Shown: in pieces, positions 1 to 40,361 of the stretch
Numbering within the stretch: position 1 is the first letter of the stretch
How the letters are laid out: each line of letters begins with the position of its first letter
Source of the DNA: Oscillospiraceae bacterium
GTDB taxonomy: Bacteria; Bacillota; Clostridia; Oscillospirales; Oscillospiraceae
Assembly: GCA_017448455.1 (NCBI GenBank)
Contig: JAFSLL010000102.1
Span: 1-40,361, forward strand
Direction: 5' to 3'
Length of the DNA stretch: 40,361 bases
Program-made: the position numbers and the translations under genes
The notes under the pieces: generated by a model
Told to the model about the DNA's origin: nothing
The model's input: the letters and a program-made list of their open reading frames with translations, nothing else
The model's database searches: none

Positions 1-551
1 CCCTCTACTTTTCGGAGGCTGATAGTCCTCGGCCAATTTCTCGTGTTGAACTCCCAGCGGTATTGTTCTTCAAACGGATTTGGGATGGAGAACAGAGCCG
101 TCAGCAGGTTTTCATGCTCCCACCCGTAAAGATACTGATGGGAAAAGTCACAGTCAGCCAGCACCCAGTTCCGGGTGATCTGCTGATTGAGGACATACTG
201 AATGACTTGGTTTGTATAAACGCCGACGTTCCCGATCTCATGCCATCCAACCATAACATCATCAAGCAGAGTGGCAAGGACATGCTCGCACTGATAGGTG
301 ATCTCTCGCGTGTTCGCGTTCTTGGTCATCTGCGTGGGGATGATCCGGAACAGGCCGATGTATTCGTCCTGATCGTAGATATCCACGTAGTTGAAGTGCT
401 GGCAGTAAGCGTTTTTCGGATCGTTCCGCGGCAAAGTGAACTGTGCCGTCCAAAGGGTATTGAGGTTCTTCTTATAGCCGATGCGATAGGCGTTTCCAAG
501 AAAGGCCAGGCGCTTCCGGGTGTTGTGGTCGTAAACAGAGATATAATTCAC
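1..551 (-). CDS. Phage tail protein, Gp37-like / tail-associated (3' end outside window)
   Basis: The frame opens with GTG at 551 and stays open to base 1, so the C-terminal part is missing. A GGGGG-containing ribosome site lies just upstream, immediately after the stop of the preceding tail gene. The visible 183 residues begin VNYISVYDHNTRKRLAFLGN and contain the stretches LWTAQFTLPRNDPKNAYC, ITYQCEHVLATLLDDV and YGWEHENLLTALFSIPNPF. These are typical of the Siphovirus ReqiPepy6 Gp37-like family, which sits at the tail tip next to the distal tail protein. In many siphophages this gene encodes the tail-associated protein that holds the baseplate, sometimes with a lysin domain further on; that part cannot be seen. 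Family call is from recalled motifs. Confidence 0.8.
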   Translation of the reverse strand, partial: MNYISVYDHNTRKRLAFLGNAYRIGYKKNLNTLWTAQFTLPRNDPKNAYCQHFNYVDIYDQDEYIGLFRIIPTQMTKNANTREITYQCEHVLATLLDDVMVGWHEIGNVGVYTNQVIQYVLNQQITRNWVLADCDFSHQYLYGWEHENLLTALFSIPNPFEEQYRWEFNTRNWPRTISLRKVE

Positions 552-563
552 GATCCCGCCCCC

Positions 564-1106
564 TTACAGATAGCGGTCAGCCCATTGCACGGAAATCTCC
601 AACTGCACCCCGGAGGGGCTGGTATAGACCTGAATGATGTTGCCGCCCGGTTTGAGCGGGAAGAACACGCTCCCGGGCACCCACGACTCCACATCCATCT
701 CACCATTGACCTGCACGTCAAGCTGGTCTGTGTCGATGATCAGCGTGTCGCCGGGGAACAGGTTGATGCCGTTTAGCGAGAGCTCCTCCGTTTCATCCAG
801 CCGGATAGACGCGGCATCGACGGAAAAGACGGCCTGCACATCCACGGGCTGCAGATTGACATAGGCGAAAAGTCTGGCTTTGCAGGTAAATTTCGGCGTG
901 ATATTCACGGCGCCGAGCGGCACCTTGAAGCTCATGGTCGGCAGAGCCATATCGAACTGCGATCTGATGCTCTGCTCCCCGGCGTCGATAAGGACAGACA
1001 TCCGCGCATCATCCATGCTGTACGCGGACCGCACATTGATGAACAGTGCCATGGAGGTGCTGCCCTTATTGAATAGCGATTTGTTAAAGGACGCTTTGCC
1101 AAACAT
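564..1106 (-). CDS. Tail protein with distal-tail-type C-terminal domain
   Basis: 180 residues, ATG with AAAGGAGGG eight bases upstream. The N-terminal part opens MFGKASFNKSLFNKG and is beta-rich with no function I recognise. The C-terminal part (about 105-180) carries LNGINLFPGDTLIIDTDQ, then a VNGE turn, a hydrophobic FFPL and a PGGNII turn. This matches the second half of the galectin-like domain of siphophage distal tail (Dit) proteins. The gene at 1533-2075 provides the N-terminal Dit domain, so the Dit fold appears shared over two ORFs with one gene between them. Likely a baseplate or tail-tip structural component. The two-gene layout may be normal for this phage family. Confidence 0.7.
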   Translation of the reverse strand: MFGKASFNKSLFNKGSTSMALFINVRSAYSMDDARMSVLIDAGEQSIRSQFDMALPTMSFKVPLGAVNITPKFTCKARLFAYVNLQPVDVQAVFSVDAASIRLDETEELSLNGINLFPGDTLIIDTDQLDVQVNGEMDVESWVPGSVFFPLKPGGNIIQVYTSPSGVQLEISVQWADRYL

Positions 1107-1121
1107 GGCACGATCCCTCCT

Positions 1122-1517
1122 TTACTGCAGATAGACCTTCAACTCACCTGCGGCAAAGTACGGAGTATAGCCATAGGCCAAAGTCAGCGAGGTCGAGAGC
1201 GCCTGATAGAACAGCAGATTGCCGCCGCTCTGCGCGTCCATGATACCGACATAGGCTGCGGTGCCGGCGCTGGCGGTCAGTTTCGGGAACGTGACCTCCG
1301 CGTTGTTCTGGATGACGGCCTGATCGCCGGAGATCGTGGGCGTGGAGAACGTGACGGGGGCGCGGGTGTAGCCGCCGCCGCTGACCTCCGTGCCGCTGTT
1401 GGCCGCCGTGGGGTTGTTGGTGAACAGCGCGACATAGAGCGTGGACGGGATGGTAAATCCCTGCCGCTGCAGCCATGCCGCCAGCGTGTTCGTCCGCACA
1501 TAGTTAGAAGCAGGCAT
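1122..1517 (-). CDS. Small tail/fibre structural protein (Gp80-like)
   Basis: 131 residues, ATG preceded by ATAGGAGGAAAC. The sequence shows the pattern of a widespread small phage structural protein: an N-terminal helix (TNTLAAWLQRQGF), then TLYVALFTNNPT, GTEVSGGGYTRAPVTF, an NAEVTFP strand and a YVGIMDAQSGGNLLFYQAL segment, ending in strands AGELKVYLQ. Relatives are usually annotated as tail fibre or Gp80-like proteins and are predicted all-beta. It sits between the two distal-tail-type genes, 15 bases from each, so it is probably translated with them and assembles at the tail tip. The exact position in the virion is not known to me. Confidence 0.7.
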   Translation of the reverse strand: MPASNYVRTNTLAAWLQRQGFTIPSTLYVALFTNNPTAANSGTEVSGGGYTRAPVTFSTPTISGDQAVIQNNAEVTFPKLTASAGTAAYVGIMDAQSGGNLLFYQALSTSLTLAYGYTPYFAAGELKVYLQ

Positions 1518-1532
1518 TTGAGTTTCCTCCTA

Positions 1533-2075
1533 TTACTGAATTGAACGGGTCACGCGGATATTCTGAATAACCCGGTTTCCCCTGTTCTTGATGATGATAC
1601 GGCAGGGCGTGTCTGCCGTGCCGTTGACAGGGAGCAGAATAAAGCCGGAATTGCTGGTGATGATGGCCGTCTGCTCCTGTGTCTCCGTGTAGGCGAACGG
1701 GGGCGAGTAACAGAACGTCACATCAAACTCCCCGTATTTCAAATGCCTCTGCTGGGGCGGTGCGCCCACAACAAAGGCATCGTAGTATTTGCCCGGCTCA
1801 TTGTCGAACTCCAACCGGCCCTCTCCGGAGAGCCAGAGCGCAATACGCCGCGCAGAGTCCGCGAGGCTCATGTTGTCCGGCTTCACATAGTAGCAGTGAA
1901 ACGACTCCTGCCGGGCGAGATATGTACCGTCTGACTGGACATGATAGCCGGAGCGTCCGGGAATGTCCGTGAGAATGCGGCGCTTTTCCGGCAGAATGAT
2001 GCGGGAGGTCGGGTCAACGACGATGCCGTAGCTCTCCGAATGGCCGCTGTTGAATGTAAATCCGGTGGTGATCAT
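1533..2075 (-). CDS. Distal tail protein, N-terminal domain (Dit / Sipho_tail)
   Basis: 180 residues. The ATG overlaps the stop of the tape measure gene (ATGA) and has GAAGGAGGGG just upstream inside that gene. The protein has the N-terminal siphovirus tail-component layout: an initial strand pair with YGIVV, then RRILTDIPGRSG, a core ARRIALWLSGEGRLEFDNEPGKYYDA, and GEFDVTFCYSPPFAY at the end of the first domain. It then starts the second, galectin-like domain (NGTADTPCRIIIKNRG) but stops after one or two strands. Dit forms the hexameric hub joining the tail tube to the baseplate. The rest of the second domain seems to be supplied by the gene at 564-1106. Confidence 0.8.
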   Translation of the reverse strand: MITTGFTFNSGHSESYGIVVDPTSRIILPEKRRILTDIPGRSGYHVQSDGTYLARQESFHCYYVKPDNMSLADSARRIALWLSGEGRLEFDNEPGKYYDAFVVGAPPQQRHLKYGEFDVTFCYSPPFAYTETQEQTAIITSNSGFILLPVNGTADTPCRIIIKNRGNRVIQNIRVTRSIQ

Positions 2076-5000
2076 AAGCGTCCCCTCCTTCGGAGCTCCT
2101 GTTTAATATCCTGGCCGATCTGCTTCGACACTTCCTTGATATCCGCTTCGCTCCGCACTTCCATGTGCTCGATGTTGACCTCGATCTCGATATCCCCTTC
2201 ATCATTTGAGAGGGGCGCAGAATGTGCCGGGGCAAGCAGCGAGGTCAGATCCGGGGCGGACGTTTTGAGCAGTTTTGCGGCCTCCATCACGCCAGAGGTA
2301 TCAATACTCAGGGCATTGTCTACGACGCCTTGTGTGGCCGTTGCAACGCGCTCCCGCTTCTTCTCGATACCAATAACCATGCCCTCGCCGACATTCTCAA
2401 ATATTTCCTCAGTCTTTTTTGACGGAGAGTGCGTAGCTGCGGCGGCTTGCGCTCTGGCAATCGCGTTATTGACGATGCTCGTGATTGCAGCATACAGAGA
2501 TCCAGCGTTGGAGTACAAACCGTTGACCATGCCGCTGATCATCTGCGCCCCGATGCCCTGCATCGCGCCAGGAAGCCCGGAGACTGTGCTGATCGCGGCC
2601 TGTCTCATACTGTTCATGGCAGCCTGCGTCTGGCTAATGATCTGGTCGAACTCCTGCATGAAGCCACGCACGGAGTCTTTCCCCGCCGCAGTCATCTTGT
2701 CGGTCAACTGCTGCCCGAGCTTTTCAGCCGAGGACGTGACCTTGGAGGCGTTCTTGTCGATGCCCTGGGCGAGACCTTCTCCCACGCCCTGGCCGATGTT
2801 GTCCATGACCACGGAGGGGCTGTGACTGTCGAGCGCGGTACGCACGGCATCGACAACGGCCTGCGCCATTGCCGTCGCCTGCGAGGACGCCTCTCCGGAG
2901 CTGGCCGAAATACCGGCAGCAAGGCCGTTGCCGGCGTCCGAGCCGATGGTCTGGAACGTGACGCCCACATTGGAGAACGCGGCGTCAACCGCGTCAATGA
3001 ACGCGGAGAAGTCCACGTTGGCCCCGGTGCCGGAGATTTCCTCAATGGCGGCCGCGTAGTCGGTCTTGATCGTTTCAAGCGAGCCGGTCAGGTCGGTTTC
3101 CAGCGTGGCGAACAGGGTCGCGAGCGAGTCCTTATAGGTATCGACCTGGGCCATGCTCGCCATAATCTGCCGGATCTCATCGTCCGATGCTGTGGCGAGG
3201 CCGGCGAGAGCCGCCGCGCTTTCCGCGCTGCCATCCGTGAAGTTCCGGGCGAATGCCTCAATGCCCTCGATGTTGCGGGAGAGAAGGGCGTCCATGTTGG
3301 CCGAGTAGTTCTGCAGATAGGTGATCTGCGAGTCCACGGCCCTTTGCAGGGTTTCGGCGCTGGTGATGGCCTCGTTGTCCATTTCGTCCCATAGGCCGAT
3401 CTGACCGTCCAGGGACTCGCGGGCAGAGTCGTAAGCATCCTTGTACGCCTGAGCCAGCTCTTGGAGCTTGGACTTGACGCGATCCGCGGCCTGTTCCTCC
3501 GCGCTGGCAGATCCTTCCGCAGATGATCCGAGATCCGCATAAGAAGCGGACAACTCCTCGATATTGGCCTCGTTTTCTTCAAACGCAGCGCTAAGCGCCT
3601 GCTGTTGCTCGGTGAGAGCATTGACCTCCTGCTGTGCGGTATTGACTGCCTGCCAGTAGCCCATCATGGACTGCGCATAGGCGTCATAGGCGAGATACTT
3701 CCAGTTGCCCCATTCAGCCTCCGCAGCGTCTCTCGCCGCGATAGCGTCAGTGAGCCGCTGGGTAGCCGCTTCGACTTCTGTCTGCAACGCCTCAATTTGC
3801 GTCTGCATATCGATACGCTGACGCATGGCATCAAGCAGGGCGTCGTGGTTCGCCTGATACCGCTCTGCTTTCAACTCAGCCTCAATGACGCGCATGATAC
3901 CGTCAGCCGTCATATTCAAGCTGTCGGTGTAATCATCATAGGCAAGGCCCAGCTCCGGGATAGCATCGTTCAGAAGCTCGACGATGGCGAGGATCTCCTG
4001 CTTTGTGCCAACTGTCTTATGCTCAATACCCATCAGCTCTTGGAGCCGATTGAACAGGGACATGTAGGAGGCCTCGTGCTTATCAACGGTGGCGGTGGCC
4101 TCGGAATAGGCGGCGTTGAGTTCTTCCTGCTTATTCAGCAGATCGTCAGTCCGCGCCGTGACCTCTTCCATTGTGGTCTTGTTCGCATTGAATGCCGCCG
4201 TCGCATCGTCGATCTGCTTTTTGAGGAGCTGCGCCTCTGCGGAGGTTTCCCCGTAGATCTCGCAGGCTCGCTCATACTCCGCGTTCAGCCGCTGGATTTC
4301 GTCATACTGCTGCTTGGAGGACGCCGAGAGTTTGTCATACTCACTTTCGGTCTTCTGTAGAGTGACAGCCAACACAACGAGCGCGGACACGACGGCGGTG
4401 ATAGCAGCGGCCACAAGGACATACGGATTTGCCAGCATAGCCGCGTTCAGCGCCTTGATAACTGGAATTACAACCTTGATGACCGCAATCGAGCCGCCGA
4501 GGACAGCGGTAAAAACGCCCAGCGCCGTCGCTACTGCGGTAATCGCCGGGGCGAGCCACTGGTTTTCCTCAACCATCTTCGCTGCCCAGGAAACGACGTC
4601 CGTTCCCTTTTCTGCAAGATTGCCGAGGGCCGGGGTCAGTTGGTCGCCGATGGCGATTTTCAGATTATCGACCGAGTTCTTGTACATCGTGATTTTTGCC
4701 TCGGTCGTTTCATACATGATGGCCGCCTTTTCGTTCAAGGCGGTGTTTTCATTCCATGCCCGATTAGCCTGGTCGATGGTGCCGGTCAGAAGATCTCCGG
4801 CGCTGGCAAGGCCAAGGATGGCCTTTGTCTGGCGGACGTTGGTGATCCCGAGATCGTTGAGAACGAGGATCGCGCTTTTCCCGTTGCGCTCGGTGTCGTT
4901 GAGCCCCCGGATAAAGGCGTCAAGCGCGGTAACGGCATCATCCTGCCATGCTCTCTGGAACTCTTCGGCCGTCATGCCGGCGACAGAGGCAAAGGCTTCG

Positions 5001-6232
5001 AGTTTCTCCCCGCCCGTCTCGGTCGCCTTGTAGAGCGTGGAGATCAGCGTGGACATGGCCGTGGAGCCTGCCTGGGCCTCAATGCCGAGCGATCCGACAG
5101 CAGCGGCAATAGCCAGGATATCCCGCTCGGACATTCCGGCAATGCTCGCGGCAGCGGCCATGCCCTGGGACATGTCAACCACCTTGGAAGCCGTCGTTGC
5201 CGTGGAGTCGCCCAAGGAGGCGACGACGGCGCCGAGCCGCTCATAGTCTGTGATGCCGGTGATGTTCGCAAACTGGGCGAGCATCGTCGCCGCGTTATCA
5301 GCTGTCAAGTCCGTCGTGGTAGCCAGTTTCGCCATGACGGTCGTGAACTGCTCCACGTTCTCCTGCCGGATACCCAACTGGCCCGCGGTTTCCGCGATCT
5401 TTGCCAACTCGGAGGTCGTAATGGGCATGACCGTTGACAGTTCTTTGAACCTGTCACCGAGAGCGGCGATAAAGTCATCACCGCCGCCCACCGTTCTCTT
5501 GACGCCGGCCATAGCCGCCTCAAAGGCAACGGCGGAATCGACGCACTCTTTAAGGGCCTCTGCGATCTCCTTCGCGGTCTTGGCAAGCCCCGCAGCAGCG
5601 AGCGCATTCGCCAGTTCGTCGATTGCGTCGCTGGACTCTTTGACCTCGTTCCCGAATTCGTCAATGGAGTGGGCGCATCCGTCCGCGCTGTCTTTCGCTT
5701 CGTCGAGGAGCTTATCATTCTCCTTGATCTCGGAATCCAGTTCGTTCAGCTGTACCTCGGCGTTGTTGAGCTGCGTCTGCCAGCTATTTGCACCCTTTTC
5801 CGCAGCAGCGAGATACTTTTCATTCTCGGCCAGCTCTGCGGTCAAGGCTTCATTCTCTTTTGTGAGTTTTTCTTCCTCGGCGGTGGTGTCGCCCGTGGAG
5901 GATTTCAGTTTTTCCAGGGCCTCATTGTTGGCCTGGATCTTCGCCCGGAGCTCCTCGCTCTTTTGAGCGTAGGTCTGCTGGGCGTTGCGGGCATTCTCCA
6001 ACGCGGACCGGAGAGCATCGACTTTCGCCTTTTGAGATTCATGGAGTCGGGACAGAGCCTCCCCCTTGGCGCTCAGAGCGGCCATGCTGTTGGCGTTGTT
6101 CTTATATTCGCTCTCGGTCAGCCGCAGGGCCGACTGCATGTTCTTCAGCTCTGCATTGATTCGGGTTATTGCTGCCCTGTATTCGGACTCACCATCAATG
6201 GCGAGTTTCGTCGATACGGTCCGTGTCGCCAT
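2072..6232 (-). CDS. Tail tape measure protein (TP901-like)
   Basis: 1386 residues, by far the longest gene, directly downstream of the tail chaperones as expected. The first 210 residues are mostly alpha-helical coiled coil (many Glu/Lys/Ala heptads). A TP901-type core follows (about 225-470; VAFEAAMAGVKRTVGGG, ITTSELAKIAETAGQLGI). Residues about 560-625 form a hydrophobic block that could span the host membrane during DNA ejection. More coiled coil follows, and the C-terminal third has the Ala/Gly-rich repeats with HSPSVVMDNIGQ and HSPSKKTEEIFENVGEGM that end many clostridial tape measures. The two HSPS-containing repeats resemble each other. The protein sets tail length, is packed in the tube, and is ejected with DNA. 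No lysozyme or peptidase domain is evident. Confidence 0.92.
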   Translation of the reverse strand: MATRTVSTKLAIDGESEYRAAITRINAELKNMQSALRLTESEYKNNANSMAALSAKGEALSRLHESQKAKVDALRSALENARNAQQTYAQKSEELRAKIQANNEALEKLKSSTGDTTAEEEKLTKENEALTAELAENEKYLAAAEKGANSWQTQLNNAEVQLNELDSEIKENDKLLDEAKDSADGCAHSIDEFGNEVKESSDAIDELANALAAAGLAKTAKEIAEALKECVDSAVAFEAAMAGVKRTVGGGDDFIAALGDRFKELSTVMPITTSELAKIAETAGQLGIRQENVEQFTTVMAKLATTTDLTADNAATMLAQFANITGITDYERLGAVVASLGDSTATTASKVVDMSQGMAAAASIAGMSERDILAIAAAVGSLGIEAQAGSTAMSTLISTLYKATETGGEKLEAFASVAGMTAEEFQRAWQDDAVTALDAFIRGLNDTERNGKSAILVLNDLGITNVRQTKAILGLASAGDLLTGTIDQANRAWNENTALNEKAAIMYETTEAKITMYKNSVDNLKIAIGDQLTPALGNLAEKGTDVVSWAAKMVEENQWLAPAITAVATALGVFTAVLGGSIAVIKVVIPVIKALNAAMLANPYVLVAAAITAVVSALVVLAVTLQKTESEYDKLSASSKQQYDEIQRLNAEYERACEIYGETSAEAQLLKKQIDDATAAFNANKTTMEEVTARTDDLLNKQEELNAAYSEATATVDKHEASYMSLFNRLQELMGIEHKTVGTKQEILAIVELLNDAIPELGLAYDDYTDSLNMTADGIMRVIEAELKAERYQANHDALLDAMRQRIDMQTQIEALQTEVEAATQRLTDAIAARDAAEAEWGNWKYLAYDAYAQSMMGYWQAVNTAQQEVNALTEQQQALSAAFEENEANIEELSASYADLGSSAEGSASAEEQAADRVKSKLQELAQAYKDAYDSARESLDGQIGLWDEMDNEAITSAETLQRAVDSQITYLQNYSANMDALLSRNIEGIEAFARNFTDGSAESAAALAGLATASDDEIRQIMASMAQVDTYKDSLATLFATLETDLTGSLETIKTDYAAAIEEISGTGANVDFSAFIDAVDAAFSNVGVTFQTIGSDAGNGLAAGISASSGEASSQATAMAQAVVDAVRTALDSHSPSVVMDNIGQGVGEGLAQGIDKNASKVTSSAEKLGQQLTDKMTAAGKDSVRGFMQEFDQIISQTQAAMNSMRQAAISTVSGLPGAMQGIGAQMISGMVNGLYSNAGSLYAAITSIVNNAIARAQAAAATHSPSKKTEEIFENVGEGMVIGIEKKRERVATATQGVVDNALSIDTSGVMEAAKLLKTSAPDLTSLLAPAHSAPLSNDEGDIEIEVNIEHMEVRSEADIKEVSKQIGQDIKQELRRRGRL

Positions 6233-6246
6233 GGGTTACCTCCCGT

Positions 6247-6785
6247 CTAATCGATATCCGGTTCGGACTTCGAGTTCCTGTCTTTATGAATCTGCACCAT
6301 GTCATAAAAGAGGCCGGGGTTCATGCGGTAGAATTCCATCCGCGACAGGTGCAGGAGCGTCACGGCGATGTAATTGTGCGTCGCTCTTATGCCCCGGCCG
6401 GCGCTTTTTTTTCGTGCAATTCGGCGAGGCCGAGATCCACTTCTTCGCTGCTGTCGACTTCGCGCCGATACCCGGCGACGATGGCATTGACAACAGATTT
6501 CTTCAGCGTCACATATTCCAGCGGGGTCATCCGCATAGAAATATCGTCGATAGTCAGCATCTTCCGGTGATCGCTCCCGGCTTCACGGCGGCAAAGCTCG
6601 CCGTCGTTGGCAAGCTCCACGGCAAACCAGCGGACATTCTGGACGCTCTCCAAAGTGTCGCCCTCAATGGCCGAGAGTGCCTGGTTGACGCCACCGAACT
6701 TCTCGTTCACCTTGAACATGATCTCGATGGAGTAATTCAGCGGTCTTTCTTCGCCGTTGATAACGGCGGTAATCATGTTGTCCAT
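6247..6785 (-). CDS. Tail assembly chaperone G-T fusion made by -1 frameshift
   Basis: Predicted 179-residue product. Translation starts at the ATG at 6785, reads zero frame to the slip site A AAA AAA (6411-6405), then shifts -1 and continues to a TAG at 6247-6249. The -1 part contains HNYIAVTLLHLSRMEFYRM and PGLFYDMVQIHKDR, the hallmark of the T half of siphophage tail chaperones. Nothing else in the genome order would supply that half. The end lies 14 bases before the tape measure start. In lambda the G-T protein binds the tape measure and recruits major tail protein, at a low ratio to G. An 8-bp palindrome CCGGCCGG sits just downstream of the slip site. The frameshift itself is inferred. 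Confidence 0.85.
6387..6785 (-). CDS. Tail assembly chaperone G
   Basis: 132 residues from the ATG at 6785, chosen because AAAGGAG lies five bases upstream; an in-frame ATG at 6809 has no such site. The sequence (NYSIEIMFKVNEKFGGVNQAL, then LSAIEG and a helical middle with EYVTLKKSVVNAIVAGYRRE) fits the tail chaperone family placed between major tail protein and tape measure. It ends in LHEKKAPAGA, whose two Lys codons are the slippery run used to make the longer G-T form. It is expected to be the abundant form, coating the tape measure before tube polymerisation. Confidence 0.85.
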   Translation of the reverse strand: MDNMITAVINGEERPLNYSIEIMFKVNEKFGGVNQALSAIEGDTLESVQNVRWFAVELANDGELCRREAGSDHRKMLTIDDISMRMTPLEYVTLKKSVVNAIVAGYRREVDSSEEVDLGLAELHEKKAPAGA

Positions 6786-6831
6786 GAGGCTCCTTTCTGC
6801 CTGTTGCAACGCCCATTACGGCGTAGAAGTG

Positions 6832-6859
6832 CCGAGGGGCATATAGAAATACCCCTCGG
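6832..6859 (-). terminator. GC-rich hairpin after major tail gene
   Basis: Arms CCGAGGGG and CCCCTCGG are perfectly complementary around a 12-base loop, between the stop of the major tail gene (6884) and the chaperone start. There is no U-run after it on the minus strand, so it is more likely a partial terminator or RNA-stabilising hairpin that lets the tail protein be made in excess than a full stop. Confidence 0.45.
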
Positions 6860-6883
6860 CCGGATAGTGTCTTATGTGCTGAA

Positions 6884-7693
6884 TCAGCTCTTGGTCACGA
6901 TGACGGTGTAGACCTTAGTGACAGCACCCGCCTCGACCGTGACGGTCAGCGTGTTCTCGCCAGCGGTCCAGGTTGCGGCATTGCCGTTGGTAACGGTAGT
7001 GCTGCCGTTCTTGATGGTGATGACGGCATTTGCGTCCTCAGCCGCCGCAGTCACCTTATCGGAGGCAGACGTGGTCGCAGCCGCATACTCGGTGATGTTG
7101 GAGCTGAAGGACGGGGTCAGCGGCAGGGTGCCGACAGTCAGTGCGGACAGATTGGCGCTCCCGGAGCCAGCCACGGAGCACTCGGAATCGATCCAGGCGA
7201 TAGCCGCCGCTTCGCTATCCAGCTCCTTGGTCTTCCGCCAGTTGCCGGCGCTATCGTCGAAGATGGTGAACGAGGTCTGTGCGGTCTGGAAATTGATGGA
7301 GTTGCCACGGGTCTGCGCGTTGTCGTTGCCGACAGAGGCCTTGGCCCTGGGGTAGACATAGGCGCGATACTTCTTCACGCCGTTGATCATCAGGACCTTG
7401 TAGTAGCCAAGAATGCCCTCCGGGGGAGTGTCATTCTTGTTGTAGGTCACGACGCCATTGGCGACGGTAGCGCCGTAGATGGTGGACGCGATGGTATCGG
7501 CCAGGTTGTCCGTCTCCATGGCAATACTGCCGGAGGAGAACTCGGAGAGCTGCTCCGCAAGGCTGTCGTCGGCATACAGTTCGCCGGAGGCAAGGTTGAC
7601 GGTCAGGTTGGCCGCAACCAGCTTGCCCAGAACGACGCCGGCCGCCGCAGAAGCAGGCTTGAAACAGGGGTGTTTAGCACCAAATTCAGCCAT
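6884..7693 (-). CDS. Major tail protein with C-terminal Ig/cadherin-like domain
   Basis: 269 residues, ATG preceded by GAAAGGATG. The N-terminal 165 residues (opening MAEFGAKHPCFKP; ELYADDSLAEQLSEFSSGSI; GVVTYNKNDTPPEGILGYYK; KKYRAYVYPRAKAS) have the layout of siphophage major tail proteins of the phi13 type, which polymerise into the tail tube. Residues about 178-269 form a cadherin-like beta-sandwich domain (ANLSALTVGTLPLTPSF, TWTAGENTLTVTV, ending KVYTVIVTKS), translated in frame. Such domains decorate the outside of tails and are thought to bind weakly to surface glycans. A close relative of this domain is encoded behind the capsid gene in the -1 frame. It precedes the chaperone and tape measure genes as usual. 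Confidence 0.9.
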   Translation of the reverse strand: MAEFGAKHPCFKPASAAAGVVLGKLVAANLTVNLASGELYADDSLAEQLSEFSSGSIAMETDNLADTIASTIYGATVANGVVTYNKNDTPPEGILGYYKVLMINGVKKYRAYVYPRAKASVGNDNAQTRGNSINFQTAQTSFTIFDDSAGNWRKTKELDSEAAAIAWIDSECSVAGSGSANLSALTVGTLPLTPSFSSNITEYAAATTSASDKVTAAAEDANAVITIKNGSTTVTNGNAATWTAGENTLTVTVEAGAVTKVYTVIVTKS

Positions 7694-7712
7694 TGGTTTA
7701 TCATCCTTTCGA

Positions 7713-8147
7713 TTAAAGATTTAGAGAGTCGAGCCACTCGTTATAGACCGATTCTTCGGCCTGTGCTGTGGCATCTGCGCTTTGTTCATTGGAATTGAGC
7801 ATCCACGCGGTTGCCGCGTTGCCGTGGCCGCCGAATTCATGCACGAATCCGACCTCCGCATTGGTGGCAACTCCACCGCTTTTTTTCGCATGGTAGGTGT
7901 GATGCGTCCCTTCCGGGTAGATCAAGGCATACCAGCTTTTCCCTTTCCGCTTCATAAACACTTTCGGGCTACCCATAAGGCGACCTGTGCGAGCGGTAAA
8001 GGTAGAGCGGATGGCTTTCTCGTGGGCCTCCTTGATGACTTCCGCCCCGCTCGAAACAATGTCCTTAATGACACGATCCGGCAGCTTCGCCATTTCTTCC
8101 ATGCTCAGCACGAAGCCGTCGATGTCGTTACATGTAAAGGTCGCCAT
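7713..8147 (-). CDS. HK97 gp10-like head-tail / tail completion protein
   Basis: 144 residues from the ATG at 8147 (MATFTCNDIDGF), chosen because GGAG lies nine bases upstream; an in-frame ATG at 8180 lacks this. Typical features of the gp10 family are a helical N-terminal half (LPDRVIKDIVSSGAEVIKEAHEKAI), a TARTGRLMGS motif, a basic MKRKGKSWYALIYPEGTHH, and the GFVHEFGGHG motif near the end. In HK97 and relatives these proteins cap or join the tail to the head. It overlaps the end of the upstream gene by 20 bases, so the two are probably coupled in translation. Confidence 0.85.
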   Translation of the reverse strand: MATFTCNDIDGFVLSMEEMAKLPDRVIKDIVSSGAEVIKEAHEKAIRSTFTARTGRLMGSPKVFMKRKGKSWYALIYPEGTHHTYHAKKSGGVATNAEVGFVHEFGGHGNAATAWMLNSNEQSADATAQAEESVYNEWLDSLNL

Positions 8148-8622
8148 CGAAATCAACTCCATCCACGAATTGGAATTCAAAGATCTTGTGTCGGCGCACT
8201 TCGTCGGTGTCGTCCGTCATTTCGGGCCATGTGAAACCCGCCCCATGGACGGCCGCTTTGGTCTTCCGAATGAGGCGGGTCAGATTGGTAGAAAGCGGAG
8301 CGTAAAGGTGCACTTGGATCAGGTAAAGCTCCCCGGTCGGCTCATCGTCTGCATACCCCACTCCGATCGTGGAGTAATTGAAGGTGAAGTAGGTCGCAGG
8401 CTCTTCGCTTTGGTCTGCTTTTTCATTCCCTGGTTTGGAAGAGTTCCAGACCGGGAAACCGAGGCCGGATAGAGCGGTTTTGATCAGTGAGTCTACCGAG
8501 AAACTGTTTAAGATTGTCGGCTGTGGGAAGGTGAACGTCCCCACGATGGAAGAAGATGCATTTGCGAGCGGGTCGATCTCAACGCCGAAAGCGGTCTTGT
8601 CGAATTTGTCCTTGTTGAGCAT
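8128..8622 (-). CDS. Putative tail terminator / neck protein
   Basis: 164 residues from the ATG at 8622 (MLNKDKFDKTAFGVEIDPLA), which has AAGGGGG upstream; a longer in-frame start at 8676 lies inside the previous gene. I do not recognise a specific family with certainty. The position between head-tail adaptor and gp10/major tail genes is where siphophages keep the tail terminator or tail completion protein, and the size fits. Visible features are SFSVDSLIKTALSGLGFPVW, a strand GELYLIQVHLYAPLS, a helix NLTRLIRKTKAAVHGAGF and an acidic end. This pattern of one helix crossing a small beta-sheet resembles tail terminators, but that is an inference. Confidence 0.6.
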   Translation of the reverse strand: MLNKDKFDKTAFGVEIDPLANASSSIVGTFTFPQPTILNSFSVDSLIKTALSGLGFPVWNSSKPGNEKADQSEEPATYFTFNYSTIGVGYADDEPTGELYLIQVHLYAPLSTNLTRLIRKTKAAVHGAGFTWPEMTDDTDEVRRHKIFEFQFVDGVDFDGDLYM

Positions 8623-8633
8623 TTCAGGCCCCC

Positions 8634-9005
8634 TTATCTGGCGCCGGCCCGTCTTTGCACCTTGATCTCCAGCCACACGCCGCGTTCTTCTACGTTGTCG
8701 ATGCTGATCACTTCATACGGGAGCGGGTCATCGCCCTTGTAGATGATCAGTTTCGGGTCGAGAAGTTTTCGGGAAAAGCGGGTGGTGATCGTCGCAGGCT
8801 CGCGGATCTCCAACTGCATAGACTGGAAAACCTCGGTGCCATGAGCATTGACCCATTTGCACATGCAGGGGACGTCTTTGCCGTTAGCTTTGCCGAAAAC
8901 ATTGACCTCGGCCTCCTGCGGGTATCCTTCGCCGTCCAGCCCCCGGTTGATGCGCTTGAAATATACCGGCGTGCGGAGCTCTCCGGGATTGGCGGATTTG
9001 CTCAT
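8634..9005 (-). CDS. Head-tail adaptor / head closure protein (SPP1 gp16-like)
   Basis: 123 residues, ATG at 9005 overlapping the stop of the upstream gene (ATGA). It begins SANPGELRTPVYFKRINRG and contains MQLEIREPATITTRFSRKLLDP and LPYEVISIDNVEERGVWLEIKVQR. This is the normal layout of the phage head-tail joining family: a small beta-barrel that plugs the connector after packaging. The order connector, adaptor, gp10-like, major tail protein is the standard one. No anomalies are seen. Confidence 0.88.
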   Translation of the reverse strand: MSKSANPGELRTPVYFKRINRGLDGEGYPQEAEVNVFGKANGKDVPCMCKWVNAHGTEVFQSMQLEIREPATITTRFSRKLLDPKLIIYKGDDPLPYEVISIDNVEERGVWLEIKVQRRAGAR

Positions 9006-9331
9006 TCGTCCTCACTCTCCTCCGTGGAGATTTCGGGAGCCGGGTCCTCCGTGGCATAGCGGAGCTGGAGCACAAAGGAGTCCGTCATCTTCTTCTTCGT
9101 TTCCAGGGCGGTTGCTTGGTACGTCCCCGAAACCTGCAGGCCTCGGTTGTCGTAGTACCAGGCAGCCAGCGACTTGATGAACAAGTCATACTGGGCGTTA
9201 TTGGAAAACTCACGGACTCCCGCCGTGCGCGCTTCGGATCTGGCAGAGGCCAGCCAGCCCTCGAGCTGTTCATCCGTCGTCTCAGGCGAGGGATTCAGAT
9301 ATGCCCGAAAGCTGTCAACCGTTACTGCCAT
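9002..9331 (-). CDS. Head-tail connector protein (HK97 gp6-like)
   Basis: 109 residues, ATG preceded by GAGGAGGTG located right after the stop of the capsid extension frame. The protein is mostly helical: TVDSFRAYLNPSPETTDEQL, a helix with EGWLASARSEARTAG, and FIKSLAAWYYDNRGL, then an acidic C-terminal tail. This is the helical fold of gp6/gp15-type connectors, which form the ring under the portal. Its ribosome site being placed just behind the frameshift extension stop suggests the phage keeps capsid, extension and connector as one expression unit. Confidence 0.85.
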   Translation of the reverse strand: MAVTVDSFRAYLNPSPETTDEQLEGWLASARSEARTAGVREFSNNAQYDLFIKSLAAWYYDNRGLQVSGTYQATALETKKKMTDSFVLQLRYATEDPAPEISTEESEDE

Positions 9332-9345
9332 CCGTCAGCACCTCC

Positions 9346-10838
9346 TCATTCGGATTTGGTGACTGTTACGGTGTAGGTCTTTTCGAGCGTCGGCCCGGTG
9401 CCATCCGTGACCTTGATGGTCAGAACATTCTCACCGGCGCTCCAACTCGCGTTGCTGCCGTTGGTGACTTCGGTGGTTCCGTTCTTGATCTCAATGGTGG
9501 CGGTATCATCCGCAGCCGTTGCCGTGACCTTGTTGGAGGCATTGGTGGTCGTGGCTGTGTACGCCGTCACGTCAGGATCGAAGGACGGCGTAAGGGTGAG
9601 CGAACCAATCGTCAGCCCCGAAAGGTTCGCATTTAAGGGTTTACGATCGCCAGGCGGAACGCGCTCTTGAGACGGATCTGCTGATCGCCCCAGGCGGTGA
9701 GCACCCAGTAGTACTCGCCCTTCTTCGCGTCCTTGTCGGTCTCGAAGATGGTGCCGATATCGTAGTTGATACCGTAGAAGCTGAAATCGCCGACCACGGG
9801 AATGGTGGCCTTGTCGCAGAACACCACGGGGTAGCCGAGAATGGACTGCGGCTTGGAGCCGAACAGCGCCTCGCTGTCGTTCGCCAGGGACTTGACCATG
9901 GCGAAGTAGTCGGACTTCTTCATGACGACAGAAGCGTTCACGGCGAAGTCGTCGGCCAGGTCGCCAAGCGCCGCAACGATCGCTTCATACATGGTCGCGC
10001 CTTCCTTTGCCGTGATGGCGTAGGTGAGGACGCTCTCCGAAGTGTAGGAGGTGTAGTCGTAGAAGCTCATGTGGCGGTGCACGGAATCGGGGGTGCCGCT
10101 GTTGTAGATGGCGGTGGCGCTCTTGAAGGCAAAGAACTTCTCGCGCTTCGCCAGAGCGGAGCGGAGGGCGCCCTCGACCGCATTGACGACATCCAGATCG
10201 GTGCCGTGCAGAACGGTGTCCTTGATGGTCGCGCTGACCTTCGCTTTCATCCGGCCATAGACAACGGTATCGCCCTCCATGGCGATCTCATTGGCGGTCT
10301 GCTGGTCGGTGACGTCAGCCAGATCAGCGTCCTCGATGGTGAAGCCGAGCTTGGGCTCTTCCAGACCGGTGATGTTGGTGATCCTGGCAATGTTGCGCAG
10401 GGGGTTGATCTCAAAGGGCTCGATCAGGAGCTCGCGGGCCAGGTTGGTGGGCAGGAGCTTATCGCCATTGCCGAGGTCAGCGGTCGCGGCGGGGATAGCG
10501 CCGAGGCCTTCATAGGACTTGCCGGACACGGTGCCCATGATGGCATCGCGGTAGAAATCGGCCTTGGCCTTGATCTTGGCCTCTTTCTCGGTCATGCCGG
10601 TACCGGCACCGCCGCCGCTCTGCATAGCGAGAACGGCCTTCTGACGCTTCTCTTCCACGTCGTGGGACTTCTGCAGAATATCGATGCGCTTGGTCAGCTC
10701 GTCCATCTTCTTCTGCTTGGCCTCAATCTCCTCGATCGGGGTGTTGGGGTCGGCGGCCTTCTCGTTGATGTAGTCGGCGATGCCTTTCCGCTCATTCTCC
10801 AGAGCGAAGATCTTTTCTTTCATTTCGAACAGGGTCAT
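9346..10838 (-). CDS. Major capsid protein with Ig/cadherin-like extension (predicted -1 frameshift product)
   Basis: Predicted 497-residue minor form. The 401-residue capsid frame ends GTA AAC CCT TAA. Slipping back one base on A AAC CCT (9642-9636) makes the ribosome read TTA AAT GCG and on for 96 codons to a TGA at 9346. The added part contains ANLSGLTIGSLTLTPSF, EIKNGTTEVTNGS, SWSAGENVLTIKV and TYTVTVTKSE. It closely matches the domain fused to the major tail protein. The frame has no start codon with a ribosome site, and its coding begins exactly at the slip site. Ig-like capsid decorations made by frameshift are known in other tailed phages. That the shift occurs here is inferred from sequence. 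Confidence 0.82.
9600..9642 (-). promoter_or_regulatory. Programmed -1 frameshift signal at the end of the capsid gene
   Basis: The heptamer AAACCCT (9642-9636) is an X XXY YYZ site in the correct phase, and its last codon directly precedes the TAA stop. After a 5-base spacer, arm GCGAACC (9630-9624) pairs perfectly with GGTTCGC (9606-9600) around a 17-base loop. The loop bases GACG could also pair with CGTC further downstream, making a pseudoknot possible. Slip site, spacer and stem follow the textbook arrangement. Confidence 0.8.
9633..10838 (-). CDS. Major capsid protein (HK97 fold)
   Basis: 401 residues, ATG overlapping the stop of the prohead protease gene (ATGA) and preceded by GAAAGGAAG. 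The first 100 residues are charged coiled coil (FALENERKGIADYINEKA, then KQKKMDELTKRIDILQ), matching the HK97 scaffold-like delta domain removed by the protease upstream. The shell domain follows, with KLLPTNLARELLIEPFEINP, ITGLEEPKLGFTI, ANEIAMEGDTVVYGRMK, the KVSATIKDTVLHGT segment, FFAFKSATAIYNSGTPDSVH in the E-loop to P-domain region and VVMKKSDYFAMVKSLAN. The Asn-Pro at the very end is encoded by the slip heptamer. Expected to be the dominant form of the shell protein. Confidence 0.93.
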   Translation of the reverse strand: MTLFEMKEKIFALENERKGIADYINEKAADPNTPIEEIEAKQKKMDELTKRIDILQKSHDVEEKRQKAVLAMQSGGGAGTGMTEKEAKIKAKADFYRDAIMGTVSGKSYEGLGAIPAATADLGNGDKLLPTNLARELLIEPFEINPLRNIARITNITGLEEPKLGFTIEDADLADVTDQQTANEIAMEGDTVVYGRMKAKVSATIKDTVLHGTDLDVVNAVEGALRSALAKREKFFAFKSATAIYNSGTPDSVHRHMSFYDYTSYTSESVLTYAITAKEGATMYEAIVAALGDLADDFAVNASVVMKKSDYFAMVKSLANDSEALFGSKPQSILGYPVVFCDKATIPVVGDFSFYGINYDIGTIFETDKDAKKGEYYWVLTAWGDQQIRLKSAFRLAIVNP

Positions 10839-11662
10839 TTCTGATACTTCCTTTCATAGTTTTTGATGATTTTTTCGGATTCACTGAGGATCTTCTTGCG
10901 GGCAGCGCGGTCTTCGGCGCTCATGGTGGAGCGCTGCATGAGCTTCAGGAGCTCCTGGAACTTGGGGTGTTCGCTCAAATCCGGGCAGGACAGAAGAGTG
11001 TCGAATGCGTCGTCGACTTCATGATCGGTGACAGACTTGATTACTCCCGCATTCCGCTGGGCGGGAACAGCGACAAAGGAAAGCTCGTAGGCGTCTGTGG
11101 GATCTTCCAGATTGACATAGCAATAGCCCTCGCCTGGGTACGTCTCACCTTTCTTGTGGTGGTTTTCGCATTCGTACTCCCACGAGGACCAGTTCATACG
11201 GAACGAAGTGCCGCACAGTGAACATGTCTTCTTGGAAATCCGGCATCCGACAGATACCTCTTTCAAAATGCCGCCCTCGATTGCATCGATCGTCGACTTG
11301 GTCTCTTCCGTGTTCAGCATGTATGCCTTGCCGACAAGTCTCCTGAGCGGTTCTCCCGCTTGGTTCTGATCCGTGGTTTTCTGCACTTCGCAGGCATAGA
11401 TCCGGCACATCTGCTGATCCGCAGACCAATAGTGATCGCGGATAACGGTCTTCCCGACAAACAATTCGGCAAGTTTATCCAGCGTCTTGTTGGTGAATCG
11501 TTCCAGATCCCGGTCGATGTCGTTGTCGCACATAACCACGGAGAAGCAGTAGACTTCCTCCGGGGTAAGCTCCCTTTTGCTGAACTGGTTGATCAGAGCA
11601 ATGTCCGCCTGGGCATCGGCGCTCTTCACAGCCAAAGTCAGAGATTTCAGTACTTTTGCCAA
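10835..11662 (-). CDS. Prohead maturation protease (HK97 family, S78-like) with Cys/His cluster
   Basis: 275 residues. The start is TTG at 11662, supported by AAAGGAGGGG six to seven bases upstream and no better ATG. The family signature is clear: VVMCDNDIDRDLERF, a candidate catalytic His at 77 (VIRDHYWS), Ser at 137 (LKEVSVGC) and the closing AYELSFVAVPAQRNAGV. Between Ser137 and that strand lies an insertion with Cys147, Cys150, Cys165 and His168/169, which could bind zinc. Such insertions occur in some phage proteases. The protein trims scaffold and capsid N-termini inside the prohead. The C-terminal helix region is probably the scaffolding part, since no separate scaffold gene is present. 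Confidence 0.88.
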   Translation of the reverse strand: MAKVLKSLTLAVKSADAQADIALINQFSKRELTPEEVYCFSVVMCDNDIDRDLERFTNKTLDKLAELFVGKTVIRDHYWSADQQMCRIYACEVQKTTDQNQAGEPLRRLVGKAYMLNTEETKSTIDAIEGGILKEVSVGCRISKKTCSLCGTSFRMNWSSWEYECENHHKKGETYPGEGYCYVNLEDPTDAYELSFVAVPAQRNAGVIKSVTDHEVDDAFDTLLSCPDLSEHPKFQELLKLMQRSTMSAEDRAARKKILSESEKIIKNYERKYQK

Positions 11663-11704
11663 TTCAGCCCCTCCTTTCCTGTAGATTTCGCGGGGAAATG
11701 GGTA

Positions 11705-11733
11705 TAAAAAATCCGACGATTATTCATCGTCGG
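11705..11733 (-). terminator. Rho-independent terminator between portal and protease genes
   Basis: Arms CCGACGAT and ATCGTCGG pair perfectly around a 5-base loop and are followed on the minus strand by an A then T6. The hairpin overlaps the last codons and stop of the 43-residue gene. It would reduce read-through from terminase and portal into the capsid genes unless an antiterminator or further promoter acts. Confidence 0.75.
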
Positions 11734-11851
11734 TTGCGGATTGGGGATGTTCTTCCTGCGGCGTAAGAAGGTCTTTGCCGAGCTTGAATAGCACCCAACA
11801 TCGGAGCAGATGCAGCGCCTGCTCAAAATAGGTCCATTTTCGATAAGCCAT
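11720..11851 (-). CDS. Small phage protein, 43 residues, unknown function
   Basis: ATG at 11851 preceded by GAGGGTGAATGATC, ending TAA inside the terminator hairpin. The product begins MAYRKWTYFEQALHLLRCW and ends with an acidic tail PQSATDDE. Its helical first half with a Trp and aromatic residues is amphipathic. I do not recognise a family. It sits in the usual place for tiny unknown genes between portal and protease. Its position at the end of the terminase-portal transcript suggests it belongs to that unit. Confidence 0.5.
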   Translation of the reverse strand: MAYRKWTYFEQALHLLRCWVLFKLGKDLLTPQEEHPQSATDDE

Positions 11852-11892
11852 GATCATTCACCCTCGAAACGCCGCAGATCAGTCCGGGTGGA

Positions 11893-12036
11893 CTATTCTG
11901 CTTTTCCCGATGCGGACTTTTTTGCCCTCTCGATATCCTTCCTCAATGCGCTTTCGCGCCGATCAAGGGGCAGAAGGTAATACATAGAGGCGTTGATGCC
12001 GAGGGCTTCCGCCTCTTTTACAAGATCTTCATTCAT
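11893..12036 (-). CDS. Small phage protein, 47 residues, unknown function
   Basis: The ATG at 12036 overlaps the last codons of the portal gene in another frame (sequence ATGAATGA), with GGAGG upstream inside portal. The product is MNEDLVKEAEALGINAS followed by MYYLLPLDRRESALRKD and a Lys-rich end. The pattern of a charged helix, a YYLLPL turn and basic tail is that of a compact helical DNA- or protein-binding peptide, but no family is recognised. The coupled start makes real translation likely. Confidence 0.55.
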   Translation of the reverse strand: MNEDLVKEAEALGINASMYYLLPLDRRESALRKDIERAKKSASGKAE

Positions 12037-13309
12037 CCGGAGGCTCCTCTTCTTTGGGCGGCAGGGCTACCGGCTCCCGCTTCCCGTTTGCCATGACTTT
12101 CGGCTTCTCGTTCACGGTATAGTCAAGCGTTGCGAGATCCTGGGAGATCATGGCATGCTTGCCTATGCCGCCCGGCAGGGCGGGCATGTTCCTCGATGCC
12201 CGGATCTCATCCGGCGTTTTCCATGCGGAGCGCACGGCCTTGTAATCGACCTCGGCCTGTGTCGCGGCGTCGGCCCGGAGGATGCTCTCCATGTTGAACT
12301 TGAAGTGATAGCCGCGCTTCCGCTGTTCAGCCGTCAGCAGTTTGCGGTCAAGCTCCTGCTCATAGGCCGTCACGATTGGGAGCATGGTCAGCATGAGGAA
12401 TTCAAGCATCTGCTGCTCCTGGGAAGTGAACGACGTATCGGAATAGTCGCCCAGTAGGTGCGGCGGGAGGTTATAGACCATAGCCACCTTCGAGCGGGTG
12501 ATCTTCTCAACCTCAAAGAGTTTGCTGTCAACCGGCGACAGGTTCATGACTTTGGCGGTGACGCCGGACTCCAACAGGAGGATGTTCCCGGAGGTCTCCC
12601 GGTAGGTCTCCATGAAGTCCTCGATCATCTGCTTCTTCTGCTCCGCACCGAGGTTTGCCGGCGCTTCGAGAACAATCGCAGAATTGACACCCTGTTCCAG
12701 TTGCTTTGCAGAGAATTCCTGGATGTTTTCGGAGTATCGAAGGGTATCAAAAAGAACGGAAACGGGGCTTATGCCGCCGATCCCGTTCGTGGAGATAAAG
12801 GGAACGTGGACCATGTAATAGTCATGCACGAGGAACTCCGGCCCTTCGTCTGGCGTGATCCTCCACCAGAGCTCCTTTGACTCCTTTTCGATGATCGGGC
12901 GCACCTTCGTCGGGTCCAGGACGTCAAGACGAAATGTGCTCTCTCCGGGAAAGAAAACCTTTAAGGCATAGCAATCTCCGGCCGTTCCTCTGCAGGCTTC
13001 CAGAGTTTTGAAGAATGTGCAGCTTGTCATATAGGGATTCGGGGCGAAAGAAACCATGTCGTTGAGGTCATTTCGCACCGGCGAAGCCCCTCTATACAAC
13101 TGCACAGGCATTGCAGAGAACGCGTTGGAGATCCGGGAGACCGCCGCAAAGATCAACTCGCTGTTTCGGAGCGTATAGTCGCCGCGGAGCCAGTGAGGGA
13201 TCCATGTCGGCCCGACGCGGAGGCGGCTCGGCGTTCTGTCGGGCGACACCAGGACTTTGGCAATGATCTGTTTTCTCCGGCGCTCCCGAAGTCTTGAAAT
13301 AATGCTCAT
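12029..13309 (-). CDS. Portal protein (HK97 family)
   Basis: 426 residues, ATG four bases after the terminase stop, with GAGGTG serving as ribosome site. Family landmarks are the basic N-terminus, SELIFAAVSRISNAFSAMP, VQLYRGASPV, a CRGTAGDCYALKVF segment, HVPFISTNGIGGISPVSVL, a core KITRSKVAMVYNLPPHLLGD and FTSQEQQMLEFLMLTMLPIV. These define the HK97-type portal, the dodecameric ring through which DNA enters and leaves the head and on which the terminase docks. The length is typical. A proline- and acid-rich tail closes the protein. Confidence 0.93.
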   Translation of the reverse strand: MSIISRLRERRRKQIIAKVLVSPDRTPSRLRVGPTWIPHWLRGDYTLRNSELIFAAVSRISNAFSAMPVQLYRGASPVRNDLNDMVSFAPNPYMTSCTFFKTLEACRGTAGDCYALKVFFPGESTFRLDVLDPTKVRPIIEKESKELWWRITPDEGPEFLVHDYYMVHVPFISTNGIGGISPVSVLFDTLRYSENIQEFSAKQLEQGVNSAIVLEAPANLGAEQKKQMIEDFMETYRETSGNILLLESGVTAKVMNLSPVDSKLFEVEKITRSKVAMVYNLPPHLLGDYSDTSFTSQEQQMLEFLMLTMLPIVTAYEQELDRKLLTAEQRKRGYHFKFNMESILRADAATQAEVDYKAVRSAWKTPDEIRASRNMPALPGGIGKHAMISQDLATLDYTVNEKPKVMANGKREPVALPPKEEEPPDE

Positions 13310-13313
13310 GCTT

Positions 13314-15029
13314 TCACCTCGCTAAGCTGATTTTGGTCGTCAGCCTCTTGTCTTTGGGGATATACAAGGGATTTCGCCTCATAAACTCCGTATGGGCGTT
13401 CAAATGGGCCGCAAAACCGTCGATTTTGCGGTATTTCGATTGCTTCGTCGGGAGGTATGTGGCGTTGACGCTGCGCTTTGTCAGTTTCACATTCCCCAGA
13501 TACCAGTTGTACATGGGGTTGTTGTTGTGGATGATATTGCCGTCGAGGAACCGCTCTTTCAGATTGTCCAGGGGGGCGGTCAGCGTGATCTCGCCCTGCC
13601 GGACGTCGTTCATGACAAAGCCCTTCTCGATCATGGCCTGGATCATCATGAACGCCTTTGCCGGGTCATATCCCACGGTTTCGATGCGGTATAGCTCCCT
13701 CTGCTTCAAAAACCACTCGACAACATAGTTGTAATCCACATATTCCCCCGGACAAACGGTGAGCCAGTTGCCTTGAATGAGCATATCCCAGTCGAGCTTT
13801 TCATGGTCCACCTTCATCTTCTTTTCGGTTGTCCATGTGTGCTCCAGAACAAAGAAATCATTTTCGGGAAGAGGAAACTCCAAACAGGCCGATGTGAAGT
13901 CCTCCGTCTCCGAAAGGTCAAAGCCGCCGTAGCAGCGAGCGCCCCGCAGACGCTCCAAATCATAGGTGCGATTGTTCTTCCGGATGGTTTTGATATCCAA
14001 AAAGGACAACTCATCCACGGAAGTCCACACATTCAGGCTTTTATTGATGAAGTTCCCGCGCTCTGCGGGGATGGATTTTACCCGCTCCCATTCGTCTTTC
14101 AGATCCTCAATGTCGAGCAGTTTGCCGAGGGACGGGTTTGCTTTCGGCCAGCAGGCGGGATCAGACGGGTCATCATCTTCGTCGATTTCGTCGATGTAGA
14201 CGAACATGCGGTCTGCGGCTCTCTGGGAAATGGCCTTGTCACCCGCGAGGATTTGCCCGCCGAGGATGTAAAAATCCATCAACGGGCCGTCGATAACCGT
14301 TCCGAGGGTGGTGATATAGATGATCATGGGCTGTTTCCGCTTCTTGATCTTGCCCTTGATCACGTTGATCAGCTTGTAGTCCCGGAACTCCTGTATTTCA
14401 TCGAACACGCCCATGTGAACATTCCGCCCGTCAAGGTTGCGGCTGTCCGACGCCAGCGGCTCGAATTTGCTGTTTTTGTAATAGGCCCCGCTCTGCGTCA
14501 CCTGGACATGCTTCGAGAGAACGGGAGAGCCGGAGATCTGCGCTCCGCACTCTGTAAATACAATCCTCGCCTGCTCTTTTGAGTTGGAAAGCGCGTAGAT
14601 CTCCGCGCCGCGCTCGTTGTCCTTGGTCAATCCATAGGCGGCGTTGCCGGCGATCATCGTGGATTTCCCGTTGCCTTGGCCTACGATAATCAGCGATTCC
14701 CGGAAGCGACGGTAGCCGGTTTTTCGGGACACCCAGCCGTACATGTTCGCTTCAACGAAATGCTGCCACGGGAGCAGTTCCGTCCGGGAGTAGGCGCCCT
14801 TGGTAGGCACGAGGAACTTTTCAATGAAATCAATCGGGCGATAACCCTTCGCAACGTCAAATACCCATGGATATTGCGGGTCCGTATAGGACTTGACCAG
14901 ATCATCAAGGAATCGCTGGCAGGCTTGAATCCGCTTTTTTCCCGAGACGATCCGGCCCTCGGTCACGTCGATGGCGTACTGATATGCCTTGGACGATTTT
15001 ACGAGGCTGGGAATGACATCGAGGCTCAT
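13314..15029 (-). CDS. terL: Terminase large subunit
   Basis: 571 residues, ATG preceded by AAAGGAGG. The ATPase half shows Walker A GQGNGKST at 117-124 and Walker B HMGVFDE at about 205-211 with its catalytic Glu, preceded by the LLPWQHFVEANMYGW adenine-side motif. The nuclease half begins with GGFDLSETEDFTSA (about 360-375; the first acidic metal ligands), then LDWDMLIQGNWL and VGYDPAKAF, typical of the RNase H-like domain. The enzyme packages DNA into the prohead and cuts the concatemer. Neighbours small terminase, HNH nuclease and portal confirm the call. Length is as expected for the family; nothing is broken. Confidence 0.95.
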   Translation of the reverse strand: MSLDVIPSLVKSSKAYQYAIDVTEGRIVSGKKRIQACQRFLDDLVKSYTDPQYPWVFDVAKGYRPIDFIEKFLVPTKGAYSRTELLPWQHFVEANMYGWVSRKTGYRRFRESLIIVGQGNGKSTMIAGNAAYGLTKDNERGAEIYALSNSKEQARIVFTECGAQISGSPVLSKHVQVTQSGAYYKNSKFEPLASDSRNLDGRNVHMGVFDEIQEFRDYKLINVIKGKIKKRKQPMIIYITTLGTVIDGPLMDFYILGGQILAGDKAISQRAADRMFVYIDEIDEDDDPSDPACWPKANPSLGKLLDIEDLKDEWERVKSIPAERGNFINKSLNVWTSVDELSFLDIKTIRKNNRTYDLERLRGARCYGGFDLSETEDFTSACLEFPLPENDFFVLEHTWTTEKKMKVDHEKLDWDMLIQGNWLTVCPGEYVDYNYVVEWFLKQRELYRIETVGYDPAKAFMMIQAMIEKGFVMNDVRQGEITLTAPLDNLKERFLDGNIIHNNNPMYNWYLGNVKLTKRSVNATYLPTKQSKYRKIDGFAAHLNAHTEFMRRNPLYIPKDKRLTTKISLAR

Positions 15030-15043
15030 GGTTGCCTCCTTTG

Positions 15044-15481
15044 TCAGAACATATCGAAATCATCCTTGTCATCACTGTCGGACAGAGGCTGAACGATAAA
15101 CCGCATGAGGATGTTGGCCGTATTGTTGGCCTGCGCTGCCGTCGCGTTGTAGGCATTGATGGCAGGATGGACATAGACGTTCTGGCGGCCTTTGACATAC
15201 TCCTTTGTCACAAGGCAGCCGTCTTCTTTGATGGCCTTCTGCAGTTCGGCCATGTGGGAGATCAGTTCGACATACCGCTGAAAGGTGGTCGTGAACATGA
15301 ACGTGTGCTCGATGCCCTTGGCCCTCGCTTTTTCGAGGATCACTTTGGCCTGCTCGTTCATGCTCAAAATCTGCTCTGCGTCTTGGTATTCGCCCTCATC
15401 CGAGGCGTTTTCCGGCTCAAAATCCGGGTTTTCTTCCTCCGGAGCGTCCGGCTCCGGCGTGTATTTGCTCTTTTTAGCCAT
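15044..15481 (-). CDS. terS: Terminase small subunit (P27 family)
   Basis: 145 residues from the ATG at 15481 (MAKKSKYTPEPDAP), chosen for its AAAGGAGGG site; an upstream in-frame ATG at 15574 lies in the terminator hairpin and is rejected. A very acidic N-terminal 50 residues is followed by helices EQAKVILEKARAKG and FQRYVELISHMAELQKAIKEDG, and a conserved VTKEYVKGRQNVYVHPAINAY then a helix of Ala/Asn. The GR..VYVHP..NAY part marks P27-type small terminases, which recognise the packaging site and regulate the large subunit. The gene starts 14 bases before terL. Confidence 0.88.
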   Translation of the reverse strand: MAKKSKYTPEPDAPEEENPDFEPENASDEGEYQDAEQILSMNEQAKVILEKARAKGIEHTFMFTTTFQRYVELISHMAELQKAIKEDGCLVTKEYVKGRQNVYVHPAINAYNATAAQANNTANILMRFIVQPLSDSDDKDDFDMF

Positions 15482-15538
15482 TTCCAGGCCCTCCTTTGGC
15501 TTTCGTTTCCGGGGGATGTAGCAATAGGGGCAAAATGC

Positions 15539-15593
15539 AAAAAGGCAGAACAGGGGCCGTTCCTTTGGTTGCAACGGCCCTTATTCTGCCTTT
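15539..15593 (-). terminator. Large hairpin terminator between HNH and terminase genes
   Basis: Outer arms AAAGGCAGAA / TTCTGCCTTT and inner arms GGGCCGTT / AACGGCCC are complementary around a short loop. On the minus strand the hairpin ends in a T-run (CCTTTTTG). It lies just upstream of terS, so the terminase-portal transcript may be separated from the HNH and PAPS/ParB transcript, or read through by antitermination. Confidence 0.7.
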
Positions 15594-15725
15594 CCTATGG
15601 GGTTTTCCAAAAAAACTTTACGCGCGATCTCTGTACGAAGGGAGAAGGTCGCGCGGTTACTTGGCGCCCGTTTTTCAACTTTGAGGGTAGGGGGGTAGCC
15701 CGCCGCCCAACTCCGACGCTCCGCG
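15594..15725. other. Non-coding gap, candidate cos (packaging end) region
   Basis: The 132 bases between the HNH gene and the terminator hold no ORF. They contain the inverted repeat CGCGCGA (15621-15627) / TCGCGCG (15649-15655) and a G-rich stretch (GGGTAGGGGGG). In cos-type phages with an HNH protein next to the small terminase, the cohesive-end site commonly sits in this spot. No cut position can be read directly, so this is a location hypothesis. Confidence 0.4.
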
Positions 15726-16091
15726 TCAATCGGCGAACTTCCATCCCTCGGTCTCCCGCCCGTCAGAGATATGTATGATTTTTACGGGCGACCCCTCGCG
15801 CTCCGAAGTTCGGGGCTTGGTCTCCTCGTGACACCACCAACAGCAGCTCGTGAGGTTGCTCAGGTCCAGCGCCAGCGCCGGGAAGTCCTCGAGCGGCTTG
15901 ATATGATGGACCTCGGTTGCAACGCCGGTGCATTTTTTTGAGATACGAAGCTGGCAAAGATAATGATCGCGCTGAAGCGCCAGCCGACGAACGCGACGCC
16001 ACGCGGGTTTATGATAGAACCCCTGTTTTTTGAGAGAGTCCTCGTTTTTTTCAGAAGACCCCCCTGCCCTTGGATGATAGCCCGACCTCAT
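15726..16091 (-). CDS. HNH endonuclease
   Basis: 121 residues, ATG overlapping the preceding stop (ATGA). The HNH core is complete: Cys46 and Cys54, catalytic motif TEVHHIKP with His62 and His63, Asn79 in LDLSNLTSCC, and the second Cys pair at Cys84/87 followed by His88 (CCWWCHEE). Phage HNH proteins beside terminase genes are known to stimulate cos cleavage by the terminase in several cos phages; adjacency to terS-terL-portal supports that role here. The protein is of normal length for stand-alone phage HNH proteins. A homing nuclease role is less likely given the position. Confidence 0.9.
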   Translation of the reverse strand: MRSGYHPRAGGSSEKNEDSLKKQGFYHKPAWRRVRRLALQRDHYLCQLRISKKCTGVATEVHHIKPLEDFPALALDLSNLTSCCWWCHEETKPRTSEREGSPVKIIHISDGRETEGWKFAD

Positions 16092-16261
16092 CGCCCGTAC
16101 CTATCCCTTTTCATGGTTTCCTGCCATTTTTCGTAGCGATCCCTCGTTACGACGCCGCGCTCGCACGGCAGTTTGCACCGCTTTGAAGAGGCATGGCATA
16201 TACAGGTAGTGACTCCATTCCGTATTCGCATATAGACAGGTATTTTTTCTGTGGGCTTCAC
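16088..16261 (-). CDS. Small Cys-rich phage protein, 57 residues
   Basis: GTG at 16261 preceded at eight bases by TTGGAGG; a TTG five codons earlier lies on the ribosome site itself and is rejected. The stop overlaps the HNH start (ATGA). The product carries four Cys in TTCICHASSKRCKLPC and a basic end RDRYEKWQETMKRDRYGR, so it may bind one zinc. I recognise no defined family. Its fixed coupling to the HNH gene suggests a role with it in packaging, which is only an inference. Confidence 0.65.
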   Translation of the reverse strand: MKPTEKIPVYMRIRNGVTTCICHASSKRCKLPCERGVVTRDRYEKWQETMKRDRYGR

Positions 16262-16406
16262 GGCTCTCGCCTCCAATCAGCAGACGGAGCAGCCGCACCG
16301 TCCGATATGAGAGAGCCGGATCTTCCCCGGCACGGTTTGTCGCAGCCCAACGCTTTTCAGCGCAGCCGTCGTGTGGCGTATATTTTCACAAGGAGGACAT
16401 GGGCGC

Positions 16407-16931
16407 TCATACGTTTTTGTAGATGGCCGCCCGGCTGTATCCGGTGACGCCATCCGTCATCATGGCAAGAAATTCGTCACGGGAGAAGTCCGAGAGCCGG
16501 AAGATCTCCTCGGGCTTCATGCCCAGTTGTTTGGATATCTCCGGCACGGTCTTGCCCTCATCTATCAGGCGCTTCACGATCGCTTTCATCGGCTCCAGCA
16601 GGTGTGTGCCGCGGGCGCGGTTGTGCGTGATCGTGCCATAGATATCGTCGGCCTCGCTGTCGTGGTTCACGATCACCACAGGCACCTTGCCGCCGAGTTT
16701 GGAAAGAAGCGGCTCCCGCCCGGCCACGGTCCAGCGGTGGAAGCCGTCGATGATGGTGTAATCAGGACGCACCACGATAGGCAGCGTCCAGCCGTTAGTG
16801 AGGATGCTCTGAATGAGTAACTGCAGATTGTCCTCGCTGACCTTGTTCGGGTTATAGTCGTTTGCCCGGAGCTTGTCCCGGTCCACCCACCGCAGCGTGG
16901 AGAGCGGCCCGAACACATCGACCTCAGTCAT
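16407..16931 (-). CDS. ParB/Srx-fold protein (IbrB-like), first copy
   Basis: 174 residues. The start ATG overlaps the end of the PP-loop gene upstream by eight bases. The N-terminal 90 residues are a ParB/sulfiredoxin-like domain: LRANDYNPNKVSEDNLQLLI, NGWTLPIVVR, and the motif IIDGFHRWTVAG (Asp62 to Arg66) in place of the usual G-E-R-R box. Two helical segments follow, including KTVPEISKQLGMKPEEIF, which looks like a helix-turn-helix. Paired genes of this kind with PAPS-reductase-like partners are known as IbrB/IbrA in Escherichia coli and occur in phages. The biochemical role is not established; ParB-type domains can bind nucleotides or act as nucleases. Confidence 0.8.
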   Translation of the reverse strand: MTEVDVFGPLSTLRWVDRDKLRANDYNPNKVSEDNLQLLIQSILTNGWTLPIVVRPDYTIIDGFHRWTVAGREPLLSKLGGKVPVVIVNHDSEADDIYGTITHNRARGTHLLEPMKAIVKRLIDEGKTVPEISKQLGMKPEEIFRLSDFSRDEFLAMMTDGVTGYSRAAIYKNV

Positions 16932-18090
16932 GTTTCTTCACCCCCTTTTGCGGTGAAGTCTCACGGCTGAAATCCGCGTAGCCCTTATAGACCGTCGTGT
17001 ACAAGGCCCGCAGGGAGCGGAGCTTCGGATCTCCGGCGATAATGGCGTCGTGCATCACCCGAAAATGGTCGTTGGTCATCACGGCGCTGTTTCTGATGTA
17101 AAAGGCCCGGTATGCTTTGTGCACCTTCTCCATGCCTGGGATCCCGAAATACTTTCCGGATTCGGTGAAGATCATGCGCTTGCATTCGGCCTTGTAGTCC
17201 TTCGTCGGCTCGCTGCCCTCCAGCTCCCGGCGCTTTCTGGTGCTGCGCTTGAACATTTCACTGTCCCAGTAGAGCAGCGTCAGATAGGCGTTCGGCTCCC
17301 GCTTCTCGATCTGCGCCCAGAGCGCCGGATCAGTCTCGGCAATATACCGCAGGCCGGCGATCCCCTCGGAGCCGAAGAAGTTGCAGAGCCGAAGGTGCCG
17401 TTTTGTCACGCCTACCTCGTAGAGATGGATATACGCCTCCGGGAAGTCCAGATTGTGCTCCTTGATGTAGAGCCAAATATCGCTGTCCCGCCAGTCGTAT
17501 ATGGGATACTGGCAATTTGAGCTCGTGATGCCGCCTTTTCCCAGGCCTACCCGCGTCAGGAGCTTGGCCCTCTGCACGGACTCGGAGCCGCGCAGGCCGA
17601 CCATCTGAATGCCGTCCCTCGTGATGGCCTTGCAGAACTCTTGATAGTTCATCTGGCCGGGATAGGAGAGATACGGGTTTCTCGTGATTGCGAAGGGCGG
17701 CGGCTGGCGCACCCACGCGCTTTCTTTCCCCGGCTCCCAGGTGATCCATTCCTCGGTGTTCTGCAGATAGTGCAGGATGCTCGACTGACGGACCGGCAGG
17801 CAATACCATTGGAAAGCGGCTCCTACGGCGAGGAACCGCTTTCGCCAGCGAATCGCCATCTGAAACATGCTCTCATAGATGGCCTCTTCGTCGATGAAGA
17901 TCACCACGAGCTGCTTTGCGTCAATCCGGCCCTCCATGATCAGCTGATAGGTCACATGGGCCAGACACAGGCTGTCTTTGCCCGCCGAAAAGCTCAGATA
18001 TACCGGGACGCCGTTGGAGAACACATTGAGGACGCGCTGCCGGGCGGCGGTGACGACGTCCATCGTCCCCTCGATACGCTTCACAGCCAT
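16924..18090 (-). CDS. PP-loop ATPase, PAPS-reductase-like (IbrA-like), first copy
   Basis: 388 residues; the ATG overlaps the upstream ParB-like gene by ten bases. A PP-loop motif SAGKDS sits at 35-40 (YLSFSAGKDSLCLAHV), followed by VVIFIDEEAIYESMFQM, then GLRGSESVQRAKLL (substrate/AMP handling region) and SNCQYPIYDWRDSDIWLYI, as in PAPS reductase and sulfate adenylyltransferase-type enzymes. The C-terminal 150 residues match the extra domain of IbrA-like proteins. The ECGxH active-site Cys motif of true CysH is absent, so sulfate reduction is unlikely. The family activates substrates by AMP transfer, as in DndC-like DNA sulfur modification. The actual substrate is unknown. Confidence 0.82.
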   Translation of the reverse strand: MAVKRIEGTMDVVTAARQRVLNVFSNGVPVYLSFSAGKDSLCLAHVTYQLIMEGRIDAKQLVVIFIDEEAIYESMFQMAIRWRKRFLAVGAAFQWYCLPVRQSSILHYLQNTEEWITWEPGKESAWVRQPPPFAITRNPYLSYPGQMNYQEFCKAITRDGIQMVGLRGSESVQRAKLLTRVGLGKGGITSSNCQYPIYDWRDSDIWLYIKEHNLDFPEAYIHLYEVGVTKRHLRLCNFFGSEGIAGLRYIAETDPALWAQIEKREPNAYLTLLYWDSEMFKRSTRKRRELEGSEPTKDYKAECKRMIFTESGKYFGIPGMEKVHKAYRAFYIRNSAVMTNDHFRVMHDAIIAGDPKLRSLRALYTTVYKGYADFSRETSPQKGVKKHD

Positions 18091-18767
18091 ATCTTTTCAC
18101 CGCACTTCGGGCAGACCAGGAAGCGTCTTTGCAACGCAATTCCAGCCGTTCCCTCGGCTTTTTCGTCCAGACCTGCTCCTATATCGGGGGGAGGCGAGGA
18201 GCCGTTTCCCTCGCGTTCCAGAGGCCCGCCCGGCGTTGCCGGTGTCAATTCCTCCGCAGAGGCGACAAAAGCGGCCTCTTCTTCCTGGTACCGGGCCGCC
18301 GCGCGCTTCATATCGTCCTTGGTCTCCGTATCGAGGAGCCCGTAGTCGCCCATGAAGTCATCCGCGCTGACGGCGTCGAAGGTCAGCGTTTCGAGAAGAT
18401 CCGCGTCATAGCCGGGAATATCGAAGTCTTTGACCTCGCCGAGCTGGGCAATGATGCCCTCGATCATTTCAAGGTTATCCACGCCCAGGGAATAGATTTT
18501 GTTGTCGGCCATCATCATTTTGAGCTTGTCGCTCTCCGACATGCCCGCTTTGATGAAGCAGGCCGCCTCGGTCATGCCGAGGGCTTTCATGGCCTCATAC
18601 AGACCGTTGCCGATCAGTATGGTCTTGTTTTCGTCGCAGACGATGGCCTTGGTCTGCCCGAACTTCTCGACAGACCGCTTATATTCTGAAATCTGCTTGG
18701 CAGAGTGGAGCCGGACGTTTTTCGGGTTCGGCGTCAACTCCGCAAGCGGGATCATCGTGACATTCAT
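18081..18767 (-). CDS. ParB-like protein with C-terminal CxxC, second copy
   Basis: 228 residues, ATG overlapping the upstream gene stop (ATGA). The N-terminal domain has MIPLAELTPNPKNVRLHSA, YKRSVEKFGQTKAIVC, and IGNGLYEAMKALGM at the position of the ParB box, then SDKLKMMMADNKIYSLGVDN, as in ParB-like domains found in phages and fused to DNA methylases. The middle is acidic and Ala-rich, then a Pro/Gly-rich linker, and the protein ends in LVCPKCGEKIWL, half a zinc ribbon (Cys219, Cys222). It is related to, but longer and different from, the first ParB-like protein. Likely partner of one PP-loop protein. Confidence 0.78.
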   Translation of the reverse strand: MNVTMIPLAELTPNPKNVRLHSAKQISEYKRSVEKFGQTKAIVCDENKTILIGNGLYEAMKALGMTEAACFIKAGMSESDKLKMMMADNKIYSLGVDNLEMIEGIIAQLGEVKDFDIPGYDADLLETLTFDAVSADDFMGDYGLLDTETKDDMKRAAARYQEEEAAFVASAEELTPATPGGPLEREGNGSSPPPDIGAGLDEKAEGTAGIALQRRFLVCPKCGEKIWL

Positions 18768-19549
18768 GCGCCCACCCCCATAAGGAAGGATCGGGCGCTG
18801 GGAAGCCGCTCCGCAGCTTTGAGGATGATCGTCGGGTCAATCTCATAGACCTCGCGGTAGCCCTTCATGATATCCTGACTGCAGAACTCCCGCTCCGGCC
18901 ATGCGTGGGTGCCCTGCACCCAGCCGTCTTTCCAGCCGTAGATCGGCGGGAGCGGCAGTCCGTTGTAGCGGATATATCCGAGCAGCGCCTCATGGGGCCA
19001 CGCCCGGAGGGGCGAAAAGCGGACCTCGCCGGTCTTTTTCCGGATATAACCGTCCGGGCCGCAGTTGTTCCCGTCAATTGTCCGGTGCCCCATAAGGAGC
19101 AAATCAAGGTGGTTGTCGAAGAACATCTTTGTGAACGGCCCTCTCTGGCTGATCTGATGCCAACGCTGCCCGACAACGCCCTCTGCGAAAATCAGGTTTT
19201 GATGGTGATACAGCCAGTCCAGGCCGTAGCCGGTGTGCATCATCATGACGCCCTCCGGCTTGTTCTTTTTTACCCACTCCACGAATGCGGGATAGTCCAG
19301 GTCGCAATAAGCGAAATACCCGGTGCGGATCCCTGCCCGCTCGCACAGGCTGGCAAGGACAATACTGTCCTTACCTGCACTGTACGCATAGGCGGCGCGT
19401 TTCCCGGCCGTGGCCGTCCGGATCTCCGCGAGGGCGGTGTCCGTGAAGCTCTTGACCTCCTCCGGGGAGATCAGCTCCTCGATGTGCTCCCACGCCCTCT
19501 GCCAGTCCTCATTCCGGCTGGTCTGCTTCCGTCCGAGCACCTGTTTCAT
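18764..19549 (-). CDS. PP-loop ATPase, PAPS-reductase-like, second copy
   Basis: 261 residues from the ATG at 19549, which overlaps the stop of the membrane protein gene (ATGA). The same frame is open much further upstream, but that part only mirrors the membrane gene. The PP-loop SAGKDS is at 57-62 (AYSAGKDSIVLASLCERAG), followed by YFAYCDLDYPAFVEWV, LLMGHRTIDGNNCGPDGY and KTGEVRFSPLRAWPHEALLGYI, the usual C-terminal PAPS-reductase-family pattern. It is shorter than the first copy and lacks the IbrA extension and the CysH ECGxH motif. It begins the four-gene PP-loop/ParB string. Substrate unknown. Confidence 0.82.
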   Translation of the reverse strand: MKQVLGRKQTSRNEDWQRAWEHIEELISPEEVKSFTDTALAEIRTATAGKRAAYAYSAGKDSIVLASLCERAGIRTGYFAYCDLDYPAFVEWVKKNKPEGVMMMHTGYGLDWLYHHQNLIFAEGVVGQRWHQISQRGPFTKMFFDNHLDLLLMGHRTIDGNNCGPDGYIRKKTGEVRFSPLRAWPHEALLGYIRYNGLPLPPIYGWKDGWVQGTHAWPEREFCSQDIMKGYREVYEIDPTIILKAAERLPSARSFLMGVGA

Positions 19550-20544
19550 GTCGACACCGCCTTTCGCTTCTCTCGAGCGTTCCAGACGATGGCGAACAGG
19601 ACGCCCCCGGCCACAAAGTAGATCCGCACCGAGGCCATGAGCGTCCACATGCCCATGACTCCCAGCGGGATCAGTACGCTCCAAAAAGCAATCAGCCCTG
19701 CGTTCACCGCAAGGCCGACTTTTTTCCCGAAGGCGATATAGATGCTGTACATGGAGGAGGACAGGGTAGATGTTCCGATAATGGTGATCAGCACGGCCTT
19801 GACGATGTTCAGCGCCGGCGTGAACTTGGTCCATGCCAGCGGGAAGACGATCGCCATATAGATGCCGAAGAAGATGCCGCCCATGGTAAAGGCCCTCTTC
19901 ACGTTGACCTTTGCCGTGCCGTCCTCGTTTTGGTCGTTGTAGGCCAGAATCTCGAAGAAGTAGGGATAGGTGAATGGGCCGGGCAGCAACAGGATCGCTT
20001 TCCAGATGCCGGTTTTCATCGGCTCCGCTTCGAGGCCGAGCGTGATCTGATTGACGGCACCGCCCGTGTGGAGCAGGGCCGCGACTGTGACAGCTGCGGC
20101 CATCAGATAGACGATGATCCAGCCGAAGCCGTCTGTCAGCACGTTCCGGATCATGCCGAAGCGAAGCAGGATGATAAGGAAAACGACGGCCAGCGCATAG
20201 GCCACATATTTGCCGAAGTCCGGCCCGAGCGCCGTGTCTGCGAAAACCGTCTGCATCCCGTTCATGGAAAGCCATGCCTGAAAGACGCACATGATGGCGC
20301 AGATGTATTCCATCACACGGGAGCGGAACACTTCACGCACCTTCGGGATTTTGCAGGCGACAGCGCCGAACAGGATGCAGGCCAGGACGTTGCCGATCAC
20401 CCAGATCAGCGAGGGAATAGCCCCGTAGGTCTGCGTCATGGTGACGCCGTTCATCAGAGAGCCGATGCCCGCCCATGTGGCGGCGATGCTCAATGCGTAG
20501 TAGGTCTGCGGATTGCGGATAAACCTTTCTTTCAGTGTCTTCAT
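19546..20544 (-). CDS. Phage-encoded ten-helix membrane protein, possible transporter
   Basis: 332 residues from the ATG at 20544, with AAAGGAGGG nine bases upstream. I count about ten hydrophobic segments (17-33, 43-65, 78-100, 111-130, 140-158, 181-200, 219-237, 247-270, 276-297, 303-322) and short basic loops. Segment 1 (TWAGIGSLMNG) and segment 6 (LLLPGPFTYPYFFEIL) are broken by Gly/Pro, as in transporters with unwound helices such as the LeuT/APC fold, but no family is recognised with certainty. It is too large for a holin and is first in the operon with the PP-loop/ParB genes, overlapping the next by ATGA. It may import a substrate for them or act on the host envelope; both are guesses. 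Confidence 0.75.
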   Translation of the reverse strand: MKTLKERFIRNPQTYYALSIAATWAGIGSLMNGVTMTQTYGAIPSLIWVIGNVLACILFGAVACKIPKVREVFRSRVMEYICAIMCVFQAWLSMNGMQTVFADTALGPDFGKYVAYALAVVFLIILLRFGMIRNVLTDGFGWIIVYLMAAAVTVAALLHTGGAVNQITLGLEAEPMKTGIWKAILLLPGPFTYPYFFEILAYNDQNEDGTAKVNVKRAFTMGGIFFGIYMAIVFPLAWTKFTPALNIVKAVLITIIGTSTLSSSMYSIYIAFGKKVGLAVNAGLIAFWSVLIPLGVMGMWTLMASVRIYFVAGGVLFAIVWNAREKRKAVST

Positions 20545-20603
20545 TTGACACCCTCCTTTGTTTCGTCCGCCCATTTGGCGGCGATATTCAAAGGAGTTGC
20601 CAT
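20541..20603 (-). CDS. Short leader ORF before the membrane protein, 20 residues
   Basis: ATG at 20603 with GGAAGGAGGG about eleven bases upstream, product beginning MATPLNIAAKW and ending KEGVK. Its TGA overlaps the membrane protein ATG (AAATGA), and the ribosome site of that gene lies within it. This arrangement fits a translationally coupled leader peptide controlling the first gene of the late operon. It may instead be chance. Confidence 0.5.
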   Translation of the reverse strand: MATPLNIAAKWADETKEGVK

Positions 20604-20637
20604 GATACAGACTGCCCTCCTTCCGCATAAAAGTGAA

Positions 20638-20660
20638 GCACCCAGCGGCGAACTGGGTGC
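20638..20660 (-). other. Hairpin in the late 5' leader
   Basis: Arms GCACCCAG and CTGGGTGC pair perfectly around a 7-base loop, about 20 bases after the expected start of the late transcript. No U-run follows directly, so stabilisation of the RNA end or attenuation are both possible. Confidence 0.5.
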
Positions 20661-20685
20661 CTCGAATACGGATTCTGCGAGCATA

Positions 20686-20714
20686 TCTATATCACACTTT
20701 TGGCGCGACATCAA
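20686..20714 (-). promoter_or_regulatory. Predicted late promoter
   Basis: Minus-strand TTGATG (20714-20709), 17-base spacer, TATAGA (20691-20686), with an extended TG one base before the -10. It lies in the 150-base gap between the early gene at 20754 and the leader ORF, so it would drive the membrane protein, PP-loop/ParB and packaging genes. Confidence 0.6.
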
Positions 20715-20741
20715 GCGTCACGGCGCGTCACAGCGCGTCAC
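20712..20741 (-). repeat. Three contiguous 10-bp direct repeats upstream of the late promoter
   Basis: Minus-strand units GTGACGCGCT, GTGACGCGCC and GTGACGCTTG lie end to end and run into the -35 hexamer. The unit equals about one helical turn, so a protein could bind three times on the same face. An activator binding site for late transcription is the simplest reading; none is identified. Confidence 0.75.
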
Positions 20742-20753
20742 GTCGATGCAACT

Positions 20754-21086
20754 TTACAAAGGCCAGTTTTCTTTTTGGGCTATATCCCACGAGGACAGGG
20801 GCTTTCTCCGGCCCGTGAAGTCCTCCAAGGCTTCCTCCGTACCGCATCTGTTGCAGATGTAAACCTTTGCCCTTCGGCTGAGTGCGTTCCGGATGGGGTC
20901 CTTATCCATCGCCCAGCATCCGCACCGGGGGCAGGGAAACCGGAAATCTCTCTGGCGTCGGGCGAAACGCACGATCTTGTCTATGGCCTCGACCTCAGCT
21001 GTGAATTCTTTATAGCCCATCTGCCCGGCCCGCTCCATAGCATCGGAGGCGGCCTGCAGCTCTTCGGGCGTCCAGTCGCGGCTCAT
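20754..21086 (-). CDS. Small zinc-ribbon phage protein
   Basis: 110 residues, ATG overlapping the preceding stop (ATGA). The N-terminal half is helical (WTPEELQAASDAMERAGQMG). The second half has a four-Cys ribbon: CPRCGCW and, 30 residues on, CNRCGTEEAL, clearly a zinc site. The end is Trp-rich (SSWDIAQKENWPL). Proteins of this kind are common in clostridial prophages, and I know of no proven function. As the last gene before the late promoter it is a possible candidate for a regulator of late transcription, comparable in size to known late zinc activators, but there is no direct evidence. Confidence 0.8.
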   Translation of the reverse strand: MSRDWTPEELQAASDAMERAGQMGYKEFTAEVEAIDKIVRFARRQRDFRFPCPRCGCWAMDKDPIRNALSRRAKVYICNRCGTEEALEDFTGRRKPLSSWDIAQKENWPL

Positions 21087-21307
21087 GCTGTTGCCTCCTC
21101 GATGGCAGAAATGGCTTCATCCAGACTGTCATAGGCGGTGTCCAGATTGTCGCAGGCCTCTTCAGCTTTCTCCAGTTTCTCGGTCATGCTTTCCGGGATG
21201 TTGTCGCGAGCTTCTTCCTCTTCCTCTTTGATGGTTTCGAGCTCCTCTTTCAGTGCTTCGAGTTGCTCCTTGATCTCGGCCAGGGCCTTTCTGCGGATCT
21301 TATTCAT
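21083..21307 (-). CDS. Small coiled-coil phage protein
   Basis: 74 residues, nearly all Glu/Lys/Leu/Ala heptads (LAEIKEQLEALKEELETIKE, then KLEKAEEACDNLDTAYDSL), a breaker IPESM in the middle, so two helices folding into a coiled coil. ATG preceded by GAAAGGATG. The stop is coupled by ATGA to the zinc-ribbon gene, suggesting that the two act together. Small proteins like this are widespread in clostridial phages; function is unknown. Confidence 0.8.
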   Translation of the reverse strand: MNKIRRKALAEIKEQLEALKEELETIKEEEEEARDNIPESMTEKLEKAEEACDNLDTAYDSLDEAISAIEEATA

Positions 21308-21355
21308 GATGCATCCTTTCTCCCGGTCTTTGGCCCGGCCGGGAGGGCGTAGCGG

Positions 21356-21730
21356 TCATTCCTCGGTGAATATCTCGATCGTGAGTTCGTCAAAAGCCTG
21401 GGCCAGCGCCGGAACAATGTCCTTGAAGTAGCGGCATTTTGCCTTGTTCAGCCGGATCCCTGTGATGCGCTGGAACGATCCGGCATACTGGTTGCTTGTA
21501 TAGCCGTCCTTCTTGTTGAGCCCGAGGCAGTTCTTCATGTGCTGCTTATCGGACCAGAAGCTCCAAAGTGAGTAGACCTCTTGGCCGTTTTCCTCCCGCT
21601 CGTAGAGCATGATCAAATAGGCGTTCCCGGTGTAGAGATTGACGGTGTACTCGATCTCGGTGCCGTCGCCCTCCTTCTGGAGGACCGTAGCCTCCCCGCA
21701 TTTATCTTCCCACTGCCAATGAAGTGCCAT
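21356..21730 (-). CDS. Conserved phage/mobile-element protein, unknown function
   Basis: 124 residues, ATG preceded by AAAGGATG. Beta-rich first half (ALHWQWEDKCGEATVLQ, TVNLYTGNAYLIMLYERE) then YSLWSFWSDKQHMKNCLGL and a helical tail FKDIVPALAQAFDELTIEIF. Aromatic-rich proteins of this pattern are common in clostridial mobile elements, but no activity is known to me. It lies in the early gene string. Confidence 0.8.
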   Translation of the reverse strand: MALHWQWEDKCGEATVLQKEGDGTEIEYTVNLYTGNAYLIMLYEREENGQEVYSLWSFWSDKQHMKNCLGLNKKDGYTSNQYAGSFQRITGIRLNKAKCRYFKDIVPALAQAFDELTIEIFTEE

Positions 21731-21807
21731 GATATCATCCTTTCTCGCCTGCCATCATCAGCGCCGGGAGGCGATCCCACGGCGGACGCCCCGGAGGGCG
21801 TTTCGGC

Positions 21808-22002
21808 TTAATCTACTGTAATGCTCCCATATTCGCCTTCGTCTTGTTCGATTAACTCCCAGGCATAACGCTCAATCTCATCTCGCGACGGGCTATAAGA
21901 ATCTGCAAAATCATCATCGGTGATTTCCTCGTTGTCAACCAGCCATTCGATCACATCTTCATCATTAAAGCGAACCGTCACCGTGCAACTGCAAACATGC
22001 AT
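21808..22002 (-). CDS. Small acidic phage protein
   Basis: 64 residues, ATG preceded by AAAGGACG. Begins MHVCSCTVTVRFNDEDV and continues with many Asp/Glu (EITDDDFADSYSPSRDEIER), ending GEYGSITVD. Two early Cys are close together. The strong negative charge is typical of small phage proteins that bind host factors or mimic DNA, but there is no family match I can name. It sits between two spacer hairpins in the early operon. Confidence 0.75.
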   Translation of the reverse strand: MHVCSCTVTVRFNDEDVIEWLVDNEEITDDDFADSYSPSRDEIERYAWELIEQDEGEYGSITVD

Positions 22003-22050
22003 TTTTGTTCGTCCTTTCTGCCCTCGTAACCTCCGGGGCGGGCTGTTCTT

Positions 22051-22317
22051 TTACTTGCCCTTATACTGCTGGATGGCGTAGTTTTCGCTGTACATCCGGA
22101 TCAGTTCGTTTTTACTCTCCCGGAGGGCCTTTCTCATGCCGATCTTCAAGGTGTCGGTGAGTTGATCAGCAACAGCCTTGTACTGGCTGATGCTCTTCTG
22201 GTAGTCAACGTAGATGTTGCGGTAGATCACACAGTCATTGTCGGGGCAGTTCTTTATGAGTTGTTCCCCAAGACTCCGCAAGCTATAGCCGAGCTCCAAG
22301 TATTTGATTTCTTCCAT
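22051..22317 (-). CDS. Small helical phage protein
   Basis: 88 residues, ATG with GGGGGG seven bases upstream, right after the stop of the previous gene. Predicted mainly helical with LGYSLRSLGEQLIKNC, ISQYKAVADQLTDTLKIG and a charged end NELIRMYSENYAIQQYKGK. I do not recognise a family. Coupled placement behind the 206-residue gene suggests one transcript. Confidence 0.75.
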   Translation of the reverse strand: MEEIKYLELGYSLRSLGEQLIKNCPDNDCVIYRNIYVDYQKSISQYKAVADQLTDTLKIGMRKALRESKNELIRMYSENYAIQQYKGK

Positions 22318-22329
22318 TGTTCGCCCCCC

Positions 22330-22950
22330 TTATTTCAGCGTGTAGCTGTTGCCTCTGGCGTTGACGACGTACTGGACGGAGACGCGGCCCGTGCGGCTCT
22401 TGCTGTAGTGCTTGGTGATCTTCTCGATCTCCGAGAGCCGGACGCTTTTGCATTTGGGCTGGCGCCGGATGAACGGGAGGACCGTCTCTTTGGCCGCCTC
22501 GGAGAACTCCTGTTGTTTTTCGGTATAGCGGGTGCGGTATCGCTCGGCCTCTTTGTCCTGCTGGGCGATGGCCTCTTCTCTGGCGCCGTACCACTTGGAG
22601 CCGTCACGGTGCTGCCGGCCGATCTCGTAGAACACCTCACTGGAGAGAACATCAAGGTTGCTGGTCCATGCAGTCTGCCATGTGTCCTGGCTATTCGGGA
22701 TGACCTGGTCAGTAACGCGGCCGACGATCAACTCAAGGCCCTCCAAACGGTAAAACTTATCATTGAGCCTAACGACGGGCTTCCCGAAGTTGTCCAGCAC
22801 GACCCGGATGATCTCTTTCCCGTCCGTTAGGTCTACCTTGCCGACCTCGCCCTGGCTGCCGCTCATAGTCGCGGTGTTGATCACGTACCCCTTGGCGATC
22901 AGATCGGCCACAGCCTCGGTGAACTTGCGGTTGATTTGCTCGAACTTCAT
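22330..22950 (-). CDS. Conserved phage protein, unknown function
   Basis: 206 residues from the ATG at 22950, chosen because AAGGAGG is then about eight bases away; an ATG two codons earlier sits too close. The N-terminal half is beta-rich (AKGYVINTATMSGSQGE, KVDLTDGKEIIRVVLDNFGK, KFYRLEGLELIVGRV). The C-terminal half is helical and basic, ending in a small domain with KSRTGRVSVQYVVNARGNS. Proteins of this kind occur in clostridial prophages and integrative elements; no function is known to me. It is the largest early gene, so it might carry a main early role. Confidence 0.78.
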   Translation of the reverse strand: MKFEQINRKFTEAVADLIAKGYVINTATMSGSQGEVGKVDLTDGKEIIRVVLDNFGKPVVRLNDKFYRLEGLELIVGRVTDQVIPNSQDTWQTAWTSNLDVLSSEVFYEIGRQHRDGSKWYGAREEAIAQQDKEAERYRTRYTEKQQEFSEAAKETVLPFIRRQPKCKSVRLSEIEKITKHYSKSRTGRVSVQYVVNARGNSYTLK

Positions 22951-22963
22951 TCTCATTTCCTCC

Positions 22964-23134
22964 TTAATTGATCTTGACGGTCAGGTAGCCGGTGCCATCC
23001 TGCCAAACTTTGATTTCCTTCTTGCCGCTGGCTTTGAGCATTGCCTCGGCTCTGGCGACGAACTTCTTTCCGAAGTACCATTCAGTGAGGCTCTTGGTGG
23101 TGTAGGCGTGGTTGGTTTTGTAGGTGATCTCCAT
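22964..23134 (-). CDS. Small phage protein, 56 residues
   Basis: ATG at 23134 preceded by AAGGAGAAAAG; stop 14 bases before the next gene start and used as part of its ribosome site (TAAGGAGG). The product (MEITYKTNHAYTTKSLTEW, FGKKFVARAEAMLKA, EIKVWQDGTGYLTVKI) shows a helix between beta strands and a basic charge. No family is recognised; spacing and codon fit support expression. Confidence 0.68.
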   Translation of the reverse strand: MEITYKTNHAYTTKSLTEWYFGKKFVARAEAMLKASGKKEIKVWQDGTGYLTVKIN

Positions 23135-23219
23135 TTCTTTTCTCCTTGCTTTCTTTATCGTTATCGGCTATACTCTCCTTTGAGAGAGGGGGCGGCGGTT
23201 TCCCACCGCCCCGGCCGAC

Positions 23220-23360
23220 TCACTTCCGTTTGTCGGTGCCCTGCTTGATCTTTGCCGGTCTTATCGTGATCGTGATCCGGTCTGCCAACTCGGGATGATC
23301 ACTTAAGATCTTCAAGAGGTCTTGCAGGGCCTCTTTCGTTTTTTCGTCCGTCTTTCTCAC
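23220..23360 (-). CDS. First early gene, 46-residue basic protein
   Basis: GTG at 23360 with GAGGGAGG just upstream and about 25 bases from the -10 of the consensus early promoter, so it is the first gene of the early transcript. Product VRKTDEKTKEALQDLLKIL then SDHPELADRITITIRP and a basic end KQGTDKRK. The first half is a charged amphipathic helix. No family is recognised. An 85-base spacer with hairpin GGCGGT/ACCGCC separates it from the next gene. Confidence 0.6.
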   Translation of the reverse strand: MRKTDEKTKEALQDLLKILSDHPELADRITITIRPAKIKQGTDKRK

Positions 23361-23384
23361 CTCCCTCCCTCAATTTCTGTACCC

Positions 23385-23413
23385 ATTGTACACCAAAATT
23401 ATTTACTTGTCAA
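23385..23413 (-). promoter_or_regulatory. Predicted early promoter (leftward)
   Basis: Minus-strand TTGACA (23413-23408), 17-base spacer, TACAAT (23390-23385). Near-perfect housekeeping sigma promoter, placed 25 bases before the first early gene and back-to-back with the rightward promoter at 23456. Confidence 0.82.
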
Positions 23414-23437
23414 TACAAAAATCAATATTTTTCGTGG

Positions 23438-23452
23438 AAAAGTAAAACTTTT
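23438..23452. promoter_or_regulatory. Candidate operator between divergent promoters
   Basis: Perfect inverted repeat AAAAGT-AAA-ACTTTT lies four bases before the -35 of the rightward promoter and 25 bases behind the leftward one. It is A/T-rich, so it could occur by chance, but its position fits a repressor site. Confidence 0.35.
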
Positions 23453-23455
23453 TTA

Positions 23456-23484
23456 TTGACTTATCAAGAAAGCGGGTGTATTAT
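23456..23484 (+). promoter_or_regulatory. Predicted regulator promoter (rightward)
   Basis: TTGACT (23456-23461), 17-base spacer, TATTAT (23479-23484), 20 bases before the regulator ATG with AGGAGG between. The -35 is part of TTGACTTATCAA, whose outer four bases form an inverted repeat. Confidence 0.78.
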
Positions 23485-23504
23485 CGTTCACAGGAGGTGG
23501 TTCG

Positions 23505-23732
23505 ATGTCGAATTCCGCAAAGCTCCGCTATCTGATCGACGCCTGCGGTATGAAGCAGGCCGACCTTATGCCTATACTGCAGATGGGGAGCAAGCAGAGC
23601 CTAAGCAATAAATTTGTGAATGAGCGTTGGTCGCTGGACGATGTTATCAAGATCGCCGAGGCAACCGGCAGCAAGCTCGCGATCATTCGCCCGAACGGTG
23701 AGCAGATCGTCTTCACGTCTGAAAACCCATAA
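23505..23732 (+). CDS. Small Cro/CI-like DNA-binding regulator
   Basis: 75 residues, the only plus-strand phage gene, ATG preceded by ACAGGAGGTGG. The sequence has an HTH of the XRE type: LRYLIDACGMKQADLMPILQ, then SKQSLSNKFVNERWSLDDVI as the recognition-helix region, and IAEATGSKLAIIRPNGEQI closing the fold. No C-terminal dimerisation or peptidase domain is present, so it cannot be a LexA-like CI repressor. Lying divergent to the early promoter, it is the obvious candidate for controlling that promoter. Its 3' end faces a second XRE gene across a shared terminator. Confidence 0.85.
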   Translation: MSNSAKLRYLIDACGMKQADLMPILQMGSKQSLSNKFVNERWSLDDVIKIAEATGSKLAIIRPNGEQIVFTSENP

Positions 23733-23743
23733 AACGCAAAAAA

Positions 23744-23775
23744 GCGCAGGCAGCCGAGTGAACGACTACCTGCGC
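23744..23775. terminator. Bidirectional terminator between convergent regulators
   Basis: Arms GCGCAGGCAGCCG and CGACTACCTGCGC pair with two mismatches around a 6-base loop. A-run on the left and TCTTT on the right serve both directions. It separates the plus-strand regulator (ends 23732) from the minus-strand regulator (ends 23780). Confidence 0.8.
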
Positions 23776-23779
23776 TCTT

Positions 23780-24016
23780 TCATTTGCGAGGCTTCGGGAA
23801 GTTGGCCCTCATTTGGTCTGTTTCCAGCACCAGGATTTCACCGACTTCACAATTCAGCGCCCGACATATCTTGTCGAGCTTTTCCAACGAGATATTGTCC
23901 GTCATTTCATGGTACATCTCGTTGATGGTCGCGGCTCTGATGCCCGTTTCCTGTGCGAGCCTCGCTTGCGTCCACCGGCGTTCGCCGAGCCGGGCGGACA
24001 GGAGAATCCGTATCAT
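23780..24016 (-). CDS. XRE-family regulator
   Basis: 78 residues from the ATG at 24016 with AAAGGAG eight bases upstream; a longer open frame without a start site is rejected. It contains a full XRE HTH: MIRILLSARLGERRWTQARL, AQETGIRAATINEMYHEM and then ISLEKLDKICRALNCEVGEI, typical of short Cro-like or toxin-antitoxin-type regulators. The minus-strand gene runs toward the divergent switch region but ends at a shared terminator. Could be the lysogeny repressor, or a host gene at the junction. It is the last gene before the tRNA-Leu. Confidence 0.85.
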   Translation of the reverse strand: MIRILLSARLGERRWTQARLAQETGIRAATINEMYHEMTDNISLEKLDKICRALNCEVGEILVLETDQMRANFPKPRK

Positions 24017-24034
24017 AGATGGCCACTCCTTTTC

Positions 24035-24123
24035 TGCGGAAAATTCTACCGCAATACAGTAAATATTTGGCGATTTTGGAAGATAAAACCGCCATATCGA
24101 AAGATTATTGCGGAAATCCGCAA
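24035..24123. promoter_or_regulatory. Two related inverted repeats upstream of the XRE gene
   Basis: TGCGG-N9-CCGCA (24035-24053) surrounds a -10-like TAGAAT on the minus strand, and TTGCGG-AAAT-CCGCAA (24108-24123) is a perfect 6-bp inverted repeat 55 bases further on. The shared TGCGG/CCGCA half-sites suggest one regulator binding both, probably autoregulation. No clear -35 is visible. Confidence 0.5.
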
Positions 24124-24155
24124 GGGAAAAGGAGGGGAACGAGGGCGATAAAAGC

Positions 24156-24197
24156 AGAAAAAGCAAGAGGCCAGTCGCATTAGACTGACCTCTTGCT
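24156..24197 (-). terminator. Strong terminator downstream of tRNA-Leu
   Basis: Arms AGCAAGAGGTCAGTC and GACTGGCCTCTTGCT pair over 15 bp with one G-T, loop of six, followed on the minus strand by TTTTTCTG. It lies 63 bases beyond the tRNA CCA end and ends that transcript before the XRE gene. Confidence 0.85.
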
Positions 24198-24259
24198 GTC
24201 TCTGGGATATGTTACCGAGAAGAAACGCTTGTAGAAGCGGTGTTCTCGACGGTAGAAAT

Positions 24260-24347
24260 TGGTGCGCGAGGCGGGACTTGAACCCGCACGCCCGGAGTGA
24301 GCACTAGAACCTGAATCTAGCGAGTCTGCCAATTCCACCACTCGCGC
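24260..24347 (-). tRNA. tRNA-Leu (anticodon CAG)
   Basis: Minus strand, 88 nt with encoded CCA. Acceptor arms GCGCGAG/CTCGCGC pair fully, anticodon arm CTAGA-TTCAGGT-TCTAG gives CAG (reads CUG), a long variable arm is present as in class II tRNAs, and the T arm is GCGGG-TTCAAGT-CCCGC. Its 3' end faces the prophage, the normal geometry for a tRNA used as an attachment site. Confidence 0.96.
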
Positions 24348-24364
24348 ATTTCCAACGCTCAGTT

Positions 24365-24393
24365 ATAATAGCACGCAGTTCTTCCTTTGTCAA
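24365..24393 (-). promoter_or_regulatory. tRNA-Leu promoter
   Basis: Minus-strand TTGACA, 17-base spacer, TATTAT, with extended TG before the -10; it starts 18 bases upstream of the tRNA 5' end. Confidence 0.85.
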
Positions 24394-24425
24394 GATTTTT
24401 TATAAGGAGCAAAACAACAAAAACA

Positions 24426-24454
24426 TTGACTTGAAAATTACAATTCGGTATAAT
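24426..24454 (+). promoter_or_regulatory. Promoter of the surface-repeat protein
   Basis: TTGACT, 17-base spacer, TATAAT. It gives an 70-80 base leader before the ATG at 24534. The leader and the tRNA promoter fill the space between tRNA-Leu and the gene. Confidence 0.82.
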
Positions 24455-24533
24455 TAAATGACATAGTTTTAATTGCTCATCGTGAACAGATAAAAACGGT
24501 AGGAATGGCTCGTCATAAAAGAAAGGTGGCAGA

Positions 24534-26855
24534 ATGAAATCATCTCGACCTGGTTTCCTGTTCCGGTATCTTATTATCCTGATGCTTGTTTTCGCGTTGT
24601 TTCCATTATTTCCAACAGCATTGGCGGAAGAAGCAGATGGTTGGCACTTTGAGGAAGACATTTTATATTATTATGAAGATGGCATTATGCTCACTTCCTG
24701 TATCAGACAGATCGATGGCCTGTGGTTTTGCTTTCAGGCCGATGGTGCTATGCTTGACCATGACTGCGAAGCAGAAATTCTTGACGAAAATGGAGCTGTC
24801 TTTTTTGTTCGTGCCATGGAGGGCGGAGAGCTGTACTGTGATGACTGTTATACGGTACCGGACAGTTATCCCAGAATACGCTATTATTATGACTCCCGCG
24901 GTCATGCACTTCAAGGGCCTGTTTTCATGGAAGAGGAGTATTATCTCTTTTCCGAGCATGGACAGCTGCTGATTAATGTCGACAGATTTGAATGGAACGA
25001 AGAGATCTGGCATACTGACGAGTATGGCAGACTGCTGGAGGGTGCAGGCACAGATTTCGATCATGAAGGCGACGACGATGACGGCAACGAAAACGGCAGC
25101 GGCGCTGGCGAGGCGGGAGAGAATCCTGGCGAAAACAACCAGGGAGAAGGCCAGGGTGGATCAGGTGGATCTGGAGAATCTGGCGGAAACGGAAATGATT
25201 CCGGAACGGGGCAGGGAAACGCAGGTGGAAATGAAAACGGGAACCAGCAGCAGAATCCGGAACCAAAGAATGGCTGGGCTTTGGAGGAAGACGGCACCAG
25301 GTATTATGTGAATGATGAAGCAATATCTTCATCTATCATCAAAATCGGAGAGTTATATTACTGCTTTGATGAAAACGGCCTTCTCCTTATGAATGTATCA
25401 ACCGGCATCTATGACCAGAACGGTGTACTTCGAAGCATTCGTGCAAAATCAGATGGAAGTCTGTACTGTGAAGAATCCTATCAGGATCCAAATGCCGGTT
25501 CGCTTTATTGTTATGGAGCTGACTGTCTTTCTTATTATGGGTTTTATACCCTTTCGGACGGGTTACGGTATTTCTTTTCCAATGGAAAAATGGCCGCCGG
25601 TGTGAGCTTTCAGCACGGCAGCGATTATTACTACGCGGATGAATACGGTAATATTCAGGATGGACGCTTCTATGATGACGAGGGCAATGTGCTCTGTAGT
25701 ATCTGCGTAGTCAGCGGCGATATGCTATTCGGTTGCTATGAATCCGGTGATGCGCAGCGGATTGTTGGCAACGGTCTGTTTCGCAATGTTTATCATTATC
25801 GTGCGGTTTATCTTCGAGACAGCGTCCTTGTAAGAAATGAATTTGTCGAGATCGGCGATTCACTCTATTATTTCGGAAACAGCGGAGATTTACAGACTGG
25901 TCTGTTCTATATTGACGGAACCAGACACCTGTCGGCTGCAGACGGTCAGTATATAGGTGTTGCAGATTCAGAAGGCTGGAATACGATTGATGGAGAACGT
26001 TATTATGTTCGAAATGGAACCCTGATCACAGAGGGAGAACATACCGTAGACTGGAAAAGCTGCTACTTCACTGAAAATGGAATGCTTCTTCATGACTGCC
26101 TATATGGAGACATTCAATTAGACGGAGATGGACACCGGATTGAGGAAGGCTGGGTTGGCAGATCAGAGGGCAAATATTATGTTGACGCAGAAACTCATAC
26201 CATAGTGCGCGATCGGGAAGTCAGCATTGAGAATCAGAGTTTCTACTTCGATGCAGACGGCCTCATGGCAACCGGAATCATTACGGTCAACGGAGAACAA
26301 AGAAATTACGGTACAGACGGGGCTCGTATTCCGCTGCCAAAAAGTCCTGAAGAAAAGACGCCTCCTCCTTCAGAAGAAGATCCGGATCAGAATTATATCC
26401 CGCAAAATGAGCCTATGGCTAAACAGACAGATGAGGGGAATTATAGAAATGGCGGGAGCGGGCACGGCGGAGTAACAACGGCAACGGGGAACCGGCCAGT
26501 TTCCACGCCGGAAAACCAAAAGCCTGACTCGGTGAAAAATACCAGGAGGAAGCTCGAGCCAATACCGACACAGCCTGGGCTGTATGTCTTTCGCTATGGC
26601 GTTTGGATACATAAGAATACCGCCGGTTGGAAAAACCCGTTGATAAATATTTCAAATAACGGGAAATATGCATGGTTTCCAAATACCGGTGAGCAGCTCA
26701 GGCAAACCATGATTGTAACAACAGAAAGTATTCTATATTTTGATGAAACTGGCCTTCTGTCGAGCAATGGTGTACGTCGAGTTGGAGCGCATTACTGCCG
26801 GATTCGCTGTTCGGACGATTATTCCGGTCAGACGATCGCAATATTTCCACAATGA
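24534..26855 (+). CDS. Secreted protein with choline/glucan-binding-like repeats
   Basis: 773 residues, ATG preceded by AGAAAGGTGG. Residues 1-31 are a signal peptide (basic start, hydrophobic core LIILMLVFALFPLF, TALA cleavage site). The mature part consists of short Trp/Tyr/Gly repeats such as YYYEDGIML, WHTDEYGRLLEG, YYCFDENGLLLMN, YYYADEYGNIQDG and FYFDADGLMATG, like cell-wall/choline-binding repeats. A Gly/Asn/Glu-rich linker of about 70 residues (178-247) splits them. A Pro/Glu-rich linker precedes a C-terminal 115-residue repeat block. No catalytic domain or LPxTG anchor is visible, so it is probably held on the wall by the repeats. It ends 30 bases before mnmG. Confidence 0.75.
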   Translation: MKSSRPGFLFRYLIILMLVFALFPLFPTALAEEADGWHFEEDILYYYEDGIMLTSCIRQIDGLWFCFQADGAMLDHDCEAEILDENGAVFFVRAMEGGELYCDDCYTVPDSYPRIRYYYDSRGHALQGPVFMEEEYYLFSEHGQLLINVDRFEWNEEIWHTDEYGRLLEGAGTDFDHEGDDDDGNENGSGAGEAGENPGENNQGEGQGGSGGSGESGGNGNDSGTGQGNAGGNENGNQQQNPEPKNGWALEEDGTRYYVNDEAISSSIIKIGELYYCFDENGLLLMNVSTGIYDQNGVLRSIRAKSDGSLYCEESYQDPNAGSLYCYGADCLSYYGFYTLSDGLRYFFSNGKMAAGVSFQHGSDYYYADEYGNIQDGRFYDDEGNVLCSICVVSGDMLFGCYESGDAQRIVGNGLFRNVYHYRAVYLRDSVLVRNEFVEIGDSLYYFGNSGDLQTGLFYIDGTRHLSAADGQYIGVADSEGWNTIDGERYYVRNGTLITEGEHTVDWKSCYFTENGMLLHDCLYGDIQLDGDGHRIEEGWVGRSEGKYYVDAETHTIVRDREVSIENQSFYFDADGLMATGIITVNGEQRNYGTDGARIPLPKSPEEKTPPPSEEDPDQNYIPQNEPMAKQTDEGNYRNGGSGHGGVTTATGNRPVSTPENQKPDSVKNTRRKLEPIPTQPGLYVFRYGVWIHKNTAGWKNPLINISNNGKYAWFPNTGEQLRQTMIVTTESILYFDETGLLSSNGVRRVGAHYCRIRCSDDYSGQTIAIFPQ

Positions 26856-26885
26856 TTCATAATTTAACATGGAGCTCAATAACTG

Positions 26886-28778
26886 ATGAATAAAACTTTT
26901 CATGCCGGTGACTGCGATGTTGCCGTGATCGGCGCCGGTCATGCCGGGATTGAGGCTGCTTTGGCAGCAGCTCGGCTCGGAATGAATACAATCTGCTTTA
27001 CAGTAAACCTTGACAGTGTAGGGAACATGCCATGCAATCCTGCCATCGGAGGGACAGGGAAAGGACATCTTGTCCGAGAACTTGACGCACTCGGAGGGGA
27101 GATGGGAAAAGCGGCGGATAAGGCCTGTATCCAGTATCGGATGCTGAACAAGGGTAAAGGACCGGCCGTACACTCACTTCGTGCGCAGGCGGACCGGCGC
27201 AGATATCAGGAAGTGATGAAGCAAACGCTCGAAAAACAGGAGAATCTTCATGTCCGTCAGGCCGAAATTGTCAGAGTGAATGTAAAGAACGGGAAAGTTA
27301 ATTCCATCAGCAGCGCTACGGGCGGTGAGTATCTCTGCAAGGCTGTCATTATTGCAACAGGAACCTATTTAGACAGCAGAACGATCATTGGTGAATTGAT
27401 TACCCCTTCAGGTCCGGATGGCTTGGCGGCCGCTGTGCCTTTGGCAGGAAGCCTTCGTGAGCTTGGTATCTCGATTCGTCGATTCAAGACCGGAACACCT
27501 CCGCGGGTGCATGCACGTACCGTTGATTTCACAAAAATGGAAATTCAGCCGGGTGATGATCATCCGGAAGCATTTTCTTTCTCTACCTTAGAAACTCCCC
27601 AAAATCGTGCGGTTTGCTATCTGACATACACCAATGAAAAAACACATGCAATAATCCGCGACAATCTCAGTCGAAGTCCGATCTATGCAGGGGTAATTGA
27701 AGGAGTAGGACCCAGGTATTGCCCCAGTATAGAGACAAAAGTGATGACTTTCCCGGATAAAACGCGGCATCAGTTATTCATAGAGCCAATGGGAATGAAT
27801 ACTGAGGAACTCTATATTCAGGGCTTCTCTTCTTCCATGCCGGAAGAGATTCAGCAACAGATGCTTCACACAATTCCGGGCCTGGAACACGCGGAAATGA
27901 CCAGATGTGCCTACGCGATCGAATACGATTGTGTAGATCCGACGGAACTCCTTCCAACTCTGGAGTTCAAAAAGATTGAGGGCCTGTATGGCGCAGGACA
28001 GTTTAACGGATCCTCCGGATACGAGGAAGCTGCTGTTCAGGGATTTGTTGCCGGTGTCAATGCGGCAAGAAAAATCAGGCAGGAATCGCCTTTTGTTCTG
28101 CGTCGAAGTGATGGGTATATTGGAACCCTCATTGATGATCTCGTCACAAAAGGAACAAATGAACCATATCGCATGATGACATCCAGAAGCGAATATCGTC
28201 TGCTTCATCGTCAGGATAATGCGGATGAACGTTTGTGTGCTATCGGATACGCGCTCGGACTTGTCAGTAAAGAACGGCTTCAGGCGGTGGAAGAGAAATG
28301 TACTGCTGTAAGCAATGAACTGGCCAGGTTGGAGAACACGTATTTACCGCCTTCTGATGAGTTGTCACAATTGCTTCGGAGCAAGAACACAGCAGATGTA
28401 CAGAACGGATGCTCACTTGCTGATCTGATCCGCAGGCCGCAGCTTAGTTACTATGATCTTGTTGATTTTGATCAAATCCGTCCTTCCTTGCCGAAAAGTG
28501 TTGTTAGTCAGATTGATATCCGCCTGAAATATGACGGCTATATCCGCAGACAACTGAAGCAGGTCGAAGAGTTCAGCAAACTGGAAGAGAAGCGAATTCC
28601 GGAGGATCTGGACTATGACCGGGTTGTCGGCTTACGTCTCGAGGCAAAAGAAAAACTCAAAAAAATACGACCGCAAAACTTTGGGCAGGCCGGCAGAATA
28701 TCCGGTGTTTCTCCGGCAGATATAGCTGTTCTGATGATAGCGGTAGAAAGCAGAAAAGACAGCAAAAACCATGCTTGA
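26886..28778 (+). CDS. mnmG: tRNA uridine-5-carboxymethylaminomethyl modification enzyme MnmG
   Basis: 630 residues, normal length. Residues 16-21 form the FAD-binding GAGHAG loop ([20 protein letters not shown]), followed by the family signatures [20 protein letters not shown] and [32 protein letters not shown], and [20 protein letters not shown], with the C-terminal helical tRNA-binding domain ([36 protein letters not shown]). With MnmE it forms the cmnm5 group on the wobble uridine of several tRNAs, using FAD, NADH and a folate. Neither mnmE nor rsmG is visible here; instead the VWA gene overlaps its end by eight bases. Confidence 0.97.
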
Positions 28779-29823
28779 TTTAGATTCCATATGCAGTTCT
28801 CTATCCGATCATTTTCCGACCTGGTCTGGATGGATTAAAAACCTGCAGTTTGAAGATGCTGTAGGGATCCGTCCGGTTGACAATGATGGGAGAACCATTT
28901 TTTATAACAGCCGTCTGATGCGTTACTATACGCCAGAGACACAGACATTTTATATTGCGCAGCAGATGATCCATCTCCGCCTTTCTCATTTTGCGAGAGG
29001 GCGTGAAAAGAATCCTCGTGTGTGGAAGAGGGCTACAGACTCCATTGTCAACCGAATGCTGAGAGATGATGGTTTCCCAATCCCGGAAGATGCTATTCTG
29101 TTACAGGACAGCGAAGACCATTGCGCGGAAGAAGTTTATGAAATTCTGCTTGCAACCATGGATCCGAACGCAGAACATGAGACCGAAAATGAAAACTTGG
29201 AATCCGAGCGCCGTCCAAGTGAGAAGAAGTCAAGCAGTGCCGGGAAAAAAACCGAAGGTGGAAAGCGGGAGATCGATGATCCTGGTTTGGCTGCGGCTGT
29301 GCGAGGTCTTTCCGAGATGCTGGAGCCAAGTATGCAACTGGATTATGACTGGTTTCCAGGTGATACGATTCGGGATGGCGTTCTTCCGTGGCGATTTCGC
29401 GCATATCCAGTTTCCCATGCGGAAATTCTTCTGGATACCAGTGCTTCTGTCGATACAGACCTTTTACGTGCTTTTGTTAAGGGTGTGAAAGCGCTGATGA
29501 AGGAAGACGCGGTTGTTCGCGTTGGATGTTTCGATACACGTTTCTACGGCTTTCATGACATTCATACGGAAAAGGACATCGACTCTTTGGAACTGCGTGG
29601 AGCAGGCGGAACAAATTTTGAAGTCGCTATTAACGCGTTCTCCGGCGATGCAGAGAATAAAATCATTTTTACAGATGGCTATGCGGAGATGCCGGAACAA
29701 CGCTGTGATGCCATCTGGGTTGTATATGGCACATCTCCCGTTCATCCATTCGGAGGTCGGGTGATCTACGCAAAGCCCCCGCAGGAGAAGGAGAAACATG
29801 AGATCGATTTTCTTATCACGTGA
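28771..29823 (+). CDS. VWA-domain protein with degenerate metallopeptidase-like N-terminus (DUF2201-like)
   Basis: 350 residues. Starts inside the end of mnmG. The N-terminal part resembles the DUF2201_N putative metallopeptidase domain found in VWA partners of MoxR ATPases, but the usual HExxH is QQMIH (residues 64-68), with His73 kept (SHFARG); metal catalysis is therefore doubtful. A charged linker (about 134-175) follows. The VWA domain has a complete MIDAS: DTSAS at 222-226, [11 protein letters not shown] and FTDGYAE. Such proteins work with the AAA+ partner next door, here overlapping by 26 bases. Client protein unknown; related pairs activate or insert cofactors in enzymes. Confidence 0.82.
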
Positions 29824-31432
29824 ACAGGTGTTCTGGAAGCGTCTTTCCATGCTGGAATCAGTCGGCGTATCCGCTCCACCGACGGACCTTGCCCTGCTGA
29901 CTTGTCCGGATGACGGTTTCCTGACGGAGTCCGGCGCCGGAATTAATTATTACCTCGCTGACAGTGCCTGTGTAGACCGGTTTGGAAGAGAAAACCCCTG
30001 CGCGGTAAACGCTGTAAGGCCGGTCCTTTTGCTGGATACAGGGGAAGAAGCTTTGCTGCAGCATCCGAGGAAAGAGAATAATCTGACATTGGTAGAATTC
30101 GGTCTGTTTCCCACTACGGTTCTGGATCGCAGTCTTCGGGAAATGGCGGAAAGCCTATTCAATCAGAATGGACATCAGGAAACCGGAATAAATTATACAC
30201 TGGCCGGCAAAAGGTATCCTGTTTATCGCCTCGGCGCCAAGCAGCTGATTATGATGACTTTGGAGCACGGCGGCGTGAATGGTTATGTTCAGTTGTCCGA
30301 CGGTACAATTATCAGTGAAGGCGACTGTGCTTTTCTGGAACTCCGTCCCGTGCGCTGGCTTTATGACAATACGAACCGAATGCTGATCAGCTGTATGGCA
30401 CTATTCGGAGGCCTTGACAGAGAAGAGGCTGCCGCCTATTTAAAGGACGAGTTTCTGAAAGAACTGACACCGGACCTGGATCAAACGCTTGGAAGCAACA
30501 GCGGCTTTCAGGTAATACAGCATGATGAGCTTAGCCTGATCCGCGCTTTTGTTGACGCCAACATCCCGGTCTTTATTCACGGTTTGTCCGGAGATGGAAA
30601 AAGTGATCGTGTTCGGGAAGTAGATCCTCTGGCTTTGGATATCGAACTGGTCAATGAAACGCCTGAGACCATCAACGGCCGCGCGATTTATAATGAAGCG
30701 AAAAATGAGATAATTGATGTGAAGCCTGTTTGGCTTGTAAAACTGGAGAAGCTGTGTGAAGACGGCAAGACACATATTCTCTTCTTCGATGAGCTTACAA
30801 ATGCTACCAAACAGACTCAGTCGGTCATCTTTAAAATTGTACTGGAGCGTTTTGTGAACAATCGATGGCCGATTCCTGATAATGCCAGAATTGTCGCGGC
30901 AGGGAATGACAGAAGTGAGTCCAGCGCCGCGCATGATCTTGCGGAACCGCTATTTGGACGGTTCGCCCATCTTTATATTCGGACAACGGTTGAAAACTGG
31001 ATGCCTTGGGCAGTTAGCAGGAAAATCAATCCCTATGTTATGGAGTTTCTTGCAAATAATGATTTATATCTTCGCACTCCCTTTACTGGAACTGAAGGAT
31101 ATGCAGATCCCCGGCGATGGGAAATGGTTTCCCGTGTTCTGGATGCATCCGGTAATGACTTCGCGCTTCTCGCGCCGATCGTGGGGCGAGAGACGGCAGA
31201 TGCCTTTGTTCGCTTTTTTAAGGCTCAGCAGCAATTGGCTGCTTTGGGACATTATTCCGATGAAGAACTGGAGCGTTTCAGTATCGCCAGAAAGTACCAG
31301 CTTGCACAGCAGTGTCTTTACCTCTCGGTCGCAAAAGAAAAAGAGGCAAGAGAACTGGTGACCCGACTTGGGAAAGAGTATCTTGCCTGGTATAATTATA
31401 TGATAGATCGAAAAAAAGGTTTCGAGGTTTGA
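29798..31432 (+). CDS. MoxR-like AAA+ ATPase with N-terminal DUF6273-like domain
   Basis: 544 residues. Residues 1-215 resemble the DUF6273/sulfatase-modifying-like fold of clostridial surface and regulatory proteins (INYYLADSACVDRFGREN, NAVRPVLLLDTG, RPVRWLYDNTNRMLIS). From about 250 an AAA+ domain of the MoxR class follows: Walker A GLSGDGKS (262-269), Walker B ILFFDEL (about 327-333), sensor 1 in IVAAGNDRSESS, arginine finger in LFGRFAHLYI, and a helical lid. Its VWA partner is the gene just upstream. MoxR/VWA pairs act as chaperones for metal or cofactor insertion in enzymes. The N-terminal fusion is unusual for this group and may choose the client. Confidence 0.8.
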   Translation: MRSIFLSREQVFWKRLSMLESVGVSAPPTDLALLTCPDDGFLTESGAGINYYLADSACVDRFGRENPCAVNAVRPVLLLDTGEEALLQHPRKENNLTLVEFGLFPTTVLDRSLREMAESLFNQNGHQETGINYTLAGKRYPVYRLGAKQLIMMTLEHGGVNGYVQLSDGTIISEGDCAFLELRPVRWLYDNTNRMLISCMALFGGLDREEAAAYLKDEFLKELTPDLDQTLGSNSGFQVIQHDELSLIRAFVDANIPVFIHGLSGDGKSDRVREVDPLALDIELVNETPETINGRAIYNEAKNEIIDVKPVWLVKLEKLCEDGKTHILFFDELTNATKQTQSVIFKIVLERFVNNRWPIPDNARIVAAGNDRSESSAAHDLAEPLFGRFAHLYIRTTVENWMPWAVSRKINPYVMEFLANNDLYLRTPFTGTEGYADPRRWEMVSRVLDASGNDFALLAPIVGRETADAFVRFFKAQQQLAALGHYSDEELERFSIARKYQLAQQCLYLSVAKEKEARELVTRLGKEYLAWYNYMIDRKKGFEV

Positions 31433-31436
31433 ACGA

Positions 31437-31745
31437 ATGATCAGGAAAATCAGTTTTTCTGAGGCACACACTCTTTTACAGGAAAACCCGAGTATTACGC
31501 TTCTGGATGTTCGGGAGGAACCGGAATACTTGAGCGGACATGCACGGGATGCCCTACTTTTGCCTGTAGATGAGATTAATGCAGAGAGTGCTGAAGCGAT
31601 GATCCCAGCCAAAGATAAACCGATAATGGTCTACTGCCGCACCGGCCGGAGGAGTGCTCGAGCTGCAAAGCTTTTATCCGATTTGGGATATGAAGATATC
31701 CGTGACATTGGAGGGCTTGTCGGATGGCCATACGGACTGGAATAG
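31437..31745 (+). CDS. Rhodanese-like sulfurtransferase, single domain
   Basis: 102 residues starting 4 bases after the AAA+ stop. Single rhodanese domain with LLDVREEPEYLSGHA, the active-site loop VYCRTGRRSARAA (catalytic Cys, six-residue loop) and the closing DLGYEDIRDIGGLVGW. It can carry sulfur as a persulfide. Placement with the VWA/AAA+ genes suggests one transcript, though no functional link is proven. No signal peptide, so it acts in the cytoplasm. Confidence 0.9.
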   Translation: MIRKISFSEAHTLLQENPSITLLDVREEPEYLSGHARDALLLPVDEINAESAEAMIPAKDKPIMVYCRTGRRSARAAKLLSDLGYEDIRDIGGLVGWPYGLE

Positions 31746-31748
31746 TCG

Positions 31749-31790
31749 TTTACAATTATTTCACCCATATTTACCCATCCTGATTATAAT
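31749..31790 (+). promoter_or_regulatory. Promoter with PhoP-box-like direct repeats
   Basis: Three hexamers TTTACA (31749), TTTCAC (31759) and TTTACC (31770) at 10-11 base spacing sit where the -35 should be, followed by a perfect -10 TATAAT at 31785-31790. The -35 at the right distance is poor (CACCCA). This is the layout of activator-dependent promoters bound by OmpR/PhoB-family regulators; Bacillus PhoP boxes have the same TTxACA half-site and period. The gene downstream is such a regulator. Confidence 0.6.
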
Positions 31791-31825
31791 AGAATCAGAC
31801 AGCAATCCTGCAGGGAGGTAGTTTT

Positions 31826-32509
31826 ATGAGCAAACGAGCACTCGTTGTTGAAGATGACAGCAATATCGCAGAACTATTGCGGCTATATTTAAGCAAAGAC
31901 GGGTTTGACGTGATGATCGCGTCAGACGGAAACAAGGCAGAAGCGGATTATGATCTGTTCCAGCCGGACGTCGTGCTGCTGGACATCATGCTTCCGGGCA
32001 AAGACGGGTGGGAGGTTTGTCGGAGCATCCGCAGCAAATCCTCAACGCCGATTATTATGCTGACAGCGAAGGGTGAGACAAACGATAAGGTAACAGGTCT
32101 CGAAATGGGCGCGGATGACTATATTACCAAACCCTTTGATGTTAAGGAACTGATCGCGAGAGTTCATGCAGTGATGCGTCGTACGGATCATGTTGGACCA
32201 GTCGATAAAAAGCTCACGTTTGATAAGCTTGTTATTAATCTTGACTCCTACGAGCTGGTAGTAGACGGCAAGAAGATTGACACACCTCCGAAGGAGATGG
32301 AGCTTCTGTATCATCTTGCGTCTTCGCCGAACCGTGTTTTCACGAGGAATCAGCTTTTGGATGAAGTTTGGGGTTTTGATTATTTTGGGGACTCCCGAAC
32401 CGTTGATGTCCATATTAAGCGGTTGCGTGAAAAGCTGGAGGGCGTTTCAGATCAGTGGAACCTGAAGACTGTATGGGGCGTGGGTTACAAGTTTGAAGTT
32501 GTTGAATAA
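31826..32509 (+). CDS. Orphan OmpR/PhoB-family response regulator
   Basis: 227 residues, ATG preceded by GGGAGGTAG. Receiver domain residues 1-120 with acidic pocket Glu9-Asp10-Asp11, phospho-acceptor Asp53 (VLLDIMLPGKDGW), Thr in MLTAKGE, and the conserved Lys in YITKPFD. The winged-helix DNA-binding domain (about 130-227) has LTFDKLVINLDSYELVVDGK, LYHLASSPNRVFTRNQLLDE and SRTVDVHIKRLREKLE. No histidine kinase lies on either side, so its partner is elsewhere. Its own promoter carries repeats suited to this class, suggesting autoregulation. Confidence 0.93.
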   Translation: MSKRALVVEDDSNIAELLRLYLSKDGFDVMIASDGNKAEADYDLFQPDVVLLDIMLPGKDGWEVCRSIRSKSSTPIIMLTAKGETNDKVTGLEMGADDYITKPFDVKELIARVHAVMRRTDHVGPVDKKLTFDKLVINLDSYELVVDGKKIDTPPKEMELLYHLASSPNRVFTRNQLLDEVWGFDYFGDSRTVDVHIKRLREKLEGVSDQWNLKTVWGVGYKFEVVE

Positions 32510-32530
32510 TCATTACCATGATGAATCTGA

Positions 32531-32554
32531 GCCCGGAATCACATGATTTCGGGC
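32531..32554 (+). terminator. Terminator after response regulator gene
   Basis: Arms GCCCGGAATC / GATTTCGGGC pair with one mismatch around a 4-base loop, followed by TTATAT. The T-run is weak, so some read-through to the epimerase-like gene is likely. Confidence 0.6.
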
Positions 32555-32577
32555 TTATATAAAAGGATTTAACAGAA

Positions 32578-33465
32578 ATGAGTATAAATGTTATAGAGAC
32601 ATCCGCTCTGCGCGTTTCCATTGCGGACGCAGGCGCGGAATTGATTAGTGCAGTTGATAAAGAGTCGGGCAATGAACGCATTTGGAATGCTGATCCGGCA
32701 GTCTGGAATCGTCATTCGCCGATTCTTTTCCCTTTTGTAGGAAGGGTCACAAACGGAGCTTATCGGGTTAACGGAAAAGAGTATATGATGAAGACACAGC
32801 ATGGATTTGCCCGGGATATGGTCTTTTCCTGTATCGAGAAATCAGACAGTACAGTCGTACACTGTCTTTGCTCATCAAAAGAGACATTACATATCTATCC
32901 GTTTCCGTTCATCCTTACCATACGTCATTCTGTTAGCGAGATGACTCCGAGACAATTGTTTGTCGAATGGACGATCGAGAACCCAGGAACGGAAACAATG
33001 CTTTATTCCATTGGAGGTCATCCCGGTTTTCTGATCCCGGAGGGCATTCGGAAAGAAGACTGTGGCTTTCTATTTCCGGGAAAGAGTGAATTATTCTATT
33101 TTAATGCCAATGAATCCGGATATGCTACCCCATGGAATCAACATAGCCTGATCCTGAAAGATGCTTTTACTCCTTATCAATCAGATGTGCCGGAAACCTG
33201 GATTTTTGAAGATCAGAGAATTGACTCAGTGACGATTGTAATGCCCGACAGGCGCCCGTATGTCACGATGGAATGCGGATCATTTCCCATGTTTGCCATT
33301 TGGGCCAACAGGAAAGGTCCTTTCATCTGTCTGGAACCTTGGTTCGGACGTACGGATAACGAGGGCTTTCAGGGAATCCTTCAAGAAAAGAAAGGGATTG
33401 AAAGACTGGAACCCGGCGAAAAGAAGTCAATCTCCTACCAAATATGCTTTCATAAATTTGCCTGA
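32578..33465 (+). CDS. Aldose 1-epimerase family protein (LacX/YeaD-like)
   Basis: 295 residues. A beta-rich GalM-superfamily protein: LRVSIADAGAELISAVDKES, WNRHSPILFPFVGRVTNGAY, MKTQHGFARDMVFS (catalytic-region His), MLYSIGGHPGFLIPEG with a second His (GGHPGF) and a closing FICLEPWFGRTDNEG with a Glu placed as the general base. This pattern belongs to the LacX/aldose epimerase-like branch, acting on hexoses or hexose phosphates; the true substrate is not clear. The ATG at 32578 lies close behind the terminator; AAAAGGA precedes it. Likely cytoplasmic. Confidence 0.88.
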   Translation: MSINVIETSALRVSIADAGAELISAVDKESGNERIWNADPAVWNRHSPILFPFVGRVTNGAYRVNGKEYMMKTQHGFARDMVFSCIEKSDSTVVHCLCSSKETLHIYPFPFILTIRHSVSEMTPRQLFVEWTIENPGTETMLYSIGGHPGFLIPEGIRKEDCGFLFPGKSELFYFNANESGYATPWNQHSLILKDAFTPYQSDVPETWIFEDQRIDSVTIVMPDRRPYVTMECGSFPMFAIWANRKGPFICLEPWFGRTDNEGFQGILQEKKGIERLEPGEKKSISYQICFHKFA

Positions 33466-33487
33466 AATCATATTCGTAAATATAAAG

Positions 33488-33517
33488 AAATCCTCGAGGA
33501 AGTATCCTCGGGGATTT
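33488..33517. terminator. Bidirectional terminator between epimerase-like gene and tRNA-Gly
   Basis: Arms AAATCCTCGAGGA and TCCTCGGGGATTT pair over 13 positions with one A-C mismatch, loop AGTA. It serves the plus-strand gene ending at 33465 and the minus-strand tRNA-Gly ending at 33527 (T-rich CTTTATATTT on that side). Confidence 0.75.
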
Positions 33518-33526
33518 CTATAAATA

Positions 33527-33600
33527 TGGAGCGGATGATGGGAGTCGAACCCACCTTATCGGCTTGGGAAGCCGGAGTTCTACCGATAAACTACATCCGC
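33527..33600 (-). tRNA. tRNA-Gly (anticodon CCC)
   Basis: Minus strand, 74 nt with encoded CCA. Acceptor arms GCGGATG/CATCCGC pair fully, D stem GTTT/GAAC, anticodon loop TTCCCAA gives CCC (reads GGG), T arm GTGGG-TTCGACT-CCCAT. The outermost anticodon-stem pair is C27-A43, a mismatch, but the rest is regular. Stem and loops fit a working gene. Confidence 0.93.
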
Positions 33601-33616
33601 GGAATTCAGCTTTTAC

Positions 33617-33645
33617 AATATACCATAGCTTCGATAAAAATTCAA
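33617..33645 (-). promoter_or_regulatory. tRNA-Gly promoter
   Basis: Minus-strand TTGAAT, 17-base spacer, TATATT with an extended TG, 17 bases upstream of the tRNA 5' end. The remaining stretch to 33786 is AT-rich, with the rRNA methyltransferase ATG at 33787 preceded only by a weak ribosome site. Confidence 0.72.
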
Positions 33646-33786
33646 TAGATAATTTATACGGACCGTAATTGACAAGTAAAATCAGGATAATTATAATAAT
33701 AACAGAAAGAAATATTGACAATTACTTCCGTCTAAACTGAAACGTCGATCCTTCGCGGTTGGCGATTTTTCTTTATTGAGGTAATC

Positions 33787-35016
33787 ATGAAAGCAGAACG
33801 AAGCTATCCAAAAATAACAGTGTCCAAAAAGGCAGAGGCAAGCATCGTCAACGGACATCCATGGATTTACGCAGAAGAATTGATTTCCGGGGAAGAGGGG
33901 ATTCCTAACGGAGAGCTGGTAGACGCAGTTTCAACGAGAGGCGCTTATCTCGGAACCGGATTTCTCAGCAAAAACAGCAAAATCAGGATTCGGCTGCTGT
34001 CCCGTAACGCAAATGACCGCTTTGATGAAGCGTTTTGGATAAGGCGACTGAATTATGCATGGAAATATCGTAAAACCGTGATGGGCGACGACATTTCCTG
34101 CTGCAGAATTGTTTTCGGTGAGGCAGACGGCCTTCCCGGTTTGACAGTTGATCGCTTCTCAGATTTACTGGTTGTTCAGTGTCTTTCGTACGGAATGGAA
34201 CATCGAAAAGACGTGCTCTATCCGGAACTTATACGATTGCTTCGTGAAGACGGTCAGATAATCCGTGGATTGTATGAAAGAAATGACAATGCGCTGCGCG
34301 GAAAGGAAGGTCTTCCCGAAGGAAAAGGATGGTATCGAATTTTGGGAGACCCCGATCCTGGAGCGACGGTTACAACGATTATCGAGAATGATATTCAATA
34401 CTTTGTAGATGTTGAGAACGGACAAAAAACCGGCTTCTTTCTTGACCAGAAGTATAATCGGCTTGCTGTTTCGTCTCTGGTAAGAGACATGCGAGTACTT
34501 GACTGCTTTACTCACACCGGTTCTTTTGCGTTGAACGCGGCAAAAGGAGGGGCTAAAAGTGTTCTTGCAATTGATATCTCCGATAAGGCAATCTCTGTCG
34601 CCCGTGAAAATGCGGTATTGAATCATCTGGAAGATCGCATTTCTTTTCAGACATCCGATGTATTTGATTACCTGACACAAACCGCGTTATCTGGAATAAA
34701 ACCATTTGATTTTATTATTCTGGATCCCCCTGCATTTACCAAATCCAGAAAAACAGCTTCCAGTGCAGAACGCGGATACAAAGAAATCAATTATCGCGCG
34801 ATGAAGCTGTTACCGAGGGGCGGATATCTGGCAACTGCAAGCTGCAGCCATTTCATGTCTGCCTACATGTTTGAGGAAATGCTGCTTTCTGCCGCAAAAG
34901 ACGCCAATGTCTCACTGCGACAGGTGGAGGCGCGTCAGCAATCTCCCGATCACCCGATCCTTAAGACCGTACCGGAGACGGAATACCTGAAATTCTATAT
35001 ATTTCAGATTATATAG
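33787..35016 (+). CDS. rlmI: 23S rRNA (cytosine-5)-methyltransferase, RlmI/RlmK-like
   Basis: 409 residues. N-terminal PUA domain (VSKKAEASIVNGHPWIYAEE; GAYLGTGFLSKNSKIRIRLL), a central domain with VDRFSDLLVVQCLSYGME, and a C-terminal Rossmann methyltransferase: VENGQKTGFFLDQKYNRLAV, VLDCFTHTGSFALNAAKGGA (SAM-binding), IDISDKAISVARENA, FIILDPPAFTKSRKTA (catalytic DPPxF) and YLATASCSHFMSAYMFEEM (Cys in ATASCSH). This is the normal layout of the RlmI family that methylates C1962 of 23S rRNA in E. coli. Exact target in this organism is inferred. It ends 30 bases before the ABC transporter operon. Confidence 0.9.
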   Translation: MKAERSYPKITVSKKAEASIVNGHPWIYAEELISGEEGIPNGELVDAVSTRGAYLGTGFLSKNSKIRIRLLSRNANDRFDEAFWIRRLNYAWKYRKTVMGDDISCCRIVFGEADGLPGLTVDRFSDLLVVQCLSYGMEHRKDVLYPELIRLLREDGQIIRGLYERNDNALRGKEGLPEGKGWYRILGDPDPGATVTTIIENDIQYFVDVENGQKTGFFLDQKYNRLAVSSLVRDMRVLDCFTHTGSFALNAAKGGAKSVLAIDISDKAISVARENAVLNHLEDRISFQTSDVFDYLTQTALSGIKPFDFIILDPPAFTKSRKTASSAERGYKEINYRAMKLLPRGGYLATASCSHFMSAYMFEEMLLSAAKDANVSLRQVEARQQSPDHPILKTVPETEYLKFYIFQII

Positions 35017-35046
35017 TGATTATGGACTGTGAAAGGCGGTATATGC

Positions 35047-36153
35047 ATGAAGCTTGTTTTGGATGAATTGACAAAGGTTTATCCCAGTCGGCAGAAAAAG
35101 GGGGATGAGGTGATCGCCGTCAACCATTTTACCTTTGAGATTCCTGACGGCCAGCTGGTTGGTCTGCTTGGCCCATCCGGCTGCGGAAAGAGTACAACTC
35201 TGAACCTGATATCCGGATTGGAGAAACCTACAAGTGGCAGAGTCCTGTTCGGTAGTGACGATGTCACCAATCTTCCTCCGGAAAACAGAGGCGTGGGACT
35301 TGTCTTCCAGAACTACGCGCTTTATCCTCATTTGACGGTCAGACAGAACATCCTATTTCCGCTTGAAAATCTGAGAGGAGCGCAAAAGCTGAGTAAGGAG
35401 ACTATGCTCAAAAAAGCAGAAGAAGCGGCAGCGCTTGTACAAATCGATAAACTGATGGACAGAAAACCCGCCGAGCTTTCCGGCGGTCAGCAGCAGCGTG
35501 TTGCAATTGCGAGAGCTCTGGTCAAAATGCCACGTGTTCTCCTGCTCGACGAACCTCTTTCCAATCTTGACGCCAGACTTCGTCTTCAAACTCGTGAGGA
35601 GATCCGAAGAATTCAGAGAGAGACAGGGATCACAACCATTTTTGTCACACATGACCAGGAAGAGGCAATGAGTATTTCTGATCTGATTGTAGTAATGGAA
35701 AGCGGAGTTGTACAACAGATCGGCCAGCCTCAGTTCGTCTACGACTCTCCTGTGAATCTGTTTGTTGCCCGTTTTCTCGGAACTCCTCCGATTAATGTTT
35801 TTGATGGCATGATTATAAACGGTTCACTTTGGATCGGTTCCGATCTTCTTCTGAAAACGACGGGTATTCCGGATGGGCCTGTTACGGTTGGAATCCGTCC
35901 GGAAGGTTTTCGGGTAGACGTGGACGGCTCGTTCCACTGCCCTCTCTGCGCGGTAGAGGTTATGGGCAGGGATACAAGCGTTGTCGCCAGCCACGACGGA
36001 TGCCAGAGCGAGACCTTCCGTGCGATTATTCCTTCGGAGGAACGCATGCCCGCAACTGATCAGGAAGTGAGATTCTCCCTGAAATCGCATAAAGTGCATC
36101 TGTTTGATGTTCAAACGGGACTTGCCTTTCAGGATTGGAGGGTGACATCATGA
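35047..36153 (+). CDS. Sugar ABC transporter ATP-binding protein (MalK/UgpC-like)
   Basis: 368 residues from the ATG at 35047 with AAAGGCGG seven bases upstream; a GTG 18 bases earlier is less well placed. Walker A GPSGCGKST at 42-50, Q-loop VFQNYALYPHLTV, signature LSGGQQQRVAIARAL, Walker B VLLLDEPLSNLDA and H-loop FVTHDQEEAMS are all intact. A C-terminal regulatory OB-fold region (about 240-368; VTVGIRPEGFRV) is present as in MalK/UgpC/MsmK. It powers the permeases encoded behind it and overlaps the next gene by four bases. Confidence 0.95.
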   Translation: MKLVLDELTKVYPSRQKKGDEVIAVNHFTFEIPDGQLVGLLGPSGCGKSTTLNLISGLEKPTSGRVLFGSDDVTNLPPENRGVGLVFQNYALYPHLTVRQNILFPLENLRGAQKLSKETMLKKAEEAAALVQIDKLMDRKPAELSGGQQQRVAIARALVKMPRVLLLDEPLSNLDARLRLQTREEIRRIQRETGITTIFVTHDQEEAMSISDLIVVMESGVVQQIGQPQFVYDSPVNLFVARFLGTPPINVFDGMIINGSLWIGSDLLLKTTGIPDGPVTVGIRPEGFRVDVDGSFHCPLCAVEVMGRDTSVVASHDGCQSETFRAIIPSEERMPATDQEVRFSLKSHKVHLFDVQTGLAFQDWRVTS

Positions 36154-37037
36154 AGTCTTCCCTGAAAGCCTGGATTTATCTGCTTCCGGCGATCGCCTTC
36201 CTTGCGGTTTTCATGATCTATCCGTTGGTAGATGTATTGGTTTACTCATTTGAAGAGGGATACAATTCTGCTTCCCAGAGTTTTTGGGGGGTTGGATTGT
36301 ATAACTATTCCTATGTTCTTCATGACCCGTATTTTATGCAGGCTGTACGAAATACGTTTTTAATCGTAATTATTACAGTTCCGGTTTCCACCGGTTTTGC
36401 GCTCCTGATCTCCTTGGGTTTAAGCAGCATTAAGGCGCTGCGTGACCTTTTCCAGACGGTCTTCTTTCTGCCTTATGTGACCAATACCCTGGCAGTTGGA
36501 CTTGTCTTTATGATTCTGTTTAAAAAAACTGCCTACTCTGACGGGCTGGTGAATCTGCTTCTTGCCGTATTCGGCGCAGGTCCGGTAGACTTCATTGATG
36601 GGCCGTACTGGGCAAAGATGTTTGTTATGTGTTTTTATACGGTTTGGGTTGTCCTGCCGTTTAAAATACTGATTCTCACCAGCGCGCTCGCTTCTGTCAA
36701 TCAGGTCTACTACAATGCGGCAAGAATTGACGGAACTCCCAGATGGCGTATTTTTACAAGGATTACGCTTCCCATGATATCGCCTATGATTTTCTATCTG
36801 GTCATTACCGGCTTTATTGGGGCGTTTAAGGCCTACAGCGATGAGGTTGCGCTTTTTGGTACGGATTTAAATGCTGCCGGAATGAACACCATTGTTGGGT
36901 ATATCTATGACATGCTTTACGGGAACAGCGGCGGATACCCGTCTTACGCGTCTGCAGCTGCGCTGATATTATTTGCGATTGTATTCACCATCACCTGTGT
37001 CAATCTCCTGATCAGTAAAAAGAATGTGCATTACTGA
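36150..37037 (+). CDS. Sugar ABC transporter permease (MalF/UgpA-like)
   Basis: 295 residues from the ATG at 36150, which overlaps the ATPase stop (ATGA) and has GGAGGG eight bases upstream; a TTG 15 bases earlier sits on that site. Six hydrophobic helices are visible, starting with AWIYLLPAIAFLAVFMIYPL. The EAA loop of the family, which contacts the ATPase, is the stretch VYYNAARIDGTPRWRIFTRI with IDGTPRWRIF in place of the usual EAA-Gly core. Together with the following permease it forms the membrane channel. Confidence 0.92.
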   Translation: MKSSLKAWIYLLPAIAFLAVFMIYPLVDVLVYSFEEGYNSASQSFWGVGLYNYSYVLHDPYFMQAVRNTFLIVIITVPVSTGFALLISLGLSSIKALRDLFQTVFFLPYVTNTLAVGLVFMILFKKTAYSDGLVNLLLAVFGAGPVDFIDGPYWAKMFVMCFYTVWVVLPFKILILTSALASVNQVYYNAARIDGTPRWRIFTRITLPMISPMIFYLVITGFIGAFKAYSDEVALFGTDLNAAGMNTIVGYIYDMLYGNSGGYPSYASAAALILFAIVFTITCVNLLISKKNVHY

Positions 37038-37048
37038 GGTGAAGAGCG

Positions 37049-37918
37049 ATGAACAACAGTTATGGATTCATTGAGCAGAGGGCAGCCAGAAGGAATCGTA
37101 TCCGCAAAGTTCTAACCTATTTTTTTCTGATTCTATGGGCCGTGCTCGTCCTGTTTCCTTTTTATTGGATGGTTCTCAGTTCGGTTAAGAGTTACAGCGC
37201 CTATAACGCGGAATACATTCCGAAGTTTTATACGCTGAATCCCACGCTTCAAAACTATGTGGACGCCTTTACGACAGTTCCCCTCAGCAGATATTTTCTG
37301 AATACGCTCATCTTTACACTGGCAACGACAGCATTGATGATGGTCGTCATTATACCCGCAGCCTTTGCTTTCTCGCGTCTGACTTTTAAAGGCAAGGACG
37401 TTGTATTTGCATTGTTTCTTGCTTTGATGATGATTCCAACAGAGCTGGTGATCATAACGAATTTTGTCACCATCACGAACTGGGATATGAGAAACACTTA
37501 CTGGGGACTTATTTTGCCATCGGTAACCTCTGTATTTTACATCTATCTCCTGAAAGAGAATTTTGAGCAAATCCCGGAGGAATTATATAATGCCGCCAAA
37601 GTGGACGGAACAACAGATTTGAAGTATCTTCTTCGGGTGATGCTGCCGATTTCCCGCCCGACAATTGTAACCATTGTGATTTTAAAGGTCATTGAATGCT
37701 GGAACTCATACGTCTGGCCCCGCCTGATCACGGATGATGAGATGTATTTCCTGGTTTCCAATGGGATTCAGGAGATCCGCGAGAACGGTTTTGGCAGAGA
37801 GAATATCCCTGCAATGATGGCTGCGGTTGTTGTCATTTCCATTCCATTGATCATACTGTTTCTGATTTTCCGTAAGAAGATTATGGAAGGTGTCTCTCGT
37901 GGAGGTACCAAAGGATGA
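37049..37918 (+). CDS. Sugar ABC transporter permease (MalG/UgpE-like)
   Basis: 289 residues, ATG preceded by GAGGTGAAGAG. Six helices: the first LTYFFLILWAVLVLFPFYWM, and a typical second-permease periplasmic-type loop KSYSAYNAEYIPKFYTLNPT. The EAA-loop region is LYNAAKVDGTTDLKYLLRVM, followed by a proline-marked LPISRPTIVTIVILKVI and WNSYVWPRLI. It is the second subunit of the channel. Its stop overlaps the binding-protein ATG (ATGA), so all four genes are coupled. Confidence 0.93.
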   Translation: MNNSYGFIEQRAARRNRIRKVLTYFFLILWAVLVLFPFYWMVLSSVKSYSAYNAEYIPKFYTLNPTLQNYVDAFTTVPLSRYFLNTLIFTLATTALMMVVIIPAAFAFSRLTFKGKDVVFALFLALMMIPTELVIITNFVTITNWDMRNTYWGLILPSVTSVFYIYLLKENFEQIPEELYNAAKVDGTTDLKYLLRVMLPISRPTIVTIVILKVIECWNSYVWPRLITDDEMYFLVSNGIQEIRENGFGRENIPAMMAAVVVISIPLIILFLIFRKKIMEGVSRGGTKG

Positions 37919-39510
37919 AAATACGGTATCAAATTATTTATATATTTCTTTTCATTTTCATTTTGAGTGGATGTCATGGTTCCAGAGATACGAATGAATT
38001 TGCGCTGCCGGCAGATTTTGACAGCACAAGAGATTATGAGATTACTTTCTGGGCAAAGAACGATACCAATAAAACGCAGACAGAAATCTATCAGAACGCG
38101 ATTTTGGAATTTGAAAAGATTTATCCGAACATTCACGTCAATCTTCGACTTTATACCGATTACGGGAAAATCTATAACGATGTGATCACCAACATTTCAA
38201 CCGGAACGACCCCGAACGTCTGTATAACATATCCGGATCATATTGCAACCTACCTGAGCGGAGAACATGTTGTTTTGCCGCTGGAGTCATTGTCGGAAGA
38301 TCCCCGATTCGGTCTGGGCGGATCAGAGCTTCGCTTTGATGGACCGACCAAAGCAGAGATCATACCGGAATTCCTGAACGAATGCAGAGTCAATGGCGAA
38401 CTATACGCGCTTCCCTATATGAGGTCCACAGAAGCCTGTTATGTAAATAAAACCTATGTTGAAAAACTCGGCTTTACTCTTCCGGAAGTACTAACCTGGG
38501 ATTATGTCTGGGAGGTATCAGAAGCTGCAATGGCGAAGGATTCTCAAGGCAATTTCCTTGTTAATGGACAGAAAATCATGATTCCGTTCATTTACAAATC
38601 TACAGACAACATGATGATTCAGATGCTTCGGCAGCTGGATGCCGGTTATTCTACGAGCAACGGTCAGATCCTGATTTTTAATGACGAAACGAAGGAAATT
38701 CTGTATACCGTTGCAAAACATGCGAAAACCGGTGCATTTTCCACATTTAAGATCTCCAGTTATCCGGCTAACTTTTTAAATGCCGGACAATGTATTTTTG
38801 CTGTTGACTCTACCGCAGGGGCAACCTGGATCGGAACGGACGCGCCTTTGCTGGATATCAGTGAAGATCGTCTTGTCGAGTTTGAGACGGCTGTTCTCCC
38901 TGTTCCGCAGTACGATCCGGATCATCCTTATATGATTTCACAGGGGCCTTCCGTATGCGTTTTTAACAAGGAAGACCCGCAGGAAGTTCTTGCGTCCTGG
39001 CTTTTCACACAGTACTTGATAAGCAATGATGTGCAAATAGCCTATGCGGAAACAGAGGGTTATGTTCCGGTTACCAGCAAGGCGCAGGGCGCGGAGGAGT
39101 ATCGGCAGTATCTGGCACTTTCGGGAACCGATCATGATCTTCATTACCGTGTTAAAATAGACGCTTCTCAACTGCTTATGAATAATACGGAAAACACCTT
39201 TGTAACACCCGTATTCGTCGGTTCCACCTCCCTGCGCGACGCTTCCGGACAGATGATTGAAAATGTGACAAAATCCGTAAAACGGCGCGAGAAAATCGAT
39301 GAAGCGTATATGCAGAAGCTCTTCTCCGATGTTTCAGCGCTGTACCGTTTGGATCAGATCGGAGGACAAGGAAACGCTTCCGCGGCAGCGGATCTTGGGC
39401 CGCTTCCAAAAACTTCGGTTGCCTTGCTGATGAGTCTGGGGGCAGTCTGGCTCCTGATGGGAATCTATGTTCTTGTCTCTCACTTGATTTCCAAACGAAA
39501 ACGTGTATAA
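37915..39510 (+). CDS. Sugar-binding lipoprotein with C-terminal membrane helix
   Basis: 531 residues. N-terminal lipoprotein signal with lipobox LSGC (Cys20), then a solute-binding fold of the type that captures sugars: YEITFWAKNDTNKTQTE, ILEFEKIYPNIHVNLRLYTD, ISTGTTPNVCITYPD, ELYALPYMRSTEACYVNKT, and ISQGPSVCVFNKEDPQEVLA. Size exceeds the usual 420-450. The extra end (about 495-531) holds a strong hydrophobic helix VALLMSLGAVWLLMGIYVLV followed by SHLISKRKRV, an unusual second membrane anchor. It is the last gene of the operon; ligand unknown, most likely a sugar or glycerophosphate-like solute. Confidence 0.85.
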   Translation: MKIRYQIIYIFLFIFILSGCHGSRDTNEFALPADFDSTRDYEITFWAKNDTNKTQTEIYQNAILEFEKIYPNIHVNLRLYTDYGKIYNDVITNISTGTTPNVCITYPDHIATYLSGEHVVLPLESLSEDPRFGLGGSELRFDGPTKAEIIPEFLNECRVNGELYALPYMRSTEACYVNKTYVEKLGFTLPEVLTWDYVWEVSEAAMAKDSQGNFLVNGQKIMIPFIYKSTDNMMIQMLRQLDAGYSTSNGQILIFNDETKEILYTVAKHAKTGAFSTFKISSYPANFLNAGQCIFAVDSTAGATWIGTDAPLLDISEDRLVEFETAVLPVPQYDPDHPYMISQGPSVCVFNKEDPQEVLASWLFTQYLISNDVQIAYAETEGYVPVTSKAQGAEEYRQYLALSGTDHDLHYRVKIDASQLLMNNTENTFVTPVFVGSTSLRDASGQMIENVTKSVKRREKIDEAYMQKLFSDVSALYRLDQIGGQGNASAAADLGPLPKTSVALLMSLGAVWLLMGIYVLVSHLISKRKRV

Positions 39511-39511
39511 T
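39484..39511 (+). promoter_or_regulatory. Promoter inside the end of the binding-protein gene
   Basis: TTGATT (39484-39489), 16-base spacer, TATAAT (39506-39511), the -10 overlapping the stop codon of the binding protein. It would give the lipoprotein at 39563 its own transcript. Confidence 0.7.
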
Positions 39512-39518
39512 ATTTTTA

Positions 39519-39541
39519 GCGTATCAGCTAGTATCATACGC
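39519..39541 (+). other. Inverted repeat at the predicted start point
   Basis: GCGTAT and ATACGC are 11 bases apart, with GTATCA repeated inside. They lie just after the -10, where an operator or 5' hairpin would act. The ribosome site AAAGGAGG follows ten bases later. Confidence 0.45.
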
Positions 39542-39562
39542 ATAATAAAAGGAGGATTTAAA

Positions 39563-40361
39563 ATGAAAAAGACTCTTGCGCTGTTTCTTGCGTTGCTGAT
39601 GCTGTTCGCGCTGACTGCCTGCGGACACAAGGCACCGACATCTGTTGAAGAACCAAGCCCGGATCCGGTAATAGAACCGGAGACGGAAACACCTGCCGAA
39701 GAAGTGCCTGCTGAGGAAGAGGCTCCGCTTGCGGCGGTGACCAATTATGCTGACTTTATGGCGGCTGAAGACTATACCCCTGTTGAAGTTGAGACCTATG
39801 TTCAGGATACGCAATCCTGGTGGAATGATCAGATCACAGTCTACACGCAGAACCAAGACGGTGCTTTCTTTGTGTATAATATGGCCTGCTCTCAGGAAGA
39901 TGCCGCAAAGCTTGTTCCCGGCCAGAAGATTCTTGTGAAGGGCGATAAGGGGACCTGGGCAGGAGAAGTCGAAATTGTGGACGCAAGCTTTGAGTTCGTG
40001 GACGGCGACAGCTTTGTCGCAGAGCCGCTGGATGTGACCGACCTGCTTGGCACCGAAGAGCTGGCGGCCCATCAGAATGAAAAGGTTACCTTTAATGGTC
40101 TAACGATTGTCGCAAAGGATGATGGGGAATCTGCTTTTTACCGCGGATGGGATAATTCCGGGGAAGCCGGCAGTGACGCGGACCTATATTTTGACGCTTC
40201 TATTAATGGCGAGACGTATACTTTCGTTATTGAGTATTATCTTCGCAATGAAGCCACCGTTGCTTATCAGGCGGTTGAAAATCTGAAAGTCGGCGATGTT
40301 GTAGATCTGGAAGGCTTCCTGTACTGGTATGAAGGCGCTCAGCCGCATATCACTTCGGTTA
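39563..40361 (+). CDS. Lipoprotein of unknown function (3' end outside window)
   Basis: ATG at 39563 preceded by AAAAGGAGG; the frame stays open to the window end, giving at least 266 residues. Lipoprotein signal with lipobox LTAC (Cys20), followed by a Pro/Glu-rich spacer (about 25-55). The rest is beta-rich with two related parts that begin with TNYADFMAAEDYTPVEVE and DLLGTEELAAHQNEKVTF. Each has an OB-like run of strands (YVQDTQSWWNDQITVYTQN; LVPGQKILVKGDKGTWAGEV). Similar lipoproteins are common in clostridia. Not part of the ABC operon by promoter evidence. Confidence 0.82.
   Translation, partial: MKKTLALFLALLMLFALTACGHKAPTSVEEPSPDPVIEPETETPAEEVPAEEEAPLAAVTNYADFMAAEDYTPVEVETYVQDTQSWWNDQITVYTQNQDGAFFVYNMACSQEDAAKLVPGQKILVKGDKGTWAGEVEIVDASFEFVDGDSFVAEPLDVTDLLGTEELAAHQNEKVTFNGLTIVAKDDGESAFYRGWDNSGEAGSDADLYFDASINGETYTFVIEYYLRNEATVAYQAVENLKVGDVVDLEGFLYWYEGAQPHITSV

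Follow-up and report, generated by a model that had tools for sequence, protein, structure and literature searches.

A predicted −1 frameshift signal at the end of a prophage capsid gene and the apparent exchange of its slippery site and appended domain among related phages

Introduction

Among the described systems closest to the locus studied here is that of Lactobacillus phage A2, in which a −1 shift at the 3' end of the gene for the head protein (gp5A/gp5B) adds an Ig-like domain (PMC5009743). The A2 tail gene also has a −1 frameshift, and in the A2 genome (NC_004112) both the head and the tail gene close with C_CCA_AAA GCG and a stop codon, and each has a Big_2 domain encoded in the −1 frame; the head and tail Big_2 domains are 38% identical. 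In gene 10 of phages T3 and T7 (10A/10B), a −1 shift likewise leads to a longer capsid form. The T3 extension has been called Ig-like (PMC5009743), and about 10% of the T7 capsid protein is reported to be extended (PMC3185693). For the Listeria phages PSA, A118 and A500, the capsid and the tail protein are both reported to have frameshifted forms (PMC5009743), the shift being +1 in the tail genes and also in the capsid gene of PSA. As we read them, the extensions of the PSA and A118 capsids do not look Ig-like, and the +1 frame behind the A118 tail gene overlaps a gene annotated as Ig-like. In SPP1, the recoding event lies at the final Pro codon ahead of the stop and adds an Ig-fold (FN3) domain (gp17.1/gp17.1*), and the two forms are reported to occur at 3:1.

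Here we analyse the capsid gene of a prophage in a draft Oscillospiraceae genome, within a 40,361-nt stretch of DNA that we call the window. As in A2 and T3, an out-of-frame C-terminal domain, predicted to be Ig-like, lies behind a slippery site at the end of the capsid gene. In A2, however, the heptamer C_CCA_AAA is placed one codon before the stop and the domain is Big_2, whereas in the window A_AAC_CCT abuts the stop and the domain belongs to PF12733; the tail domain of the window is in frame instead of frameshifted, and the two capsids are just remotely related. T3 and T7 belong to a different phage group with a different site, and are likened to the window by description. The Listeria shifts named above are +1, unlike that proposed here, and in SPP1 the +1 shift occurs at CCCUAA in a tail tube protein rather than a capsid protein.

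Results

Prophage setting and capsid gene

The genome is a 3.5 Mb draft in 308 contigs (contamination 7.29), of which the window is contig 73. The left part of the window holds, on its minus strand, a siphovirus-like prophage with genes for the terminase (13317-15029), portal (12032-13309), capsid, connectors, tail tube and tape measure, and the right part holds host genes, including mnmG (26886-28775) and ABC transporter genes. A plus-strand gene for a choline-binding-repeat protein (24534-26852) is located between the prophage genes and mnmG, and two PAPS-reductase-like genes (16927-18090 and 18767-20290, minus strand) lie in the prophage region, upstream of the terminase. The distal tail protein Dit is matched in different parts by two minus-strand ORFs (1536-2075 and 567-1106) with another ORF between them, so that Dit may be split in the window. 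In the tail assembly chaperone gene (6387-6809, minus strand) there is an in-phase A_AAA_AAA at 6411-6405, and its −1 frame runs on towards the tape measure gene, which is an ordinary G/GT-type frameshift. Together with the capsid signal described below, this suggests that the prophage probably uses two −1 shifts.

The capsid gene (9633-10838, minus strand) encodes a 401-residue protein of the HK97-fold family, which matches PF05065 above the cut-off (E 1.8e-10, 41.2 bits; cut-off 24.2), PHROG 10 major head protein (E 2.3e-36) and, as a profile, the solved phage capsid chain 7rwz_B (E 3.2e-105). It ends in VNP, encoded by GTA AAC CCT TAA, where A_AAC_CCT (9642-9636) is followed directly by the TAA stop (9635-9633). 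The heptamer is in the correct phase within the overlap of the two frames, as expected for a −1 frameshift signal. The −1 frame (9349-9636, minus strand) opens with TTA AAT GCG AAC and continues for 96 codons up to a TGA at 9346-9348; it contains no ATG and no TTG, and its single GTG is codon 23, within the domain. The encoded extension matches the cadherin-like beta-sandwich family PF12733 above the cut-off (E 2.4e-11, 44.4 bits; cut-off 24.2), and its best match to a solved chain is a weak one, to an alpha-galactosidase (E 0.0043). Five bases after the heptamer (9635-9631) begins a perfect 7-bp stem, GCGAACC (9630-9624) and GGTTCGC (9606-9600), a likely frameshift stimulator. An initial annotation made from the window alone had described the in-phase heptamer abutting the stop, the spacing and stem, and the 96 additional residues without a start of their own, and was right in each of these points. 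Its term "Ig/cadherin-like" needs correction in that the domain is of PF12733 and not of the classical Ig set.

Homologous capsid loci

To ask whether this layout exceeds chance, we retrieved homologues from IMG/VR and a GTDB genome set using the capsid sequence alone, ignoring the domain. Ten re-fetched copies (L014-L022, L042) were excluded; a single procedure was applied to the remaining 54 loci, and the counts were repeated by script. In 41 of them the capsid gene is followed by a domain in the −1 frame, cut by contig ends in two cases (L003 and L033, with 22 and 39 residues of the domain). All 41 have one of two heptamers immediately before the stop, AAACCCT (33 loci) or GGGGGAA (8 loci), and neither heptamer precedes the stop in the 12 other readable loci. 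Behind AAACCCT, 31 loci carry a PF12733-type domain and two (L060 and L063) an unrelated one, whereas the eight GGGGGAA loci all carry a PF12733-type domain; these assignments were mostly made by alignment, with Pfam run on a few. GGGGGAA corresponds to the "fivetwo" motif of PRFect, a recurrent slippery motif of actinobacteriophages that re-pairs via G:U (PMC10885494). There it is reported mainly from tail assembly chaperone genes (PMC10885494), whereas here it adjoins the capsid stop.

The remaining 13 loci comprise three with an in-frame extension, eight with none, L039 and L046. The in-frame extensions (L034, L035 and L065) are about 100 residues of another domain type, without a slippery heptamer, and form one clade (99/99) on the capsid tree. 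L039 has a 64-codon −1 frame behind GAC CCT TGA, with its own ATG and a weak resemblance to Rho_N, and L046 is cut before the capsid stop. In L056, from the group without extension, a 94-codon −1 frame reads as a separate gene with a GAGGAGG-ATG start. The 41 loci are not independent and include near copies (L007/L008, L029/L052, L036/L047/L051/L055/L064, L037/L038/L043 and L053/L054).

As to cultured phages, in 50,697 phage records the extension domain has no match at E 1e-3, and the capsid matches 212 records, all below 60% identity. In 394 genomes of the same order, the full capsid is matched only in the genome of the window itself, with one other match that is weak and partial.

Selection on the heptamer and the −1 frame

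Codon usage was analysed in 27 less redundant AAACCCT loci, including the window. All 27 have an A-ending codon in front of AAC, whereas A-ending codons make up 456 of the 9,877 codons (4.6%) in these genes; the codon in front of AAC is GTA in 22 of the 27, although GTA accounts for just 31 of 589 Val codons. This constant A indicates that the full heptamer matters, and not C_CCU alone. CCT accounts for 42 of the 291 Pro codons in the capsid genes of AAACCCT loci, and the AAC codon says little, since most Asn codons are AAC (294 of 359). In 34 capsid genes, neither heptamer occurs in phase at any of the 12,305 other codon positions. In L001, seven extra residues precede the site, and the gene still ends in GTA AAC CCT.

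The −1 frame itself has dN/dS values well below 1 in all six pairs of relatives compared (0.089/0.64, 0.058/0.37, 0.063/0.324, 0.045/0.211, 0.096/0.572 and 0.146/0.626; one pair trimmed to equal length). These substitution patterns indicate that it is under purifying selection and is a real part of the gene.

RNA structure downstream of the slippery site

The hairpin of the window (9600-9630, minus strand) folds at -17 kcal/mol (z -3.8), and a helix equally good at equal spacing occurs in about 4% of shuffles (p 0.040); shuffle p-values of individual loci are modest. From the window sequence alone the signal exceeds chance just moderately; the relatives make it clear, all 41 out-of-frame domains lying behind one of two heptamers at the stop. 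In 24 aligned AAACCCT loci (22 distinct sequences) the covariation score is 0.212, against 0.102 +/- 0.019 in shuffles, none of 500 being as high, and the best slid register scores 0.100. Over the seven pairs 92.9% of the cells are paired, and 19 of the 24 rows keep all seven; L026 and L053 keep six, and L005, L030 and L006, which also have AAACCCT, four. Double changes convert GCGAACC/GGTTCGC into GCGCGCC/GGCGCGC, GCGAGCC/GGCTCGC or GCGCTCC/GGAGCGC; they are confined to two of the seven pairs, a pair count that is ordinary (131 of 500 shuffles).

A structure at 5-9 nt is present in the window, and it is missing in a few relatives. Where the downstream DNA cannot be aligned, long helices nonetheless start 4-6 nt past the heptamer in five loci: L063 (9 bp, p 0.005), L025 (10 bp, p 0.005), L027 (12 bp, p 0.015), L062 (9 bp, p 0.025) and L060 (8 bp, p 0.075). 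L037 has a helix of 6 bp (p 0.124), and none was found past the heptamer in three of the seven GGGGGAA loci (L011, L032 and L061). A comparable helix score is also reached by L041 and L045, two of the 11 loci that lack an out-of-frame domain.

A pseudoknot between GACG and CGTC, which the initial annotation had proposed to look for, is not borne out: 69% of the cells are paired, yet the covariation is 0.013, against 0.015 in shuffles, and the pairing is not conserved. A possible pairing of the loop GGGG with a downstream ACCC was noted by eye and not counted.

Downstream pseudoknots are not obligatory for −1 frameshift signals. Beyond the first hairpin there may be a second, at about +42 to +83, formed in the window by TACGCCGTC (9584-9592) and GACGGCGTA (9560-9568; minus strand, 9560-9592 overall). 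The relatives present two mutually exclusive, competing registers for it, both above most shuffles (0.218 vs 0.147, 1 of 500 as high; combined with the first hairpin, 0.151 vs 0.104), in which just 64% and 74% of the cells pair.

Exchange of slippery site and domain

The capsid tree was built from 46 family members and phage A2, which sits on a very long branch; 19 of its 44 inner forks are open. On this tree, GGGGGAA needs six gains or losses, five of them forced by supported branches, which is about as many as shuffled labels need (6.6), so that this heptamer is scattered across the family. L030 (AAACCCT TAA) and L032 (GGGGGAA TGA) have nearly identical capsids. Between L030 2697-3106 and L032 5551-5960, identity is 97 of 102 nucleotides ahead of the junction, 12 of 27 within it and 257 of 281 beyond, and the two loci differ strongly only over the approximately 27 nt that hold the slippery site. 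The domain also varies: that of L060 and L063 is unrelated to PF12733, has no match in Pfam and no convincing match in PHROG. The regions concerned are L060:1529-1927 and L063:5640-6374 and 7811-8800. The domain follows AAACCCT in both loci, in L063 in two copies, and the tail protein of L063 has a weakly similar third copy at its C-terminal end (E 8e-6).

From these comparisons, the slippery heptamer appears to have been exchanged repeatedly and the domain exchanged as well, while the −1 phase stayed constant, a pattern that suggests selection for the recoding as such. Slippery segment and domain could then be separately exchangeable parts, the frameshift being a dosage device for any domain plugged in; we consider this proposal about evenly balanced. 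It competes with the published suggestion that Ig-like domains of this kind are mobile and landed out of frame by chance (PMC5009743), frameshifting having rescued them later and the sub-stoichiometric product never having been selected. The three loci with an in-frame extension of another domain type fit such a history. All 41 out-of-frame domains, however, share the −1 phase across two heptamers and two domain families, the GGGGGAA label changes six times on the capsid tree, and an in-frame PF12733 head fusion is absent from the 54 loci; we consider chance landing the less likely explanation.

Slippage and its alternatives

We put the probability that programmed −1 ribosomal frameshifting yields a minor, domain-bearing capsid subunit in the window at roughly 90%, judging from comparative sequence evidence. 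At A_AAC_CCU, the Asn and Pro tRNAs would jointly slip back by one base (AAC to AAA, CCU to CCC), while the hairpin five bases downstream, and perhaps also the adjoining stop codon, would delay the ribosome. Most ribosomes would terminate and give the 401-residue capsid protein, and a minority would enter the −1 frame to give a 497-residue form with the junction ...IVNPLNANLSG... and the PF12733 domain at its end. In E. coli, 61 of 64 heptamers are reported to shift with the strong IS3 pseudoknot (PMC4066793). In the account given there, A_AAC_CCU is neither among the three failing heptamers that are named nor among the strongest (PMC4066793); the word "canonical", which the initial annotation used of the signal, holds for the form of the heptamer and not for its strength in E. 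coli.

The same study lists C_CCU as one of six tetramers that are shift-prone in E. coli with a stimulator (PMC4066793), and +1 "shifty stops" (CCC-UGA, CCC-UAA) are known from phage tail genes. It is therefore conceivable that only the peptidyl-tRNA(Pro) slips at C_CCU, with the stop waiting in the A site and the AAA and hairpin of secondary importance. The invariant A before AAC disfavours slippage by the Pro tRNA alone, and the alternative heptamer GGGGGAA contains no Pro codon, so we consider this improbable for the window.

Much less credible is termination followed by a restart in the −1 frame, with the domain made as a free decoration protein. It is possible in seven of the eight GGGGGAA loci, because an ATG overlaps the stop (GAATGA, stop TGA), and seven of the 33 AAACCCT loci have a TTG at the stop because their stop is TGA. 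In the window and in 26 of the 33 AAACCCT loci, however, the domain frame opens with TTA, and in the GGGGGAA locus with a TAA stop (L025) it opens with ATA and no ATG overlaps. Re-initiation in the window would have to do without a start codon, since the −1 frame has no usable one, and it does not explain the conservation of the slippery heptamers. The initial annotation had held that homologues with the domain in frame or under its own start would speak against frameshifting; in-frame extensions exist in just 3 of the 54 loci, with another type of domain, and the overlapping ATG of seven GGGGGAA loci leaves the window untouched, because its −1 frame begins with TTA. Finally, damage might be suspected in a draft contig with host genes on its right side, either as an indel introduced by sequencing or assembly or as decay of a prophage gene that no longer yields its domain; this is practically negligible given the recurrence of the out-of-frame layout in 41 loci from many assemblies and the purifying selection in the −1 frame.

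Head and tail domains

The major tail (tube) protein of the window (6884-7693, minus strand; PHROG 88, E 2.4e-21) ends in a domain that is homologous to the capsid extension and is read in frame. This tail domain falls just under the PF12733 cut-off (E 1.9e-4, 22.2 bits; cut-off 24.2) and is identical to the capsid domain at 55 of 93 positions (59%), which bears out the homology claimed at the outset. Counting the window, tail proteins could be located in 35 of 55 loci, three of them cut by contig ends, and an in-frame PF12733-type tail domain was found in four: the window, L031, L061 and L062, the last three above the cut-off. In a tree with 29 head domains, these four group together in a clade of their own (98/96), so that a recent origin of each tail domain from the head domain of its own phage, or the reverse, was rejected; against its tail domain, the phage's own head domain ranks 3rd, 19th, 21st and 25th of the 29 heads in the four cases. 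The same kind of domain can be placed on the tail too, PF12733 in four phages and the unnamed domain in L063.

The initial claim that no described phage bears such a domain on capsid and tail alike proved wrong, as A2 has Big_2 on both head and tail, and frameshifted head and tail forms are reported for A2 and the Listeria phages in the review cited above (PMC5009743).

Discussion

The signal at the end of this capsid gene is well supported, by comparison with its relatives, as a programmed −1 frameshift of the known A2/T3 type, with another heptamer and another domain family. The central claim of the initial annotation, that such a signal appends a domain to the capsid, is upheld by the same architecture in 41 of 54 loci, a covarying hairpin and purifying selection. 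What is new is that the relatives have exchanged heptamer and domain repeatedly without a change of phase, a pattern for which we found no published description in the open-access literature searched.

If the 401- and 497-residue forms co-assemble, the domain would be present on the capsid at limited density, whereas on the tail tube, where it is in frame, it would be present on every subunit. By analogy with A2, T3/T7 and SPP1, a fraction of the capsid subunits would bear the domain, giving a sub-stoichiometric and presumably surface-exposed display. Its function may be adhesion, probably to carbohydrate, as suggested by reviews and by the weak alpha-galactosidase match.

An exchangeable site and domain with a persistent −1 phase open the chance-landing suggestion to a test, since selection for dosage would predict similar frameshift levels across both heptamers and domains. 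An ordinary annotation that ends at the capsid stop would, in a group of gut phages, overlook the portion of the capsid that is presumably displayed; the capsid frameshift would offer a natural site for sub-stoichiometric display.
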